DNA from: Candidatus Chlorohelix allophototropha
Lineage (GTDB): Bacteria > Chloroflexota > Chloroflexia > Chloroheliales > Chloroheliaceae
DNA length: 64,000 nt
Direction of reading: 5' to 3'
Assembly (NCBI RefSeq): GCF_030389965.1
Contig: NZ_CP128399.1
Coordinates: 1,912,934 to 1,976,933 of the forward strand
Under the pieces are notes generated by a model. It was not told the origin of the DNA. It saw only the letters and a list, made by a program, of their open reading frames with translations, and made no database searches. The position numbers were made by a program, and so were the translations under genes. Positions 1-64,000 of this stretch are shown piece by piece. Position 1 is the first letter of the stretch. Every line of letters begins with the position of its first letter.

Positions 1-1
1 T

Positions 2-373
2 AAAGATAATAAGTGGCAGCTTTTTACCTCGCACGGGCTGGTGCTGATTTCGTTGCTGAACAAGCCGGGTAAAACCATTCGCGAGATTGGCTATTCGCTT
101 GATCTCACCGAACGTGCAGTGTCACGGGCTATAACTGACCTAATCGAAGAGGGCTATGTGGTGAAAACCCGCTTGGGGCGGCGTTGCTTTTACCGGGTCA
201 ACGAAGATAAAGTTTTGAAATTCCCGCTCGGTATCGGCTATGAAGATTCCCCGCATATTACCGTGAAGGGGCTGAAAGCCGAGAACCTGGCGACTCATGC
301 CGAACATCTGGATAATCCAGATGATGCGCCAGTGCGTAAAAAGGGCGACAAAGCAGCGGTTTCGAGCGTATAA
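2..373 (+). CDS. Winged-helix regulator (5' end outside window)
   Basis: The frame is open from the first bases of the window, so the gene starts upstream and only its C-terminal ~123 residues are visible. An internal GTG at 41 is not a convincing start because conserved-looking residues (WQLFTSHGLVLISLL) precede it. The sequence REIGYSLDLTERAVSRAITDLIEEGYV is a helix-turn-helix with recognition helix, followed by a basic wing (KTRLGRRCFYRV). This is a MarR/ArsR-like DNA-binding winged helix. The last ~40 residues are charged and probably disordered. It ends 34 bp before the antiporter gene and may share its transcript. The ligand and target are not visible. Confidence 0.75.
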   Translation, partial: KDNKWQLFTSHGLVLISLLNKPGKTIREIGYSLDLTERAVSRAITDLIEEGYVVKTRLGRRCFYRVNEDKVLKFPLGIGYEDSPHITVKGLKAENLATHAEHLDNPDDAPVRKKGDKAAVSSV

Positions 374-407
374 AGCATGTTATAGATGAACTTGTGAGGC
401 TGGCACG

Positions 408-1730
408 ATGAATCTCGTTATCTCACCTGTAGGAAAACTGCTATACACGCCAACGGCGGCAGCAGCAAGCGAAGGCATGAGTCCTGTTTTACAATTTTTG
501 CTTGTGCTGGCTCTGGTTATTTTTGCTGCCAAAGCAGCGGGCTACCTCAGCACTCGGTTTGGGCAACCGGCAGTGCTAGGCGAATTGCTGGCGGGTGTTA
601 TTCTCGGTCCTAGCCTAATCAACCTGTACAATCTGGGCTTTATCCAGCCTGAAAATCGCCCTTATTTGGAGAACACCATCAAGATTATTGCCGAATTGGG
701 TGTAATCTTCCTTATGTTTATGGCTGGTCTTGAAACCAACCTAAGCGAAATGTTTAAGGTGGGCAGGGTTGCGGTATTTTCAGGTATTAGTGGCGTAATC
801 TTCCCGATTGCCTTTGGTATTCTGGTGGCAATGCCCTTCGGTTACACTTTTGAAAAGAGCCTGTTTATCGGTATCATACTGGCGGCTACCAGCGTTAGCA
901 TATCGGCGCAAACCATGCTCGAACTGGGCGTACTACGCAAACGCGAGGGCGTTGCGCTGCTTGGGGCGGCGGTTTTTGATGATGTGCTGGTGGTGCTGGT
1001 ACTCTCCTTTTATCTGGCAATGGTGGGTGGCGGTAGCGGTGGTGGTGCGCTTGAAATTATAGCGGTAATCCTGAAAATGGCGGCTTTCTTCCTTGTCACT
1101 GCGCTGCTCGGCTTAAAGGTTTTACCGTGGGCGCTGTCGCGGGTTAAAAAACTGCCAATCAGCGAAAATATAACTGCCACAATGGTAGTGCTTGTGTTGC
1201 TAACGGCGTGGGCTGCCGAATATTTGGGAGGCGTAGCGCTAATAGTGGGGGCGTTTATGGTGGGAGTATTGGCGGCGCGTACCCGTTTCCGGCACGAACT
1301 GGAAGAAAAATTCCGCACAATAATTTACGCGCTGCTTGTTCCGGTATTCTTCGTCAGTATCGGGTTGCTGGTAAATCTGGGCAGTATAAACGGCGAGGCA
1401 TGGTTCTTTGCCGGGTTGGTGTGTGTGGCTGCTATTGTCAGCAAAATAATCGGTTGTGGACTGGGAGCGCGTCTTACCGGCTTTAACAATCTTTCTAGCT
1501 TGCGGTTGGGTGTGGGCATGGTATCACGCGGGGAGGTCGGGCTGATAGTGGCTTCGGTTGGTATTTCTGAAGGAATCCTGAATCAACAAGTGTATGCGGC
1601 GACGGTTTTGATGGTGCTGGTCACTACGCTTTTCACGCCCTTTGCTTTGAAACTGGCATTTCGAGGTGAGAAAAGAACCGATGCGGGCATAAAAGCGGCG
1701 GAACAGGTCGAAGTTAGCGGCGCGAACTAG
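408..1730 (+). CDS. CPA2-family cation:proton antiporter
   Basis: A 440-residue polytopic membrane protein of the monovalent cation:proton antiporter-2 (Kef/NapA-like) family. After a short N-terminal stretch, hydrophobic segments run to about residue 420. Family-like motifs are AVLGELLAGVILGPS near residue 55, ELGVIFLMFMAGLE near 95, a DD pair in GAAVFDDVLVVLVL (about 188-200), and SRGEVGLIVASVG near 370. The family exchanges Na+ or K+ for H+ across the cytoplasmic membrane. There is no C-terminal TrkA-N/RCK domain, so it is the short form. The next gene, 19 bp downstream, encodes a small PII-like protein that could be its regulator (inference). Confidence 0.9.
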   Translation: MNLVISPVGKLLYTPTAAAASEGMSPVLQFLLVLALVIFAAKAAGYLSTRFGQPAVLGELLAGVILGPSLINLYNLGFIQPENRPYLENTIKIIAELGVIFLMFMAGLETNLSEMFKVGRVAVFSGISGVIFPIAFGILVAMPFGYTFEKSLFIGIILAATSVSISAQTMLELGVLRKREGVALLGAAVFDDVLVVLVLSFYLAMVGGGSGGGALEIIAVILKMAAFFLVTALLGLKVLPWALSRVKKLPISENITATMVVLVLLTAWAAEYLGGVALIVGAFMVGVLAARTRFRHELEEKFRTIIYALLVPVFFVSIGLLVNLGSINGEAWFFAGLVCVAAIVSKIIGCGLGARLTGFNNLSSLRLGVGMVSRGEVGLIVASVGISEGILNQQVYAATVLMVLVTTLFTPFALKLAFRGEKRTDAGIKAAEQVEVSGAN

Positions 1731-1749
1731 CGTAAAAGAGAGTTTATAA

Positions 1750-2094
1750 ATGAGCGATTATTATCTGGCTGTGCTGGTGCTGGACGATGAGGATTTCGAG
1801 GAAGAAGTGATTAATCTGTGGGCTGAAAAAAACGCGCGGGCAATAACAGCACTGGATTGTGAACAGTTTCTGATGCCGCGCAATTTCAACCGCGATGACC
1901 TCCCGCTTTTCCCCGGTCTGAGTGCGCTTACCGAACTGGAACGAAGCGAGCGGCGCTTGTTGTTTGCCCTTGTTAAGAGCCGCGAAGCCTTGCAACAACT
2001 TTATGAGGAAACCCGCCACAACACTGGGGCGGATATAAAACCGGGCAAGGCTTTGTTTTTTGGCTTGCCGTTGGCGCTGGTGCAGGGGCTATAG
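1750..2094 (+). CDS. Small PII-like protein
   Basis: A 114-residue soluble protein beginning SDYYLAVLVLDDEDFEEEVINLWAEKNARAITALDCEQF. The alternation of a hydrophobic beta strand, an acidic helix and a second strand with a conserved-looking D/E resembles the ferredoxin-like fold of PII-like proteins. These small cytosolic trimers often sit beside transporters and bind nucleotides. The gene is 19 bp after the antiporter and very likely co-transcribed, which suggests a sensor that gates it. The family assignment rests on pattern only; no nucleotide-binding T-loop is recognisable. It ends 12 bp from the convergent gene at 2106. Confidence 0.55.
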   Translation: MSDYYLAVLVLDDEDFEEEVINLWAEKNARAITALDCEQFLMPRNFNRDDLPLFPGLSALTELERSERRLLFALVKSREALQQLYEETRHNTGADIKPGKALFFGLPLALVQGL

Positions 2095-2105
2095 ACGGTG
2101 AAAGA

Positions 2106-2339
2106 TTAATGCGGTTTGCGCATTCGCACCGTGTAAGGGGGCAATCCCGCTACCGCATTGTAACGCTCGGTGTGCTGCACTTCGGGTAAATCTCGCTCGT
2201 CCTGATAAATCAGGCAATCGTTACCTATGCCACTATTCTCCTGCAAACGCTGTACATCTTGCAAAAAGCAGCTTTTGATAAAAATACAGTTATCGCATTT
2301 CTGGTGTTGCTTGCGCTCTACTATTAGTTCGTAACCCAT
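2106..2339 (-). CDS. Small Cys-motif protein, function unknown
   Basis: A 77-residue protein with a good ribosome binding site (GGAG, 8 nt before ATG). Four cysteines lie in the first 42 residues as C15-x2-C18-x5-C24-x17-C42, within KCDNCIFIKSC and NDCLIY. Such spacing suggests a structural zinc or an iron-sulfur cluster. No signal peptide or membrane segment is present. The gene converges on the antiporter unit with only 11 bp between stops. I do not recognise a named family. Confidence 0.5.
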   Translation of the reverse strand: MGYELIVERKQHQKCDNCIFIKSCFLQDVQRLQENSGIGNDCLIYQDERDLPEVQHTERYNAVAGLPPYTVRMRKPH

Positions 2340-2644
2340 CTATTATTCTCCATGGTGAATGTAATTGGCACAACGGTTTATTATCTGCGTATTATATAAT
2401 ATCCCTGCGTGGGAGGCGGTAAGCGATTTTCTGTCATTTCCTTGATATTGTGGGTGAAGACTTGCCACAGTTTTTAGCACGAAAAATAAGGTACTAATGA
2501 CCTTGCAGTCATCTACTCTAGGGTAGCGGCAGGGTTTGACGAGGGGGTAGGAGTGGTTCGATTTTGACCCACTAATCGTCCGAGATTAGCCACTTTTCTT
2601 GTGTTTTGGTAATTACTGTTTCATCCTACTGGATTTTACAACCT
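2340..2644. other. Intergenic gap with promoter-like AT tract and small dyad
   Basis: About 300 bp without a supported gene. An AT-rich tract (TATTATATAAT, near 2389-2400) lies upstream of the 2106-2339 gene and could be its promoter region. A 6-bp inverted repeat CTAATC/GATTAG with a 6-nt loop lies at 2572-2589, near the 3' end of the minus-strand gene ending at 2645. It has no T-tract and is not called a terminator. Confidence 0.35.
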
Positions 2645-4879
2645 CTATTTTTCGTAACCGACATACTTGAGTAAAGCGGTCACCGGACGACCATCGTTTC
2701 CAGGTAAATTTTGGTATTGGGAAAAACGAAGGTCGATACGGTGATTAGTTACGGTTCCGGTTATAGGTACTTGTATTTCAAAATCCCCAAGAGTCAACTG
2801 CTTTGTAGCAACAGTAACACCATCACTGAGTATTTCAATGTTTGAGGTAAAGGATTGGTTATCTATTAGGGGTATCATGCCTTTGATAACCAGTTTAGCG
2901 GTACTGGTGGGTTGTGCTAGGCGGAAGAAAACTGCTTCGGATGCCCAGCCATCTTCGTACATTCCAGAATATTCTAGATTTGGATTAGCCAAATCCGCTG
3001 GGAATTGAGATACTGCTTCCGGCGCTTTTAGTTGGTTATTTGGTTTAGTTGAAACCCGTTGTAAAAGCAACCATTCATATGAGAGAGTATTTTGATAACC
3101 GATTTCTTTCCAACCAAAGTTTTGTGGGAATTCTAAAAATGATTTATACAATGGATTAGTTTTTAGTTTCTGTAGGATATTTGAATCAAGATAGAATAGA
3201 TTAATATTCTTGGAGGCTAGAAAATCAGGTAAAGCTGTATTAGGCTTAATTTCATCCAATATTGAATAATCAAAAGCACTACTATAGCCTTTTCCAATAT
3301 AGTTAGAAATATCAGAAGCGAATTCACCTTTAAGAAAAACTGTATCAGGTTTTTCAATCAGCGCAGTGTAGGGTACCAATCTACGGTAGTCATCTAAAAG
3401 AAGGCGAGGATGGACATGATTCTGATCACTATAATAAACGGGAGCTATTATTAAGCCTATCACCATAATTACTGGAATTGACCATGAATATTGTTTTAAC
3501 GAATTTGACCAACGATTGAAAATAATAAATATAGCCATACCAAAAAGAGCCATAATAATCAAACCCAAACTAAAAAGATAGGAAGGTCGAGGTCTTTGAG
3601 TTGGTATAATAAAAAATGTAACGACTCCAACAGAACCCATTAACATCCATCCCCAAATTCGGCTTTTTATCCAATTCTGCCACCAATACACTCTATTTTT
3701 TAGAAATAGAACAAAACCGGTTAATAAAATTATTATAAGTCCTATACTAAGAATCAGCGCAATATTAGAATTATATTCTACAGGAGCATAATCTGGGTTA
3801 ACATTGCCAGAAGTGGCATTGAAAAGAAGAACTTGCAAACCGTTAGGAGTTAAACTAAAGTTCCAGCTAAAGTGTTCTATTGTTGCCTGAGGATTTGCTG
3901 TGAGCATTTCTACTAAGGAAGGCATCTTTTTACCAAAAGTAGTTTCCATTAGCTGACTACAGTCAGTCCAAGGGCTTTTATTCCATTCTGGATGTCGCTG
4001 TTGATAGCCAAAAGCGTAAACTTGACACATATTAAGAGTATGTTTTATCCCAGATACTTCGCTTAATCTACTAAATTGGACTGTGGAACGGGAGAAGAAA
4101 AAAATTACAAGCAGAATTGCGACTACTAGAGGTGCCAAGTAGGCTAGCAAATATTTACGCCACTTAAGGTTCTTTATATCGGATGCTTTTCTCCTATAAG
4201 CTATTTCATACACAAAACATATAATTGCAAAAAGTACAAAAGTTATGGCATATTCGTTTCGAACCAGAATACACGTACCTAATAATAAACTAAGAGTAAC
4301 TCCCCTGCCCATTAGGGTAGGTTTCCATAGGATTAGAAGCCAAACTGAGAGGATTGGTATAAGTGCGAATAGGTGAACCTCATATAAAGAATCGAAATTT
4401 ATAGGCAAAATCACCCACCATACTGCAACCAACCAGGCTATGAACGAAGGCAAAAGTCTCCGCATTAATGCCAGTACCATTACACACAGAAGTAAAACAA
4501 TAATCATACGATGTAAAATTGTTACACTATATACATCCTGAGTAAGATGCAGCAGGCTACCATAAAATGTTGTGTATAGCGGAGACCAAACTATGTTATC
4601 GGTAAATTTATTAAACCAACCAAAGGCATCTGTAAAATAAGAAGAAGTATCACCAAAAGTCAAGTCGCGAAAAAGCCACATTCCCCAAATTATTTTCAAC
4701 TGTAGAAGAAAAATAGTCAGGTAGGCAAACCATGGTTCTTGGAGACGGTTAACTAATATGTTTAATTTAGTAATTTGCAGCACTTTACTTAACGAGGATT
4801 GGGAAGTTGAAATCAAAATCAATAGACTCCTTAGAAGAATAATTATGAGAAAAGGCGTTACACTGCTTACATTCTCCAA
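2645..4879 (-). CDS. Polytopic GT-C-like membrane protein of glycan locus
   Basis: A 744-residue protein. The first ~500 residues contain about 12 hydrophobic segments. The first extracytoplasmic loop (LFRDLTFGDTSSYFTDAFGW) carries the acidic residues expected of GT-C/ArnT/PMT-like glycosyltransferases, which use polyprenyl-phosphate sugars outside the membrane. The last ~230 residues are soluble and include a beta-rich stretch (AVFFRLAQPTSTAKLVIKG, later IEILSDGVTVATKQL) that looks like a jelly-roll sugar-binding fold. It is the last gene of the minus-strand glycan cluster, 77 bp after the fused transferase. The catalytic role is inferred; no diagnostic motif beyond the acidic loop is visible. 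Confidence 0.6.
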   Translation of the reverse strand: MENVSSVTPFLIIILLRSLLILISTSQSSLSKVLQITKLNILVNRLQEPWFAYLTIFLLQLKIIWGMWLFRDLTFGDTSSYFTDAFGWFNKFTDNIVWSPLYTTFYGSLLHLTQDVYSVTILHRMIIVLLLCVMVLALMRRLLPSFIAWLVAVWWVILPINFDSLYEVHLFALIPILSVWLLILWKPTLMGRGVTLSLLLGTCILVRNEYAITFVLFAIICFVYEIAYRRKASDIKNLKWRKYLLAYLAPLVVAILLVIFFFSRSTVQFSRLSEVSGIKHTLNMCQVYAFGYQQRHPEWNKSPWTDCSQLMETTFGKKMPSLVEMLTANPQATIEHFSWNFSLTPNGLQVLLFNATSGNVNPDYAPVEYNSNIALILSIGLIIILLTGFVLFLKNRVYWWQNWIKSRIWGWMLMGSVGVVTFFIIPTQRPRPSYLFSLGLIIMALFGMAIFIIFNRWSNSLKQYSWSIPVIMVIGLIIAPVYYSDQNHVHPRLLLDDYRRLVPYTALIEKPDTVFLKGEFASDISNYIGKGYSSAFDYSILDEIKPNTALPDFLASKNINLFYLDSNILQKLKTNPLYKSFLEFPQNFGWKEIGYQNTLSYEWLLLQRVSTKPNNQLKAPEAVSQFPADLANPNLEYSGMYEDGWASEAVFFRLAQPTSTAKLVIKGMIPLIDNQSFTSNIEILSDGVTVATKQLTLGDFEIQVPITGTVTNHRIDLRFSQYQNLPGNDGRPVTALLKYVGYEK

Positions 4880-4956
4880 CTCGCAAATTTGAACCTAATT
4901 GTGTATCGCTGCTTCTCCAAAAATTCATTATATGTTGAGCAGCTTGTATATAGAAG

Positions 4957-6498
4957 TTAGTTATTTGGGTGGACTATATAAATATTTTGATAACCAAATA
5001 AATCCGGTAGAAACCAAGTAATTAAGGTCAATAGTCGTGTAAAGATGCGTAAAATAAAGCTGTTTTTGGGGGTTTTAAATAATTCTAAAGGCAATATTGT
5101 TACCTTCTGATCAATTATTTTATAACCCATTTCTTCAATAAATCGGCATCCTGAACCACGGGTATAGAACCTTAAATGCGTTTTATCGAGTATTCCTCTT
5201 TGAGAGTAGTTAAATTTACCGAACAGTAATGCTAACCGAACAGTAATATTTGCAACATTGGGAAGTGAAATGAGAATATTACCATTTGGCTTAAGTAAAT
5301 CTTCACAATCTTTCAGCAAGTTACCGGGATTGACAAGGTGTTCTAAGATATCCAATAATAAAATAACGTCAAAGGCACGTAACTCAAGGGTATCCTTAAC
5401 CTCTTTCAGCCCATTATTTAAATCAGCTTTTAAATAATGTTCAAAAGCAGAAATATTTTTTGGTTGGCTCAATATATCCACACCAATTACTCGATTATCT
5501 TTTTTTGCAATCTCCTTTGCAAAATATCCTTCACCACAACCAATATCAAGAATATATTTATTTTTACCAACCAAATTCATAATCAATTCATGACTAGAAT
5601 TCTCATCCTGTTTGAGTGGGTAGTGGTTAAAATATTCCTCATATTCTGGGTAACATTCCATTGATCTAGCAGTAAGCTTGTAACGGAGCACTGATCTTAT
5701 AACATTTCGGGCATAACGTAACCCATTTACGTAGCAAATTTCATCGCCATAATAGGTTGGAATAGGGGTCTCTATGATTCGGAAGCCTTGATGCTGTAGT
5801 TTTATAATAATTTCTGTGTCAAAATGAAAATCATTAGTCATCTTGGTGAAGTCTATTTGGCGCAAAGCTTCAATGCTGTAAGCACGATAACCGCTATGAA
5901 ATTCAGTTAGGTTTAGGCCAATCAAACGATTTTCTAAATAGGTGAGGATGCGATTACCCATATATTTGTAAATAGGCATACCACCCTTGAAAGGACCACC
6001 GTACTCATTCATCATGCGAGAACCAAATACCGCTTCTGCCTGAGATTGAGCTAAGGGTAGAATCAGTTGCGACATAATCTCTGGCGCATACTGACCGTCT
6101 CCGTGAAGAAGCACAACAATATCAAAGCCTTTTTCAATAAAATAACGGTATCCTGCTTTTTGGTTACCGCCATATCCTAAATTCTCTTTATGTTTTATGA
6201 CTGTTAGCTTTTCTCTGCCTCTCAACACTTTGTAGCCAATTGCTAATTCATGAGTAGCATCCTTGCTAGCATCATCTAAAATTATCACTTCCTCAACAAC
6301 TTCCCATACGTCTTGTGGAATCCGATCAAGAACCTTAGCTAACGTAGTAACCGCATTGTAAGCTACTATAAGGATTCCTATTCGCTTGTTAATTTGTTCA
6401 ATCGGGAATTTATTATGTTGGAAGAACGAGTCAGTTATTGATAATTGGGAACCATTTGATGTTGTAAACCTCAAAGGAGTAGAACTTTTTTTTGCCAT
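4957..6498 (-). CDS. GT2 glycosyltransferase fused to SAM methyltransferase
   Basis: Two enzymes in one 513-residue chain. Residues 39-270 are a family 2 GT-A glycosyltransferase: IGILIVAYNAV at the nucleotide-binding start, DDASKD at 75-80, and HGDGQ (132-136) as the metal-binding DxD-like motif, typical of polyprenyl-phosphate sugar transferases. Residues 310-480 are a class I methyltransferase with the SAM loop DIGCGEG at 318-324 and LLLDILEHL plus LKPNGNILIS later. The chain probably makes and methylates a cell-envelope glycan intermediate in the cytosol. Its ribosome binding site (GGAG at 6509-6512, 10 nt upstream) is the only leader left, because an insertion sequence begins 21 bp before the start codon. 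Confidence 0.85.
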   Translation of the reverse strand: MAKKSSTPLRFTTSNGSQLSITDSFFQHNKFPIEQINKRIGILIVAYNAVTTLAKVLDRIPQDVWEVVEEVIILDDASKDATHELAIGYKVLRGREKLTVIKHKENLGYGGNQKAGYRYFIEKGFDIVVLLHGDGQYAPEIMSQLILPLAQSQAEAVFGSRMMNEYGGPFKGGMPIYKYMGNRILTYLENRLIGLNLTEFHSGYRAYSIEALRQIDFTKMTNDFHFDTEIIIKLQHQGFRIIETPIPTYYGDEICYVNGLRYARNVIRSVLRYKLTARSMECYPEYEEYFNHYPLKQDENSSHELIMNLVGKNKYILDIGCGEGYFAKEIAKKDNRVIGVDILSQPKNISAFEHYLKADLNNGLKEVKDTLELRAFDVILLLDILEHLVNPGNLLKDCEDLLKPNGNILISLPNVANITVRLALLFGKFNYSQRGILDKTHLRFYTRGSGCRFIEEMGYKIIDQKVTILPLELFKTPKNSFILRIFTRLLTLITWFLPDLFGYQNIYIVHPNN

Positions 6499-6519
6499 TT
6501 TAAACTAACTCCATTTTAA

Positions 6520-8019
6520 ATTGACGTTTAGATAAACCAAAGGGCAAGCAGTGTTGGCACAACTTGCCCAGACGAGTAATGTTCTAATTGAGAAAGGACA
6601 CTACTCGTATGAACCTTAACACACTTAAAGAATTTCGGCACGAAATCTATGACTGCTTTGAATACGCCAGTGACGCATTGTTTAATCTGGCGGATGCCCT
6701 TATGACAGAAAGCTAGGCTCAATCGGTACTGGAACTGACCCTTTCGCCCAATTTTGAGCGAAAATGGCCCAGTTTGTATGAGGCTTTGCAAATGGGTCAA
6801 GTTAACCAAACTCGCTTCGAGCAAACCATGGTGCGCTACGCCCCTCATCCCTTCGATGGTGAAAGATTGGTACTGGCAGTGGATGCTACCAATATCGAGC
6901 GACCCTTTAGCACTACATCTGCAGATCGTGGCTGGCTTTACAAACACAATCTGCCCAATTGTGATAAGCCCGTGACCGTGGGTTGGCAATTCTCGACCGT
7001 GGTGGTGGTGCCGGCTCAAACCAGTAGCCATACATACATTGTCTCCAACCGCAGGATCAAAACCAGTCAAACACCAGCAGAGGTAGCCAGCCAGCAACTG
7101 AGCGAATTGCGCCCATATTTTGCTGAAAGACCGCTCAATCTGGGAGACCGGTACTACCCCACCAAAGCATTTATTCAAAATAGCAGTAAGGACTATGACT
7201 TGCTGCTGCGGCTCAAGTCTAACCGAGTATTCTATCGAAAAGTGGTGAGAGATGAGCAGAAACGAGGTCGCGGCGCTCCCGCTAAACACGGTGCTCGTTT
7301 CCAATGTAATGATCCCAATACGCACGGTTTGCCGCAGCGAGTGTGGGTTGGGACGGACGAAAATGGACACAAACTGGTAGTAAGCGCATGGACTGAGCTG
7401 CATTTGAGGGAAGCACCTGAACTGGCACTGAGCATAATCCGAATACAGCGTGAGGCAGCCAGTGGTAAAACCCATGACCCTCTGGAAAGTTGGTATGTGT
7501 GGTCGGGTCAAACTGAGCTTGACCTGACGCAAGTCTGGTCGTATTACAAGAGGCGTTACTCGATAGAACACGGCTATCGTTTTGACAAACAAGATTTGTT
7601 GTGGGAAAAACCACGCTTGCGCTATCCGAGCCAGTTTGAGTTGTGGACGGCGATAGTCAGTTTGGTACACGACGAATTGCAAATCGCTCAAGGCTTGGGC
7701 TTGGAAGTGTTGCGACCTTGGGAAAATAGTCAACGAAAGCCAAGCCCTCAGCAAATTCGACGAGGCTTGTCCGGAATAATTGTGCAGTTGGGCAGTCCGG
7801 CCAAAGCCAGCAAAGTGCGAGGAAATGGGAAGGGTCGAGCGGTTGGCACCAAAGTAAGACCGGCTACCCGCTATAAGGTGGTCAAAAAGGGGTTTTCTAC
7901 CTCTAATTTGACGAATATTCGCTGTTAAATTTGCTGGTAACTGGCTACAAACTGTCATTCTTTTGTAAGTTCCGATACGGGTTTCTATTTCCTATAGCCC
8001 CGTTTATCTAAACGTCAAT
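6520..8019 (+). mobile_element. IS4/IS701-type insertion sequence, 1.5 kb
   Basis: The element is bounded by perfect 18-bp terminal inverted repeats, at 6520-6537 (ATTGACGTTTAGATAAAC) and 8002-8019. It is flanked on both sides by TTAA (6516-6519 and 8020-8023), consistent with a 4-bp target duplication of the YTAR type reported for IS701 relatives. Because the flank is palindromic, the exact end is uncertain by a few bases. It carries one transposase frame on the plus strand, against the direction of the glycan cluster it interrupts. Confidence 0.9.
6609..7928 (+). pseudogene. IS4-superfamily transposase with in-frame amber stop
   Basis: Reading from ATG 6609 gives MNLNTLKEFRHEIYDCFEYA and continues in frame to 7928 (439 codons), except for a TAG at codon 36 (6714-6716). 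Downstream, the open part from ATG 6774 has 384 residues with the DDE residues D37 (LAVDATN), D125 (LNLGDRYY) and E265, the last in a textbook IS4-type Y-x2-R-x3-E-x6-K signature (Y258, R261, E265, K272). The stop lies exactly where the N-terminal domain continues, so it is a recent nonsense mutation, perhaps CAG to TAG. A product restarting at 6774 would lack the N-terminal ~55 residues and is probably inactive. Confidence 0.8.
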
Positions 8020-8037
8020 TTAAAACTTCACTACAAT

Positions 8038-9009
8038 TTATTTTTCAAGTGAGTAGAGATACCATTCTATTGTCTCTTTTAAGCCTTCACTGAAACTGGT
8101 GCTGGATTTGAAACCGAATTCTTGCTCTGCTTTGCTTACATCAAGTTTGCGACGCGGTTGCCCGTTCGGTTTGGTAGTATCAAAGGTGATTTTGCCCTTG
8201 AATCCACAAAATTCGGCTATAGTAACGGCCAGTTCTCGGATGGAAATCTCATAGCTTGAGCCGAGGTTTACGGCATCACTTTTGTTATATAATTCGGTAG
8301 CCATTACTATACCGCGAGCGGCATCATCCACGTAAAGAAATTCGCGTGTTGGTGAACCATCCCCCCAGACTGTAATTTCCGGTAGGTTCTCTTTGCGGGC
8401 ATCAATACATTTTTTTATCAGGGCGGGAATTACATGTGAGCTTCTCGGATCAAAATTATCATAAGGACCATAAAGGTTAACCGGCAGGAGGAAAATACCG
8501 TTAAAAGCAAATTGCTGACGGTATGCTTGGGCTTGGACTAATAACATTTTTTTTGCCAAACCGTAGGGCGCATTCGTCTCTTCAGGGTAACCGTTCCAAA
8601 GGTCGTCTTCCTTGAACGGCACGGGGGCAAATTTAGGATATGCGCAAACTGTGCCGACTGCCACAAACTTCTCAACCTTATGTTGGCGAGCTTGCTCCAT
8701 CATTTGAATACCCATAATCAGATTATCGTAAAAAAAATCGCCGGGATGTTCTAAATTAGCGCCTATCCCACCAACTGTAGCAGCCGCATGGATTATTATC
8801 TGTGGGTTTATATCTTGATACAATTGAATTACTTGCTCGTTATTTCGCAAGTCATATTCAGCCTTGCGCGGGGCAAAAATATGTTCACATCCTTTTTCTC
8901 TCAAATTATTGATAATGCTACGACCTAAAAAGCCATTACCGCCTGTTATCAAAATCCTTTTAGCAGTGAACAATTTTATGCTTCCCTTCATTTTGTAAAA
9001 AATAAGCAT
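8038..9009 (-). CDS. GDP-L-fucose synthase-like NAD(P)-dependent epimerase/reductase
   Basis: A 323-residue extended short-chain dehydrogenase. The nucleotide-binding TGGNGFLG is at residues 22-29, HAAATVGGI follows at 74-82, and the catalytic Y149-x3-K153 is in [17 protein letters not shown] later is typical of Fcl/WcaG, which converts GDP-4-keto-6-deoxymannose to GDP-L-fucose in two steps. The usual catalytic Ser of the GSSCIYP motif is replaced by Thr (GTVCAYP), while its nearby Cys is kept. The product would feed a deoxysugar to the neighbouring transferases. An inner ATG at 8991 (MKGSIKLF) is an alternative start. The IS element begins just after its stop. Confidence 0.8.
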
Positions 9010-9122
9010 TCTGGGACTTGGGCAGAAATTAACTTTTTCTCATATGTTTGTTATTTAATCAAATTATAAGGCTTATACTACTTCTGTGCAAAATATTTTA
9101 GTTGAAATATTTAAACTAAGCC

Positions 9123-11663
9123 TTAATAACGTAAAATACCAAGTCGGTATAGCTTATGATAAATTATATGCTTTTTTAAGTAAGGCAGTATTTTGTAATA
9201 AATTTCAGCTTCAGAAACATTTCTTCCGATATATTGCTCTCTGAGCCTGCTAGACTCTTTTGCGCCTATGTCATTTATTCTCGCTTGACTCTTTTGTTCA
9301 GTATGTACCCTAAAAGCGCCTAAAAATCGTGGCAAACGAGCGAATGTTGCATTTGCCGCGCGGAAGCGAAGTAAAAGCTCCCAATCCATTGCAAATTGAA
9401 AATTCTCATCAATCTTTCCGCCAACTTTTTCCCATAAGCTACGCCTCCAGAATAGAGTTTCTTGTGGTATATAATCAGCCCATGAAAGAATATCTTCCAT
9501 TATCGGCAACCCATGACGGTGCGGCGGCAGAATCCAGCGTCCTACCTCCCGGTCGTACTCATTAATGATTACACGCTGTCCATAAACTACATCTACTTGC
9601 GGATGCTCGATAAAAAATTGTGCTACATAAGCTAATGTACCGGGTAAAAGCAAATCGTCTGAGTTTAAATAAGCCATAATTTCCCCATTAGTGTTTTGGA
9701 AACCCAAATTAATTGCGTGCGCTTGCCCTTTATCCTTAGCAGATTCCCAGCGTGTTAGCTGTCCAGAATAACGTTTTAAAATCCTAACCGTATTATCAGA
9801 GGAACCGCCATCTTGAATGATGTACTCCAACTTTGGATATTGCTGGTCTAGGACACTTTTTATGGTTCTTTCGATAAATTCTGCGTGGTTATAGCTAGGA
9901 GTAACAATTGTAATTAAAGGAGGCGCTTTCAACTTTTTGGTTTTATAGTATCTAGTAGGTATCTTTAAGGTTTTGTGCGGGTACTGATAAAGCACTCCTA
10001 GTTGAAAGCCGAACAATTTTTTGACCAAATATGGTCTGATTTCATTGAATAAATTCTTGTTGCCTAAAAAACGCTTGAAAAAAATAGAGTTGTTGACTAC
10101 CTTTAGCTTGTGAGAAAATTCAGTCCGATTGCCTTCTGCGTCTAGCGCTCGAATTACAATCAGATGATTCCCATTTAGTACCTCAGATAAAGGAAAATGG
10201 CTTTGAAACCCACTGTTGATCGCGTTAGGGTGGTTATATCTCTGATATACATCAGGTCTTTCTATTCCATAATTTATCTTCCCAAAATATCGATTGTCTA
10301 TGAAGAGATCGAGATTAGCTATTGGGGCAATGGTTGAAAATATCCAACCAGCTACTTCCAAATTACTTGTTAAAACTATGCTGCTTCTTGGTTTATCAAG
10401 ATATCCGAAATAAACCTGATTAGATTCTGGAATTAAAGAGATTGACTTAGCACTTTCGTTTTCTATCAGGCTGCTAATCACCTGTAACTTTGTATCAGTT
10501 TCTGTCCTTTTACGCTCAAATTCTTGTATTAATTGTTCTTGGTTAACTACCAAACTGTCTATAATTTTTAATCTTGCATCGGCGGCTGACCTCAAAAGCT
10601 CATTTTCTTGTACTAACTGTTTTTGGATGTCCTCCAAGCTGTTTATATCTTGTAATCTTGCATTAGCGGCTGATCTCAAAAGCTTATTTTCTTGTGCTAA
10701 TTCATTGATTATCTCATGACGCAACTTAGCATGAGTCTGAAAGTATGATAATTGCCCTTCAATGGCAGTCTGTCCTTCTATATAGGCAGCTTCGATGTAA
10801 TCAAATGATATATTCACAGGATTAACGGTTCGTTGCAATACTAAGCCCATTGCCAAATACTCTCTTATTGGTTCAGTGCGCTCATCGTGAAGCTGGGTTT
10901 TTTGCCAAAAGTCATGAACTTGCTCTAAGGTTAAATTCTCAAATTCAGGTGGCAAGGTTATAGGTGTAATATCAAAATAGTCACTGATTTGGTCAAATAA
11001 ATGTCTTGTAGCATTTATAGAAAATGGATAGGCGAATTGGCGTTGATAAAGGGGTTTTTCTTTTTCATCAGCTTGTTGTTGCTGCTGAGGCGCTACGTCA
11101 AAGGTTATAAGCAAATAACCGCCCGGTTTAATTACTCGCGCAATTTCAAGAAGTGAAACACGGTCATTTCCCGGCGCTATATGCTCTAAACATGAGACAA
11201 ACGTTATAATATCAAAACTAGCATCTTTAAAAGGGAGCTTTTCCGCTCGCGCATTTAAGTATTCAACCTCTGAGCCATAAAAGGCATTCAGATTATTATC
11301 AATTAAAAAATCAATGTCTTCTTTCAGTGGGTCAATTGCGGTAACTGCATGTCCTCGGCTCGAAATCCAATTACATAAAGGAACAACCCCACAACCAACA
11401 TCCAGAACTTTGATTGATGTTTCTAATTGTTTTTCTAGCTTAGTAAACCAATTTGTGATAAAACCGTATTCCCTTTTACGAATTGCCCAAAAACAAACAT
11501 TGGAGTATAAAATATAATTTGGATATTCCGCCCAACTGGGTTGTTTATTTTTTGCTGCATCTCGAAGATTTTTTAGTGTAAGGTAAAAATCATTAGTAGC
11601 TAGTTGTTCTTCATCTTCCGAGTTAAAGTCAGAAAACAGCTCACAAGTCATATTCACCCCCAA
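9123..11663 (-). CDS. Methyltransferase - coiled coil - GT2 glycosyltransferase fusion
   Basis: An 846-residue multidomain cytosolic protein. Residues 80-230 form a class I methyltransferase (DVGCG 88-92, LEHIAPG near 159, IKPGGYLLITF near 178). Residues 315-400 form a coiled coil made of a 28-residue repeat: ENKLLRSAANARL (325-337) recurs as ENELLRSAADARL (353-365), with a third weaker copy from 381. Residues 420-525 form a beta-rich domain. Residues 583-800 form a GT2 transferase (LITIVTPSYN, QDGGSSDNT 617-625, NSDD 667-670). This domain order is opposite to that of the 4957-6498 gene. Likely role: glycan assembly with methylation, possibly as a chain-length or capping enzyme (inference). 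Confidence 0.85.
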   Translation of the reverse strand: MGVNMTCELFSDFNSEDEEQLATNDFYLTLKNLRDAAKNKQPSWAEYPNYILYSNVCFWAIRKREYGFITNWFTKLEKQLETSIKVLDVGCGVVPLCNWISSRGHAVTAIDPLKEDIDFLIDNNLNAFYGSEVEYLNARAEKLPFKDASFDIITFVSCLEHIAPGNDRVSLLEIARVIKPGGYLLITFDVAPQQQQQADEKEKPLYQRQFAYPFSINATRHLFDQISDYFDITPITLPPEFENLTLEQVHDFWQKTQLHDERTEPIREYLAMGLVLQRTVNPVNISFDYIEAAYIEGQTAIEGQLSYFQTHAKLRHEIINELAQENKLLRSAANARLQDINSLEDIQKQLVQENELLRSAADARLKIIDSLVVNQEQLIQEFERKRTETDTKLQVISSLIENESAKSISLIPESNQVYFGYLDKPRSSIVLTSNLEVAGWIFSTIAPIANLDLFIDNRYFGKINYGIERPDVYQRYNHPNAINSGFQSHFPLSEVLNGNHLIVIRALDAEGNRTEFSHKLKVVNNSIFFKRFLGNKNLFNEIRPYLVKKLFGFQLGVLYQYPHKTLKIPTRYYKTKKLKAPPLITIVTPSYNHAEFIERTIKSVLDQQYPKLEYIIQDGGSSDNTVRILKRYSGQLTRWESAKDKGQAHAINLGFQNTNGEIMAYLNSDDLLLPGTLAYVAQFFIEHPQVDVVYGQRVIINEYDREVGRWILPPHRHGLPIMEDILSWADYIPQETLFWRRSLWEKVGGKIDENFQFAMDWELLLRFRAANATFARLPRFLGAFRVHTEQKSQARINDIGAKESSRLREQYIGRNVSEAEIYYKILPYLKKHIIYHKLYRLGILRY

Positions 11664-11735
11664 TGGTTGATTGACTAATATACTTCCTTCTTTATTTGCT
11701 CTGGCAAGGCTTACGCAACCAAATACAAAGTATTG

Positions 11736-12932
11736 TTATTTAAAGGACATAACTGATTCATAAAATTTTTTGAGTTCTTGACAATTTTCCTGCCAATTTA
11801 AGTGTACTTTAGCAAATTCGTATGAACCTGTGGATAATCTGTGGTAAAGCTCATTATCTTGGAGAAGTTCTTTTACAGCATTTGAAATTTGAATCTCATC
11901 TGCATTAGGTAAGATATAAGCGTTTTCTTTGTGTGTCAAGTAATATGCTAAATTTGTAGCTGGAAGAATTATTGGTTTCCCCATCGCAAGAAATTCGGGG
12001 AGTTTGGAGGGAAGGCGATAATTATTGAATTCATTGGGATAACCGGGCTGGACAAATATATGCGCTAAACTTAAAATTCGGGGAATCTCTTTATAATCTA
12101 TATGACCTAATTCTACAGAATACTTTTTTATCCATAGTTCGTCCTCTCTAAGAAATTCACAGCCGTCATATCCCGTTCTTACCAAAAAAGTGTTATAACC
12201 CTGTTGGTTAAGCAAAGCTATAGCAAGATATAAACTTCTTACTTCTTCTGCATTTGCTTTATGCACGCTACCGGTATAGCAAATCACTGTACTATTTATT
12301 GGTATGCCCAAACTCTTAGCCAGTAGTTGATCTGGTTCTCTTGGGAAAAATATTGAGGTATCTACTCCGGGGGTTAACAAATGTATAGGCACTTGAGCAG
12401 GCATTAGGTTTTTTAGTGAATCAATTATTACTGTTATACCATCCGCGGAAGCTAAAAAGTCACGATAATTCACAGGATGCGATAAATGTACTGGATACAC
12501 CCCATTCATTTGGTAGTTTTGATTGCCACCTAGCTCTTTTTTTAGTATAAAATCCTCATTGTCTTCCATATGAATAAATTGTTTAAAGCGGTAATTGCTC
12601 CTTAATTCCTCACAATACTGGCGTACTATTTCTCGTGGTGTCCAAGCATGTACTATGTCAGGTCCTTTAGAATTATTAAAAAGCCGTTTTAGATTTCCAA
12701 TCTCTCTAAAATTGGCTGTTTTATATAAGTTCCCCCCAATTTCCCTGATAGTTTCCTTATTATCAGGTACAGCTACTATGCAATCTATGCCACTAACAAC
12801 CAGATTATTAGCTATATTATGAACATGAATAGCGCTGTTTGTTCCAAAATCATAATATAAAACAAATAGTAAATTTATTGAGTGCGTTTTTTTATTAAGT
12901 GATAACCAGCGTTTTTTTATTTGTGAAGACAT
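11736..12932 (-). CDS. GT4-family glycosyltransferase
   Basis: A 398-residue GT-B glycosyltransferase. The N-terminal Rossmann half begins NLLFVLYYDFGTNSAIHVHNIANNL. The C-terminal half has VICYTGSVHKANAEEV (domain opening near residue 215) and FVQPGYPNEFNNYRLPSKLPEFLAMGKPIILP, which matches the E-x7-E region that binds the nucleotide sugar in GT4 enzymes. It is the first gene of the minus-strand glycan operon; a promoter matching consensus lies 70-100 bp upstream. The ribosome binding site directly before the ATG is weak. Confidence 0.85.
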   Translation of the reverse strand: MSSQIKKRWLSLNKKTHSINLLFVLYYDFGTNSAIHVHNIANNLVVSGIDCIVAVPDNKETIREIGGNLYKTANFREIGNLKRLFNNSKGPDIVHAWTPREIVRQYCEELRSNYRFKQFIHMEDNEDFILKKELGGNQNYQMNGVYPVHLSHPVNYRDFLASADGITVIIDSLKNLMPAQVPIHLLTPGVDTSIFFPREPDQLLAKSLGIPINSTVICYTGSVHKANAEEVRSLYLAIALLNQQGYNTFLVRTGYDGCEFLREDELWIKKYSVELGHIDYKEIPRILSLAHIFVQPGYPNEFNNYRLPSKLPEFLAMGKPIILPATNLAYYLTHKENAYILPNADEIQISNAVKELLQDNELYHRLSTGSYEFAKVHLNWQENCQELKKFYESVMSFK

Positions 12933-13008
12933 CTGATAAAATATTGAGCGCCTATCTTAATCGCCAAACGCTCTAATAAAATAACTCCTTTCTATTAGAA
13001 TTCGAGCT

Positions 13009-13037
13009 ATTTAAACTCAAACTAAATGGGTTTGTCA
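13009..13037 (-). promoter_or_regulatory. Sigma70-type promoter of the glycan operon
   Basis: On the minus strand, TTGACA (13032-13037) and TTTAAA (13009-13014) are separated by exactly 17 bp. It points at the GT4 gene starting at 12932, leaving a leader of about 70 nt. The -35 box is a perfect match to consensus. No other gene lies between. Confidence 0.6.
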
Positions 13038-13127
13038 AAAATGAAAAGATATACTAGCTATTATATAATAAGGCTTTCAACGCTTTCAACAACGATACTG
13101 ATCGAGAATTATTATACTCTGCCTCCT

Positions 13128-13173
13128 TTTGATGCCTAAGTGGAGTATATATTATAATCGAATAAGCATCAAA
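13128..13173 (+). promoter_or_regulatory. Promoter framed by an 8-bp dyad, upstream of mazG
   Basis: TATAAT at 13153-13158 is preceded 18 bp upstream by a poor -35 (TTGATG, 13129-13134). The inverted repeat TTTGATGC (13128-13135) / GCATCAAA (13166-13173) brackets the promoter, one arm over the -35 and the other at the expected transcription start. This is the geometry of a repressor operator pair. The leader to the mazG start would be about 170 nt and holds no convincing gene. The rest of the 12933-13334 gap shows nothing else. Confidence 0.45.
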
Positions 13174-13334
13174 GAGATGTATTTATGGGCAGGAAAAGTA
13201 AGAGGAATACTAACATCAACTTGAAAGCCTTTCAAGAGAGGCGTTTATATTTTCCGCAATAGCGATGAAAATGACAACGTTCCACGCACTTTGAAACGGT
13301 AGCTAGGGTATTTTTGAAGAATGAGGTATATGGC

Positions 13335-13679
13335 ATGAAAACCATCGCGGAACGCCAGCGCGAAGCAGCCCAAATGTTGGGCGACGATTTGAAGCATCCC
13401 AGAGTAGGCGCGGTGCTAGGGCTGGTCGAGGAATTGGGCGAACTGGTAAAAGAGGTGATGGAGTGCGAGATTTACGGAGTGGATAACCCCGAACTGCGCC
13501 ATAAGATGGGCGATGAGGTAGCGGATGTGCTGTTCAGTTTGTTTGAGGTTTGCAGCGCGTACAATCTGGAACTGGAAGAAGTGTACGACCGCAAACTGGA
13601 TAAAATTCGCGGCAAGTTGCCAGAGTGGCAGCTAAAATACGCTGAGGGCTTGCGCCGAGTGCGCGCCCGACTGGATTAA
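13335..13679 (+). CDS. MazG-like nucleotide pyrophosphohydrolase
   Basis: A 114-residue all-alpha NTP pyrophosphohydrolase domain. The metal-binding ExxE and ExxD motifs are visible in GLVEELGELVKEVMECE and KMGDEVADVLFSLFEV. Single-domain MazG-type proteins hydrolyse (d)NTPs to monophosphates and PPi as a house-cleaning step. The frame is open from TTG 13314, but ATG 13335 has GAGG 8 nt upstream and begins the natural helix, so it is chosen. The next gene (PIN domain) starts 4 bp after its stop, so the two are co-transcribed. Confidence 0.85.
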   Translation: MKTIAERQREAAQMLGDDLKHPRVGAVLGLVEELGELVKEVMECEIYGVDNPELRHKMGDEVADVLFSLFEVCSAYNLELEEVYDRKLDKIRGKLPEWQLKYAEGLRRVRARLD

Positions 13680-13682
13680 GCG

Positions 13683-14177
13683 ATGGCGCAACAGAAACCC
13701 AAGCTAGTTTACTGGAAACCGGGCTTAGCGGTGAAGGCTTCCAAAGTGTATCTTGACGCTAATTTCATCGTCGCGCTGGCGCATCCCGCCCACATTTGGC
13801 ATGCCAATGCGTTGGCGTTGTTGGCACATTTCAACGAGCGCAACACCGGGTTGACGCTTTCTTCGCTGGCTTTGAACGAGGCGATTTATCAGCTAATGCG
13901 CTTGCGTGAGAAGGAGAGCGAGTCGCCCGAAGCTGTCCCTAATCTGTCGCTGTGGCTGGACGATATTTTGCTGCGTTCGCCCCTCTTGCGCTTGTTTGAG
14001 CCGCCAGATCTTGCCTTTCATCGCAAGACCCTGAAAGCGATTGCCGAGCATGAATTAGACCCCACCGACGCTTTCCACTATATCGCGGCACGTCACCTTA
14101 ATTGCCCGTTGCTTAGTAATGATGCCGGCTTTCAGAAAATTCCTGATGAACACCTACTCATAGTGACCTTCTTTTGA
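13683..14177 (+). CDS. PIN-domain protein (VapC-like putative ribonuclease)
   Basis: A 164-residue PIN domain. The four expected acidic metal-binding residues are present: D in VYLDANFIVAL, E in LALNEAIYQL, D in LDPTDAFHYIAA and D in LLSNDAGFQ. The fold is that of VapC-type RNases. No antitoxin-like partner precedes it; the upstream co-transcribed gene is a MazG-type hydrolase, so it is not clearly a toxin-antitoxin module and may be a stand-alone nuclease. The stop is 37 bp before gpsA. Confidence 0.8.
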   Translation: MAQQKPKLVYWKPGLAVKASKVYLDANFIVALAHPAHIWHANALALLAHFNERNTGLTLSSLALNEAIYQLMRLREKESESPEAVPNLSLWLDDILLRSPLLRLFEPPDLAFHRKTLKAIAEHELDPTDAFHYIAARHLNCPLLSNDAGFQKIPDEHLLIVTFF

Positions 14178-14214
14178 TTGTGGTAAAATCGGGGAAAGTA
14201 GAAAGAGGATGGCT

Positions 14215-15255
14215 ATGGCAAATAGTTCTTTTGTAACGGTTATCGGTAGTGGTAGCTGGGGTACAACCTTGGCTTGGCTGGTGGCGCGTAAGGGCATGCG
14301 CACAGTATTGTGGACGCGCACCCAAGAGGAAGCGGAGTTGCTACGCGCTGACGGTGAGAACAAACGCTTTTTACCGGGCGCGAAATTTCCTCCCGCGCTT
14401 GAAATAACCTCAGACCTTGAAAAAGCGATTTCCCCCGGCTGTGAAATGGTGATTATGGCGCCTCCTTCCGGCTTTATGCGCAACGAGATGCAGATGTGCC
14501 GCCCTTATTTCGACAGCCTCTCCGAAATGCCGGTGGTACTTAGCGCGGCGAAAGGCTTGGAAAAAGATAATCTCTACCGCATGACCGAAGTGATGGCGCA
14601 GGAGTGGCCCGAAGGGGAAGAGGCGGGTAAAATCTGCGCTCTTTCTGGTCCTAATCTGGCGCGGGAAGTGGCAGAGGGCAAGCCGGGCGCAACCGTTATC
14701 GCCGGGCGCAACGATGTTTCCACCACTCGCGCACAGCAGTTGATTACTTCTGCTACTTTCCGGGTCTATACCAACCCCGATGTGATAGGAGTCGAACTTG
14801 CGGGTGCACTCAAGAATATTATCGCGCTTGGCGCAGGGGTGGCGGATGGGCTGCATTCGGGCGACAATGCTAAAGGCGCGTTCCTGACTCGTGGTATGGC
14901 GGAAATCGGCAGGCTAGGGGTGGCATCTGGCGCAAATCCGCTCACTTTCCTCGGTTTGGCAGGGCTTGGCGATCTGGTAGCGACCTGTTTCAGCCACTAC
15001 AGCCGCAACCGCCATGTGGGTGAAGAACTAGCGACTGGTAAGAGCCTTGATGAGATTCTCAAAAATATGACGCAAGTGGCAGAAGGGGTCTACACCACTG
15101 TTTCGGCGCGGCGGTTGGCTGCCCGTTTTGGCGTGGAAATGCCCATCACTGAACAGCTATACCAAATTATGTTCGAGGGTAAGAATCCGCTCATCGCTAT
15201 CACCGACCTGATGTTGCGCGAACCCACCGGGGAGATGTACGGGTTTACGATATAA
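14215..15255 (+). CDS. gpsA: Glycerol-3-phosphate dehydrogenase [NAD(P)+]
   Basis: A 346-residue enzyme that makes sn-glycerol 3-phosphate from dihydroxyacetone phosphate for phospholipid synthesis. The N-terminal GSGSWGTTLAW is the dinucleotide-binding loop. LSGPNLAREVAEGKP, GVELAGALKNIIALGAGVADGL (with the catalytic Lys) and LGDLVATC are hallmark GpsA motifs. ATG 14215 is preferred over 14209 because AGAGG (14204-14208) then has a 6-nt spacing; the upstream ATG abuts it directly. Length is normal. Confidence 0.95.
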   Translation: MANSSFVTVIGSGSWGTTLAWLVARKGMRTVLWTRTQEEAELLRADGENKRFLPGAKFPPALEITSDLEKAISPGCEMVIMAPPSGFMRNEMQMCRPYFDSLSEMPVVLSAAKGLEKDNLYRMTEVMAQEWPEGEEAGKICALSGPNLAREVAEGKPGATVIAGRNDVSTTRAQQLITSATFRVYTNPDVIGVELAGALKNIIALGAGVADGLHSGDNAKGAFLTRGMAEIGRLGVASGANPLTFLGLAGLGDLVATCFSHYSRNRHVGEELATGKSLDEILKNMTQVAEGVYTTVSARRLAARFGVEMPITEQLYQIMFEGKNPLIAITDLMLREPTGEMYGFTI

Positions 15256-15344
15256 ACGACATATCCTCCGATTGTATATTTGTAAGGCATGAAGTAACGA
15301 TACTTAAAACCAACTACTCAAAGTCAATTATAATACCTTGATTG

Positions 15345-15437
15345 CTATAGATGTTCAGAAAAGGAATTGGACAAATACGGCGTTGGTTAAGCACAAACCT
15401 GCCTGAAGATTCCAATACTAAACTTGTACATCTATAG
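15345..15437. repeat. MITE-like inverted-repeat element, copy 1
   Basis: A 93-bp non-coding element starting CTATAGATGTTCAG and ending TGTACATCTATAG, so its ends are inverted repeats. The left half (ATGTTCAGAAAAGG, then CGG, GGTTAAG) matches the element at 44229-44320, and its first ~20 bp match 41893. It fills most of the 310-bp gap between gpsA and the phosphatase-NADAR gene. No coding capacity; it is likely mobilised in trans by an IS with the same ends. Confidence 0.7.
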
Positions 15438-15564
15438 TATCCAAGGTTAACCGCTCTCTCCTACTTCTCCCTGTTTCTCGCTCACTTCCACAGACTGCTT
15501 ACTAGTGCAACCTCGCTATGAAGTTGTGGTGAACTCAGATTACCTCTGCTGAACACAAATAACC

Positions 15565-16569
15565 CTATCGGCGCAGTTCTTCTCGCACTTCCATGAGGAT
15601 TGTGCCGAGCATATTTTTCCCCTTGCCGTCTGCACCATTTCCCCAGTATTCGTCTTTGTCTTTGGAATCTTCCACCAATAAGCGGTTTCCGGTTCCCAGC
15701 AGTTCAGCCTGTATATCGGCATTAGTTTCAAATTTGCGGTAAACCGCTTTTTTCATTACACCATCCCGGAGTTGAAGCCAACCAGCACATTTGTGAGCAT
15801 CAAATTTGTGAGCTAGGTCAAAGGCTTCTCTGGGACTATTCGCTTCCCGCACTTTATCGAAATAGGGTGTCCCTACAAATTTTTGAGCTTGGAAGTAATG
15901 TTCGCTGGTTTGCCAGTAATAGCCGTCCAGTTCAAAGCCATAGGGAGCAAAGTTGGTGAAATTGTAGTACGGCTTATCTTTGCTATAGAAAAGCACGGGT
16001 GTGGCATCTGGCTGATTCGGGGATTGGTTACGGATAGCCCATCGGTCAATCAAGGCGATCTGGGTGGGGTCTTGCGGGGATGTTTGCCTAGCATCGGGGG
16101 TGTCTTTGCGGAGTAAATTCATTTTGTCGATAGCCTGTCGAGCGGTAAGGCTTTTCTTTTCGATGAGATAGCACGAAACCACCGTTCCAGTGCGTCCTAT
16201 GCCACCCCAGCAGTGGACATACACCGGCTTTTGTTGCATGGTGAACAGGTTAATCAACGTCAGAATTTCCGACATCTGAGTTTCGGTAGGCGCACTCTGA
16301 TCACGTATGGGAGAACTGATATAGGTTAGTTGCAAACCTTTATCAATAGCAAGGCGCTGCAATACCGGGTTGTAGGGGCGCAAGCCTTTGCCGTTTCGGT
16401 CGTCGGGGCGGGTCAGGTCAATGAAAACTCTGATACCTGCTGCGACAAATTTCTCTAGACGTTGTCGTGCCACAGTGTCGTCCATATTACCGGGATACTC
16501 TCCAGCTAAAAATAGACCGGGAGTTACCCAATAACTGTCGAGAATGGGTGGTGTTTTGGATGCTGGCAA
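15565..16569 (-). CDS. Tyrosine/dual-specificity phosphatase - NADAR fusion
   Basis: A 334-residue two-domain protein. Residues 10-165 are a cysteine phosphatase with the P-loop HC(W)GGIGRTG (nucleophile C120, R126) and the general-acid region DLTRPDD. Residues 190-334 are a NADAR/YbiA domain: FYSKDKPYYNFTNFAPYGF, YYWQTSEHYFQAQKF, KDEYWGNGADGKGKNMLG. NADAR members cleave N-glycosidic or ADP-ribose-linked substrates; some remove ADP-ribose from guanine in DNA, others detoxify riboflavin intermediates. The fusion suggests processing of a phosphorylated, ADP-ribose-like compound. It is monocistronic, flanked by the MITE on one side and a 600-bp gap on the other. Confidence 0.85.
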   Translation of the reverse strand: MPASKTPPILDSYWVTPGLFLAGEYPGNMDDTVARQRLEKFVAAGIRVFIDLTRPDDRNGKGLRPYNPVLQRLAIDKGLQLTYISSPIRDQSAPTETQMSEILTLINLFTMQQKPVYVHCWGGIGRTGTVVSCYLIEKKSLTARQAIDKMNLLRKDTPDARQTSPQDPTQIALIDRWAIRNQSPNQPDATPVLFYSKDKPYYNFTNFAPYGFELDGYYWQTSEHYFQAQKFVGTPYFDKVREANSPREAFDLAHKFDAHKCAGWLQLRDGVMKKAVYRKFETNADIQAELLGTGNRLLVEDSKDKDEYWGNGADGKGKNMLGTILMEVREELRR

Positions 16570-17178
16570 AGTTCTTTACCTAGTTCCTTTCATTTTGTAA
16601 CGTATTGAGAGTACAGCTTTCTCCAACAAAAGAAACCATTTGGGAGAGGGCTATTGCTTTCGATATTCATTCAGATATAGCCGACATCAGTCGTTGAAAG
16701 TTTCAGCATATCCGGCTTTTATCGGGTATTATGTAGGTGCTTGCTACGCTAAGTTCCTTTTCACTCCTGCTTGCCCGTTCATAATAGGTGTTTTGTTAAA
16801 TATGTCCAGTTTGTATCAACTTTTGGGCTATTTCTCGTCCGGTATGCGCTCCGAATCGCTGCATTACTTTTTGCAGATTTTCTTTTTCCAATCTGATTGT
16901 TGCAGCTTAGGTGATGAAGTAGATTGTACCGAGTAATGATACCCGATCTTTCTTAAGTTATCACTGATGGGCTAAAGTCATCAATTAGCGTGAGAAAAAA
17001 CTAGTTTCTTGCGCTATTATTTTTACTTGATGAGGTTAGAGTAAGATTAAAATCTTAAAAAAACTATGCAAGGTCTTTACTTAAATTTTACATTCATAGA
17101 AAATAATAATGGTGAATATGCTTTTCTGTCGCATTAAATCGGGCGTTATGGCTTTTTCATTCGGAGAATATTGAACAA
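16570..17178. other. Long intergenic gap, possible decayed coding trace
   Basis: About 610 bp without a supported gene. On the minus strand around 16800-16905 a 35-codon island reads LEKENLQKVMQRFGAHTGRE and then EIAQKLIQTGHI before a stop. It looks protein-like but is bounded by stops and lacks a start, so it may be a remnant. The right half is AT-rich and must contain the promoter of the glycosidase gene; no single clear promoter stands out. Confidence 0.3.
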
Positions 17179-20172
17179 TTGCAGAAATTACGACTTAGAC
17201 GAATCTCAATACTTGCATTCACCCTGCTTTGCCTACTCGAAATTACCAGAGCAGGAGACGTAACCGCTGCGTCTTATACCAATGCCATCAACGCCACTGA
17301 AAAATTTAATAACCTTTGGTCACGCAACGATATGCCCGTTGCAGCAGGGGTAGTGGGGCGTAGTTGGCTATGGGGAACTCAACCCATTAAAGTTGATTTA
17401 GAACCTTACCTTGAAGCTCCGGGTGGTTCACGGCAAGTGGTTTATTGGGACAAGAGCCGGATGGAGATAAATGACCCCAATGCCGATCCTAATAGCCCGT
17501 GGTATCTGACAAATGGTTTATTGGTGAAAGAACTGGTGAGTGGGCAAATACAAATCGGCGACAACCGCTACAATGTTTCCTCTCCTGCTCTAATTCCGGT
17601 AGCGGGCGATCCCGCAGAAGTTAATCCCACTGCTCCTACTTACGCTACCTTTACCAATTTAGCTTCTTTAAATAATGATCATCGTGCTACCCAAAATATC
17701 GGCAAGCCTGTAAATCAGTGGATAGATAAAAAGGGAAATCTAAAGGTAGATAGCTTGCTCGAAGGCTATAAGGTGGTAGCTAGTTATTATGAGCCTTTAG
17801 TGGGACACAATATCCCGGATGTATTTATTAATTATTTTAATTCGATGGGTGCTGTTTACAAAGACGGTTATTACGCATATGACCGACTTTTTGATTGGGT
17901 TTTTGCAGCCGGTTTGCCGATAACCGAGCCTTATTGGACGGTAACAAAGATTGCCGGTAAAGAACAAAATGTATTGGTTCAGCTATTTCAGCGGCGCGTT
18001 CTGACCTATAACCCGGCAAACCCTCCCGAATGGCGCGTGGAAATGGGCAATGTAGGGCAGCATTATTATACGTGGCGTTATGGGTCGCTGCCTTCACCTT
18101 CTATATTGGGTACGCAAACTAGCAGTTTTGTACGCTTTGCTGACAACTGGCAAGGCGATAAATTGGTCGAAATCGGTAACGGCGCTATTCGGCGTGAAGT
18201 GCTTTTTGGGAGTCAGGGTGGCGCAAAATCAACCAGTATTCAGAATCTTCTGACAGGTCAGGAATATTTGTCCAATCCGGGGGCTGAGTTCAAGATTACT
18301 ATGTCACACGAACTGGCTGGTGAACCGGATAATAATGTGGTACTGGATTCTGGGATGTTCCGCGCTACAGCTTTTGAATTACCGCTGCAAGGTATTACCG
18401 GGAGTGTGGCGCGAGTGCAGTTAGAAGGTGAGTTTCAAGGAGCGCTCGTAAAGGTATGGCTCAATTATCAGGCTTTATCGGCTGAGAACTTTATCAGGAA
18501 ATGGATCGAGGTCGCGCCCTTTGAAGCGCCTGATTGGGTTATTAAGCAGGTTATTCTGGAAGATTGGCAAGCAATACCCGCGCTTGAGCCGATTGCACCT
18601 GTCCAACGCTTTGAGCAGACCTTTGGGGCGGGTGAACCGAACTACGATGCCTCGATAGTCAAAAAACAGGTAAATTTAAATTCATTGTCGGAGCGTTATT
18701 TTGTAGCAAATGAGTCGAATGCTATAGCTGCTCTGGATAGCCAAAAGGAAGGCTTGTATTTCTTTGACGAGTCGTTATTTGGGGATGAGCTTTTTACCAA
18801 TAGTGGCAATTTGAAAGTCGGAAACACCGATTTTGTAGAAGCTACTAACGGCTTTAAGAGTGGCAGCAGCGTGCTTGGGGCGTGGAGCGGCAGCCTTGAG
18901 CTGGGATTTAAACGCTACAGCGAATTTTTGTACAACCATTATGCAATAGAGAAAGGCAAACGCGACCCGGTTTGGTTCAGCACTTGGTATCCGTATGAGC
19001 AGGATATAAACGAGAAACTATTGTCGGATGTGGTTGACCGCATGCAAGCGGCAGGTTTTTACGATATGTTGCATATTGATGCAGGTTGGCAATTCGGAGC
19101 GCCCCTTCAGGTTAATACCGAGCGATTCCCGAACGGGCTTGATCCGATAGTTTCTAAGCTTAAGGCAAATAATAAAACCCTTGGGTTATGGATTAATCCT
19201 TTCAGTCGCAGCTATGAAGCGCAAGAAGGCTATAACGAATTTGCCGCGCAACATCCAGAGTGGGTGGATACGCAAGACCCCAAGCAACGATTTTGCCCAC
19301 TATCAGGCGCAGGCGATTATGTTCAGGCGCGTCTGCTAGAAATTGCCCGCAATTACCCGCTTGAAGAAATATATTGGGATGGTCGGGACTGGTATATCAG
19401 TGGTTGTCAGAGTAGCGAGAGTCGCTGGCGTACTCCTGACGAAGAACATCATGCGATGCTTAAATATTATGCTTCTCTCCTAAGTGATCTAAGAGCCATT
19501 CGTCCGGATTTGCGCGTTTCGTTGTGGAGTGCGCCTGCTAATGTTCATTGGCTGAGCGTGGTTGATCAAGTGCAACTATCTGACCTCGATACTCCTCCAA
19601 TACTGGAAGCCGAACTGGCGCGCCGTCAGCAAATGTATCAGGCAACCTATCAGTATCCCTATAGCGCTATCTGGGGTGATTGGTACGGCGTAAATTATCG
19701 GCGCACTTTGATGCAGGGGTTAGGGCAGCCTTTGAACATTTTAAAGTACGCAACGGTTAGCGTTATTGGGAACGGGGCAACACAAGCGGCAGGCTCGCTT
19801 GATCTTACAAAAGTGCCCAAAGACTACCTGAGTTTTCTGAAGGAGCTATTCAACTGGCGCAAGCAATTTGCCCAATACTTTACAGTTTACCAGCATGTGC
19901 TTAACTTCCCTGACGGGGTGAATATTGATGGAGAAGCGCATATTTTGAATGGGCGCGGTTTTATTATCCTGTTCAATCCTTCGCCAAATTCTGCTCAGGT
20001 TGATTTGCCACTTTCAGAGCCAAGCCTTGAACTAAATGCCGCTACCGAGTATCTCATTAATGATTGGACAGCGCTAACTGCACCTATCCAGATGGGTAAG
20101 GTGAAACCCGGTGATACCTACATGCTCACCATTCCCGGCTATGGCTATCGGATAATCGGGGTAAATCTCTAA
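17179..20172 (+). CDS. Secreted GH36-like alpha-galactosidase with Chloroflexota-type N-terminal module
   Basis: A 997-residue exported glycoside hydrolase. A signal peptide (KLRLRRISILAFTLLCLLEI) precedes an N-terminal module of ~310 residues ending FQRRVLTYNPANPPEW and VEMGNVGQHYYTWRYG, a repeat-like module I associate with Chloroflexota surface proteins. Residues ~310-600 are a beta-supersandwich, then a TIM barrel: HIDAGWQFG, LGLWINPF, IYWDGRDW (likely nucleophile D734) and QLSDLD (likely acid/base D802), then a C-terminal beta domain. GH36 enzymes release alpha-galactosides; the exact substrate is unknown. The start is TTG with GGAG 12 nt upstream. It ends at a strong terminator. Confidence 0.8.
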   Translation: MQKLRLRRISILAFTLLCLLEITRAGDVTAASYTNAINATEKFNNLWSRNDMPVAAGVVGRSWLWGTQPIKVDLEPYLEAPGGSRQVVYWDKSRMEINDPNADPNSPWYLTNGLLVKELVSGQIQIGDNRYNVSSPALIPVAGDPAEVNPTAPTYATFTNLASLNNDHRATQNIGKPVNQWIDKKGNLKVDSLLEGYKVVASYYEPLVGHNIPDVFINYFNSMGAVYKDGYYAYDRLFDWVFAAGLPITEPYWTVTKIAGKEQNVLVQLFQRRVLTYNPANPPEWRVEMGNVGQHYYTWRYGSLPSPSILGTQTSSFVRFADNWQGDKLVEIGNGAIRREVLFGSQGGAKSTSIQNLLTGQEYLSNPGAEFKITMSHELAGEPDNNVVLDSGMFRATAFELPLQGITGSVARVQLEGEFQGALVKVWLNYQALSAENFIRKWIEVAPFEAPDWVIKQVILEDWQAIPALEPIAPVQRFEQTFGAGEPNYDASIVKKQVNLNSLSERYFVANESNAIAALDSQKEGLYFFDESLFGDELFTNSGNLKVGNTDFVEATNGFKSGSSVLGAWSGSLELGFKRYSEFLYNHYAIEKGKRDPVWFSTWYPYEQDINEKLLSDVVDRMQAAGFYDMLHIDAGWQFGAPLQVNTERFPNGLDPIVSKLKANNKTLGLWINPFSRSYEAQEGYNEFAAQHPEWVDTQDPKQRFCPLSGAGDYVQARLLEIARNYPLEEIYWDGRDWYISGCQSSESRWRTPDEEHHAMLKYYASLLSDLRAIRPDLRVSLWSAPANVHWLSVVDQVQLSDLDTPPILEAELARRQQMYQATYQYPYSAIWGDWYGVNYRRTLMQGLGQPLNILKYATVSVIGNGATQAAGSLDLTKVPKDYLSFLKELFNWRKQFAQYFTVYQHVLNFPDGVNIDGEAHILNGRGFIILFNPSPNSAQVDLPLSEPSLELNAATEYLINDWTALTAPIQMGKVKPGDTYMLTIPGYGYRIIGVNL

Positions 20173-20180
20173 AAGGAATC

Positions 20181-20218
20181 AAAAAGCCCATATCCGATTA
20201 ATAAGGATATGGGCTTTT
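20181..20218. terminator. Bidirectional intrinsic terminator
   Basis: A perfect stem AAAGCCCATATCC / GGATATGGGCTTT with a 9-nt loop, with A-run on the left and T-run on the right. It sits between the convergent glycosidase (stop 20172) and FAD oxidoreductase (stop 20222) and serves both. Confidence 0.9.
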
Positions 20219-20221
20219 GGT

Positions 20222-21511
20222 TTACAGCAGTTTGGCGATTTTCTCGCCAAGCTTGATACTATAGTTTTGACCTCGATCTTGTGGGTACACATGCGCCATA
20301 TTTGCCAGATACACATTGGGGATAGGCGTTTCGTGCGGTGGAAGCTTGGAATAATAATCCATAGTTACAATTGGTTGCGCGTAAGGTCCACCCCAAACCC
20401 AGAAGCGGTTAATCCAGCTTTCATCAAAATCTGGGTTAATGCGCTTGATTGCAGGAATGAACTCCTTGACCATTTCCTCGGCGCTTTTGGAGAAATAGGG
20501 GTGCGTATGTGGCAAGTAATTGCCCATATAAAGCAAATGTTGCCCATCGTAGTCGGAAGTTGGCATAAAGTTGGTATGCTCCACCATTGCTAAGAAGGGA
20601 TAGCCGGGATCGGTGATGCTCAACCAGTAGGCAGGCATTACCGAGCGTTTGAGCGACAATACTACAACTTGCGCCCCATAATGTTCTACCGAATTTGCCC
20701 CACCGTATTTTTCAATATAACTTTGCGGTAGGCTTGCTTCCGCCATTTTGGTAAAGACGCGGGTCGGGACTGTAGTCACTACTTTGTCGAAGATATACTC
20801 CTGTCCGCTCTCGGTAATACTCACCTTACCATCGGGCGTGGGTTTAATGGCGCTGATGTTTGCGCCGAAACGTACTTGCCCACCCGCTTTTTTAACCGCT
20901 TCCTCTAACTTGACATAAAATTTATTAAAGCCGCCCCGCATGTAGCCCAATGCAAAAGTGCGTTCATGGATACGACTCCACAACCAAGGCATGGCAATCT
21001 GATCGTACTTGTCGCCGAACTTGTTGACCAGTTGCGGTTTCCAAACCACCTCGTAACTGTTTTTGCCCATCCATTTTTGCACCCAAGCATTGGCGGTGGT
21101 TTTTGAAAGACGCTGGTAATTGCCTTCTAGCTTTAGATATAGCCCTACCACCCCCATGCGAATTCGGTCAATGAAAGGGATGGGCTTTAGGCGCAGGATA
21201 CTGACCACTCCATCCAGTCGGAAAATCTTACCATCGCGCAAAATGGCAGAATTGGGCTTTTTCCAGACCATTTCAGAGGTAAGCCCAAGCTCGTCAATCA
21301 GGCGAATAATGTCTTTGTCCGTGCCGAAGATATGATGGTAATATTTCTCAAGGTGCGCCCCGTCTTTGCCCTTTGTGGTTACAGGGAAACTGGCAGCAAG
21401 CCCGCCCGACTCTTGTCCCTTCTCGAAGATTATCACTTCATCGCCTGCTTGCGCGCGGCGCAGCGCCACCGTCAAGCCTAGCACTCCGCCACCGATAACC
21501 CCTAATTTCAT
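20222..21511 (-). CDS. FAD-dependent amine oxidase-fold oxidoreductase
   Basis: A 429-residue flavoprotein. The N-terminal GVIGGGVLGLTVALRRAQAGDEVIIFEK is the dinucleotide-binding fold with the terminal acidic residue that binds the FAD ribose; GGLAASF is the second FAD contact. The family (protoporphyrinogen oxidase/phytoene desaturase-like, also UDP-galactopyranose mutase relatives) is often found beside envelope glycan genes. YYHHIFGTDKDIIRLI matches a subgroup of uncharacterised members. The substrate is unknown. The gene stands 51 bp downstream of lgt and is probably co-transcribed with it. Confidence 0.75.
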   Translation of the reverse strand: MKLGVIGGGVLGLTVALRRAQAGDEVIIFEKGQESGGLAASFPVTTKGKDGAHLEKYYHHIFGTDKDIIRLIDELGLTSEMVWKKPNSAILRDGKIFRLDGVVSILRLKPIPFIDRIRMGVVGLYLKLEGNYQRLSKTTANAWVQKWMGKNSYEVVWKPQLVNKFGDKYDQIAMPWLWSRIHERTFALGYMRGGFNKFYVKLEEAVKKAGGQVRFGANISAIKPTPDGKVSITESGQEYIFDKVVTTVPTRVFTKMAEASLPQSYIEKYGGANSVEHYGAQVVVLSLKRSVMPAYWLSITDPGYPFLAMVEHTNFMPTSDYDGQHLLYMGNYLPHTHPYFSKSAEEMVKEFIPAIKRINPDFDESWINRFWVWGGPYAQPIVTMDYYSKLPPHETPIPNVYLANMAHVYPQDRGQNYSIKLGEKIAKLL

Positions 21512-21562
21512 CTTTCTTCCTTTTTTTGGTTCAGTATATTGTCACGACTTATTTGTTATTAT

Positions 21563-22726
21563 CTACTCTTGCTCATTACTTTCGGCGGTTTCTTTTTCCA
21601 CCCGGGTCTCATTTTCTTTGCTGTTGGGTTCTTTCATTTCAGAAGGTGTAACTCTGGCAGCTACCCGCATGCTCAAGGCTTCTGTATCGGGCGTGGGTTG
21701 GCGATGGCGATAAAACAGCCAAAAACCGCCGCCCAGAATTAATATCAACGAAACCACCTGTGCTACTCTCAAACCGCTCGGTTCGCCACCGAAGTACAGA
21801 CTGTCGGTGCGTAATCCTTCAATCAGGAAGCGTCCGATGGAATAAGCCACCATAAAGAGCAAAAGCAAATCGCCGTTACGTGGTCGCACCTTAAAACGAC
21901 GCTCAAAGGTTTTGGGTTTCATAGCGATATAGAACAGCGCTAGGAATATGGCATATACCCACAATGATTCGTATAGGAAAGTGGGATGGAAAAGAGCGTT
22001 GGAATTTAGCCCGGAAGGATTCGCGGGTGGGCAGCGTAGGTCAACTGTGCCGGGGGTTAGCCCGGTGGTGCGATAATCGCAGGGGATTTTTATGCCGAAG
22101 AAATATTTGGTTTCGCGCCCATAAGCCTCATTATTGAAGAAGTTTCCCCAACGACCGATTGCCAGTCCTGCCGCCAACCCTACCGAACCGTAATCGGCAA
22201 AGCGCCAAAAATTGAGTTTAGCGATTCGGCAATAAACCCACGCGCCGATTACACCGCCCAATATTCCGCCCTGAATCGCGATACCCCCGCGCCATACTTC
22301 CAGCCCCCCCGCTTTTAAGGGATTGCCAATGCTAAAGATACTATCTTTGAAATTATCCCAAGTGAAGGCTACATACCATAGGCGCGCTAATACTAATCCG
22401 CTTACAAGCGTTACTACCAGCAGCACCCAGATGGTATCCGAGTTGTCACCGCGCCGTTCCGCGAGAAATTGCGCTACCAACGCTGCCAGCACCACCCCGA
22501 CAGTAATAATCAGACCGTACCAGCGTAGTTGCAAACTGCCTATTTTCAATAAAACCGGGTCGTTGCCCTCTCCGGCGCGTAGCACAAAAAAAAGGACTAG
22601 CAGAAATCCATATGCTGCTAATATCCCGTAAAAGCTGAGAATAAATCTGGATAAACGGTATCCGCTTGTCTGTGCCTCTCTCATTGTTTCTACAGTTTTC
22701 CTTGTAATTAAAACATGCCGTTTCAA
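21563..22726 (-). CDS. lgt: Prolipoprotein diacylglyceryl transferase
   Basis: A 387-residue inner-membrane enzyme that transfers diacylglycerol from phosphatidylglycerol to the lipobox Cys of prolipoproteins, the first step of lipoprotein maturation. The Lgt signature is clear: GRWGNFFNNEAYG; RWYGLIITVGV and HPTFLYESLW are further family motifs. About seven membrane segments span residues 25-340. The last ~50 residues form a charged, probably disordered tail, longer than in E. coli Lgt. A substrate lipoprotein occurs in this window at 54803. The start is uncertain; Met15 is an alternative. Confidence 0.93.
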   Translation of the reverse strand: MKRHVLITRKTVETMREAQTSGYRLSRFILSFYGILAAYGFLLVLFFVLRAGEGNDPVLLKIGSLQLRWYGLIITVGVVLAALVAQFLAERRGDNSDTIWVLLVVTLVSGLVLARLWYVAFTWDNFKDSIFSIGNPLKAGGLEVWRGGIAIQGGILGGVIGAWVYCRIAKLNFWRFADYGSVGLAAGLAIGRWGNFFNNEAYGRETKYFFGIKIPCDYRTTGLTPGTVDLRCPPANPSGLNSNALFHPTFLYESLWVYAIFLALFYIAMKPKTFERRFKVRPRNGDLLLLFMVAYSIGRFLIEGLRTDSLYFGGEPSGLRVAQVVSLILILGGGFWLFYRHRQPTPDTEALSMRVAARVTPSEMKEPNSKENETRVEKETAESNEQE

Positions 22727-22762
22727 GTTTTAATACCCGCGAAATGATACCATGTTTGCGCT

Positions 22763-24508
22763 TTACCCGCAGCGTTTACTTTTATCCTTGTCTTTTGGTT
22801 CGTAGATGGTGGCGCGATCAGGGCAGGTTTGGTCGTAATTTTCCAGAATCGCGCTTGCCAATGCCGGAGATAGATAAATATCCTGCAATTGTCCGCCTTC
22901 GCTAACCCGTTTCTGGATACTCTCTCGCAGCACAATAATCGAGAATTTGCGCTCCCGCACCATTTGTACCAACTGGGATTCGTCCCAACGCCCGTAGAAA
23001 GTGGCATGGGTTTGAGTGAAGGTATCGGTGGTGAAAATGCGCTTTCCGGTAGGCATCACCAACGAAACATCATCACTGTAGATTAATGCGCCAGTATCGT
23101 TGGTAATAAATTGCACTACCCGGCTATAACCGTTAATTTGGTCGGGTTGGGGGACACGATATTGCAAGCCGAGCCATTCCGGGTCACTGAAACGGTCGTG
23201 CAGGAAGGTCAGGCTAGCGCGTGTAGGCGCAATTGAACCCAATACCGGGAAATCGGCAGGCTTGATCCGCCCTTCCGCTACAAACATTGCCAGCGCTTGT
23301 ACTGCCAGTAGCAAGAGCGCTAACGGGTAAATCCAGCGATATATTTGCTTTGTGTCACTTTGCCACCATTCGCGCAGACGTGATAGGCTCAAGCCGACTC
23401 CTATACTCATCGCGGCGGCGAATTCAAGCAAGTGATTATGATTGCCGCCATACGTCCCTGCCGAGAACGTAACTAATAGCGTTGTAGCGGCATATCCCAA
23501 AAGCAAGGTAGCCGGGTTTTGCGCCAGCGTTGGAAAAGGATTGCGCCGTTTGAGCAGGCGTGGCAATATTTCTACTAGATAGAGTGTGGCAAAAAACAAA
23601 GCTACCACCAAATATATTTGATAATTCAGGGTAAAAGCAGAAGCGAATTTCCAGTAATTGCTGAAGCTCCACGGCAATTCGTGTACGGTGACAATGTGCC
23701 ACCAGAACCCGCCGTTGCTCAGTAGATTCATTAGCCACATCGGCGCGAAACCGAGCAGTAGGTACAGCCCTAAAAACTTCAGTGCGGAGAGCGGTCGCTT
23801 TATCAGAGCGAAACACAGTACCGCAGCGGCGGCAGCGAAAGCGGTTTGCTTGGTCTGTACCGACATAGCTGCCATTAGCGCCGACAAATATAACCAGCCG
23901 TCTGTGCCTAGAAAGCGAAAAGCTCTTTGCCCCAAGTCCCACTTTGCCGCAAACCAAATTGCCAACAAATTAAAAAATACTGCGGTAATATCTGGTTTGA
24001 CCGCGCCTCCCCAGAAAGCCACCAACCCCAAACTGCCCCAACTTGCCGCCGCTATAATTGCGCCACTAAATGAGGGCTTTGTACGAGTTTTGCCGTATAA
24101 AAGCACCAGCCTGAAAATTATTAGGGCGCTACCAAGCGTAGCGATAAACGAAATAAGTCTGCCCGGTTTGAAACTGCCGGGCATTATCTCCAGAAAAGGT
24201 AGATTCAGCCAATAATAGAGTGGTGTGTAAGGCGCAGAAATAAAAATCTCGCGTGAGGGCGGCGCGAATATATCCACACCTTTCGCCATCATTCCGACTT
24301 CCGATACAATCATCCCTTCTGATTCGTCCACTTGAAAAGGATAATTGAAAATTTGCCACATGATATTGAATGAGAAGATTATTTTAGCTAGAAGCAACCC
24401 GCCGAGTAGCAAAAACAGGGCTAAAACCAGCCAATCTGAGGCGGTAACGGGCAGTTTCAGCCCTGCTTTTACCGCTGGCTTTTCAAGATTCTTGCGAGAT
24501 GTTTGCAT
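22763..24508 (-). CDS. Polytopic GT-C-like (family 39-type) membrane protein
   Basis: A 581-residue protein with about 11 membrane segments in the first 430 residues. The first extracytoplasmic loop contains the acidic motif FNYPFQVDESEGMIVSEVG and then SAPYTPLYYWLNLPFLE, the arrangement seen in dolichyl/polyprenyl-phosphate mannosyltransferase-like GT-C enzymes. VKPDITAVFFNLLAIW and QTKQTAFAAAAA are similar to many uncharacterised relatives. The C-terminal ~140 residues are soluble. Likely role: adding a sugar from a lipid carrier to an extracytoplasmic acceptor (inference). It lies 36 bp upstream of lgt. Confidence 0.65.
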   Translation of the reverse strand: MQTSRKNLEKPAVKAGLKLPVTASDWLVLALFLLLGGLLLAKIIFSFNIMWQIFNYPFQVDESEGMIVSEVGMMAKGVDIFAPPSREIFISAPYTPLYYWLNLPFLEIMPGSFKPGRLISFIATLGSALIIFRLVLLYGKTRTKPSFSGAIIAAASWGSLGLVAFWGGAVKPDITAVFFNLLAIWFAAKWDLGQRAFRFLGTDGWLYLSALMAAMSVQTKQTAFAAAAAVLCFALIKRPLSALKFLGLYLLLGFAPMWLMNLLSNGGFWWHIVTVHELPWSFSNYWKFASAFTLNYQIYLVVALFFATLYLVEILPRLLKRRNPFPTLAQNPATLLLGYAATTLLVTFSAGTYGGNHNHLLEFAAAMSIGVGLSLSRLREWWQSDTKQIYRWIYPLALLLLAVQALAMFVAEGRIKPADFPVLGSIAPTRASLTFLHDRFSDPEWLGLQYRVPQPDQINGYSRVVQFITNDTGALIYSDDVSLVMPTGKRIFTTDTFTQTHATFYGRWDESQLVQMVRERKFSIIVLRESIQKRVSEGGQLQDIYLSPALASAILENYDQTCPDRATIYEPKDKDKSKRCG

Positions 24509-24646
24509 AGCGCAATTTTAGCAGAAACCGCCGCTTGTACCAAACTTGTATTGATACTCGCGTTAGTATTCGCATTGATAATACTGCTCTACTGAAATAT
24601 AATTTGCCCGTTACGATTGGCACTTTTAACTGAAACTGAAATATAC

Positions 24647-25021
24647 ATGGATTTATTATTGGTCGGGGCGGGCGGTTTTCTGGGCGCAAACGCACGTTAT
24701 ATCCTTTCCAGCTATGCTGCTCGCCGCCTCGGTACCGCTTTTCCTTATGGCACATTCTTCATCAATATTACAGGTAGCTTTATTCTTGCGCTTTTTTCGG
24801 CGTTGGCTTCGCGTTCGATATTAGCGGGGGTAGAGTATCGCTGGTTGGTGGCAGTGGGCTTTTGCGGGGGCTACACTACTTTTTCTACCTACACTTTTGA
24901 GACTCTGACCATGTTGCGGGAAAGAAATCTCAGGGCTGCTCTGTTGTTTTATTTGATCGGCAGCTTTATAGCCGGATTACTAAGCGCGCTTGTCGGGTTT
25001 TGGTTGGGGAATGTTTTTTAA
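24647..25021 (+). CDS. crcB: Fluoride ion channel Fluc/CrcB, first copy
   Basis: A 124-residue four-helix membrane protein. GGFLGANARYIL, GTFFINITGSFILALF and GFCGGYTTFSTYTFE are the canonical Fluc motifs (the Na+ site, the conserved Asn facing the pore and the phenylalanine box). Fluc channels export toxic fluoride as dual-topology dimers. The frame is open from TTG 24617, but ATG 24647 starts the first helix properly. A second copy follows after 20 bp, so the pair may form a heterodimer as in Bacillus-type crcB pairs. Confidence 0.93.
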   Translation: MDLLLVGAGGFLGANARYILSSYAARRLGTAFPYGTFFINITGSFILALFSALASRSILAGVEYRWLVAVGFCGGYTTFSTYTFETLTMLRERNLRAALLFYLIGSFIAGLLSALVGFWLGNVF

Positions 25022-25041
25022 GAAACGGGTGAATAAATAAA

Positions 25042-25497
25042 TTGCGCAATTATTTGTTGGTAGGCATAGGCGGCGCGTGCGGTGCGATGGTACGCTACAC
25101 CATGAACGGTTGGTTAAAGGGTGTAGTGGGTAATTTCCCGCTCGATACTTTTCTAATAAATTTATCTGGTAGTTTTATGCTTGGTTTGTTTCTAACTCTC
25201 TTAACCCGGCGCAATAGTGCGCAGGTGGAATTGCGGTTGTTGGTTGGTACGGGCTTTATCGGGGCGTACACCACCTTTTCCAGCTTTACCAACGAAGTGC
25301 TAACCTTGCTTCGCAGTGAAAATTGGCTACTCGGTTTGAGCTATTCGCTTGCCAGCCTTGTGGGCGGAATGTTGTGTGTTTGGGCGGGCTACCTAGGTGC
25401 AGTTATGCTGGAGGGTGGTTTGAAGAAAACAAAAGCAACAACCCATGAAATTAAACTCGCTGATGAGGCACAGCCCATTTCCGAAGGCAAGAAATGA
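25042..25497 (+). CDS. crcB: Fluoride ion channel Fluc/CrcB, second copy
   Basis: A 151-residue paralogue of the preceding gene, starting at TTG. IGGACGAMVRYTM, DTFLINLSGSFMLGLF and GFIGAYTTFSSFTNE give the same motif set with small differences (GGYTTFS is GAYTTFS here). A charged cytosolic tail of ~30 residues is present only in this copy. Tandem non-identical Fluc genes usually make an obligate or preferred heterodimer with opposite subunit orientations. No fluoride riboswitch was recognised upstream of the pair. Confidence 0.93.
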   Translation: MRNYLLVGIGGACGAMVRYTMNGWLKGVVGNFPLDTFLINLSGSFMLGLFLTLLTRRNSAQVELRLLVGTGFIGAYTTFSSFTNEVLTLLRSENWLLGLSYSLASLVGGMLCVWAGYLGAVMLEGGLKKTKATTHEIKLADEAQPISEGKK

Positions 25498-25513
25498 GCC
25501 AAAAACCTCTACG

Positions 25514-26035
25514 CTAGCTTTCAAGGCTGGATAGTTGAATTGCGCCGGACAATTGCGGTTGCCAATCCAGCGCACGGAAACGGGTAAGGGTAGCCTTTAA
25601 CTTTTCTAGTGTTTCAGGTTCAAATTCGGCGGAGCGACGCACCTTTAAATCCATGTACATTGCTACGCGCTCATCAACCGAGGCTACCCGCTTTCTGGTC
25701 AAATTTACGATGTGGTGGATAAAGTGTAAGCGTTTGCGATCATAATTTACCAACCCGGTATGCAACGCTACATGCTCTCCCACTCTTAGCTCGCTCAGGT
25801 AGCTGATAACTTGCTTGAGCGCAAAAAATCCCCGTTCACCTGAAACGATCATATCCTCCGATATTCCCACAAGTTTGAAAAATGGTTTGATGCCCATATT
25901 ACCCACTCCGGTATAGTACATCACATTCATGTGACCGTTGGAGTCGATAAAATTTTCAGGAATAATCAACTCATGGGTGCGCGGTAAATTTAGCGCAACT
26001 TCGTAAAGCGCAATCGGGTCGGCAGTCGGCATCAT
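25514..26035 (-). CDS. Hotdog-fold acyl-CoA thioesterase-like protein
   Basis: A 173-residue protein of the 4HBT/thioesterase superfamily. The motif IDSNGHMNVMYYTGVGNMG is the classic DxxGHMNNxxY-like active site (D in place of the usual catalytic Asp, followed by GHMN). GFFALKQVISYLSELRVGEHV and RKRLHFIHHIVN are typical strands of the hotdog sheet. Members hydrolyse acyl-CoA thioesters in the cytosol; the acyl group is unknown. It lies 19 bp downstream of the MFS transporter and is probably co-transcribed with it. Confidence 0.8.
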   Translation of the reverse strand: MMPTADPIALYEVALNLPRTHELIIPENFIDSNGHMNVMYYTGVGNMGIKPFFKLVGISEDMIVSGERGFFALKQVISYLSELRVGEHVALHTGLVNYDRKRLHFIHHIVNLTRKRVASVDERVAMYMDLKVRRSAEFEPETLEKLKATLTRFRALDWQPQLSGAIQLSSLES

Positions 26036-26054
26036 TCTTGGAATTTCTCCTCCA

Positions 26055-27617
26055 TCAGTGACCGCTACTTTTAATCAGGTCGTGGTTATGTGAGCGCATG
26101 TATAAAACACTTCCCAACGAGATTATACTCAATGCGGCAGAGTAAATCATCAAGCCGTAGAAGCCCCCCATATCTACAAAGATACCGCCAAGCCATGCCC
26201 CGATAAACTGTCCTACCCCTAGCAGGACAGAGTATAAGCCCATCACCGCCCCACGTTTACCGGGTAGGGTTTCTGAGATTGCCGCAAGGTGAATCAACGA
26301 AGCGGGGGTGAAACCGCTCATCAAGATTACGCCTAATATTAATAGCGGCAACAAAAACAATATAGTAGTTTTTGTCCCGTCCGTTAGGGTAGCGGGATTC
26401 TCACCCAATGAATTATAAAAAGTCAGGATTCCGGTGATAATTACCAACCCTATCAAGCCGACCATCATTACAGTGGTGCGGCGCAGACGCGGTACTATCA
26501 ACATCCAGATTCCCATACCAACTAAAAATACCAGCCCGTAAGCGCCTACAATCATAGTGGCATCGCTGGGCGTAAAACCACCATAAAGTAATTGGTTAGG
26601 ATGGCGTGTATCGGCATCTTGCCCGGCAAGCGCAAACTTAAAATCGTGCAACACTGAGTTGGCGAACTGCACAGTGGGGCGCGCCTCTGCCGAAAAAGTA
26701 ATCGGGTCAATGGTTTTACCAACGTTGGGAGTAGGATAAGCTAGGATAATGGTTGTAAGCGTAAGGGCAGCGCCAAGAAACATATTAACCGCCAGCCACG
26801 AAGGAATAAAGGTGAATATACGCTTTTCCTTGATAACGCTTAAACTTTCTATAACTGAGCCTTGCGCTTTGGATTGCTCTTCGCGGGTGAGACTTTCTTC
26901 CATAAAGAAGTAGATACATAGGTAGGTGATAGCATAAATCGCGATAACTACTGCGAATCCGGCAGTTCCAAACAGCCTGTAAACTTGTCCACCGAATGGA
27001 ATAGCCAGCGAAATACCACCTACAGTTGCTACTTCAAAAGCGGTGACTACTCGTGCCCGCAAGCGGTCTGAGCCGATGGTAGCGTCGGCAAGGTAGCCGA
27101 GGTTTGCCGGGGCATTAAGGGCGGTTGCCATTCCTTCCAACAAACGTCCTACCAGTAACATCAATAGCAAGGCGATAAGCGGCAGGTCTATAACACCTAC
27201 GTTCGGTCTGGGGAAGATGATTGAAGCAAGCGCCAACATAAGAACAGCTATACTTCCAACTACAGGAGCATATAGCATGTAGGGTTTGCGCCCTTTGCGG
27301 TCGGATAAAGCGCCGATAAGCGGTGCAAATACCAACTCACTGATATAAAAAGCTTCGATAACTACTACTGCCAACACCGCCGATTCGAAGTTTTTCCCAA
27401 GATAAAAGCCCAGAATGACAAAACTTGTGCGGCTACCTATTCTAAGAAACAGGGTTGATAGAATACTGGCAACTATAGAACCTCTGCTGACCAGCAATTT
27501 CTCTTTTATGTTATCAAGAGGATGATGGTGTTGGCGTTCTTCTATTTCATGTTCTATTACTTCGATACCGTGGCTGGATTCATCTAATTCGCGTTTGATC
27601 GGTTCTTGCAAACTCAT
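26055..27617 (-). CDS. MFS transporter
   Basis: A 520-residue major facilitator superfamily protein with about 12 membrane segments. GALSDRKGRKPYMLYAPVVG is the loop 2-3 signature of the family. The chain begins with a ~45-residue charged cytosolic tail and has a long extracytoplasmic insertion between helices 7 and 8 (about residues 290-345). The family couples solute export or uptake to the proton gradient; the substrate cannot be told. It is divergent from the dehydrogenase gene at 28061 across a 440-bp gap. Confidence 0.85.
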   Translation of the reverse strand: MSLQEPIKRELDESSHGIEVIEHEIEERQHHHPLDNIKEKLLVSRGSIVASILSTLFLRIGSRTSFVILGFYLGKNFESAVLAVVVIEAFYISELVFAPLIGALSDRKGRKPYMLYAPVVGSIAVLMLALASIIFPRPNVGVIDLPLIALLLMLLVGRLLEGMATALNAPANLGYLADATIGSDRLRARVVTAFEVATVGGISLAIPFGGQVYRLFGTAGFAVVIAIYAITYLCIYFFMEESLTREEQSKAQGSVIESLSVIKEKRIFTFIPSWLAVNMFLGAALTLTTIILAYPTPNVGKTIDPITFSAEARPTVQFANSVLHDFKFALAGQDADTRHPNQLLYGGFTPSDATMIVGAYGLVFLVGMGIWMLIVPRLRRTTVMMVGLIGLVIITGILTFYNSLGENPATLTDGTKTTILFLLPLLILGVILMSGFTPASLIHLAAISETLPGKRGAVMGLYSVLLGVGQFIGAWLGGIFVDMGGFYGLMIYSAALSIISLGSVLYMRSHNHDLIKSSGH

Positions 27618-28060
27618 GCTAAAAATATGCTCCCTTGTCTAAGCTGGTCTTATTATGATTTAAAAATCCCGCCTAGCATTTTTTTTTCGGTAGGTAGTAA
27701 TTATAAAAGAATAATGCAAAAAATTTACCATATTTTATCATACCTCTTAAAGGTAACCTAGAAACATTACTATTAGCATTAATACTGCTACAAATAGCAT
27801 TAAATATACGTAAATCTGTTTGCTTGGTTAGATATATTCGGTTAGAGGAAAATTAATTTTCCTGAACTAAGCTTGATAACCCTCTAAGTTCGTGATAATG
27901 TATAATCTACCTAAAATATTGAAGTAGAATAGCTAATTCTGAAATCCCCTAAGAATCTACTCGAAATAATTACCGACAAGTTTACCGCTAAAGGGGCTAA
28001 AATAGAAAAGATACTACACTTTATCACTAGCGCATATAAATAAAGAGGAGTACGGTGCAT
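27618..28060. promoter_or_regulatory. Divergent regulatory gap with an 18-bp perfect palindrome
   Basis: This AT-rich space between the divergent MFS transporter and pruA-like genes holds a perfect palindrome at 27846-27863 (AGGAAAATTAATTTTCCT). It is nested in a wider inverted repeat, TTAGAGG (27842-27848) / CCTCTAA (27880-27887). A plausible -10 for the dehydrogenase is TATAAT at 27901-27906. The palindrome about 40-55 bp upstream of it is placed like an operator or activator site. Nothing coding was seen. Confidence 0.45.
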
Positions 28061-29644
28061 ATGTTAGAAGTAGAACCTCGCAGTCCGGCTACCCCGGATT
28101 TTGTAAATCAACCTCTCACCGATTTTAGCAAACCCGAAAATGAACATGCTATACGTGCTGCTCTACAAGAGGTGGAGAGCAAGTTAGGTCACACTTACCC
28201 TTTGCTTGTGGGTGGCGAGAAAATTATTACCGAACGCAAAGGCAAGAGCCTGAATCCGTCCGACCCGGCTCAGGTAGTGGGCTATTTCTCGCAAGCCGAT
28301 AAGGCACTAGCGAATAGGGCTATAGAAACGGCGCATACTACTTTTCAGACTTGGCAGTATGTTTCTGCGCAGGAACGGGCGGGATACGTTTTCAAAGCGG
28401 CAGCCATAATGGCGCAACGCCGCCATCTTTTTAGCGCATGGATGGTCTATGAAGCGGGCAAATCATGGGCTGAAGCCGATGCGGATACCGCCGAAGCGAT
28501 TGATTTCATGGAATTCTACGCCCGTGAGGCATTACGCTATGGGGGTGAACAACCTCTTACTCACATCCCTACCGAGAAAAACGAGTTGCGCTATATCCCG
28601 TTGGGGGTTGGCGTAGCTATTCCGCCTTGGAACTTTCCTTTGGCGATTATGGTGGGTCTGACCGTTTCAGCATTTGTGTCAGGCAATACCGTTATATTGA
28701 AACCTGCCAGCGCCACGCCGATTATTGCCGCGCATTTTGTCGCTTTGCTGGAAGAGGTTGGTTTACCAGCCGGGGTAGTGAATTTCTTACCCGGTCCGGG
28801 TGGTGAGGTCGGCGATACGTTGGTAGCGCACCCTAAAACGCGCTTCATCAGCTTTACCGGCTCAATGGAAATCGGTTTGCGCATCAACCGTTTGGCAGCC
28901 GAACTAGCGCCCGGTCAGATTTGGATTAAGAGGGCAGTGCTGGAAATGGGCGGCAAGGATTGTGTTGTGGTAGATGAAACCGCTGACTTAGAGAAAGCCG
29001 CCGCTGCAATTGTCGCTTCTGCCTTTGGTTTTCAGGGTCAGAAATGCTCGGCTGGAAGTCGCGCTATTATTGTTGACTCAGTTTATGACACCGTTTTACG
29101 AATGGTAGTGGAACGTACCGCTAAATTGACTGTGGGTAAGCCTTACGAAAAGAATGTAGGCATGGGACCCGTTATAGACGAAGCTGCCTTTAATAAAATC
29201 AGCGAATATATCGAAATCGGTAAAGGAGAGAGCAAACTGGAGTTTGGCGGTGCTTTGGCAAAGGCCGCCTCAAACGGTGGCTATTTCCTACAACCCACTA
29301 TTTTTAGCGAAGTGCCGGAAACTGCCCGCATTGCGCAAGAAGAGATTTTTGGTCCTGTACTGGCAGTGATACGCGCCCGTGATTTTGACCATGCGCTGGC
29401 GATTGCCAACGGTACTATCTACGGTTTAACCGGGGCGTTGTTCACAGGGGATAATAGCCGAATTGAACGTGCTAAGAATGAATTTCATGTGGGTAATTTG
29501 TACTTTAACCGGAAATGCACTGGGGCGCTGGTAGGGGTACATCCTTTTGGCGGCTTTAATATGAGCGGAACTGATAGTAAGGCTGGCGGTCGAGATTACC
29601 TAGCACTTTTTACTCAGGCAAAGTTAATCTCTGAGTTAATCTAA
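28061..29644 (+). CDS. pruA: L-glutamate gamma-semialdehyde dehydrogenase
   Basis: A 527-residue aldehyde dehydrogenase that oxidises glutamate gamma-semialdehyde (from proline via P5C) to glutamate with NAD+. IPPWNFPLAIMVG, LEMGGKDCVVVDE, GFQGQKCSAGSR (catalytic C329) and EEIFGPVLAVIRA are family motifs; FNRKCTGALVG and HPFGGFNMSGT near the C-terminus mark the RocA/PruA subgroup. Start ATG 28061 has AGAGGAG 10 nt upstream; GTG 28055 would leave only 4 nt. No proline dehydrogenase gene is adjacent in this window. Confidence 0.9.
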   Translation: MLEVEPRSPATPDFVNQPLTDFSKPENEHAIRAALQEVESKLGHTYPLLVGGEKIITERKGKSLNPSDPAQVVGYFSQADKALANRAIETAHTTFQTWQYVSAQERAGYVFKAAAIMAQRRHLFSAWMVYEAGKSWAEADADTAEAIDFMEFYAREALRYGGEQPLTHIPTEKNELRYIPLGVGVAIPPWNFPLAIMVGLTVSAFVSGNTVILKPASATPIIAAHFVALLEEVGLPAGVVNFLPGPGGEVGDTLVAHPKTRFISFTGSMEIGLRINRLAAELAPGQIWIKRAVLEMGGKDCVVVDETADLEKAAAAIVASAFGFQGQKCSAGSRAIIVDSVYDTVLRMVVERTAKLTVGKPYEKNVGMGPVIDEAAFNKISEYIEIGKGESKLEFGGALAKAASNGGYFLQPTIFSEVPETARIAQEEIFGPVLAVIRARDFDHALAIANGTIYGLTGALFTGDNSRIERAKNEFHVGNLYFNRKCTGALVGVHPFGGFNMSGTDSKAGGRDYLALFTQAKLISELI

Positions 29645-29681
29645 ATCTGATACGATTTGGCGTTCGATTACAGTATTCAAG

Positions 29682-29758
29682 ATAACAGGGCTGAAATGTT
29701 TGATTGGTCGTAGCATGCTGAGATTGCTACTTTCCAGTCTTTCACCAAGCCCTGTTAT
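29682..29758. repeat. 77-bp structured inverted repeat after pruA
   Basis: An 11-bp perfect outer stem (ATAACAGGGCT 29682-29692 with AGCCCTGTTAT 29748-29758) extends with TGAAA/TTTCA. It encloses an inner hairpin GTAGCA (29710-29715)/TGCTAC (29725-29730). There is no T-tract after it, so it is not a simple terminator; it may be a folded RNA or a miniature element. It lies 40 bp after the pruA stop. Confidence 0.5.
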
Positions 29759-29851
29759 TGCTAATCAGCCATTGCAGAAAATAATAATACCTCGCTTGCT
29801 ACCGTTCCACCTAGCTGTTTCACTTTCCAGTAATTGCGCACACAATAACTG

Positions 29852-29880
29852 TTGACATTGTTTATCAACTATGTTATATA
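29852..29880 (+). promoter_or_regulatory. Consensus promoter with 20-bp dyad operator (site A)
   Basis: TTGACA (29852-29857), a 17-bp spacer and TATATA (29875-29880). The spacer holds a dyad, ACATTGTTTA/TCAACTATGT (29855-29874), whose half-sites agree at 8 of 10 positions. The same 26-bp stretch recurs with 3 changes at 36213, and its right part occurs in the promoter at 34997-35025. It drives the leader and cluster starting at 30264; the leader is ~375 nt. Confidence 0.65.
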
Positions 29881-29930
29881 TATTAAAGCTCCTTTGAAGA
29901 TAAAATACCGATCAATAAAAAGAGTTATTT

Positions 29931-30002
29931 ATGCAAGCTATATTCAATGCCAAGTCCCGAAATGTGCATAGCACTCACGCGGAGGTTCGACAAACATTAT
30001 GA
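29931..30002 (+). CDS. Possible 23-aa leader peptide
   Basis: A tiny frame starting ATG CAA GCT, in the leader downstream of the site A promoter. Its stop overlaps the start of the next tiny frame (ATGA), a sign of translational coupling. No good ribosome binding site is seen before its ATG. It could be chance; support is positional only. Confidence 0.25.
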   Translation: MQAIFNAKSRNVHSTHAEVRQTL

Positions 30003-30115
30003 TTCTGATTGCTGCTGTCCGCTCAAAAGCATCTTTGTCACTGTTCCAAATGCCTATTGCCCTCATACGTGATTGCTTCTCCGGTCGTGTTTCTTTCCTC
30101 TGTTGTAACTGTTAG
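29999..30115 (+). CDS. Possible 38-aa Cys-ending leader peptide
   Basis: The frame starts at ATG 29999 with GGAGGT (29981-29986) 12 nt upstream and ends at TAG 30113-30115. The product has one Cys near residue 25 and ends FLCCNC, three cysteines in the last four residues. Cys-rich ends of short leader ORFs are known in actinobacteria to sense cysteine supply by ribosome stalling. A T-rich stretch follows the stop. Alternatives are a small secreted or modified peptide, or chance. Confidence 0.35.
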   Translation: MILIAAVRSKASLSLFQMPIALIRDCFSGRVSFLCCNC

Positions 30116-30263
30116 CTTTTTATTATTTATACCGTTCCTTCTGTTTAACTCAATAACGGTAAATATATACCTTTAATCAAAATCTGAGAAACCACTTTTA
30201 GTGCGATTTTTTCGAAAATGTACCGTGGTTGCTACATGCTTACTTTAGAGGAAGAGCAAACAA

Positions 30264-30749
30264 ATGGAACTTTATCTCGAGATATTCTTTTCCCGAATAG
30301 GGGATGACAAACTACTATATCTCAAGCAACTTGTGGAAGTTCAAGATGGTGCAGCCAATCCCGACAAACTGGTCTATGAAGCTTTTAGCCGTAATTTTCC
30401 TGACCAAACCACCAGCCATGAAAATTTGCTGATTCATTCTACCAGTTGGCGGCATGAAGAACCGGGCAAATTTATTTTAACTTATCTGGTTTACTCGGAC
30501 GAATTAAACCTGTCCCGCGGAGATGCGCAATTGATTCCTCTACAAGAGTTGCGCGTAGCTAGGGGGTCGGATTCACGCACCCCGCGCCCGACTGTTATTA
30601 AGGAAAGTAATGTAGTCTCGCACGGCTTCCGACACTTAAGTTTTCTGGCTAAGAACGACCCGGTAATAAAAAAAGTATTGGGTACAAACAAGGCTACTTT
30701 ACAAGCGGTGGAAAGCATGTCAATGGGACTGTCAGGTTCTTTTAACTGA
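30264..30749 (+). CDS. Unknown 161-aa protein, first gene of flavoprotein cluster
   Basis: I do not recognise the family. It is a soluble protein with no signal peptide or Cys motif. It has an alpha/beta N-terminal half (ELYLEIFFSRIGDDKLLYLKQ), a strand-rich middle (KFILTYLVYSDELNLSRGDAQLIPL), and a conserved-looking SHGFRHLSFLAKNDPVIKKVL segment near residue 120. GAGGAAGAG precedes the ATG. It stands 17 bp before the flavin oxidase-like gene and is certainly in the same transcription unit, so it is likely to act on or with that protein. Confidence 0.7.
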   Translation: MELYLEIFFSRIGDDKLLYLKQLVEVQDGAANPDKLVYEAFSRNFPDQTTSHENLLIHSTSWRHEEPGKFILTYLVYSDELNLSRGDAQLIPLQELRVARGSDSRTPRPTVIKESNVVSHGFRHLSFLAKNDPVIKKVLGTNKATLQAVESMSMGLSGSFN

Positions 30750-30766
30750 GAGGATAATTCCGAATT

Positions 30767-31912
30767 ATGCGCAATAAATCTTATGATGTGATCGTGTTAG
30801 GGCTAGACCCGGTGGGCAGCGCCACCGTTTACGAGTTGGCGAAGCGGGGCTTGAAAGTGCTTGGTTTGGAAAACCCCTCTTCTAGAAAAGAAGCCGGAAA
30901 TACCACTCGGATAATTCGCGAAAGTTATCATGAAGTTCCGGGCAGTGTGAAAATGACCCACCACGCTATCCAACTTTGGCGGCAACTTGAAGCGGAATCT
31001 GGCATACCACTGTTGCGTATTACGGGTGGTTTGGTAATCGGCGCACCCGATAGCTTGCTAATACGGGGGAGTTTGCAAACCGCCCACCGTCACAATTTGC
31101 TAACGGATTATATTTTACCTTCGGAACTCTCCAGTTCCTTCCCACAGTTTAGCTTGGATGATCGTTTCAGCGTTATTTTCGAGCCAAACAGTGGAGTCTT
31201 ATTTGCCAATTCGGCTATAGCTGCCTATCTTCAGGTCGCCTCGCGGCATGGGGCACAAATAAAAAATACGGAAACAGTAACACAATGGTACAAAGCCCAT
31301 GACCACCTTATAGTTGAAACTACCCAGGGTCTTTACCGTGCCAGCCAAATGGTTATCAGCGGAGAGAGTTGGGTGAGACGACCTGCTCCCAGACAAGAAA
31401 AACCGCAAAAGTTGCAACGGAGAATCAGTTTGCAACTTCAGCCTGCACAATCGGGCGATTTCATACCGGAGAAGTTTCCGGTTTTTACCCTTGAAGTACC
31501 CGAAGGTCGCTTTGAAGGTTTCCCCTTATTACCGGGGCAAGGTCTTAAAATTGAACTGTATGAAATTTTGGAGGCAGAGGAAAGAGAAATTAATCAGGTT
31601 TCAAAAATCAAGAATTATATAGATAGAGTAGAAGCAAGCATAGCGCAATATTTGCCGGGTGCTTTTGCAAATCTAGACAGTTCCCCAATAACCACCTACA
31701 TGGTACGACCTTATAAGCGCAGCTTATTGGAACGGCATCCTGTCAATACTCGCATAATTCATGCTACTGGTTTATCCGAGCAAGATTTCGGGATAGCAAG
31801 TATGTTGGGTGAAGGGCTGGCGGAAATGGTAACAGAAGTATTTACACCTTACTCTAGCGAAGTTAAGCAACTGTTTTCCAGCGACTTTGTACCGCAGATG
31901 CCATGTGTATAA
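30767..31912 (+). CDS. Sarcosine oxidase-like flavoprotein with altered FAD motifs
   Basis: A 381-residue protein of the DAO family (monomeric sarcosine oxidase/N-methyltryptophan oxidase type). The N-terminus YDVIVLGLDPVGSATVYELAKRGLKVL and TTRIIRESYHEV are clear family signatures. However, the dinucleotide loop is G12-x-D14-x-x-G17, not GxGxxG; the segment that usually supplies the Cys for covalent FAD (before YTxTPD) reads TTYMVRPYKRS; and the usual GHGFK reads EQDFG. So FAD binding is probably non-covalent or weakened, and the protein may have lost oxidase activity or changed substrate. It is co-transcribed with the 30264 gene. Confidence 0.75.
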   Translation: MRNKSYDVIVLGLDPVGSATVYELAKRGLKVLGLENPSSRKEAGNTTRIIRESYHEVPGSVKMTHHAIQLWRQLEAESGIPLLRITGGLVIGAPDSLLIRGSLQTAHRHNLLTDYILPSELSSSFPQFSLDDRFSVIFEPNSGVLFANSAIAAYLQVASRHGAQIKNTETVTQWYKAHDHLIVETTQGLYRASQMVISGESWVRRPAPRQEKPQKLQRRISLQLQPAQSGDFIPEKFPVFTLEVPEGRFEGFPLLPGQGLKIELYEILEAEEREINQVSKIKNYIDRVEASIAQYLPGAFANLDSSPITTYMVRPYKRSLLERHPVNTRIIHATGLSEQDFGIASMLGEGLAEMVTEVFTPYSSEVKQLFSSDFVPQMPCV

Positions 31913-32014
31913 CTTAGCTATAGCGTCAGCTATTTATTGGTACTGATTAGATGACGCTAAATTAGAAAATACCCGTACCAACAATATATTCTCTTTTCCA
32001 TCCTCCTTATCAGA

Positions 32015-32058
32015 TAACTGACCGGTATTTCTCAAAATTACTCGGTCAGTTATATTTT
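32015..32058 (+). terminator. Intrinsic terminator after the flavoprotein gene
   Basis: A 10-bp perfect stem TAACTGACCG (32015-32024)/CGGTCAGTTA (32043-32052) is followed by TATTTTT. It ends the unit 30264-31912 about 100 bp after its stop and so separates it from the AhpD-SDR unit. Confidence 0.8.
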
Positions 32059-32095
32059 TGAAGAAAATTTGGCTTAAAACAGATATATGATTAAA

Positions 32096-32124
32096 TTGAC
32101 AAACTAAATCAAGATATGTTAATT
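32096..32124 (+). promoter_or_regulatory. Candidate promoter of AhpD-SDR unit
   Basis: TTGACA (32096-32101), a 17-bp spacer and TTAATT (32119-32124). The sequence CAAACTAAAT across the -35/spacer resembles the shared half-site TAAACTAAGT at 8 of 10 positions. The -10 is weak. Confidence 0.45.
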
Positions 32125-32136
32125 TGATGCTATACA

Positions 32137-32178
32137 AATATGGGTCAGTCCATTCAATGCTTTACCCATATTCCGTTT
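32137..32178 (+). promoter_or_regulatory. Attenuator-like hairpin in the leader of the AhpD-SDR unit
   Basis: A perfect 9-bp stem AATATGGGT (32137-32145)/ACCCATATT (32164-32172), then CCG and five T. It lies just before the ribosome binding site AAGGAGG (32188-32194). It could end transcription early or mask the leader; no second competing stem was recognised. Confidence 0.5.
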
Positions 32179-32202
32179 TTAGAATAAAAGGAGGTGCTTC
32201 TG

Positions 32203-32754
32203 ATGCCAAGAATCAAAGCTTTAGAATATGAAGAAACCGAGCCGGCAGTACAAACTGAATACGAACACCAGATACAGGCGAATGGTCGTATGACCAATAT
32301 GAAGCGTACTTTGGCGCATTCTTATCCGGCTCTCCACGCCCTGCTAGAATGGTATCCTTTGCATGACGCGGTTCTACCGTTTTTGGGAGAGCGTGCCGTT
32401 GATCTGTTTACCCACGCTATCTCTGCCCAAACCGATTGCCTGATTTGCTCTATCTATTTTCGCCGTGTGCTGATTAACGCAGGCGAGAATCCGGATGATT
32501 TAAAACTGGATGAGCGCGAAGGAGTACTGGTGGAATTTGGTCGCCAACTGGCAGCCGACTCGAATCAGATTTCGGATGAGCTATTTGCCAAGCTTGAGCA
32601 ATATTTTACTCCTAAACAGATTGTTGAATTAACCGCGTTCGGGGTATTGATGCTTGCCACAAATGTGTTCAATAACACGCTGAAGGTTGAATTAGACGAC
32701 TACCTCGAACCTTATCGGAAAACTACTACTCAACCACAGGTAACTTTGAAATAA
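32203..32754 (+). CDS. AhpD/carboxymuconolactone decarboxylase-like protein
   Basis: A 183-residue all-alpha protein of the AhpD-like (CMD) superfamily. The redox motif is present as TDCLICSIYF (C79, C82), preceded by E64; in active AhpD-type peroxidases the motif is CxxCxxxH, but here the His position is F86. The protein may therefore keep a disulfide yet lack the proton relay. Start ATG 32203 has AAGGAGG 8 nt upstream; the longer frame from GTG 32194 overlaps that site. It is followed by the SDR after 15 bp. Confidence 0.75.
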   Translation: MPRIKALEYEETEPAVQTEYEHQIQANGRMTNMKRTLAHSYPALHALLEWYPLHDAVLPFLGERAVDLFTHAISAQTDCLICSIYFRRVLINAGENPDDLKLDEREGVLVEFGRQLAADSNQISDELFAKLEQYFTPKQIVELTAFGVLMLATNVFNNTLKVELDDYLEPYRKTTTQPQVTLK

Positions 32755-32769
32755 GAAGGATGAAGCCTA

Positions 32770-33576
32770 ATGTCACAAGAATTTGCCGGGCAAGTCGCCT
32801 TTATCACCGGAGCGGCACACGGGCAAGGTCGGGCTACGGCACTGGCGTTGGCAAAAGAGGGCGCTAAGATTGTTGCCTTTGACGTTGCACGCCAATTAGA
32901 GTATCCCGGTTATAAGCTAGGGGAACTCTCTGACCTAGAATCGCTCCAACTTGAAATAAAGGAGCTTGGCGGCGAAAGTTTAATATATGTGGGCGATGTA
33001 CGCGATGATAAAGCTATAAGCGCGGCAGTAGAAGGTACTTTGGCACAATTTGACCGGATAGATATTTTGTTTAACAACGCGGGAATATGCTTTTATGGTC
33101 TGGCGCACGAACTTACCGAAGAAGCTTGGGACACGATGCTGGATATAAATCTGAAAGGGGCATGGCTGGTAGCCCGTCGAATAATTCCGGTTCTGATAAA
33201 GCAGCAATCCGGCGTGATTATCAATAATTCCTCAATTGCAGGTTTGCGAGGGCTAGGTCGTTTAAGTCATTACACTGCTTCAAAGTGGGGCTTAACCGGG
33301 TTGACCAAAGCTTGGGCAATCGAGCTTGCCCCACACGGCATACGGGTAAACTCTATCCATCCTACCGGTGTCAATACCCCGATGAACGATGGGCTGGCAG
33401 CTTTAGAAGGCACTACGACACAGGAAATAGCCGAGCGTTCGGCAGGAAACCTATTGCCTGTGCCGTGGATAGAACCGGAAGATGTGGCGCAAGCGGTGTT
33501 ATATTTGGCTTCTCCGAGAGCTAGATATATAACGGGCGCTCAATTTGTATTGGATGCCGGGTTGTTAACCCGCTAG
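32770..33576 (+). CDS. Short-chain dehydrogenase/reductase, resembling mycofactocin-coupled SDRs
   Basis: A 268-residue classical SDR. The cofactor loop is TGAAHGQG (13-20), NNAG is at 102-105, and the catalytic S154/S155, Y168 and K172 lie in INNSSIAGL and SHYTASKWG. The GQGR version of the loop and the extra segment LEYPGYKLGELSDLESL after strand 2 resemble SDRs that keep NAD(P) tightly bound and recycle through mycofactocin. No mycofactocin synthesis genes are in this window, so that link is only a resemblance. Substrate unknown; probably an alcohol/ketone. Confidence 0.85.
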   Translation: MSQEFAGQVAFITGAAHGQGRATALALAKEGAKIVAFDVARQLEYPGYKLGELSDLESLQLEIKELGGESLIYVGDVRDDKAISAAVEGTLAQFDRIDILFNNAGICFYGLAHELTEEAWDTMLDINLKGAWLVARRIIPVLIKQQSGVIINNSSIAGLRGLGRLSHYTASKWGLTGLTKAWAIELAPHGIRVNSIHPTGVNTPMNDGLAALEGTTTQEIAERSAGNLLPVPWIEPEDVAQAVLYLASPRARYITGAQFVLDAGLLTR

Positions 33577-33587
33577 ACCTGAAACCA

Positions 33588-33637
33588 CCGACTAACCTCA
33601 GAGTAAATCCTATGCTTTTGCTGCTGAGGTTTGTCGG
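33588..33637. repeat. Hairpin after the SDR gene
   Basis: A 14-bp stem with one mismatch (CCGACTAACCTCAG / CTGAGGTTTGTCGG, 22-nt loop) begins 11 bp after the SDR stop. There is no T-tract, so it is a transcript-end stabiliser or processing hairpin rather than a canonical terminator. Confidence 0.5.
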
Positions 33638-33704
33638 GGCAAATTGAAAAAAGAGAAAAGTTAGCGCTCATTTGTAATGGCGCAACCTATTTTGCGAGGT
33701 GCTT

Positions 33705-33872
33705 ATGGAATTTAACGAATTAGTACAGGTAGGTGAATGGCTGGAACTACGGCATGTAGTTAATAAATCTGAGCATAAGAATTACATTGTGGTTGCACGC
33801 TTTAGTAAAACAGTGGCTACTCTGAGTGATATTCATATTGTAGCCCGGTTACTGGGATATCCTCTAGGCTAA
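33705..33872 (+). CDS. Small 55-aa protein, unknown
   Basis: A short frame with GAGG 5 nt before the ATG. The product, starting MEFNELVQVGEWLELRHVVN, alternates charged and hydrophobic residues (KNYIVVARFSKTVATLSDIHIVARLLGYPLG) and could be a small SH3-like barrel. It follows the SDR by 128 bp on the same strand and is followed by a weak hairpin (AGCCCGGT/ACCGGGTT) running into T-rich sequence. Family not recognised. Coding potential is judged from the ribosome binding site and amino-acid composition only. Confidence 0.5.
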   Translation: MEFNELVQVGEWLELRHVVNKSEHKNYIVVARFSKTVATLSDIHIVARLLGYPLG

Positions 33873-34051
33873 TCAGACCGGGTTTTCCTCTTTTCTGATA
33901 TTGGTCAATTTCGGTTTGAGTATATTCAGAGAACTTGAGTCAAGCCCAATAGGAGGGCAGGCGCTTTTAATAGCGCAAGGCTTAAATTTTTTATTCCCGA
34001 ACTATGGGGGTTTGGCTGGCTACTTTGCCAGCGCACCCATCTCAACTTCTT
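33873..34051. other. Short convergent gap
   Basis: Space between the 55-aa gene and the convergent SAM hydrolase. A weak stem using ACCGGG near 33877 is followed by T-rich DNA. No further gene is supported. Confidence 0.3.
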
Positions 34052-34942
34052 TCAGATTTCTACCACGAAAGGAGTTCCAATTTCAACTTGCGGTCGTCTG
34101 TACATAACCCTAACCGAGGCTTGATCCTGAGTTGGGTTGCCAACATCAAAAGCGGCATAGCCATTTACACGTGCCAATTCCAGAAAATCACTGCTACCAA
34201 AGAGGGTTATTAGTTCATTGGGTGAGCCATCCCCGTAGTTTGCTTTAATACCATTGGTTTCTAGCCGAACTTTTCGGTTTGTAGTAGGTGAGTAGTATTC
34301 TACGTGAACCCGTAGATTGCGTCGCTCACTTTCGGTAAGCTGGTCAAATTGGCGGCGATGGATGTTGCTGATGATATTTCCAAAATGGTCTATATGCAAT
34401 ACTCGTCCCTGCAATACCTTTTTCTTCCCGATCTGTTCCCACTGCGGCCAGAGATCCTCAAATGATACTACTTCTCCCACATCAAGTAAGGGCCCAACTT
34501 TTTCAAAAGGTTCTCCCTTAGACAGGTGTGCAGCTACAGGCGCGTAAATATCCCGCCCAAAAAAGGTGTTGCTAACAAATTGGCGGTGGAAAGCTTGATT
34601 GAGAGGTTCACGCACACTGATATTCGGGTAAGTGTCAATGATGTAGGAGAAAAGACCATTATCCGGTCCTATAAAAATTCCTACTTCCGGTACCTTCAGA
34701 CAAATGGTTCGGCGGTCGGTACTTACACCGGGGTCAACTACTGCGACATGGATGGAGTTGGGCGGAAAGTGATAATGGGCATTATATAATACAAAAGCAC
34801 CCTGCAAAACATTCTGAGGTTCTATTTGATGCGAAATATCCACCAGCAAAGCGGCGGGGTTTATAGTGTTAATAACCCCTTTCATCATACCGATATAGCC
34901 GTCTTGCTCTCCAAAATCTGTGGTAAGGGTAACAATTGTCAT
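34052..34942 (-). CDS. SAM hydroxide adenosyltransferase (DUF62 SAM hydrolase)
   Basis: A 296-residue protein of the DUF62 family, which splits S-adenosylmethionine with water into adenosine and methionine. Family motifs are present: IVTLTTDFGEQDGYIGMMKGV at the N-terminus, VVDPGVSTDRR, IGPDNGLFSYI and FFGRDIYAPVAAHLSKG (which includes the Asp/Arg of the catalytic set), then VLHIDHFGNIISNI. Length is normal. The start has GAGG 5 nt upstream, and the promoter at 34997-35025 shares its spacer with two others here. Its physiological role in bacteria is not settled. Confidence 0.9.
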   Translation of the reverse strand: MTIVTLTTDFGEQDGYIGMMKGVINTINPAALLVDISHQIEPQNVLQGAFVLYNAHYHFPPNSIHVAVVDPGVSTDRRTICLKVPEVGIFIGPDNGLFSYIIDTYPNISVREPLNQAFHRQFVSNTFFGRDIYAPVAAHLSKGEPFEKVGPLLDVGEVVSFEDLWPQWEQIGKKKVLQGRVLHIDHFGNIISNIHRRQFDQLTESERRNLRVHVEYYSPTTNRKVRLETNGIKANYGDGSPNELITLFGSSDFLELARVNGYAAFDVGNPTQDQASVRVMYRRPQVEIGTPFVVEI

Positions 34943-34996
34943 AACGCCTCGATTCTCTAATGAATGAAAAACCCTACATTGATTGATATTGGGATA

Positions 34997-35025
34997 AATA
35001 TAACTTAGTTTATCTAGATTATCAA
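34997..35025 (-). promoter_or_regulatory. Promoter of SAM hydrolase gene with shared half-site (site C)
   Basis: On the minus strand, TTGATA (35020-35025), a 17-bp spacer and TATATT (34997-35002). The spacer ends GATAAACTAAGT, identical over 12 bp to site B at 36213-36241 and running on as TTAT in both. The left half of the dyad is less well kept. Confidence 0.55.
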
Positions 35026-35045
35026 GTCAAGTATCTTGGGTCGAT

Positions 35046-35105
35046 AAAAAAACAGCGACCTTTTCCTGAGAGACGGTGAAATCCGGTTCTCGAAATAATC
35101 GCTGT
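35046..35105 (-). terminator. Intrinsic terminator after the copper-storage gene
   Basis: On the minus strand the stem ACAGCGA/TCGCTGT is followed by seven T. The 40-nt loop contains an inner helix (GAGA..CGG/CCG..TCTC). It ends the transcript of the gene at 35173-35517. Confidence 0.75.
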
Positions 35106-35172
35106 AAAAGTATTTCCAACTATTAAAGTTTTTGGCTTGGCACAAAACAGGACTCCAAGCCCCAATCTAAAC

Positions 35173-35517
35173 TTAAGCCATCATCATCTGGCAGGAAGCG
35201 GCACATTCCCGCAGCATTTTGGCACAAGCCATCATCTGCGCATCTTCCGCAAACTTCTCGCACTCCATCGCGCAGCGCATGCACATTTCGGCGCACAGCG
35301 CGCACACTTCCTTGCACATATCCGAACCATTAACCATAAAATTATTGCAGGTCTGACACATCATGGCGCAATCTTGCATCATCCGCATGCAATTGCCTTC
35401 CATAAATTTGTCGCCCATCATCATGCAGTAGGTCATGGTTTGCATACACATCCGATGGCAAGCCATACAATCGTCCATACATTTTTGCATCTCAGTAGTC
35501 ATTGTTACCATCATCAT
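35173..35517 (-). CDS. Csp-type four-helix copper storage protein
   Basis: A 114-residue Met- and Cys-rich protein of the DUF326/Csp family. It contains 18 cysteines, mostly in CxxC/CxxxC spacing along four predicted helices (KCMDDCMACHRMC, DCAMMCQTC, CALCAEMCMRC, CAKMLRECAASC). In characterised Csp proteins the four-helix bundle is lined with Cys that hold many Cu(I) ions. There is no signal peptide, so this is a cytosolic Csp3-like form. GGAG lies 7 nt before the first ATG. A hairpin with T-run lies in its leader (35622-35664), suggesting transcript-level control. No copper exporter or CsoR gene is adjacent. Confidence 0.9.
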   Translation of the reverse strand: MMMVTMTTEMQKCMDDCMACHRMCMQTMTYCMMMGDKFMEGNCMRMMQDCAMMCQTCNNFMVNGSDMCKEVCALCAEMCMRCAMECEKFAEDAQMMACAKMLRECAASCQMMMA

Positions 35518-35621
35518 CGCAGTTCTCCTTCAGTTAATTGATCTGCCCACGCTACTTTAGGACAGCACTTTAATTAATAAAGATTTCGAACCAACCCGGG
35601 CTTTTCCGATTAATGGTAATT

Positions 35622-35664
35622 AAAAAAGGTTCGACCCGGTAGGAAATAAGCCTCCGGTCGAACC
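35622..35664 (-). terminator. Terminator-like hairpin in the leader of the copper-storage gene
   Basis: On the minus strand GGTTCGACC (35656-35664) pairs with GGTCGAACC (35628-35636), with further pairing of CGG/AGG inside, and a T6 run follows (35622-35627). It is ~105 nt upstream of the copper-storage start codon with no minus-strand gene further up, so it is either an attenuator for that gene or ends an unseen transcript. A related GGTTCGAA (near 35584-35591) downstream could pair with the same arm. Confidence 0.6.
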
Positions 35665-35778
35665 TCCAGATGTCCGGTCAGTTCAACAAATTAGGGACAG
35701 AGCCATTCAAACAAAAACCTGAAAGGAAAAAGCCAAGTGCTTTTGAAAAGAGATTCAGAAATTTGAACAGAAAACCTC

Positions 35779-35807
35779 TTTACAAAAGATTTGAACAATG
35801 ATATACT
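35779..35807 (+). promoter_or_regulatory. Near-consensus promoter of an RNA without ORF
   Basis: TTTACA (35779-35784), exactly 17 bp, then TATACT (35802-35807). Transcription would start near 35814 and run into the terminator at 35952-35990. Confidence 0.6.
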
Positions 35808-35813
35808 TGAGTA

Positions 35814-35990
35814 GTCAGCTAAAGGATATCAAGATTAAATCCAAAATTACACAATCAGGTTATTAAGGCTCTAGAATGAAACTGGGTTATGGGTAGATAA
35901 AAGACGGCAATCTTAAACTCTAACCTAAAACCCAAGAAAATATAAGTTACTAAAGATCACATTGGGAGAAAACCTAGATGTGATCTTTTT
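35814..35990 (+). ncRNA. Predicted ~177-nt non-coding RNA
   Basis: The segment lies between a near-consensus promoter and a strong intrinsic terminator. The terminator has an 11-bp perfect stem (AAAGATCACAT 35952-35962/ATGTGATCTTT 35978-35988) and a T run. The longest frames inside are 6 and 19 codons with no ribosome binding site. Internal pairing is possible, e.g. AGGTTA with TAACCT, AAGATT with AATCTT and GGGTT with AACCC. Length suits a 6S-type or other regulatory RNA, but I recognise no known class. It is not the leader of the 36283 gene, which has its own promoter 220 bp further on. Confidence 0.5.
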
Positions 35991-36212
35991 GACGTTAAAA
36001 TAAATATATCAGAATAGTTTGAGCCTGTCAATAGAAAACAAAGATGACTAAAAGAGAAAATGCGGTTGTTTTTGTGTAAATTATTCCAACAATAGGCGCT
36101 ACAATTTTTGATATTTTGTTTAACATTTCGATTCGAAAAGTTGTGAAAAATCCCTCTACTCTTTTTGAATAACTCCTCTACAAGTAAATTGCTGAATCCA
36201 TAATAATTACTC

Positions 36213-36241
36213 TTGACATTGTTGATAAACTAAGTTATCTT
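36213..36241 (+). promoter_or_regulatory. Consensus promoter with dyad operator (site B)
   Basis: TTGACA (36213-36218), 17 bp, TATCTT (36236-36241). It matches site A at 23 of 26 positions from TTGACA through TTAT. The dyad is ACATTGTTGA/TAAACTAAGT (36216-36235; half-sites agree at 7 of 10). The start codon it serves is at 36283. Confidence 0.6.
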
Positions 36242-36282
36242 ATTACTGAGAGAAATTATTATTACAGCAAAAGAGGGAAAGC

Positions 36283-36612
36283 ATGAAAGACACAAAAAAA
36301 CTTTTATTCCGTTTTAATCCTGATGCACCATTGCGCCAAACCGTAAACTTTATTCGAGCGCAGGTTGCTGGTCAGGGCACCGAAAAGAGTTTTGCTCTGA
36401 CCGCTTTGGAGACCAGAAAGAGCTTTGATGAGTCTGGTTATGGGTTAATGCTGCCGCTAAATATCATTACCAATTCCAACGATACTAGCGCTGTGATACC
36501 AGCTTTGGTTTATCTGGATGGTAGCGGTTACAGTGAGCGCACCTTAAATCAATTGCTAGAATCTATCGGCTTACCAGAGGTTAGAGAATTGGTTGAGTAC
36601 AGCCTAGACTAA
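36283..36612 (+). CDS. Unknown 109-aa protein under the shared promoter
   Basis: A soluble alpha/beta protein beginning MKDTKKLLFRFNPDAPLRQT and ending LLESIGLPEVRELVEYSLD. No signal peptide, Cys motif or known signature was recognised. AGAGGG lies ~8 nt before the ATG. It is monocistronic: the IS21-type element starts 73 bp after its stop. Its promoter shares a 26-bp sequence with the one ahead of the flavoprotein cluster, so the two are probably regulated together. Confidence 0.65.
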   Translation: MKDTKKLLFRFNPDAPLRQTVNFIRAQVAGQGTEKSFALTALETRKSFDESGYGLMLPLNIITNSNDTSAVIPALVYLDGSGYSERTLNQLLESIGLPEVRELVEYSLD

Positions 36613-36864
36613 TTTAGATTTACTTCCTCACAAAACATAGAAGACTTGACAGCTACACTTTTACTGAAATGATTTGCGCTCTAGTGTAGATTGCGGTTGT
36701 CAAGACCTAATATTCCGGGCTAAAAATGCATCTGAATTTAACCCACTTTTTTAAGAAAAAGCTCCAGGCAGTGGCCTGTCGCACGCTGGCGTTCGCACAA
36801 AAGCCAAGCTTTTGCGCTCAACCAGCTCTTATTAGGCTGAAATAATCTTAGCCTCTTGAAATCT

Positions 36865-37662
36865 TTAAGAACCAGTTCCCGCTTCCGGTTTCTTTTCTTC
36901 TGGTGGAAGTTGCCGACGCTCTAAGCCGTAACTCTCCTTTCCTAAAGTGCGGTAACTGCTACCTCTTAAATAAAAAACTTCTCCGTGATGCAATAAACGG
37001 TCAATAATCGCCACCATCAAGGCAGTATCACCACCCTCGATCAGTTCGCCCCAGTTAGAAAGGCTTTTGTTACTGGTAATGATCGTAGCACCTCTGAGGT
37101 AACGTCCGCTGATCAGCTCATATAAGGCCGGACCTACACGTGCGTCCATCGGTAAATAGCCCAGTTCGTCTAATACCAACACCTGACATTTCAAAAGCGG
37201 CTCTAAAATCCTGGCTATTTCCTGGCGAGTGCTAGCCGCAATCACTTGGTTCGCCAGTTGTTGAGCCGTAATGAACTTTACGGTGTAACCCAACTGCACC
37301 ATCTTAATTCCGGCTGCAATCGAAAGATGGGTTTTCCCAAGCCCACTTGCCCCGATTAGGAGTAAATTCCCAGCTTTTTCTACAAAACTGCTGTCGAAAT
37401 AGCGTAAAATCACGCTGCGCTTCAGTTCCGGGTGGCGACTGAAATCGAATTGTTCCAGGCTGGCTTCAAAAGGGAAACTGGCTGAGTGCAAACGCTTTTT
37501 GAGTTGGTTCTCCTGACGAGATAGCAACTCTTCGCTTAACAATTCTTCTAAAAACTCCCCGTAATCCATTCCGGTTTCGCGTGCCCGTTCAATCCAATCG
37601 CTGTATACCTGTTTTACCCTGCCCAGTTTTAGGCTGGTGAGTTTATGTTCCAGACTATTCAT
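36865..37662 (-). CDS. istB: IstB-like AAA+ ATPase helper of IS21 transposition
   Basis: A 265-residue DnaA/DnaC-like ATPase that assembles on DNA and directs the IstA transposase. Walker A is GASGLGKTH, Walker B is VLVLDELGYLPMD, and the sensor region TIITSNKSLSNWGELI follows. The N-terminal LTSLKLGRVKQVYSDWIERA is the IstB-specific part. Its start overlaps the istA stop by 4 bp (ATGA), so translation is coupled. Complete in length. Confidence 0.93.
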   Translation of the reverse strand: MNSLEHKLTSLKLGRVKQVYSDWIERARETGMDYGEFLEELLSEELLSRQENQLKKRLHSASFPFEASLEQFDFSRHPELKRSVILRYFDSSFVEKAGNLLLIGASGLGKTHLSIAAGIKMVQLGYTVKFITAQQLANQVIAASTRQEIARILEPLLKCQVLVLDELGYLPMDARVGPALYELISGRYLRGATIITSNKSLSNWGELIEGGDTALMVAIIDRLLHHGEVFYLRGSSYRTLGKESYGLERRQLPPEEKKPEAGTGS

Positions 37663-39182
37663 CCCACCGCCCTTTCTATTTCATTTTCCTCAGGTATGGC
37701 CGAAAAACGGTTGGCCACCAGTGGTTCGTATTCACTGAGTAGCCGTTCCACCGCTGGTTGAGTGGGCTTGAGGGTAGCGGCATTACTGCCTGAACCCGCT
37801 GGCTTGAGTAATAAACCCTTGAGATATTCCGCCCCGTAAAGCTGTTGTTCCGTTGCCAATTCCACCGCCGCCTGGAATTCTTCCAGCCCTACCTGCTGGG
37901 CCAGCGCGTATAGTTGGTGGATTTGTTCACTCATGGTGGCTCTTTGCCGTCGACAGATTACCGCCACATACTGGTACACTTGCGGTCCTAAATTTAACAA
38001 CCAATCCCGCCACACCATGGTTCTGGCTCTGGGTTTGATCTCAAAAGCTTGGGTGTAATGTTCCGGTATTACTAAGCGGCGGTTTCGGGAATAACAACGG
38101 GGGTGCTGTGCCACCAGTTCCGTACCCCGCCATAACTTCAGCCATTCCCGATGTATCCGGGCTGTCAGGGTTTGTCCCATTAGTTCCGCCGGTACGCTAT
38201 ATTTGTTGGTCTCAAAAATGACTACCCCTTCCCGGTTTACCACCAGGCTGGTAAATAAACCGTAATCCCGGGCACTAGCAGGCAATGGGCTGAAGTGTTT
38301 ACGCTCTATTTCCAGTAAGCTACCCGGAATTTCCCCGGTCGCTGCGCATGTACGCTCGTAATTCACTACCCCTAACCATTCTTCCAACTGCCTTACCAGA
38401 TCCGCCGCATCGTAGAATGTACGACCAGCTAGAAAATTGTTTTTGGTATACTTTACCAAATTTTCTACGGCACCTTTCTGGTTTCCGCTGGCCGGGGCAC
38501 AGGCTTCCGGGTGAAACTCGAATTCTAGTGCCAGTTTCTGCCACACCGGATGCCACACTGGTTGGTTCTTTTCATCTCGCCTCAGTACCACCGTCTTCAT
38601 ATTATCCGTGGTAATTACCCACGGTACTCCCCCCATCCGGTTGAGGGCTTCCACCAGGCAGCGCACCAGCGTTTCTTCGGCCATATCTTTCTGAAAGCTC
38701 ACATACATAAAACGCGAGTATTTCAGCCGGGCACAGAAAAAGTAGAAGGTTTGGGGTACACTATCTTGTTTACTGAACAGCACTCCCCGAATTTCACCCC
38801 AGTCTATTTGCAAAAACTCTCCAGGTAAGCCCTCAAAACGTATCTGTACCTGATGAGCCTGGTTCTCTCTGGCTTTTTTGAGCTTGCGCACATAGTCATA
38901 GAAGGCGGTGGGTCTGCCACAGTAGGGCTGTTTGGGATCTTCCCACGCTAGTTCCAGCATTCTTTTCACTTGTAGTTTTTGTTCTAGCCAGCCTTCAATC
39001 TGTTCTTTGAAGACTGCCACACTACTTTCACGATTGGGGCGGGTTTGTACCTTGTCGCTAGGTTCATTTAGCACTCTTTTTACGGTACGGGCATCATGTT
39101 GCACTTTGCCCGCAATTACGTTGTAGTTGTCCCCTCGTTTCCGGTGGTACTTTATTGCGCTTCTGGCCATAACTTCTAACAT
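37659..39182 (-). CDS. istA: IstA transposase of IS21 family
   Basis: A 507-residue DDE transposase. An N-terminal helix-turn-helix (YNVIAGKVQHDARTVKRVL) precedes the catalytic core with D127 (FLQIDWGEIRG), D193 (VITTDNMKTVV) and E240 (NQKGAVENLVKY). The C-terminal half is the Mu-like beta domain (EGVVIFETNKYSVPAEL). All key residues are intact, so the element looks active. GGAG directly abuts the first ATG; Met5 is an alternative start with 12-nt spacing. Confidence 0.93.
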   Translation of the reverse strand: MLEVMARSAIKYHRKRGDNYNVIAGKVQHDARTVKRVLNEPSDKVQTRPNRESSVAVFKEQIEGWLEQKLQVKRMLELAWEDPKQPYCGRPTAFYDYVRKLKKARENQAHQVQIRFEGLPGEFLQIDWGEIRGVLFSKQDSVPQTFYFFCARLKYSRFMYVSFQKDMAEETLVRCLVEALNRMGGVPWVITTDNMKTVVLRRDEKNQPVWHPVWQKLALEFEFHPEACAPASGNQKGAVENLVKYTKNNFLAGRTFYDAADLVRQLEEWLGVVNYERTCAATGEIPGSLLEIERKHFSPLPASARDYGLFTSLVVNREGVVIFETNKYSVPAELMGQTLTARIHREWLKLWRGTELVAQHPRCYSRNRRLVIPEHYTQAFEIKPRARTMVWRDWLLNLGPQVYQYVAVICRRQRATMSEQIHQLYALAQQVGLEEFQAAVELATEQQLYGAEYLKGLLLKPAGSGSNAATLKPTQPAVERLLSEYEPLVANRFSAIPEENEIERAVG

Positions 39183-39325
39183 CTCCTTCTCGTAGCTCCT
39201 CTCTTCTCACCCTTCTTGCCAATAGTGTTGCTAGAACAACTATTCTACAAAATTGGTCTTCTAAGAGAAACCCAAAACGGCATTTTTATCCCGGAATCCT
39301 TTTCCTTTCCTTCCCGTATTCTACA

Positions 39326-39671
39326 TCTACTAACTGAAACCCCCTGTTGAAAGTCAGCAGGGGCTTAACGGCGAATGTTTCCCCCCTTCGTTAAATTTTA
39401 TAGAATCTATAAACAACGAAACCTGTGAATAACTGTAATGGGAATTTTATGCAAAAAAGCAAACAAGGCTATTAACACCGCATGGATAACACTATCATAA
39501 AATCTCCTCCCATAGCAAAAATAATAGGGCTTTCGCTTTTAGGCAAGGGGCTTGAGCAAAATCTAGGCTCATTTTTATTTTTCCAAGCGAAGGCCCTAAA
39601 TAAAAAAAGTTAGGTTTGTTCCCTTTGTGTATGTAGGAAACAAACCTAACTTCCAGAATAAAGATTTTAGG
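39326..39671. other. Gap between IS21 and cysK filled with hairpins
   Basis: After the IS end lies a small stem (CCCCTG/CAGGGG near 39343-39364), then a long stem TAGGGC and TTCGCTT (39525-39538) pairing with AAGCGAA and GGCCCTA (39585-39598). Inside it, TGAGC/GCTCA is followed by TTTTTATTTTT, a plus-strand terminator shape. Then comes the cysK terminator. No gene is supported. Confidence 0.5.
39602..39650 (-). terminator. Intrinsic terminator of cysK
   Basis: A 12-bp perfect stem GTTAGGTTTGTT (39609-39620)/AACAAACCTAAC (39639-39650). On the minus strand it is followed by T7 (39602-39608). Confidence 0.9.
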
Positions 39672-40667
39672 CTAAACCTGAAGCCCTTCCCGAATATCGG
39701 CAAATAAAAGCGTACTCAGATAGCGCTCGCCGGTGTCTGGAAAGATCACTACAATATTTTTACCCGCGTTTTCCGGTCGCTTCGCCACCTGTATAGCCGC
39801 CCAAGCCGCTGCTCCACCGCTGATACCAATTAACAAACCTTCCTGCAAGGTAATGGCTCTGGCTGTGGCTATCGCATCATCATTCGACACTTGTACAATC
39901 TCATCTATCAGCCCTAATTCCAGCACATCTGGCACAAAACCCGCTCCAATACCTTGAATTTTGTGAGGAGAAGGCTTGCCACCGCTCAAAACTGGGCTGG
40001 CAGATGGCTCAACCGCTATCGCTTGCAAACTGGGTTTGGCTTCTTTAAGCACTTGGGCTAGCCCCGTGATAGTACCACCTGTGCCTACTCCACCGATCAC
40101 AATATCCACCTGCCCGTCCGTGTCATCCCAAATTTCTAGAGCGGTAGTGTTGCGGTGGATTTCAGGGTTTGCAGGGTTTTTGAATTGTTGGGGAGTCCAA
40201 GCGTTAGGAGTGCTTTCCAATAATTCGGCTGCCTTGCGAATTGCGCCGGGCATACCTTCCGCGCCGGGGGTGAGTACCAACTCTGCTCCGTAAGCCTTGA
40301 GTAAAATGCGCCGCTCGATGCTCATTGTTTCAGGCATAGCCAGAATGAGTTTGTAACCTTTTACTGCTGCAACCCAAGCCAGCGCAATACCGGTGTTACC
40401 GCTGGTAGGTTCGATGATAATGGTGTCCTTATTCAGCACTCCCCGACGCTCGGCATCTTCAATCATCGCCACACCTATGCGGCACTTTACGCTGAAACCG
40501 GGATTAAAAGCCTCTAGTTTGGCATAAACATTTGCAACTGCTTCTTCGGTCACCTTGTTGAGACGCACAAGGGGGGTATTTCCCAGCAGTTCGATCGCAT
40601 CTTGGGCAATTTTCGGTCGGCGTTTGCGCCGCTCTACCAAATTATCAGTTGCCTCAGTTGTACTCAT
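39672..40667 (-). CDS. cysK: Cysteine synthase (O-acetylserine sulfhydrylase)
   Basis: A 331-residue PLP enzyme making cysteine from O-acetylserine and sulfide. [30 protein letters not shown] (PLP Lys; the usual SVKDR is SVKCR here), [13 protein letters not shown] and [10 protein letters not shown] are the family motifs. A 20-residue charged N-terminal extension precedes the core. It is followed by a strong terminator and preceded, 64 bp upstream, by the PIG-L deacetylase gene, which lies on the same strand ahead of it. The sequence CTTAGTTTAT in the leader matches the half-site of sites B and C. Confidence 0.93.
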
Positions 40668-40731
40668 TCTCGGTCTCCTTCTTACAATTCAACAAAATTA
40701 GTTTTATATATTAGTACGATACTGACATAAA

Positions 40732-41550
40732 CTAAGCCACCGCTTCGATTTCCTCTACCTCAAGCACCTGCAAGAGATCGTTTGCCGCCTGAGGGAGTAG
40801 CGAAGGAAGCCATTGTTTTCCCGCCACTCGCGCCAGTCGAAAGTATTCATACTCTCCTAACAATTGCAGATCAGCTTGATTTAAACTCGCAAAACTACCC
40901 ACTTGGGTGCGATGGCACGTTAGGGCTTCCCATTTACAACGATTGGTCTGGTGTATATCTATCCTGAAAGGTAACTTTTCATCGGGAAGTCCCACCAGTT
41001 CCAACATGACATTTTCCAGCTTTCCTTCCATACGATTGCTCAGCCGCTCAACTGTGCTATGGCGTAACCCAGCATAGAAAAGGGCAGCCCCACGATGGGC
41101 GGCTCGATTAAAAGCTAAGGTAGTAGCCTTGCTGGTAGCGATATGGTCTGGATGCCCCGTCAAACCGTCCGGTCCAAAAGTCAGGACAATTTCAGGCTGG
41201 TGGCTTTGGAGAAACGGTGCAATAACCCCAGCTAGTTTGGTAACGCTCAATTCGGACAATTTCCCATCGGGTAAATTTTGCACCGGTAAAAGCTCCACTC
41301 CTAGCATCCGGCAAGCTTGCTCAAGTTCCAGACGGCGGAGCGATGTAATTGAACTGGATTCGGAAAGGTGCGAAAGCGCGTTTTCTCCACGATCGCCTCC
41401 GGTAAGGCACAGCACCAAAACCTTATGACCATACCGGGCATAATGCGCCAAGGTTCCACCCAAAAGAAAAGTCTCATCATCGGGATGAGCGAGTACTGCC
41501 AAAATTCTGGCTCTACTCTGAAGATTATCTTGTCTTTTTATTGCACCCAT
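40732..41550 (-). CDS. PIG-L family GlcNAc-type deacetylase
   Basis: A 272-residue zinc hydrolase. LAVLAHPDDETFLLGGTL carries the AHPDDE zinc/catalytic motif, and LTGHPDHIATSKA the second zinc His. Relatives include MshB/BshB and Mca, which work in mycothiol or bacillithiol chemistry, and LmbE-type deacetylases. Being directly upstream of cysK on the same strand, a role in a low-molecular-weight thiol is plausible but not proven; no glycosyltransferase or ligase of such a pathway is adjacent. Confidence 0.85.
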   Translation of the reverse strand: MGAIKRQDNLQSRARILAVLAHPDDETFLLGGTLAHYARYGHKVLVLCLTGGDRGENALSHLSESSSITSLRRLELEQACRMLGVELLPVQNLPDGKLSELSVTKLAGVIAPFLQSHQPEIVLTFGPDGLTGHPDHIATSKATTLAFNRAAHRGAALFYAGLRHSTVERLSNRMEGKLENVMLELVGLPDEKLPFRIDIHQTNRCKWEALTCHRTQVGSFASLNQADLQLLGEYEYFRLARVAGKQWLPSLLPQAANDLLQVLEVEEIEAVA

Positions 41551-41840
41551 AAAACTAATAACCTCAATAGTTTGATTAAGCCGGAAGGTAATACGAGTAT
41601 ACGTATCAACATACTCATCTATGTTTATCCAGAATAGCTTAGGTAAGTAAGTTTGTCAAGAAGGTAAACATAATTAGATGGGGCTAATGTGCTGTAGAAA
41701 ATAAACCCAACAATTGTTGGCATAGTAACGAAAGCGAGTTGTAATTAGTTCATCACCGGAGCAATGCAATAAGTGCAAGGTTGTGTTGCATATAAATGTG
41801 CCAATTTGGGCTGCACCCAGCATGCCCAGAAATCAAGAAA

Positions 41841-41869
41841 AAAGACCATCCATTCGTTGGATGGTCTTT
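41841..41869. terminator. Strong hairpin terminator, both strands
   Basis: A 12-bp perfect stem AAAGACCATCCA/TGGATGGTCTTT with a 5-nt TTCGT loop; T-rich on the plus side and T6 on the minus side. It may end the minus-strand IS remnant transcript, or an unseen plus-strand one. The preceding 41551-41840 holds no supported gene. Confidence 0.75.
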
Positions 41870-41892
41870 ATCTTTTTATATCTCGGTTCTAG

Positions 41893-41950
41893 CTATAGAT
41901 GTTCAGAAAAGGTTTTTGAAAAATAAGGCATTGATCAAGTCCAGCACTTG
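41893..41950. repeat. MITE/IS end, partial copy 3
   Basis: CTATAGATGTTCAGAAAAGG at 41893 matches the left ends of the elements at 15345 and 44229. Similarity fades after ~45 bp and no partner end follows. This is probably the end of the parent IS or its remnant, as a transposase-like fragment starts right beside it. Confidence 0.6.
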
Positions 41951-41958
41951 CACCGTAT

Positions 41959-42105
41959 TTACCCATAAATGCTTTTTGGAAGGCTTACGGGGGACGGGGG
42001 TGTTAGCTCAAAATGAGCTTGACATTGTGGGCAAACCATTTCGGCAGTTGGTATGGTTTGTGGCAAGCTTTCTGTTTTAAGGCTCAAATTATTGTTATAA
42101 TTCAT
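41959..42105 (-). pseudogene. N-terminal remnant of an IS protein (48 aa)
   Basis: A minus-strand frame with a very good ribosome binding site (AAGGAGCG before ATG). It encodes a short product with MVCPQCQAHFELTPPSP, a CxxC knuckle as found at the start of some transposases, and then stops. The adjoining 41893 end repeat is shared with the MITEs. It is likely the start of the transposase whose remaining part was deleted. Confidence 0.4.
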
Positions 42106-42108
42106 AAC

Positions 42109-42157
42109 GCTCCTTTTGTGTTTTGGTTTGGTCACTTAAACTTTAACACAAAGGAGC
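42109..42157. repeat. Inverted repeat carrying a ribosome binding site on both strands
   Basis: GCTCCTTTTGTGTT (42109-42122) and AACACAAAGGAGC (42145-42157) are inverted copies with a single-base length difference. Each arm reads AACACAAA(A)GGAGC outward and so provides an RBS for the remnant at 42105 (minus) and the HEAT gene at 42161 (plus). It may mark a junction of two inverted IS starts. Confidence 0.5.
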
Positions 42158-42160
42158 TAT

Positions 42161-44065
42161 TTGTTAACATGTCAGCCTATTTATGAAAGGCTCACAGTCC
42201 TTATCAATCAGTCCGTGGTGGCGGTCATTCAGCCGCATATCTATCATGGTAATTTTATGCAAGAGATAAATTTGTATCTGCAAATCTTAAATAACTTGAC
42301 TGATCAAAAGCGCTTTTTGGCGGAATCCCTACTCGCTAGACTTGCGCTACATTTAACACAAAATTCGCAAAATGAGAAAACGAGGAAGCAACTTTGGATT
42401 GAATACACTTATTTGCCAGATGCAATTGAGAAGAATAATTTTAGTTTCCTTGATTATTTAACTGATTCTAACCCAACTTTAACATTTGAGCGAAGCATTG
42501 AACAGGTTGGAGAAGTATTTGGTTGGGCGTTAGAGTCTGGTTTTTTAGATAGTACTGAGCGTCTGCTTTTCTTCTCAAACCCTAGGCTCCAATATTATTT
42601 CTGTGCATTAGGATGTTACCAGTTGCAGATAGATCCAACTAAATTAAGAATAGATGGGGAGTCAGCTAAAGTGTTGGAATATTGGCAATACATTGACCCA
42701 ACTCTTCAAGAAAAAGTTATAAATACATTAAAACAAACCAAGGACAAACATTTTTATATAGCAGTTAATATTTTGGGAGCTTTACTAAGTCATAAGATAG
42801 ATAAAAATATTATGAGTCTTATAACAGATAGAACTATGTTAGGAGAGATTAGATCAGAATTAATTAAAAGCTTTTTTTGGATTAACCCTGATACAACGTG
42901 GATAGAAGAACTCTTTATAATTTTGAGTGACGTTTCTGAACATAAATGGACTCGACAGTCTGCTGCAATTGCTATTGGAAAATCTAAAAGCCAATCCAGT
43001 GATCGGCTGATTAATTTGTATTATGGTAGTCAAGATCCTTTTACTCGTCAATTAGCAATAATTGGACTTGGTCAAATACTTTTACCTGGAACAGTCGAGG
43101 TATTCTGCTCAGCGTTAAACGACTCTGATCAAAAGGTTAGAGAGAAAGCTGCTAGTTTTCTATATCAGCTCAACTCAGGTAACAAAAAAGCCTGGTATTG
43201 GGACAAGTTGCTGAAATTTATAGACGACTCAAACAAATATGTGAGAATTGGTATTGTAGCAGCGCTGACAACAATCTTTCCTGAAGAAAGCGTTGATTTA
43301 TTGGGCAGTAGATTAATAAATGAACCTGGGGGATTTATAAACAGCTGTATAGTAACACACTTAAGAGTGCAAAAAGCGATTCCCTATCTGATAAAAGCAT
43401 TAGATGATCCAGAGAAAGAACCTGTAGCTGTTGAAGCCGCCTATTCATTGCAATTAATTGGCGATAAGCAGGCTATTCCAACCCTATATCGCAAATTAAA
43501 GGATAAAAATGAAGATCATATTTTAAGATCTGCTTGTGCATCTGCTTTAATTGTTTATAAGGATGAACAATTACCATCTGTATTACTTGCCATTGCCAGG
43601 AAAGAAGGATACTCGCAATGGTGGTTTGAACTACTAGAAGCAATAGAGGAATATCAGCTTCCCCAATTTCCGCGTGAACTAATTGTAGAAATGAGAAGTT
43701 TAGGTTATTACGAATTAGAGAAAGCCTGTGAGGTATGGGGGTCTTTGCAACTTCCTGAAAGTGAGGAGTACTTTATTTTGTTATTAAATGAGGGAAGTGA
43801 AGCAGAGAAGAATGCAGCATTAGTGGGACTGGGAGCTACAAGAAGAAAAGAGTATTTTGAGATGTTAAAAAATAAGTATCAAAGCGGTAATACTTCTACT
43901 CGAATAGCGGCAGTAAAAGCTTTGAAGTTGCTGGGTGGTGATGAAGCTAAAAATTTACTAGAGTGGATAAAACTGAATGATATAGGAGAAAAAGTTCGAG
44001 GTGATCAAATCAGATATTATGCCACTGCAGCATTAGAAGAATTAAATGCTGAAGGTAGAACTTAA
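42161..44065 (+). CDS. HEAT-repeat protein, apparently the tail of a NACHT ATPase
   Basis: A 634-residue AT-rich gene. Residues 37-113 (QKRFLAESLLARLALHLTQN..., ESGFLDS, FFSNPRLQYYFCAL) match the helical/winged-helix end of a NACHT domain, where FSHPLFQEYFAA is usual. Residues ~200-630 are HEAT-like repeats (RQSAAIAIGKSKSQSSDRLI, VREKAASFLYQL). The nucleoside triphosphatase core with Walker motifs is missing. The start is TTG with GGAG 4 nt upstream, inside IS-derived sequence; the first ~30 residues look unrelated to the rest. NACHT-HEAT proteins are often immune sensors, so this looks like a decapitated one. Translation is possible, function doubtful. Confidence 0.65.
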   Translation: MLTCQPIYERLTVLINQSVVAVIQPHIYHGNFMQEINLYLQILNNLTDQKRFLAESLLARLALHLTQNSQNEKTRKQLWIEYTYLPDAIEKNNFSFLDYLTDSNPTLTFERSIEQVGEVFGWALESGFLDSTERLLFFSNPRLQYYFCALGCYQLQIDPTKLRIDGESAKVLEYWQYIDPTLQEKVINTLKQTKDKHFYIAVNILGALLSHKIDKNIMSLITDRTMLGEIRSELIKSFFWINPDTTWIEELFIILSDVSEHKWTRQSAAIAIGKSKSQSSDRLINLYYGSQDPFTRQLAIIGLGQILLPGTVEVFCSALNDSDQKVREKAASFLYQLNSGNKKAWYWDKLLKFIDDSNKYVRIGIVAALTTIFPEESVDLLGSRLINEPGGFINSCIVTHLRVQKAIPYLIKALDDPEKEPVAVEAAYSLQLIGDKQAIPTLYRKLKDKNEDHILRSACASALIVYKDEQLPSVLLAIARKEGYSQWWFELLEAIEEYQLPQFPRELIVEMRSLGYYELEKACEVWGSLQLPESEEYFILLLNEGSEAEKNAALVGLGATRRKEYFEMLKNKYQSGNTSTRIAAVKALKLLGGDEAKNLLEWIKLNDIGEKVRGDQIRYYATAALEELNAEGRT

Positions 44066-44228
44066 CCTGATATTCTAAACCACAATAGTTTAGACCTGAT
44101 CTGACAACTTCTACTTGACTGACATGCCTGAGCAAATCGGCTTGATTGATCAGGTGTGCGGTTTCTTTCAGCAAGTCCAACCGCTTCTGATTAACCGATG
44201 CTTGCAATCCTGAAAGTCGCCTATATGG
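44066..44228. other. Possible transposon debris downstream of HEAT gene
   Basis: On the minus strand a frame reads LQASVNQKRLDLLKETAHLI, then NQADLLRHVSQVEVV, ending inside the HEAT gene. It looks protein-like but has no recognisable start. It adjoins the MITE at 44229 and may be IS debris. Confidence 0.3.
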
Positions 44229-44320
44229 TATAGATGTTCAGAAAAGGTTTTGGGAAATTACGGCAATGGTTAAGTACAAAACCTGACAGAAATTCCAAAA
44301 CCAAACCTGAACATCTATAG
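44229..44320. repeat. MITE-like inverted-repeat element, copy 2
   Basis: A 92-bp element beginning TATAGATGTTCAG and ending CTGAACATCTATA. After four mismatched bases, GGTTTTGG and CCAAAACC also pair, giving ~26-bp ends. It matches copy 1 along its length. No ORF; the short 44321-44463 stretch that follows holds no gene. Confidence 0.75.
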
Positions 44321-44463
44321 TACGATAAATATTAGCCTGCCCCTTTGTAGCTACTACAAAGTTTTCAGAATACTCGGATATATAAAACTAAAACCAAGTT
44401 CATACCCTTTAAAACAGAAGCTAATATGGAATATTTACAGTTATGGTTGGTAGTAAAACTTAA

Positions 44464-44712
44464 TTATTTCACAGATAACCCAACCAAACCCAATCCGAAA
44501 TTGATCGGGGCTTTCAAAATCCCAAAGCACGTTTTCTTGAAATTTCTATCAAGAGAAACCATTCTTTTAGCCAAGTCCGGACTAACAATAGACACAGCGC
44601 TCTTCGCTGCATTTACTACTACCCCATCCAAGGCTTTTGCAGTGCCCAATACTACCCCAATTATACCTCTCCCGGCGGTGGAAGTTTCCTCGTCCAAAAT
44701 TTCCTCATCCAT
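44464..44712 (-). CDS. Small acidic-start protein of 82 aa, unknown
   Basis: Start ATG 44712 has GGAG 8 nt upstream, better than a longer frame from 44766. The product opens MDEEILDEETSTAGRGIIG, then a glycine/alanine-rich moderately hydrophobic region (VVLGTAKALDGVVVNAAKSAVSIV) and DLAKRMVSLDRNFKKTCFG. It may form amphipathic helices at a membrane or granule surface. Family not recognised. The gene is alone between the MITE and the DUF4256 gene. Confidence 0.5.
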   Translation of the reverse strand: MDEEILDEETSTAGRGIIGVVLGTAKALDGVVVNAAKSAVSIVSPDLAKRMVSLDRNFKKTCFGILKAPINFGLGLVGLSVK

Positions 44713-45039
44713 TTTTTCAGCTCCTTTCAAACTGTTGATGCACATACTTGTCAGTGCTAGCACCAAACAACAAAAACATACGGCTGATAAACTTCTATAG
44801 GCAAGTATATTGCATTAGTGTAAAAAAAGAGGTAAATAATGGTAAACACTACAAATATACTAGTATGAATTAAGCGAAATAACCTGTTAGGATGCTCGGT
44901 TCAATCGAGTGTTAGACTCAATTCTATACTACCCTTTGATTTAACAGATTCCACATCTTTTAAATACGCTGGGAGAACTGTATTTGGCTTGCGCTTTGTG
45001 CTTCCTTCAAGGCGACTCGTCTTTTGTCATAGCAAAATT
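44713..45039. other. Intergenic gap
   Basis: About 330 bp upstream of the 82-aa gene and downstream of the DUF4256 gene (both minus). AT-rich; promoter elements must lie here but none is clear. An imperfect repeat CTCGGTTCAATCGAG near 44893-44907 is a small dyad. No RNA gene recognised. Confidence 0.3.
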
Positions 45040-45615
45040 TTAGACCCTTAGCCAGCCACGGAATGCTCTACCTGCATAGTAAGAGGACGCACCGTTGTGA
45101 TATACGAAAACATTGTCATAGCGGCGATCAGCAAAGAGAGCGCCACCGAGTTTTCTAATATCAGAGGGTGTTTTCACCCAGCTCGACGTTTTCGCATCGA
45201 AATTCCCAAGTTTTTGCAACTCTCGATATTGTTCTTCCGTTAAAAGCTCAATGCCCATGGCAGTTGCCATATCCATAGCGGTTTCTTCTGGTTTAAATGC
45301 CTTCCTTGACTCCAGCGCTTCACGGTCGTAACAAATATTTCTGCGACCTTTAGGACTTTCCTCTGAGCAATCATAAAAGATGTATTCGCCCGTGTTTATA
45401 TCATGACCAACAACATCCGGTTCACCACCGGTTCTTTCCATCTCGTTGAGTGACCAAAGTTTTTCAATATTAGCTTCCAGCTTTGCTTGTACTTTAGCCC
45501 ATTCAAGACCTTTATGGCGGTTCATGTTTTTCTCAAAACGGGCTTTCAATACACTGAGTAGTTCTTCAAGTTGTTCTGGTGACAACTCCTTTTCATTGCT
45601 ATTAATGTTGCTCAT
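45040..45615 (-). CDS. DUF4256 family protein
   Basis: A 191-residue soluble protein. LEELLSVLKARFEKNMNRHKGLEWAKVQAKLE at the N-terminus, EMERTGGEPDVVGHD, YIFYDCSEESPKGRRNICYDREALESRK and DRRYDNVFVYHNGASSYYAGRAFRGWLRV at the C-terminus are the family pattern I associate with DUF4256. No function is known. It stands alone, followed by a 270-bp gap to the CBS gene. Confidence 0.8.
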   Translation of the reverse strand: MSNINSNEKELSPEQLEELLSVLKARFEKNMNRHKGLEWAKVQAKLEANIEKLWSLNEMERTGGEPDVVGHDINTGEYIFYDCSEESPKGRRNICYDREALESRKAFKPEETAMDMATAMGIELLTEEQYRELQKLGNFDAKTSSWVKTPSDIRKLGGALFADRRYDNVFVYHNGASSYYAGRAFRGWLRV

Positions 45616-45835
45616 ACTTTTATATTATTCCTGCCTATTCTCGGTTGTGTTAGCTTTCAATTTAGCCTAGAGTTATTATAACAAATAACAGGTAGTGTCA
45701 GAATGTAGAAAGCTTGGAAGCGTGCAGAGTTTTGATAGTATTTATGCTAAGTTGATTAAATTTTGCCATTAGGAGGATAGCTTTGCCCTATCCGGGGATT
45801 TAAAATGTGCAGAATCTAAATCTAATACTTAAAAT

Positions 45836-45863
45836 AGCCGCAAGAAAGGCGCTTGCGGCTTTT
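45836..45863. terminator. Intrinsic terminator of the acpS-nnr-CBS series
   Basis: A 9-bp stem AGCCGCAAG/CTTGCGGCT with a 7-nt loop, T-rich on both sides, 25 bp beyond the CBS gene stop at 45888. Confidence 0.8.
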
Positions 45864-45887
45864 CAAAAAATGTCAGCCCCTTTTGGT

Positions 45888-46370
45888 TTACTCTTTCGTA
45901 CCAGATTCTTCTTCGAGCGCCATCAAACGGATTATATCAGAGCGACTTACAATACCGCTTAGCTCCCCCTTTGCGTTAACTACCGGCACTGGGTTTATAT
46001 CTTTCTTCATCATCAAGGTGGCTAAGTCCTGCACTGTGGCAGTTTCATCAATAGTCAACACATGAGCGGTCATCAACTCGCTGGCGTTAGTTGCCAATAC
46101 GCTGGTCAACTCTTTCTCGAATTCTTTTTTCTTGCCGAAATAAAAGACCGAGTCAAATAGGCTAAAGACATGCGGCGTGTCTATAATTGCGGTGCGAATG
46201 ATTAAATCTTCTTCGGTAACAATACCGAGAATTTTACCGTTATCTACCACCGGAACACCGCTGATTTTGTACTTATTTAAGAGACTGGCTATATCGGGAA
46301 CCTGTGTCTCTGGCGTAACAAAAATTACATCTTGGGTCATTATATCTTTAACTACAATCTGTCTTTGCAT
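45888..46370 (-). CDS. Two-CBS-domain protein
   Basis: A 160-residue protein made of a tandem CBS pair: VKDIMTQDVIFVTPETQVPDIASLLNKYKISGVPVVDNGKILGIVTEEDLI and ASELMTAHVLTIDETATVQDLATLMMKKDINPVPVVNAKGELSGIVSRSDIIRLM in slightly varied form. CBS pairs bind adenosine nucleotides or SAM and act as energy sensors. No catalytic domain is attached. It follows the NAD(P)HX repair gene by 23 bp, ending the operon. Confidence 0.9.
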   Translation of the reverse strand: MQRQIVVKDIMTQDVIFVTPETQVPDIASLLNKYKISGVPVVDNGKILGIVTEEDLIIRTAIIDTPHVFSLFDSVFYFGKKKEFEKELTSVLATNASELMTAHVLTIDETATVQDLATLMMKKDINPVPVVNAKGELSGIVSRSDIIRLMALEEESGTKE

Positions 46371-46393
46371 TTTCGCCCGCTTTCCCCTAAAAC

Positions 46394-48007
46394 CTATTCA
46401 AGACTCTCGCCTTGTTTTATTGCTTCGACCGCGAGTGGAATAAGTGGTAATAAATCTCCCGCCAGTACCCCCATATCCCCTTTTTCGCGTTTCGCCAATT
46501 CTCCCGCCATAGCGTGAAGATAAACCCCACAACAAGCAATTTTAAAAGTGTCAAAATCTGCGAAACGGGCAGCCTGTACCAACAACCCACCGCAAATACC
46601 TGCCAGTACGTCGCCACTTCCTGCTGTAGCAAGTGCAGAATTAGCCGCAGGATTCACCGCAATACGCCCATCCGGTGCGGCGATCACGGTATAAGCGCCT
46701 TTTAATACAATCACCTGCCCGAATTTTTGCGCTGCCTTTTGTGCCGATTCTAACCTGTTTGCTTCTATTTCGCCAATCGTACTTTCGGTGAGTCTTGCTA
46801 ATTCAGCCGGGTGGGGTGTAAGGATATTGCCTTTGCTCAGATTAACCCACCATTCCGACGTGCGTGCCAGATAGTTTAAACCGTCTGCATCAATCACCAA
46901 AGGAAGTTTCTTGATGGAATCAATTGCCAACAATTGCGCTAATAGATTGCTATTCTCTCCAAGACCCGGTCCGATTAAAGCGGCGCGATAATCCGCCAGT
47001 TTTTCTGCAAAACTACTGAGAGTTGCTTCGGTTAATTCAAGATAGGTGTTTTCGCTGCTACGGGCTGCCATAACCGCAATTACGTTGCGGGTGGCTGCCA
47101 GCGTTACAAGCCCTGCTCCAGCCCGCATTGACGCAACGGTGCTGAGATAAGGTGCGCCTAAAAATTCATCAGAGCCGCTGATCACCATCAAGCGCCCAAA
47201 CGTACCCTTATGTCCGCTGGCAGGACGCGGTGGTAACCACCGTTTGATATTGTCTGCCAGTACAAAGGTTGGCAGGTCTGAGCTTTCAAAGTCGTCCACC
47301 AATTTGGGAGGCAATCCAATATCGCCGAGTGTAACCACCCCGGTATATTCAAGGGCTTCGTAGCTTATCAACCCCACTTTAGGCATGCCCAAAGTAACGG
47401 TCAAATCAGCTTTCAAAGCAATTCCCATGGCTTGCCCGGTATCGCTGTTTATACCGCTCGGCACATCAATTGCTACAACCGAGAGAGGGTATGGGTCAAA
47501 ACTACGCGCTTCTTTTACCTCGTTTATCTGCCGAATGATATTGGCGAGTTTTCCGGTAACCTCGCGGGATAAGCCTGCCCCCAATAAGCCATCCACTACC
47601 AGATGTGTTTGTTCAAGATCGGCACAAAAATCCGCCCAATCGTTTTCATCATTGATAAATTGACCAGTCTGATTTTCAGCCTCAGTGTAAGTAAGTTTGT
47701 TGTTAAAGCCGTTTTTGGGGCGAGGGCGATTATAAAAGTAGATTCTAACCTGCAAATCGGGCAATTCTTGCTTGAGCAAATTAGACACAACCATAGCATC
47801 CCCGCCATTATTGCCCGCGCCGGCAAGAATCAGCACCATTGTATTTTCTTGGTAGTAATCGTCGCCATCACGATCAATTAACTCTGCTCGGTAAATTGCC
47901 TCGGTAACGCTAGAACCGGCATTGAGCATTAACTCCGATTCTGGTACTGCAAGTTGTGTCGCTCGAAGCTCAATCTCTTTCATCTGGGCAGATGTTACAA
48001 GTTTCAT
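46394..48007 (-). CDS. nnr: Bifunctional NAD(P)HX epimerase/dehydratase
   Basis: A 537-residue repair enzyme for hydrated NAD(P)H. The N-terminal epimerase (MKLVTSAQMKEIELRATQ, LAGAGNNGGDAMVVSNLL, DVPSGINSDTG) is fused to the C-terminal ADP-dependent dehydratase (RPASGHKGTFGRLMVISGSDEFLGAP, LTPHPAELARL, ATAGSGDVLAGICGG). Start ATG 48007 has AGGGGAAG before it; a longer frame from 48109 would overlap acpS. Its stop is 23 bp before the CBS gene; the start is 10 bp after the acpS stop, so all are co-transcribed. Confidence 0.95.
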   Translation of the reverse strand: MKLVTSAQMKEIELRATQLAVPESELMLNAGSSVTEAIYRAELIDRDGDDYYQENTMVLILAGAGNNGGDAMVVSNLLKQELPDLQVRIYFYNRPRPKNGFNNKLTYTEAENQTGQFINDENDWADFCADLEQTHLVVDGLLGAGLSREVTGKLANIIRQINEVKEARSFDPYPLSVVAIDVPSGINSDTGQAMGIALKADLTVTLGMPKVGLISYEALEYTGVVTLGDIGLPPKLVDDFESSDLPTFVLADNIKRWLPPRPASGHKGTFGRLMVISGSDEFLGAPYLSTVASMRAGAGLVTLAATRNVIAVMAARSSENTYLELTEATLSSFAEKLADYRAALIGPGLGENSNLLAQLLAIDSIKKLPLVIDADGLNYLARTSEWWVNLSKGNILTPHPAELARLTESTIGEIEANRLESAQKAAQKFGQVIVLKGAYTVIAAPDGRIAVNPAANSALATAGSGDVLAGICGGLLVQAARFADFDTFKIACCGVYLHAMAGELAKREKGDMGVLAGDLLPLIPLAVEAIKQGESLE

Positions 48008-48017
48008 GTCTTCCCCT

Positions 48018-48389
48018 TTAGTTACCCATAGCAACCACAAAAGCAATAGCATCACCACGCGAATGAGAAATGCTAATACTCCACTCAGAAAGCCCCAATT
48101 TTTCGGCACGCTTGGCGGCTTCCCCGCTTAAATTAAGGTGCGGCTTGCCCTCCAAGTCGTTTACTACCTCAATCTGATGCCAGCTAACTCCCTGCCGCCA
48201 TAACCCTGTGCCTAAAATCTTAGCAGTTGCCTCTTTGGCAGCAAAACGTGCTGCGAGTTGGGGAGCGCGTCCCCGACAATACTCACGTTCTCTTTCAGTG
48301 TATATTCTGTTCAGAAAACGTTCGCCCAGACGCGCTACCGCTTGCTCAATTCTTGCTATTTCAACCAAATCAACGCCACATTCGAGCAT
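48018..48389 (-). CDS. acpS: Holo-[acyl-carrier-protein] synthase
   Basis: A 123-residue phosphopantetheinyl transferase that activates acyl carrier protein for fatty acid synthesis. CGVDLVEIARIE (Mg2+ Asp), RFAAKEATAKILGTG (Mg2+ Glu, catalytic) and SISHSRGDAIAFVVA are the three AcpS motifs. Start and length are typical. It lies 9 bp downstream of ugd and 10 bp upstream of nnr. Confidence 0.95.
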   Translation of the reverse strand: MLECGVDLVEIARIEQAVARLGERFLNRIYTEREREYCRGRAPQLAARFAAKEATAKILGTGLWRQGVSWHQIEVVNDLEGKPHLNLSGEAAKRAEKLGLSEWSISISHSRGDAIAFVVAMGN

Positions 48390-48398
48390 ATTAACCTG

Positions 48399-49715
48399 CT
48401 AAAATGGGCGACCTACACCCCGATACTCGAAACCGAGTTTTTGAATTTCAAGCGGGTCGTAAAGATTACGCCCATCGAAAAGATAGTGTTGCTTCATCAA
48501 CTTTTTAACCTTTTCAAAATCTACCTGCTTGAACTCGTTCCACTCAGTCAGAAGCAATACTGCATCAGCTTCTTGGACTACACTATAAGGATCATTGCAG
48601 AACTCAACCGCATGTGGTAGATAGCGTTCTGCTTGTTTCATTGCCACCGGGTCGTAGACACGCACCTCTGCGCCCTTACGAATCAGCGCATTTATAATGT
48701 CTACCGAAGGGGCTTCGCGCATATCGTCAGTATTCGGCTTGAAAGCTAATCCCCAAACCCCAATGCGGCGGTGTGTAACCGAACCCAATGTTCGCTCAAC
48801 TTTTTGGACAAAAACGCGGCGAGAGTCTTGGTTAATATCCATAACCGCCAGCAAGAGTTGCGGATGGCAATTGCTCTTTTCCGCCATATGCGCCAGCGCT
48901 TTTACATCTTTCGGGAAACAACTGCCGCCATAGCCAATCCCTGCCTGAAGGAATTGATGTCCGATACGTTTATCGTAACCCATACCCTCTGCTACTACCT
49001 TAACATCCGCTCCCAACGCATCGCAAATTTGCGAGATTTCGTTAATGAAGCTGATACGGGTTGCCAGAATAGCGTTTGAGGCATATTTGATCATTTCGGC
49101 GGTACGCAGATCGGTAATAATGACCGGCGCTTTCAGCGGCGCGTATAGCTCTGCCACTTTCTCCGCGCTTGCCCTTACTGTACTGCCGAGTACAATCCGG
49201 TCAGGAGTCATAAAATCGAAAATAGCAGAACCTTCCCGTAGAAACTCAGGATTGCTGACCACTGCAAAGGTAGCCTTTTTTGGGTTACCGGTTCGTTCGA
49301 GGGTATCCTGCACAATATTGGATACCCAATCGCCTGTTCCAATCGGTACAGTGCTCTTGTTAATTATGATCGAATGCCCTTCTAACACCTGCGCTATAGA
49401 TTGTGCGGCAGTTTCCACATAGTTTAAATCTGCCCCGCCATCTTCGCCTTGAGGCGTGCCGACCGCAATAAAAATAAAATCTGCGCCCGGTACAGCATCC
49501 TCATAACTGGTGGTAAACTTCAACCGTCCGGCTTTGACATTATTCTTAACCATCTCTTCCAAGCCGGGTTCATAAATGGGCATTTCGCCTCGTTTTAGGC
49601 TGAGTATCTTTTCTTCTATAATATCTAGACAAGTGACATTATTTCCCAAATCAGAAAAGCAAGTTCCCGTTACCAGACCAACATAGCCTGTTCCAATTAC
49701 ACAAATATTACTCAC
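48399..49715 (-). CDS. ugd: UDP-glucose 6-dehydrogenase
   Basis: A 438-residue enzyme oxidising UDP-glucose twice to UDP-glucuronate, a precursor for acidic polysaccharides. [21 protein letters not shown] is the NAD-binding fold, [16 protein letters not shown] the family loop, and [16 protein letters not shown] carries the catalytic Cys. [13 protein letters not shown] is the C-terminal UDP-binding motif. It is 17 bp after the FecR-like gene and part of the flippase-linked series. Confidence 0.95.
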
Positions 49716-49732
49716 TTAAGTATGCCTCCTGC

Positions 49733-51082
49733 TCAGCCTTTACCCACCAATGAAAGGTCGGTAAAATAAGCTTCATAATCATGACCTGCCGAACCTACAG
49801 TGATAGATAATATCTTTTGTGGTTTGTTACGCCGCTGCATTAAATCCTCACTTGAGAATTCTATCCACTCACCCTGCTTAACTTGCTCTGATACTATATA
49901 CTTTGCAACACGAGTATTATCTTTCGGGTCAAAAGGGGTAATATAAAACCCGGCAAAATATTCATTATACGGATTACCTTGTGTATCCACATAACTGATT
50001 CTAACAAACAACGGGAATTCGATGCCTTGCTCACCACCACCGCTCAAGCTTTGAGTTTGAATTTTGAGTTTGAAATTTAGAACAAGACTTTGATAGCGTG
50101 AGACATCGGTGTTAAGTTCCTGTATCACACTACATTCATGAGAGTCTTTAGTGTTCTGACCCCTGTAGGTGTGTGCCCGGTAAATAGTGCCGTCATCTAC
50201 TTTTTCACTATCAATAAATAAGCTGCAAAATATATTATCCAGATTGCCGCTGTCTTTTTGCTGCACTTCCCAGCCATCTAACCCATTAATAAAAGCGCGG
50301 TTGTTTCTGATAAGTTCGTCCTGTAACCCGTTCGATTCAACCGGAGGTTGTCCACTATCTACAAATACACGTTTGCCCGGCGCTAATGTTTGAGTTTTAC
50401 CGGCTGCGCTAATCTGTAAATTACCCGTATTAGTCACAGTGGAATTTATCAGTGTACGGCTAGAACCGTCAGTTGAATGTATCAAGTCAATCGAGTAAGA
50501 ATCTTTATCTTCGCTGCCCTCAAATATGAGGGAGGCTCCATCAGTGCAATTAATTTCTAATGGCTTCCCGATATATTCTTGGTCGTCCTTATTATCGAAT
50601 TGTACTGAAACCTTGCCAACTCCGGCTCTATCATCCTCGCTTGAGTTCAGGCTTACTTCTACCACAAGCTGTTTTTCACGGCGAACAAAGTTTGTAGTTA
50701 CGATACGCGACTCACTTAATCTTACTTTACTGGAGGAATATATATCCAGTTTTGTTCCGTCAAATAACTCTAGCACCGCTTGGCTTTGGTTATCTGTAAG
50801 GATAGAATCGCCGGGTTGGAGGGTATCAAGGGGATTTGCCACCAATAAACTGCCTTGTCCAGTGCGAGCAATATAAACAGGACCGCGAGTTACAGTTACA
50901 ATGGCGCTTCGGTTCTGGCTAGAGCGGCTGAGGTAATCACTGACCAGATTAGCTACCAGATAAACCAGCAAACAAAAGATTGCGAAGGATATAAATATTA
51001 CTACCCAAGCAATTGTTTGCGGCTTGAACTTTGGTTTGAGATTGCCTTTTTCTACATTTACCGGCGCTGTTTTCAAACTCAT
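49733..51082 (-). CDS. FecR-domain membrane-anchored surface protein
   Basis: A 449-residue protein with a single N-terminal membrane segment (IAWVVIFISFAIFCLLVYLVANLV) after a 25-residue basic cytosolic tail. Residues 60-150 resemble a FecR domain (LDTLQPGDSILTDNQSQAVLELFDGTKLDIYSSSKVRLSE). The last ~170 residues are strand-rich (LNFKLKIQTQSLSGG, ISYVDTQGNPYNEYFAGFYITPF) like a jelly-roll carbohydrate-binding fold. No sigma factor gene lies beside it, so a role in FecR-type signalling is not supported; binding or assembling envelope glycan is more likely given the neighbours. Confidence 0.65.
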   Translation of the reverse strand: MSLKTAPVNVEKGNLKPKFKPQTIAWVVIFISFAIFCLLVYLVANLVSDYLSRSSQNRSAIVTVTRGPVYIARTGQGSLLVANPLDTLQPGDSILTDNQSQAVLELFDGTKLDIYSSSKVRLSESRIVTTNFVRREKQLVVEVSLNSSEDDRAGVGKVSVQFDNKDDQEYIGKPLEINCTDGASLIFEGSEDKDSYSIDLIHSTDGSSRTLINSTVTNTGNLQISAAGKTQTLAPGKRVFVDSGQPPVESNGLQDELIRNNRAFINGLDGWEVQQKDSGNLDNIFCSLFIDSEKVDDGTIYRAHTYRGQNTKDSHECSVIQELNTDVSRYQSLVLNFKLKIQTQSLSGGGEQGIEFPLFVRISYVDTQGNPYNEYFAGFYITPFDPKDNTRVAKYIVSEQVKQGEWIEFSSEDLMQRRNKPQKILSITVGSAGHDYEAYFTDLSLVGKG

Positions 51083-51196
51083 GCTTTTAGTAAGCTAATG
51101 AATATTAGTTGTATGCGCATTGTTGTGCTATTTTTGGCAAACTTTATATTTGCGTTCATTTTACCTTCCAGCCCTACCCACGTCAATGCGCCGACA

Positions 51197-52075
51197 CTAT
51201 TCTTTTATTTCACCGTCAGCTAAGGTTTCTTTACCTCGTTTACGCGCCTGACGTTGTGTTGAAGTAACCTCATTAACAACGCGCTTCTCATTATCGGTTT
51301 TAATTGCAGGAGAGTCGCTCGAATCAAATTTTGAGCCTAGAAAATTCATCAGCTCAATCGGAAGTGGGAAAATAATAGTTGAATTTTTCTCAACCGATAT
51401 TTCACTGAGGGTTTGCAAGTAACGTAATTGCATGGTTTGCTTTTCCTGCCCCATTATATGGGCGGCTTCTGCCAGTTTTTCACTTGCCATCAATTCGCCT
51501 TCTGCACTAATTATTTTAGCCCGTTTCTCGCGCTCGGCTTCTGCCTGTCGTGCCATTGCGCGTTGCATTGACTGGGGCAATTCTACATCTTTTACTTCGA
51601 CACTGGAAACCTTGATACCCCATGGTTCGGTTTGGGTGTCGATTATCTTCTGTAGTGACTCATTAATTTTATCACGGCGTGAGAGCAAGTCATCAAGATC
51701 AGATTGCCCGATAACGCTACGGAGGGTAGTTTGAGAAATTTGCAGGGTTGCCCGGATAAAATCAATGACGTTTACCACCGATTTGGTCGGATCGGCTACC
51801 CTGAAATATAACACCGCATTTACTTTAACCGATACGTTATCACGTGTGATGGTTTCCTGAGTTGGAACTTCCATTGTTACCGTGCGTAAGTCAACTTTAA
51901 CATAGCGATCAATTCCGAAAGGAATTATAAAAAACCAGCCCGGTCCTTTTACTCCTAGCAAACGCCCTAACCGGAAAATAACGCCCCTCTCGTACTCCTG
52001 AACAATTTTTAGGGAGCTGAAAAAGATTGAAATAATGACTATCAAAATTACCAGAAGGATAAGCGGAGTTTCCAT
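51197..52075 (-). CDS. Slipin (SPFH/band 7) membrane scaffold protein
   Basis: A 292-residue protein with an N-terminal membrane hairpin (LILLVILIVIISIFFSSL) and an SPFH domain: IVQEYERGVIFRLGRLLGVKGPGWFFIIP, YVKVDLRTVTMEVPTQ, WGIKVSSVEVKDVELPQSMQRAMARQAEAEREKRAKII. This is the slipin/stomatin type that organises membrane microdomains as oligomers. The usual NfeD partner is not next to it. A charged C-terminal tail of ~45 residues follows. Confidence 0.9.
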   Translation of the reverse strand: METPLILLVILIVIISIFFSSLKIVQEYERGVIFRLGRLLGVKGPGWFFIIPFGIDRYVKVDLRTVTMEVPTQETITRDNVSVKVNAVLYFRVADPTKSVVNVIDFIRATLQISQTTLRSVIGQSDLDDLLSRRDKINESLQKIIDTQTEPWGIKVSSVEVKDVELPQSMQRAMARQAEAEREKRAKIISAEGELMASEKLAEAAHIMGQEKQTMQLRYLQTLSEISVEKNSTIIFPLPIELMNFLGSKFDSSDSPAIKTDNEKRVVNEVTSTQRQARKRGKETLADGEIKE

Positions 52076-52130
52076 TGTGACCTTAAGCTCCTATAATTCA
52101 TTTTAGCAAGCAGATTACAAAACCACTATT

Positions 52131-53786
52131 TTACAAATACTTGATTATCAGATTTCGGAAGGGTAATTTAATCGTTTGTAATCTTTTCTTGTCTTCAGGA
52201 TCGAAACCACCCAGCATTTTGAAAACCACTACAAATATTATCACGCCTGCCACTACAACCCCAAATGTAACAAACCAATTTACCGGAAGTAGCAAGACCA
52301 GTATTTGTAAAGGAATGGCAAAGGCAAGGCTGGATTTTAGCACCTTCATAAAGAACCCCACCGGATACCGTAGCCCAAATTGGCGTTGCGCAATGAATAC
52401 CTGAATTGCTCTTGAGAGTACTGCCAACCCACCCATAACCAGAACTGCTACAATCGCCCCCAATTTCAGCAAAGCAACTAATGCCAGTAAAGGTCCGGTA
52501 AGGTAGGGCAAAAGTTGGGTGAATATAATCGCCCGGTATTTTTCATATACCATTAATATAATAGAAGGTATCACCAGCAATGACTCGCCGAAGGTCATAA
52601 TCACAGTAATTATCACCGACCAAGTAGCAGGAGTAAGCATGTCAGGGGTTAGCACTGCGTCACCACTCTGGCGCAACATTAATAATTGCAGCAGGTTACG
52701 CGCCAACACAATGAACCCTAACGCGCTTGGCACGAGTAAGAAAATTTGAATCCTTGTTAGGGTGGCATAAGCTACCTGAAGGTCTTTATGCCGCTCTTCC
52801 GCATAAATCGAAGAGAATAGAGGCATTTGCACCCCATTTAAGGGAGTCATCAAGTTTTTAAGTAAAGTTCTTATAAAAGTGTAAGTGATACGAACAATTG
52901 TAGCAGCTACAGCTTCGCGGAAATATACCAATACCACTACTGCAAAAGAATAATCCGAAAGTGAGTAGGATACATTCAGGAAATACATTAGGGTTGAGTA
53001 CTTTATAAAACGCCAACGCAGTTTTACTTTTTCTGCAAGATTCTGTTTCTCGGTAATGCCTCCGCCGCTTCCAACACTTTTCTTGCCAATCTCACGTGCT
53101 TCGTGTGAAGCAGTCCATGCTTGCCATGTAGCAATTACCACACTTACGATAGTAGTTAATAGCAGTGCGACTATAACTCCAAATACTTCCCATTTGAATA
53201 TCAGAATAAACACAAGAGTCAGAGAGGTATTGACAATAGTTACAGTTATATCAAGTATATTTGTGACTTTTTGCTTAAAAAAGCTGTATAGTACTTGGGT
53301 TGCTATATCATAAAAAGCTCCCAACACCAACAGCAACAAAATGAGGGAAAGATAGGCTCTGGCATATTGGGTTAAATCCAGCCATTGTGCCACCGTATCA
53401 GCGAATATCCCGAAAACGAGGCTTAAAACCGCTAGAATTGCCAGCTTGATTATGACTATATTAAAGATAAAGCGGCGTAGGTAAGTTCTGCCAAATTTGA
53501 CCTCAATTTCGCTCACAAAACGGGGCAATGACCTTTCAATACCTAGATCGGTCACGACTCCTAGTAGTGCAAGCGACGCGCTAATTGCCGCTAGGTCTAT
53601 ATAGGCGCTTCTCTTGAAATCCTTAATAATTACCAGAGAGACAACCAGTCCAAGCAAAGCTTTAGCAGGAAGAAAAATTATATTCCAGAAAAGCGCCCAG
53701 CCAGCCTTTTTTTGCAAAGAGGGTGGTTTTGGAGGTTTTGGGGAAGTGGCTTTTTGATCAGGCTGTTCTTTTAGGTCTGTTTGCAT
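52131..53786 (-). CDS. Wzx-like polysaccharide flippase (MOP superfamily)
   Basis: A 551-residue protein with about 14 hydrophobic segments starting near residue 30 (WALFWNIIFLPAKALLGLVVSLVIIKDF). The 1-in-12 pattern of long helices and internal repeat is that of MOP-family lipid-linked oligosaccharide flippases. A basic N-terminal tail is present. Its neighbours (ugd, FecR-like surface protein) support export of an acidic exopolysaccharide repeat unit. No Wzy-type polymerase is in the window. Confidence 0.8.
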   Translation of the reverse strand: MQTDLKEQPDQKATSPKPPKPPSLQKKAGWALFWNIIFLPAKALLGLVVSLVIIKDFKRSAYIDLAAISASLALLGVVTDLGIERSLPRFVSEIEVKFGRTYLRRFIFNIVIIKLAILAVLSLVFGIFADTVAQWLDLTQYARAYLSLILLLLVLGAFYDIATQVLYSFFKQKVTNILDITVTIVNTSLTLVFILIFKWEVFGVIVALLLTTIVSVVIATWQAWTASHEAREIGKKSVGSGGGITEKQNLAEKVKLRWRFIKYSTLMYFLNVSYSLSDYSFAVVVLVYFREAVAATIVRITYTFIRTLLKNLMTPLNGVQMPLFSSIYAEERHKDLQVAYATLTRIQIFLLVPSALGFIVLARNLLQLLMLRQSGDAVLTPDMLTPATWSVIITVIMTFGESLLVIPSIILMVYEKYRAIIFTQLLPYLTGPLLALVALLKLGAIVAVLVMGGLAVLSRAIQVFIAQRQFGLRYPVGFFMKVLKSSLAFAIPLQILVLLLPVNWFVTFGVVVAGVIIFVVVFKMLGGFDPEDKKRLQTIKLPFRNLIIKYL

Positions 53787-53790
53787 AAAT

Positions 53791-54675
53791 TCAGGCTGCT
53801 TCTATCAAGCTGCGCAAACGGGCGAGGTTTTCAATATCTTCCAGCCCTTCCTGTCCTTTGGGGGTTTCTAATACCTTTGGTATTTCGGCTAGTCGCACAT
53901 CATTCATTATAAAGCGGAAGGGTTCTAGACCCATTGCGCCTTGCCCAATATGCTCATGACGGTCAACCCGACTGCCCAGACCTTTTTTGCTGTCGTTCAT
54001 GTGAAAGGCTTTTAGCTTTTCTAAGCCGATATAGCGGTGAAATTGCGCCATTGTATCTTCATAGCCTTCCGGCGTTGTTAGGTCGTAACCGGCAGCAAAC
54101 ACATGGCAGGTATCAAAGCATACCCCAACTCGCTCAGGTCTTTTGAGCTTTTCGAAAATAGTACCCCAGTGCTCGAATCGATAACCTATAGCTGTACCTT
54201 GTCCGGCAGTCGTTTCCAGCAAAACCGTAACCTGTTCAATTCCGGGAATACCGGATTCACTGAATTCATCTATTACCCGGTTAAGCGCATCTGCCACCCG
54301 TTGCAACGCAAATTCTTCCCCGCTACCAACGTGTGAACCGGCATGTGTAACCAAATAGGGAATCCCTAGGATCGCGCAGCGAAGGAGTTCATCCTTAAAG
54401 GCAGTCTGCGACTTTTCCCAACCTTCTTCCAGCGGTGAAGCAAGGTTAATTAGATAGCTATCATGGCTTAAAATCGGTCCTACCTCGCTGGTACTGCGGG
54501 CATTCTGCCATGATGCAATCTCTGCCTCATTCAAGGGGCGGGATTGCCATTGGCGTTCATTTCTAGTAAATATTTGCATGGCGCTGCAACCCGCTTTTGC
54601 CGCTCTTTCAAAAGCTAAGTGTAAACCGCCCGCCACCGACATATGCGCCCCTATTAGCACACTGAATCCTTTCAA
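53791..54675 (-). CDS. nfo: Endonuclease IV (AP endonuclease)
   Basis: A 294-residue TIM-barrel enzyme that cuts DNA at abasic sites. IGAHMSVAGGLHLAFERAAKAGCSAMQIFTRN at the N-terminus, PYLVTHAGSHVG, LLETTAGQGTAIGYRFEHWG, GVCFDTCHVFAAGYDL and FHMNDSKKGLGSRVDRHEHIGQGAMG are all zinc-site motifs. It is complete. Its stop is 4 bp before the flippase start, so a repair gene heads the polysaccharide series. Confidence 0.96.
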   Translation of the reverse strand: MKGFSVLIGAHMSVAGGLHLAFERAAKAGCSAMQIFTRNERQWQSRPLNEAEIASWQNARSTSEVGPILSHDSYLINLASPLEEGWEKSQTAFKDELLRCAILGIPYLVTHAGSHVGSGEEFALQRVADALNRVIDEFSESGIPGIEQVTVLLETTAGQGTAIGYRFEHWGTIFEKLKRPERVGVCFDTCHVFAAGYDLTTPEGYEDTMAQFHRYIGLEKLKAFHMNDSKKGLGSRVDRHEHIGQGAMGLEPFRFIMNDVRLAEIPKVLETPKGQEGLEDIENLARLRSLIEAA

Positions 54676-54739
54676 ATTTTTATATGAACATTAGCATTAT
54701 AGCATAGCCACTTCATGACTTTTCACTTTAAAAATAAGA

Positions 54740-54777
54740 CCGCCGCCGGACAAGTAAGCTACTTATTCCGGCAGCGG
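54740..54777 (-). terminator. Intrinsic terminator of the B12-binding protein gene
   Basis: Stem CCGCCGCCGGA/TCCGGCAGCGG with one mismatch and a 16-nt loop. On the minus strand it is followed by CTTATTTTT. It lies 25 bp after the gene stop at 54803. Confidence 0.75.
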
Positions 54778-54802
54778 TTAGGGAAATGTTATGAGTTAAT
54801 AG

Positions 54803-55825
54803 TTATTTGAAAAGGTCTGGATAGAGAGCAAGCGCAATTTGCTCCACCCCTTCAGCAGCGCGAGGTCCGGGGCGATTGGTGAGATCGGCAATTACAGTTC
54901 GAATATTTTTGTTTTTTACTGCCGTAAGTTTATCCCAACCGGCGCGGGCGGTAACGGTGCTAATGGCAGCAGCATCATCCTTCACAAATCCGCCATCCCC
55001 AGAACTGAGAATAATAACCTGCGGATCGGCGGCAATTATCACTTCGTTTGTCAATTGGGGATAGGGGTTAGTTCCGGCAGGCGCAATATTTACCCCACCG
55101 GCTTTTTCAATCATATCGTTCAGGAAGGAACCGGCGGCAACCGTATAAAGGTCGCCAAGATCAAAGAAAACGGTTACCTTTTTGCTGGCATTTTTGACTT
55201 TGGAAGCTACATTATCAAGGCGATTCTGGAAATTCTTCGCCTCAGTATCACCCTTATCCGGCACACCGGCGGCTTTACCCACCAGTTTAATGTTAGCTAC
55301 TACTCCCGCCAAATCCTTTGGATCAAACACTATCACGTTTATGTTTCTTTGTTCAAGAGTCGGCACTACTGTTTTGAGGTGCAGGCTGGTAGCCAAAACC
55401 AAATCTGGGCTGAGGCTAATAACTTTCTCAAGATTAATATCGGCAAAGCTACCGACCTGCTCTTTTTTGGCAGCTTCCGGTGGATAGTTGGAAAACTGGT
55501 CAACCCCAACCACCTGCTCTGCTAAGCCTAGAGCATAAAGTATTTCAGTGCTGCTGGGTGCAAGCGAAACTATTTTCGTGGCAGCTTTAGCCAGCTTAAC
55601 AGTGCGTCCGGCATCGTCTTTCAACTCTAGCGGAAAGGTTGCAGCGGTAGTGGCAGCAGCGGTAGTGGTTAGAGCACTTGCAGTAGTAGCTGCCGAGGTG
55701 GTTGCAACTTTGGTTGTAGTAGTAGCCGGTACAGAAGTTGCGGTATTATCACCACAAGCAACGAGCAGCACCGTCAGAATTAGTAGAGCAGTGCCAAACC
55801 AACGAGTCAAATAGGATTTTTTCAA
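54803..55825 (-). CDS. btuF: BtuF-type vitamin B12-binding lipoprotein
   Basis: A 340-residue ABC-transporter substrate-binding protein (class III). A signal peptide ends in the lipobox LLVAC (C24), so Lgt would acylate it; a Thr/Ala-rich linker of ~45 residues follows. Domain: GRTVKLAKAATKIVSLAPSSTEILYALGLAEQVVGVDQFSNYPPEA, VLATSLHL and VNIAPAGTNPYPQLTNEVIIAADPQVIIL are typical of BtuF/FecB. The cobalamin riboswitch in its leader argues for B12 rather than siderophore. No permease or ATPase gene is adjacent. Confidence 0.85.
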   Translation of the reverse strand: MKKSYLTRWFGTALLILTVLLVACGDNTATSVPATTTTKVATTSAATTASALTTTAAATTAATFPLELKDDAGRTVKLAKAATKIVSLAPSSTEILYALGLAEQVVGVDQFSNYPPEAAKKEQVGSFADINLEKVISLSPDLVLATSLHLKTVVPTLEQRNINVIVFDPKDLAGVVANIKLVGKAAGVPDKGDTEAKNFQNRLDNVASKVKNASKKVTVFFDLGDLYTVAAGSFLNDMIEKAGGVNIAPAGTNPYPQLTNEVIIAADPQVIILSSGDGGFVKDDAAAISTVTARAGWDKLTAVKNKNIRTVIADLTNRPGPRAAEGVEQIALALYPDLFK

Positions 55826-55934
55826 GTCTCTTCCTCTTTCTAGCTCTGGGCGGGTTTCACGCCCGGTTTACACATCCAGAACTCATTGCCTTGAAAAAAG
55901 AGGAGATGCTAGCCAATAGCAACATTTTCGGGAA

Positions 55935-55967
55935 TTAAAAAAGCCCGGCAAATGTTGCGCTGGGCTT
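55935..55967 (-). terminator. Expression-platform terminator of the cobalamin riboswitch
   Basis: On the minus strand AAGCCC/GGGCTT closes a hairpin with GC-rich interior, followed by TTTTTT. It lies between the riboswitch and btuF, as expected if B12 binding ends transcription. Confidence 0.7.
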
Positions 55968-56013
55968 AAAGAATGATTCTGAGTTTACTTCTATTTAATC
56001 AATACATAGAAGT

Positions 56014-56175
56014 ATGACCCGTGCGTCCTCTCTCTCGAAGGCGTTCGCAACGGCACGATTAGGGACAGGCATTCTGGCTTTCGGGATGAACCGATTTACA
56101 GTAGCGGGACTGCGCCGGAATTTCACCGGACTTTCCCTGTGTCAATCTTCTGCTTGGCGGATTTGCACCGCGCCT
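56014..56175 (-). promoter_or_regulatory. Cobalamin riboswitch
   Basis: On the minus strand the conserved core is clear: GGTGCAAATCCGCC, then GGGAAAGTCCGGTGAAATTC, CGGCGCAGTCCCGCTACTG (the B12-box region), and AAGCCAGAATGCCTGTCCC. Order and spacing fit the B12 aptamer. It is ~190 bp upstream of btuF. B12 presumably represses. Confidence 0.93.
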
Positions 56176-56584
56176 ATTTTATTCAAAAGGCGAGAAGATA
56201 TTCCCTAATTGTATCTATATGCAAATTTAAATGAGCATTTCGGAAAACTGGGTTAATAATATCATCCGGTTTTGGGACTGTCAAACGATAAGTGGATAAT
56301 GGGCTGAATAAAACCAAACCCAAAAGGATATAGTACGTTCCTTCGGGTGGAATAGTTACTTTAGAAGCATAGCTGCCAATATGAAAGTTAGTTTGTTTCG
56401 TGCTATTTCTATCAAAGGGCTAAGCTTGGCTATCTTAATGCGGTAAATTGGCTTTGTATTACGCTTTGACTACTGCAAAATAAATCTGACAGTTGTAAAA
56501 TGAGATCAATCTTTTGTCTATGTACTTTGAGCCTTAATACCTGTTAATTGCAGAGTAATAGATTTGTTGGAATAGAGGGTAGCT
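56176..56584. other. Gap between riboswitch and methyltransferase
   Basis: AT-rich intergenic DNA holding the promoters of the divergent btuF leader and methyltransferase gene; no clear consensus or gene was seen. GAGGG precedes the methyltransferase ATG. Confidence 0.3.
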
Positions 56585-57415
56585 ATGAGCAACTTTAATA
56601 TAAATCATTATACTGAACTCAATCGGGAAGATTGGAATCGCGAGACGGCGCGTTATCAAGAGAAACACAAGGATAATTTGGTAGGTGCAAACGGTCTGTG
56701 GGGACCTATATTTGGCGTACCGAGAGAAAGCGAACTTCAGATATTGGGAGATGTAGCCGGTAAAAAGGTGCTTGAACTGGGGTGTGGTGGCGGGCAATGG
56801 TCGGCGAGATTGGCGAAACAGGGCGCACATGTTATCGGGCAAGATATCAGCGACAGTCAGGTAGAATTTGCACGACACGCCTTCAGTAAGCTTGAATTAT
56901 CTGTAGAGGCAAAGCTTGAATTTGTACAGGGTAATGCAGAAGATTTGAGTGAATGGCAGAATGAATTCTTTGATATTGTCTTCAGCAATTTCGGGGCAGT
57001 TGGGTTTGTAGATATAGTGCGTAGTTTCAAAGAGGTGGCGCGTGTGCTCAAAAAAGGTGGGCTTTTTGCTTTTAGCTGGCTCAATCCCTTTTTTGATTGC
57101 TTTGCTGATGATGGTGAAAATCAGCTTGAGATAGTGCGCAGCTATTTTGATCGTAGCCCCATGACCGCCGAAAGTGGTTGGAAAGATGGGGTTAGTACGC
57201 TTTACGTGCAATTTCACCATACCTATGGCGATTGGCAACGCGCTATCACTGCTGCGGGTTTGCTTTTAACCGACATTATTGAGCTTGAGCCACAGCGTGA
57301 ACGTTGGAGAGAGAGTACATGGACTAACGTACCTTGGTATAAGGTTTCGATGATACCATCTACCACAATCTGGCGTGCTAGAAAACCAAAAGTGCCCTTG
57401 AGCGCAATCTTTTAA
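56585..57415 (+). CDS. Class I SAM-dependent methyltransferase
   Basis: A 276-residue methyltransferase of the methyltransf_11 type. The SAM loop is VLELGCGGGQWSARLAKQG (residues ~63-80), the acidic end of strand 2 is IGQDIS, EFFDIVFSNFGAVGF is strand 4, and VLKKGGLFAFSW strand 5. Substrate unknown; family members modify small molecules such as quinones or natural products. It is monocistronic. The following 290-bp gap (57416-57706) contains no supported gene. Confidence 0.9.
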   Translation: MSNFNINHYTELNREDWNRETARYQEKHKDNLVGANGLWGPIFGVPRESELQILGDVAGKKVLELGCGGGQWSARLAKQGAHVIGQDISDSQVEFARHAFSKLELSVEAKLEFVQGNAEDLSEWQNEFFDIVFSNFGAVGFVDIVRSFKEVARVLKKGGLFAFSWLNPFFDCFADDGENQLEIVRSYFDRSPMTAESGWKDGVSTLYVQFHHTYGDWQRAITAAGLLLTDIIELEPQRERWRESTWTNVPWYKVSMIPSTTIWRARKPKVPLSAIF

Positions 57416-57706
57416 TCAAAGAACTGTTCAAGCGAGTAGGTTGGGAAGAATTAGATGACCAGCAAAAGTGTTAAAGAGCGCAGCCAACAAGCTTTGACCC
57501 TGCTTTTTCATGGTCGATATAGATAGTCGCTAATCCGGAAAAAGTAGATGGCGCTCACCTGACTGCGAAAACAACCTAAGACCTTTAAAAGGCTTTCGGC
57601 AGTTCCCTGTTGCAATAATCTGCCCCTCTATTAATTAAAACTTGCATCCCAAAAGAACAACATGCTATATTAATCACCAATTAATATATTATCAAAAGAG
57701 GTTATT

Positions 57707-58294
57707 TTGAAGATTTTACCCGTTACTCTTGAAGGAAGCTATGTAAGGCTAGAACCGTTGACGCATACTCATGCGGTGGATTTGTTCGAGGCAGCACAGA
57801 GCGATGAGGTTTGGCGTTATTTACCAGCCCCACGCCCAACCCGTTTAGAGGAAATAAACAACTTAATCGAGAGCGCCTTTGCTCTAAAAGTTGGGGGTAC
57901 CCAAATGCCCTTCGCTATCATTGATCGTGCTTCTAACCGGGCAATCGGCAGCACTCGCTATCTGGATATTCAACCAACTAACCGCAATCTGGAAATAGGC
58001 TGGACATGGTTAGGGCGTGATTACTGGCGCAGTCCCCGCAATACTGAGTGCAAGTATTTATTATTGCAACATGCTTTTGAGACTCAGCAAGCCATCCGCG
58101 TTTGCCTCAAAACCGACAAACGCAACCTGATTTCGCAAGCTGCGATTGAGCGGATTGGCGGCGTAAAAGAGGGTATTATGAGAAACCACATGATACTACA
58201 CGACGGTTATATCCGAGATTCGGTGTATTACAGCATTCTAGATAGTGAATGGGGGGCAGTCAAAGCCACCCTCGAAACATTCCTTAAGCGTTAA
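57707..58294 (+). CDS. GNAT family N-acetyltransferase
   Basis: A 195-residue acetyltransferase of the RimJ/RimL-like group. VRLEPLTHTHAVDLFEAAQ at the start, IGSTRYLDIQPTNRNLEIGWTWLGRDYWRSPRNTECKYLLLQHAFE (acetyl-CoA site, with family variation in the loop) and RVCLKTDKRNLISQAAIERIGGVKEGIMRNH are typical. It probably acetylates an amine or a small molecule. Start is TTG with GAGG upstream. Its stop converges with the DUF971 gene. Confidence 0.85.
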   Translation: MKILPVTLEGSYVRLEPLTHTHAVDLFEAAQSDEVWRYLPAPRPTRLEEINNLIESAFALKVGGTQMPFAIIDRASNRAIGSTRYLDIQPTNRNLEIGWTWLGRDYWRSPRNTECKYLLLQHAFETQQAIRVCLKTDKRNLISQAAIERIGGVKEGIMRNHMILHDGYIRDSVYYSILDSEWGAVKATLETFLKR

Positions 58295-58300
58295 TTCGGC

Positions 58301-58678
58301 TTATCGGCGCACAAGGCGGTGATTCTGGAACTTGCCGGGATTTTCCGCCATGCATTTGTCACATTCGCATAGAGCGCGCAACCAATCATAAGTATATAAC
58401 CCGGTATCGTGACCATCTTTCCAACTAGGGCGCAGCGCATACAGTCCAATTGGTTCGAGGCTCTCCAACACTGATTCATCAGCTTTTAGTTCTTGCACAA
58501 TATCGAGCCGACCCTTAGATCCCATCTCTCCGGCACACCCGGCGCATGGGCAATTCCAGCGCAAAGTCAAAAAGTTATTACGTCCGGCGTGCCCGTCATT
58601 CCACTGCACCAACATATAACTATCGGCACGTTTAAGTTCAATTTCAACCGGTTCTAAATAATCATAGTTTGAAGTCAT
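58301..58678 (-). CDS. DUF971 (GBBH-like N-terminal domain) protein
   Basis: A 125-residue protein with the DUF971 pattern: MLVQWNDGHAGRNNFLTLRWNCPCAGC near residues 22-48 and IGLYALRPSWKDGHDTGLYTYDWLRALCECDKC. The same fold forms the N-terminal zinc-binding part of gamma-butyrobetaine hydroxylase and is often fused to or beside the Fe-S carrier Mrp/ApbC. Four Cys (CPCAGC and CECDKC) probably bind a metal. No Mrp gene is adjacent. Confidence 0.85.
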   Translation of the reverse strand: MTSNYDYLEPVEIELKRADSYMLVQWNDGHAGRNNFLTLRWNCPCAGCAGEMGSKGRLDIVQELKADESVLESLEPIGLYALRPSWKDGHDTGLYTYDWLRALCECDKCMAENPGKFQNHRLVRR

Positions 58679-58737
58679 TTATTACCTCTTCTGACAAGGG
58701 ATTTTAGCTCTTTGCCTTTACTGCAAAGTGTTGTGTT

Positions 58738-59961
58738 TTACTTGGAGCCAAGTTGCTGCCCCAGAAAAGTACGTACCGTCTCCACCAAGAACGTACCACC
58801 CAGTTGTGATGGGCTGATTTCCTGCAAGGCTACTACCCTTTGCGGGGTAAGACTATAACGCCGAGCAATATCCAAGGATAAGCCCAAAATAGCGCGAGTT
58901 TGCTGCACCCCGGGTTGCTCATCTGGCGCACCCCAGCGAGCAATGCTAATCACAATATAATTCAACAGGTCGGAACCGTTATACTGACCTTTCCACTCGG
59001 TATTGAAAGGATCAACCCACCTTGAAGGAGCAGAATCGCTACCATGTATTGTAGAAGTTACTCCGGTTTCAGGGCAAATTAGAAATACAGGTGCTCCTAA
59101 CTCTTCTGCTCCAACATAATAATTAACCGAGTAACCGTTGGCGCTTTGCAATGCGGTTATCGAAATATTTTCCCGCGCCTGATACCCCGCTGCATCAAGA
59201 TTTAAATCATTTCGATCCGGGTTACTGCTGTCACCGACCGTATCGAGAATAACCAACAACTGCGGTCGAAAGGGGTTACGATCAGCCAGATAAGCCTGCG
59301 GTGAGGTGTTATCCGTTCGATCGGTAAGCACCGGCATTTCAACCGGAGTATAAACCGCAGTTCCAATTACCGGGGTTGGCGGCTTTTCTATCGGTGGCGT
59401 GAAGGTGGCAGCGAGGTTCATTATTTTTTCAATATTTTCGCCATAGCCCGTTCCCGGCACCGCCCATTTCCCGTTAAGGTCTGTCAGAACTTGCACAATC
59501 GGTAACTTCCAACCCTTTGCGGCAAAATAGCTACGCGCAGCTTTAAAGCGGGGGTCATATTGGCTGGCATTATTACGCTCATCGCTGGTAGTATATGCCA
59601 CCATATGCGCATAATGACAATTCACTGCCGCTGTCCAATCCGCAAAGGATAAGCCCTTGTACCATTTGCCATCTTCCTGCTTAAAAGCCCATTCACTAGT
59701 ATTGGGGTTAGTATTAGCCACTTCACCGGTTACACCGATACCCGCCATATTGCGGCGAGGGGGCTTGCTCCACCAACTGGTAAGATACCCGGTTTCATGG
59801 CACATCTGTGCTGCCAGTACATCTGCTCTTATGCCCCATTTTGATTCAAGGTCGTAATACGAATCTATTACTTCCAACGGGGCAGCAGGATTTCGTTGTG
59901 ATAAAAAGGCTTTATAAGCTTCACGGGAGACAGTTGAGCTACCCAGTATGGTCACGGACAT
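58738..59961 (-). CDS. Glucosaminidase with degenerate amidase-like domain, no signal peptide
   Basis: A 407-residue two-domain protein. Residues 15-190 resemble a glucosaminidase (GH73-like) fold: ESKWGIRADVLAAQMCHETGYLTSWWSKPPRRNMAGIGVTGE with the likely catalytic Glu in CHETG. Residues 225-405 have the order of an N-acetylmuramoyl-L-alanine amidase_2 domain (LLNYIVISIARWGAPDEQPGVQQTRAILGLSLDIARRYSLTPQRVVALQEISPSQ in outline), but the usual zinc His residues are replaced (VVALQEI instead of VVGHxEI). No export signal. It may be a phage-like lysin or a cytosolic peptidoglycan binder. Confidence 0.7.
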   Translation of the reverse strand: MSVTILGSSTVSREAYKAFLSQRNPAAPLEVIDSYYDLESKWGIRADVLAAQMCHETGYLTSWWSKPPRRNMAGIGVTGEVANTNPNTSEWAFKQEDGKWYKGLSFADWTAAVNCHYAHMVAYTTSDERNNASQYDPRFKAARSYFAAKGWKLPIVQVLTDLNGKWAVPGTGYGENIEKIMNLAATFTPPIEKPPTPVIGTAVYTPVEMPVLTDRTDNTSPQAYLADRNPFRPQLLVILDTVGDSSNPDRNDLNLDAAGYQARENISITALQSANGYSVNYYVGAEELGAPVFLICPETGVTSTIHGSDSAPSRWVDPFNTEWKGQYNGSDLLNYIVISIARWGAPDEQPGVQQTRAILGLSLDIARRYSLTPQRVVALQEISPSQLGGTFLVETVRTFLGQQLGSK

Positions 59962-60094
59962 TCAATTTCTCCTTTAAATTACCGATTCTCAGCCTAATAA
60001 TAATAACCGCACTTAACATAGTTGTAAATCTTAAAGACGGCACAGGTTAATTTTAATACAGATATGCTATAATTGAGCCAGTTAAACAACCATT

Positions 60095-60883
60095 ATGGAA
60101 TTGTTCTACCTTATGCAGGAATTGCCACATCAAGAAAATGAAAGATTATATCGCACTGAAGCGGTCATAATACGGCGTGCCAACATGGGTGAGGCAGACC
60201 GTTTATTAACGGTATTTACCCCCGCGCGAGGCAAGTTACGAGTGGTGGCAAAAGGCGTGCGCCGTACTAACAGTAGGTTAGGGGGGCATGTTGGTCTATT
60301 CACTCAATCACGTTTGTTAATCGCTGCCGGGCGCAATCTTGACCTTGTAACCCAAAGTGAAATCATAAATCCTTACCCACAACTTCTCTCCGACATTAAC
60401 CGGATAAACCATGCTACTTATGTGGTTGATCTGCTCAACCACTTGACCGAGGAAGAAGACCCGAACCTAGAAATTTATCGGTTGTTGGTAGATACTCTTT
60501 CCGCCATCAATAACGATCAAGACCCTGATACTACCATTCGCGCCTATGAGTTGCACCTATTAGCCCACCTAGGTTACCGCCCACAACTAACCTCCTGTGT
60601 GCGCTGTAATAACAGCCTTCAGCCGGTGCGCAATTATTTTAGCCCTGAAATGGGGGGTGCGTTGTGTCCAACTTGCGGCGGACAGGAAAAACGTAGCCTT
60701 GTTTTGAGCGCAGAAGCGTTGAAAATTTTGCGCTATTTGCAACGCAGTGAGTTTACATCAGTGCAACGTATCAGGCTAAAAACGGAGTTACGGCGGGAAA
60801 TGGCTATCGTAATGCAAGGTTACACCCGCTATTTGCTGGAACGAGATTTAAAATCGGCAGAAATGATCCATACTCTTTATTAA
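60095..60883 (+). CDS. recO: DNA repair protein RecO
   Basis: A 262-residue recombination mediator that helps load RecA at gaps. The N-terminal OB-fold (ERLYRTEAVIIRRANMGEADRLLTVFTPARGKLRVVAKGVRR) is clear, followed by helices and the zinc knuckle SCVRCNN and CPTCGG. The start could be Met7 at 60113. It heads the plus-strand run recO - PH/SHOCT - PNP - asparaginase, with a gap of 18 bp to the next gene. Confidence 0.93.
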   Translation: MELFYLMQELPHQENERLYRTEAVIIRRANMGEADRLLTVFTPARGKLRVVAKGVRRTNSRLGGHVGLFTQSRLLIAAGRNLDLVTQSEIINPYPQLLSDINRINHATYVVDLLNHLTEEEDPNLEIYRLLVDTLSAINNDQDPDTTIRAYELHLLAHLGYRPQLTSCVRCNNSLQPVRNYFSPEMGGALCPTCGGQEKRSLVLSAEALKILRYLQRSEFTSVQRIRLKTELRREMAIVMQGYTRYLLERDLKSAEMIHTLY

Positions 60884-60901
60884 AGAGAGGCAGGTTCACA
60901 T

Positions 60902-61717
60902 ATGGCGTACATTGACGATAAACTGGGACGTGGTGAGAAAATAATTCATCAAGGTCATCAGCACATTATCGTAGTAGCCCTCAAATCCCTTAAATGGGTA
61001 GGTTTATTTGTAGTAGGTTTTGTAGCAGCTTTATGGGTAGGTTTCGCGTGGAAGCCAAAAGCCGGAGACTGGACAAGTACCGCTCAAACAGTAGTGATAC
61101 TGGCGTTGGCGTTGGGCTGTTTGATTGCTTTTGTAAAGTTGTTTATCGACTATCTGGTATGGCAAGCGGAAGAATATCTGGTTACCAATGAACGAGTCAT
61201 CAAAGTCTGGGGGATAATCAACAAAAACCTCAGTGATAGCAGCCTTGATAAAGTAAATGATGTGGAAATGTACCAGTCAATGTTTGGCAGGTTATGGGGT
61301 TATGGCACTATCAAAATCCTGACCGGCAATGAAACAGGCGCAAATGAGTACGACTACATCAGCAATCCAAACGAATTCAAAAAAGCAATGCTGGATTCTA
61401 AGAACGGCTTTTTTGGAGATGCTTCGGATTTAGCGCGCCAAGAAAGAGCTATGCATGAACAGCCCCAACCCGCGCCCATTCCACAGCAACAACGTTATTA
61501 TGATGAGCGTGGCGCAGGCGTTCCGCGCCAACAAGCGCAACCGCCAAACTACGGCTACCAAAATCAGCCCCAACCCGCGCCTAAAACTGCCCCTACCAAT
61601 CCGTCTCAAGCGGATATACCTGCATTAATTGCGCAACTCGCCCTCTTGCGAGATCAAGGGGTTCTTAGTGAAGCCGAATTTCAAGAGAAAAAGAATGATT
61701 TATTAAGAAGAATGTAG
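60902..61717 (+). CDS. Membrane PH-domain protein with SHOCT tail
   Basis: A 271-residue protein. Two membrane helices at ~28-48 and 60-80 (LKWVGLFVVGFVAALWVGF, VVILALALGCLIAFVKLFI) precede a bacterial PH domain (bPH_2): EEYLVTNERVIKVWGIINKNLSDSSLDKVNDVEMYQSMFGRLWGYGTIKI. A Gln/Pro-rich linker leads to a C-terminal SHOCT helix pair (DIPALIAQLALLRDQGVLSEAEFQEKKNDLL). Function unknown; such proteins act at the membrane. It ends 2 bp before the PNP gene. Confidence 0.88.
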   Translation: MAYIDDKLGRGEKIIHQGHQHIIVVALKSLKWVGLFVVGFVAALWVGFAWKPKAGDWTSTAQTVVILALALGCLIAFVKLFIDYLVWQAEEYLVTNERVIKVWGIINKNLSDSSLDKVNDVEMYQSMFGRLWGYGTIKILTGNETGANEYDYISNPNEFKKAMLDSKNGFFGDASDLARQERAMHEQPQPAPIPQQQRYYDERGAGVPRQQAQPPNYGYQNQPQPAPKTAPTNPSQADIPALIAQLALLRDQGVLSEAEFQEKKNDLLRRM

Positions 61718-61719
61718 GC

Positions 61720-62574
61720 ATGGATAAAATATACGAAAAGGCGGAAGCCGCTACAGATTTTCTACGCAAGGTGCTTGAAGACAGGCTATCAAAAGTTGCT
61801 ATTGTGCTGGGTAGCGGTCTCGGCGCTTTAGCCGATGAGTTGACCGATCAGGTAGCGATTCCCTACCGACAAATACCTTTCTTTTCCCAATCAACCGTAG
61901 AGGGGCATGCCGGGCAACTGGTAGCAGGTAAACTAGAGGGTATCCCTATAATCGCCATGCAAGGACGTTTGCATACCTATGAAGGTTACGACATGGCGAC
62001 TGTAACCTTCCCGGTGCGCGTGTTGAAAGCGTTGGGAGTTGATATTCTCATCTTAACCAATGCTGCCGGTGGGTTGAATCCCTCGTATCAAGCCGGAGAC
62101 CTGATGGGCTTAAACGATCATATCTTTCTACCCGGTATGGTTGGCAATAACCCCTTGCGCGGCTTTAACGATGAGAGATTAGGGACACGTTTCCCGGCAA
62201 TCAATCGCGTTTACCCTCCCGAATTTCTTGATATAGCGGTGGAAGAAGCCGAAAAACTGGAGATAAATTTCCATAGGGGCGTTTACATTATGCTGACCGG
62301 ACCAAACTTTGAAACGCCCGCAGAATTGCGCTTCCTGCGTGGAATCGGTGCCGATGCAGTGGGAATGTCCACCGTCCCAGAAGTTATTGTAGCTGCCCAT
62401 AGTGGAATGAGAGTTTTGGGAATAAGCACCATCACCAATATGGCAACCGGTGCGCCGGGAGTTGAACCCAATCATCTTGAAGTGCTAGAGGTAGGCAAGC
62501 AGGCAGGGCCACGACTTGCCAAACTAATCAAAAATATCATTCCTCGACTTCTGGAGAGTTCAAATCAAGGATAG
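61720..62574 (+). CDS. Purine nucleoside phosphorylase
   Basis: A 284-residue class I (trimeric) PNP that splits inosine/guanosine with phosphate to the base and ribose 1-phosphate. VAIVLGSGLGALADELTD, GHAGQLVAGKLEGIPIIAMQGRLHTYEGY (phosphate-binding), ILTNAAGGLNPSYQAGDLMGLNDHI and MSTVPEVIVAAHSGMRVLGISTITNMATG are diagnostic. It could also accept methylthioadenosine. Start ATG is 2 bp after the SHOCT gene stop; asparaginase follows 10 bp later. Confidence 0.94.
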   Translation: MDKIYEKAEAATDFLRKVLEDRLSKVAIVLGSGLGALADELTDQVAIPYRQIPFFSQSTVEGHAGQLVAGKLEGIPIIAMQGRLHTYEGYDMATVTFPVRVLKALGVDILILTNAAGGLNPSYQAGDLMGLNDHIFLPGMVGNNPLRGFNDERLGTRFPAINRVYPPEFLDIAVEEAEKLEINFHRGVYIMLTGPNFETPAELRFLRGIGADAVGMSTVPEVIVAAHSGMRVLGISTITNMATGAPGVEPNHLEVLEVGKQAGPRLAKLIKNIIPRLLESSNQG

Positions 62575-62584
62575 ATTGGCTTAA

Positions 62585-63613
62585 ATGAACCTGCTTGCTA
62601 ACGTTATGCGCGGCAATATTATGGAAAGCCGTCATTATGGTTTTATTGCACTGGCTGACTCAAGCGGACGAGTGCTTTTGAGTAGCGGTGCGCCGACGGA
62701 CGATTTTATCAGTTTCTTGCGCTCTAGCGCGAAACCGTTGCAAGCAATCCCGCTAATCGAGAGTGGCGCAGCTGATAGATACGGATTAACCGATAAGGAG
62801 TTAGCGTTGGCATGCGCTTCTCATAACGGTGAGCCTGAGCATGTGGAAACCGCGCTAGGCATATTGCGAAAGGCAGGTTTAGAGCCTGAATATCTGCGCT
62901 GTGGTAGCGATTACCCGCTTTATGAGGCTGCTAGAGATGCACTGTTAATACAGGGTATTGCGCCCGCTCCGCTCTTTAACAATTGCAGCGGAAAGCATGC
63001 CGGAATGTTGCTGGTATGCAAACACATGGGCTGGGAACTAGAAACCTACACCGAACCAGATCATCCGTTACAGCGCGAAATTATGGGTGTGGTGACAGAG
63101 TTTAGCGGACTTGACGCGGCGAACATTGCTACCGGAATTGACGGTTGCTCGGTAGTTTGTTTCGGAATGAGCACCGCTCGGATGGCTACCGCTTTCGCGC
63201 GACTTGCCGATGCCGCCTACTGGGAGAAACAAAATAAACCCCAACGCGCTATAGCAGTTAGGCGCATCGCAGCGGCAATGCAAGCGCATAGCTTTATGGT
63301 GGGTGGCACTGCTCGTAGCGATACCGATTTGATGAACTCGGCTGGCAGTAGTAAAATTTTCAGCAAGATAGGGGCAGAAGCAGTGTGGTGTGCCGGGTTT
63401 CCGGAACACGGAATCGGTCTTGCTTTCAAGATAGCGGATGGGGCAAGCCGGGTGCATCCGGCAATAATGGCGCGAATATTGCGACAGGCTCATTTGTTAC
63501 CGGAAGCGGACATCCAGAAGTTTGAAGAAGTACAGCTAAAACCGATAACCAACAAACGGGGAACAGTAGTTGGCGAGTATCTCCCCATGTTCAACCTTCA
63601 GGAGTGGGCTTGA
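62585..63613 (+). CDS. Asparaginase family (type II, AnsA-like distinct clade)
   Basis: A 342-residue protein of the asparaginase_II (PF06089-type) family, which hydrolyses asparagine to aspartate and ammonia. MRGNIMESRHYGFIALADSSGRVL, FLRSSAKPLQAIPLIESGAADRYGLTDKELALACASHNGE, FNNCSGKHAGMLLVCKHMGW and IDGCSVVCFGMSTARMATAFARL are the hallmarks. No signal peptide, so it is cytosolic. It follows the PNP gene by 10 bp. Confidence 0.9.
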   Translation: MNLLANVMRGNIMESRHYGFIALADSSGRVLLSSGAPTDDFISFLRSSAKPLQAIPLIESGAADRYGLTDKELALACASHNGEPEHVETALGILRKAGLEPEYLRCGSDYPLYEAARDALLIQGIAPAPLFNNCSGKHAGMLLVCKHMGWELETYTEPDHPLQREIMGVVTEFSGLDAANIATGIDGCSVVCFGMSTARMATAFARLADAAYWEKQNKPQRAIAVRRIAAAMQAHSFMVGGTARSDTDLMNSAGSSKIFSKIGAEAVWCAGFPEHGIGLAFKIADGASRVHPAIMARILRQAHLLPEADIQKFEEVQLKPITNKRGTVVGEYLPMFNLQEWA

Positions 63614-63617
63614 AACT

Positions 63618-63953
63618 ATGCAAGACCTTAAAGACTGGCAAGATTTGGTTATTTTCTTCTTACTCGGCTTGGTAATGGGCTTATTGGCAGAATTGGCAGC
63701 GCGTCGCAAAATCTGGATTCCCACCCTCCAGCGTTTGATGGCAGCAGTGCTGGGAATTGTAGGCGGGTTCTTAGGTTCACTTGTCTTTAATGATTTATTT
63801 GGCTTACTAAATGAGCCGATTCTGGATCATGTCTCAATTGTACCTGTTTTAATTGGAACACTACTTCTTTTAGTGCCGTGGTGGTTGATTCGCTCAGGAC
63901 GCACCAAGCTTTCCGCCAATCAGAAATGGCGTAAAAATTACTGGCGAAAGTGA
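63618..63953 (+). CDS. GlsB/YeaQ-type small membrane protein
   Basis: A 111-residue membrane protein. ATG 63618 follows the asparaginase stop by 4 bp; a longer frame from 63570 overlaps it and is not chosen. Three or four hydrophobic segments (VIFFLLGLVMGLLAELAA, AAVLGIVGGFLGSLVFNDLF, VSIVPVLIGTLLLLVPWWLI) match the transglycosylase-associated GlsB/YeaQ/YmgE family, small glycine-rich stress proteins of unknown role. A short stem (GAGCTT/AAGCTC at 63952-63976) follows. Confidence 0.7.
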   Translation: MQDLKDWQDLVIFFLLGLVMGLLAELAARRKIWIPTLQRLMAAVLGIVGGFLGSLVFNDLFGLLNEPILDHVSIVPVLIGTLLLLVPWWLIRSGRTKLSANQKWRKNYWRK

Positions 63954-64000
63954 GCTTTTCTTGAATTTTAACAAGCTCTACGATGTAAGTGTACCGATCC

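Follow-up and report, generated by a model that had tools for sequence, protein, structure and literature searches.

A facing promoter pair, kept in a second genus, suggests antisense control of a copper-storage gene in 'Candidatus Chlorohelix allophototropha'

What does a short stretch of DNA do for its host if it carries a promoter and a terminator-like hairpin and lies between genes? The question is raised by positions 35779-35990 of the window, the whole 64-kb stretch analysed here, which belongs to 'Ca. Chlorohelix allophototropha' L227-S17. The genome of this host amounts to 6.09 Mb in five contigs, among them contig 1 (2.961 Mb), contig 3 (375 kb) and contig 4 (241 kb), and its published description comprises chromosomes of 2.96 and 2.45 Mb, a 375-kb chromid and plasmids of 241 and 55 kb (PMC10972752). 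An earlier note on this DNA had proposed an orphan, possibly 6S-like, RNA unit on which nothing downstream depends. The unit lies in a 765-bp intergenic region dividing two divergent genes, csp on the minus strand and a 109-aa ORF on the plus strand, and, judged from sequence, is best filed as a cis-antisense RNA predicted to arise from a convergent promoter in the leader of the copper-storage gene. The features of the locus are as follows.

35173-35517, minus strand: csp, encoding a Cys/Met-rich four-helix-bundle copper-storage protein, Csp3-like, 114 aa.
35518-35996, minus strand: predicted 5' leader of csp, running for about 479 nt from promoter P2 (the counterpart in the relative L227-5C measures about 240 nt).
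35622-35667, minus strand: T2, intrinsic-terminator hairpin with T6, -23.4 kcal/mol, strong, situated in the csp leader; L227-5C lacks it.
35772-35837, plus strand: conserved block of 66 nt (compared with L227-5C L043 5026-4961) that includes P1 together with the RNA's first ~24 nt.
35779-35807, plus strand: P1, antisense promoter TTTACA-17-TATACT with an extended -10 (TGATATACT), from the sequence and a promoter scan.
35814-35992, plus strand: predicted non-coding RNA of ~178 nt, its start and end likewise predicted, antisense to the beginning of the csp leader.
35952-35990, plus strand: T1, 11-bp hairpin with a short T-run, terminator-like on this strand, not conserved in L227-5C.
36003-36031, minus strand: P2, facing promoter TTGACA-17-TATATT with an extended -10, 11/12 in the promoter scan.
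36213-36241, plus strand: promoter-like site of the 109-aa ORF, TTGACA-17-TATCTT, from the promoter scan.
36283-36612, plus strand: the 109-aa ORF, no family assigned.

The promoter and hairpin at 35779-35990 are confirmed to be real and beyond chance: among 1000 dinucleotide shuffles of the 765-bp region, either strand being counted, 2 contained a promoter scoring at least 10/12 that was followed, 60-450 nt downstream, by a T-run-bearing stem of at least 10 bp. As the earlier note had described, P1 consists of TTTACA (35779-35784), a 17-nt spacer and TATACT (35802-35807), to which an extended -10 TG can be added. The perfect 11-bp inverted repeat of T1 (35952-35962/35978-35988), which was detected by a hairpin scan permitting loops of up to 16 nt, is likewise present; the hairpin (-16.1 kcal/mol) is directly followed by TTTTTGAC. 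Three of the 11 stem pairs are G-C, and the T-run is short, three of its five T's being able to pair in the stem. As a terminator, T1 is fair rather than strong. Over 180 nt the predicted RNA, starting near 35814, is more stable than its shuffles (z -3.15), mainly through the terminator hairpin and a second hairpin at ~35883-35934; the fold can be summarized as hairpin, linker, terminator hairpin. Inside the transcript, no plus-strand ORF of at least 20 aa begins; a 6-codon ATG frame, MKLGYG (35876-35896), is present, with AAGG ahead of it.

What had been missed is the opposite strand, with the 11/12 promoter P2, the terminator T2 (35667..35622) and csp, the gene to which they lead. The csp product matches Csp3 structures (5FIG, E 5.7e-9; 6ZIF, 1.4e-12), and its match to the Csp1 model is weak. 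P2 is the best-scoring promoter of the intergenic region, at the far end from csp, and no other promoter-like site scoring 9/12 or more points at csp in the 600 bp scanned upstream, these scores being measured against a sigma-70 consensus that is not calibrated for Chloroflexota. P1 lies within the csp leader and points at P2, with ~195 bp between the two promoters and ~485-513 bp separating them from csp. Transcription from P2 is predicted to start near 35996 and the RNA from P1 to end at about 35990-35992, about 4 nt short of that point, so the RNA would be antisense to the leader over about its first 180 nt. Two traits expected of a cis-encoded antisense RNA are found here: the stretch 35814-35992 (plus) lies opposite the P2-to-csp leader, which is itself predicted, and P1, the RNA's own promoter, is conserved along with the target csp. 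Being antisense to the csp leader and facing the csp promoter, the unit is not an orphan, and the view that nothing depends on it finds no support.

The next gene on the plus strand, the 109-aa ORF, does have its own promoter-like site (36213-36241), in agreement with the earlier reading. No relative of this ORF was found in L227-5C, which implies that P1 was not ancestrally its promoter, and none was found among 40 related genomes. One distant paralogue (30%) lies on chromosome 2 (C2:628288-628584) within a longer ORF. An IS21-family element (istB and istA genes; 36865-39182, minus) adjoins the 109-aa ORF, and a 32-aa hydrophobic ATG frame with no clear Shine-Dalgarno sequence (MLNKISKIVAPIVGIIYTKTTAFSLLVIFVFY; 36028-36126, minus) ends at the -35 of P2. 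A toxin-like peptide from a 35-aa TTG frame (35691-35798, minus) was considered and rejected, the frame having no Shine-Dalgarno sequence and not being conserved.

The nearest useful relative, L227-5C, belongs to the same family and another genus, and encodes a csp orthologue (59% identical) on JACAUC010000007.1. This gene is preceded by a single sense promoter (TTGACA-17-TATATT with TG) and a single facing one (TTTACA-17-TATAGT with TG), 92 bp apart and hence ~100 bp nearer each other than in L227-S17. The scores are identical in both genomes (10/12 for P1 and 11/12 for P2), as are the 17-bp spacers and the extended -10 TG. The 66-nt block around P1, which was found by position comparison and was not recovered in a genome-wide nucleotide search, is identical at 45 of 66 positions without gaps, a score that none of 2000 shuffles reached, whether or not the P2 stretch was included; stricter match/mismatch scoring left a 39-nt core (12/2000 shuffles). 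Within the block, the -35, TG and -10 positions are identical at 13 of 14 sites versus 32 of 52 elsewhere (Fisher p 0.022). Upstream of csp in L227-5C lies a 969-aa ORF in the same orientation as csp, so that there is no protein gene that P1 could drive in that genome. Of the three features whose conservation the earlier note had set as a test, the promoter was retained but the stem and terminator were not: the csp locus of L227-5C has neither a T1-like nor a T2-like terminator, and past its first ~24 nt the RNA body cannot be aligned, its length and fold differing as well. Consequently, no RNA structure can be claimed as conserved. Across the 23 csp-like Chloroflexota loci scanned, the facing pair is present in two (L227-S17 and L227-5C) and absent from the other 21; the arrangement is therefore specific to the Chlorohelix/L227-5C lineage.

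Facing pairs of extended promoters scoring at least 10/12 appeared in none of 3000 shuffles of either region (L227-S17 or L227-5C), and P1/P2 is the sole such pair in the 64-kb window. Exact TTKACA-N14-TGN-TATANT sites number nine in the 6.09-Mb genome of L227-S17 and 15 in L227-5C, P1 and P2 supplying two in each, although this pattern was drawn up after P1 and P2 were known, so that the counts show rarity and are not an independent test. When one mismatch was allowed, the pattern returned 99 sites versus 29 for the reversed control in L227-S17 and 134 versus 9 in L227-5C, an excess indicating that it does pick up promoter-like signals. No further facing pair turned up among the L227-S17 sites with up to one mismatch, nor among the 15 exact sites of L227-5C. 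With its promoter kept in another genus and counted among the nine exact sites of the genome, the short non-coding transcription unit proposed from the sequence is well supported.

The affiliation of the RNA was sought in known families. As noted before, it falls into no recognised class: the Rfam covariance search, at gathering and relaxed thresholds, gave sub-threshold matches only. RAGATH-35 (35702-35787, minus) reached 22.3 of 38.9 bits and was rejected; the others are attributable to chance. The suggested likeness to 6S RNA (RF00013) comes down to length, since the region 35700-36300 has no 6S match at E<=10 and the predicted RNA lacks the long 6S rod with its central open bubble. The only 6S match in the genome, C1:1145510-1145702 (minus), is full-length and below the cut-off (36.8 of 46.4 bits, E 1.6e-5), folds as a long rod (z -3.56) and is probably the genome's 6S RNA. 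A mobile repeat was rejected, no further genomic copies of the unit being found. A nucleotide search in 60 relatives yielded short chance matches, mostly within genes; a 32-nt match in an intergenic region of L227-5C (L033 8760-8791) is at chance level, a plasmid collection gave no match, and a suspected likeness to the start of 23S rRNA was unsupported by Rfam on the region concerned. A near-perfect ~17-bp hairpin lacking a T-run lies at L033 8952-9008 of L227-5C, in a non-coding gap of 416 bp next to a BchU-like methyltransferase gene. The window itself holds an AdoCbl-II (cobalamin) riboswitch above the Rfam cut-off (56059-56153, minus), with an 11/12 extended promoter ending at 56256, just upstream; the gene below it (54803-55825) looks like one for a periplasmic metal/cobalamin-binding lipoprotein.

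Both promoters, their facing geometry, their occurrence in a second genus and the gene to which they lead can be read directly from the DNA, and such a pair in a second genus suggests that antisense transcription controls copper storage. We give slightly better than an even chance to control of csp by convergent promoters together with a cis-antisense RNA, acting through transcriptional interference, pairing with the leader, or both. P2, on which csp would depend, would transcribe the gene on the minus strand via the long leader, and P1, within that leader, would fire in the opposite direction, producing a short antisense RNA, non-coding and terminated at T1 before it reaches the csp start point. 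RNA polymerases heading from P1 for P2 would collide with, or block, those starting at P2, and the released RNA would be a perfect complement of the leader's first ~180 nt. Repressed by P1, csp would be held low until the balance between the promoters changes, for example, through a copper regulator blocking P1 or activating P2. We lean towards transcriptional interference as the main mode and duplex formation as a secondary one, because the promoters are conserved but the RNA body, its length and its terminator are not.

The minus strand offers a different candidate for the functional RNA, namely the structured csp leader, running from P2 and carrying T2 as an attenuator, with T1 as its 5' stem-loop and P1 incidental. 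The leader of L227-S17 does fold better than shuffles (z -3.85), T1 read on this strand would form a stem-loop at leader nt ~9-45, and T2, strong as a terminator, lies between divergent genes, where P2 alone can feed it. T2 also counts against the convergent-promoter reading: since it stands between P2 and csp, with no csp-directed promoter of at least 9/12 after it, csp of L227-S17 would need read-through or regulated antitermination; T2 is peculiar to this genome as compared with L227-5C, and is either leaky or regulated, or else csp has an unrecognised promoter past it. The leader of L227-5C, however, lacks a terminator and folds little above chance (z -1.38); the antisense strand there reaches z -4.58 only across a span that runs through P2, and is thus not comparable. 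A search for an antiterminator failed as well, the best alternative pairing of the 5' arm of T2 being matched by 131 of 500 shuffles, and the conserved block contains the -35, TG and -10 of P1 rather than a helix. We regard this leader reading as unlikely. An attenuator of the type known from the plasmids pIP501 and pT181, in which the plus-strand RNA would bind the nascent csp leader and promote termination at T2, would suit L227-S17, where the antisense RNA spans the 5' part of the leader and a terminator separates the leader from csp. Yet the best pairing of the T2 5' arm falls outside the region covered by the antisense RNA, leaving no antiterminator pairing with that region, and P1 is conserved in L227-5C despite the lack of T2 there, all of which makes such an attenuator improbable.

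The RNA might also act in trans on other targets, its position opposite the csp leader being incidental. Its own promoter, terminator-like end and better-than-shuffled fold would fit a trans-acting RNA, but in L227-5C the sequence past ~24 nt is not conserved while the facing promoter geometry is, and no Rfam family claims it; we hold this to be about as improbable as attenuation. Antisense transcription is common in bacteria, and P1 could be a pervasive antisense promoter with no regulatory role, a possibility made easier by the fact that the pair is supported by two genomes only. It is countered by the place of P1 among nine exact extended promoters in 6.09 Mb and by its conservation between genera at a divergent locus, and we assign it a low probability, between those of the leader and attenuator readings. 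Control of csp by convergent promoters is our preferred explanation.

A more specific version of convergent-promoter control is a copper-responsive switch, in which P1 in the leader restrains csp in Chloroflexota phototrophs with type I reaction centres and copper releases it. The copper signal is suggested by the identity of the csp gene, and we put the switch forward tentatively, as possible but clearly below an even chance. The regulation of bacterial copper-storage proteins is, as far as we know, poorly described, we know of no copper-storage gene controlled by an antisense promoter and copper release, and a literature search on antisense RNA and copper storage returned nothing relevant. 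The conserved facing-promoter pair constitutes a compact, testable circuit, and the locus illustrates how a small RNA that looks orphaned can turn out to be one half, the visible one, of a regulatory pair.

Antisense-controlled transcription attenuation operates in the plasmids pIP501 (PMC4981023) and pT181. The csp locus of L227-S17, but not that of L227-5C, shares with these plasmids a long leader, whose 5' part is covered by an antisense RNA, and a terminator, T2, ahead of the gene; it differs in that the gene is a chromosomal metal gene, no antiterminator was found and the terminator is absent in L227-5C. Cis-antisense transcriptional interference is the mode for which the icsA antisense RNA of Shigella and the phage 186 promoters are cited in PMC12802891, and MtlS of Vibrio is a cis-encoded antisense RNA acting in this manner (PMC6597380). 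Like these, the unit described here is predicted to yield a short RNA opposite the 5' end of the neighbour's mRNA, whereas the gene and phylum are different and regulation is, in our case, putative. A close parallel, demonstrated experimentally, comes from helD and pps of Bacillus subtilis, where a facing extended -10 antisense promoter represses the sense promoter and gives rise to a terminated antisense RNA of ~90 nt, in a system that senses rifampicin; promoters were sought there at 45-100 bp from each other and within 300 bp of the gene, with a -35/-10 spacing of 16-20 bp (PMC12802891). In both genomes studied here, the sense promoter is similarly opposed by an antisense promoter with an extended -10, lying in the 5' UTR, each with 17-bp -35/-10 spacing, and in L227-S17 a short terminated antisense RNA is predicted. 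L227-5C falls within the distance limits (~92 bp apart; ~276 bp from csp) and L227-S17 outside them (~195 bp; ~485-513 bp). Unlike in helD/pps, the gene downstream serves copper storage rather than rifampicin resistance, and nothing at the csp locus suggests a drug. If the proposed control is true, convergent-promoter regulation, known for antibiotic genes of Bacillus, would also govern the storage of a metal in a photosynthetic lineage only recently brought into culture.
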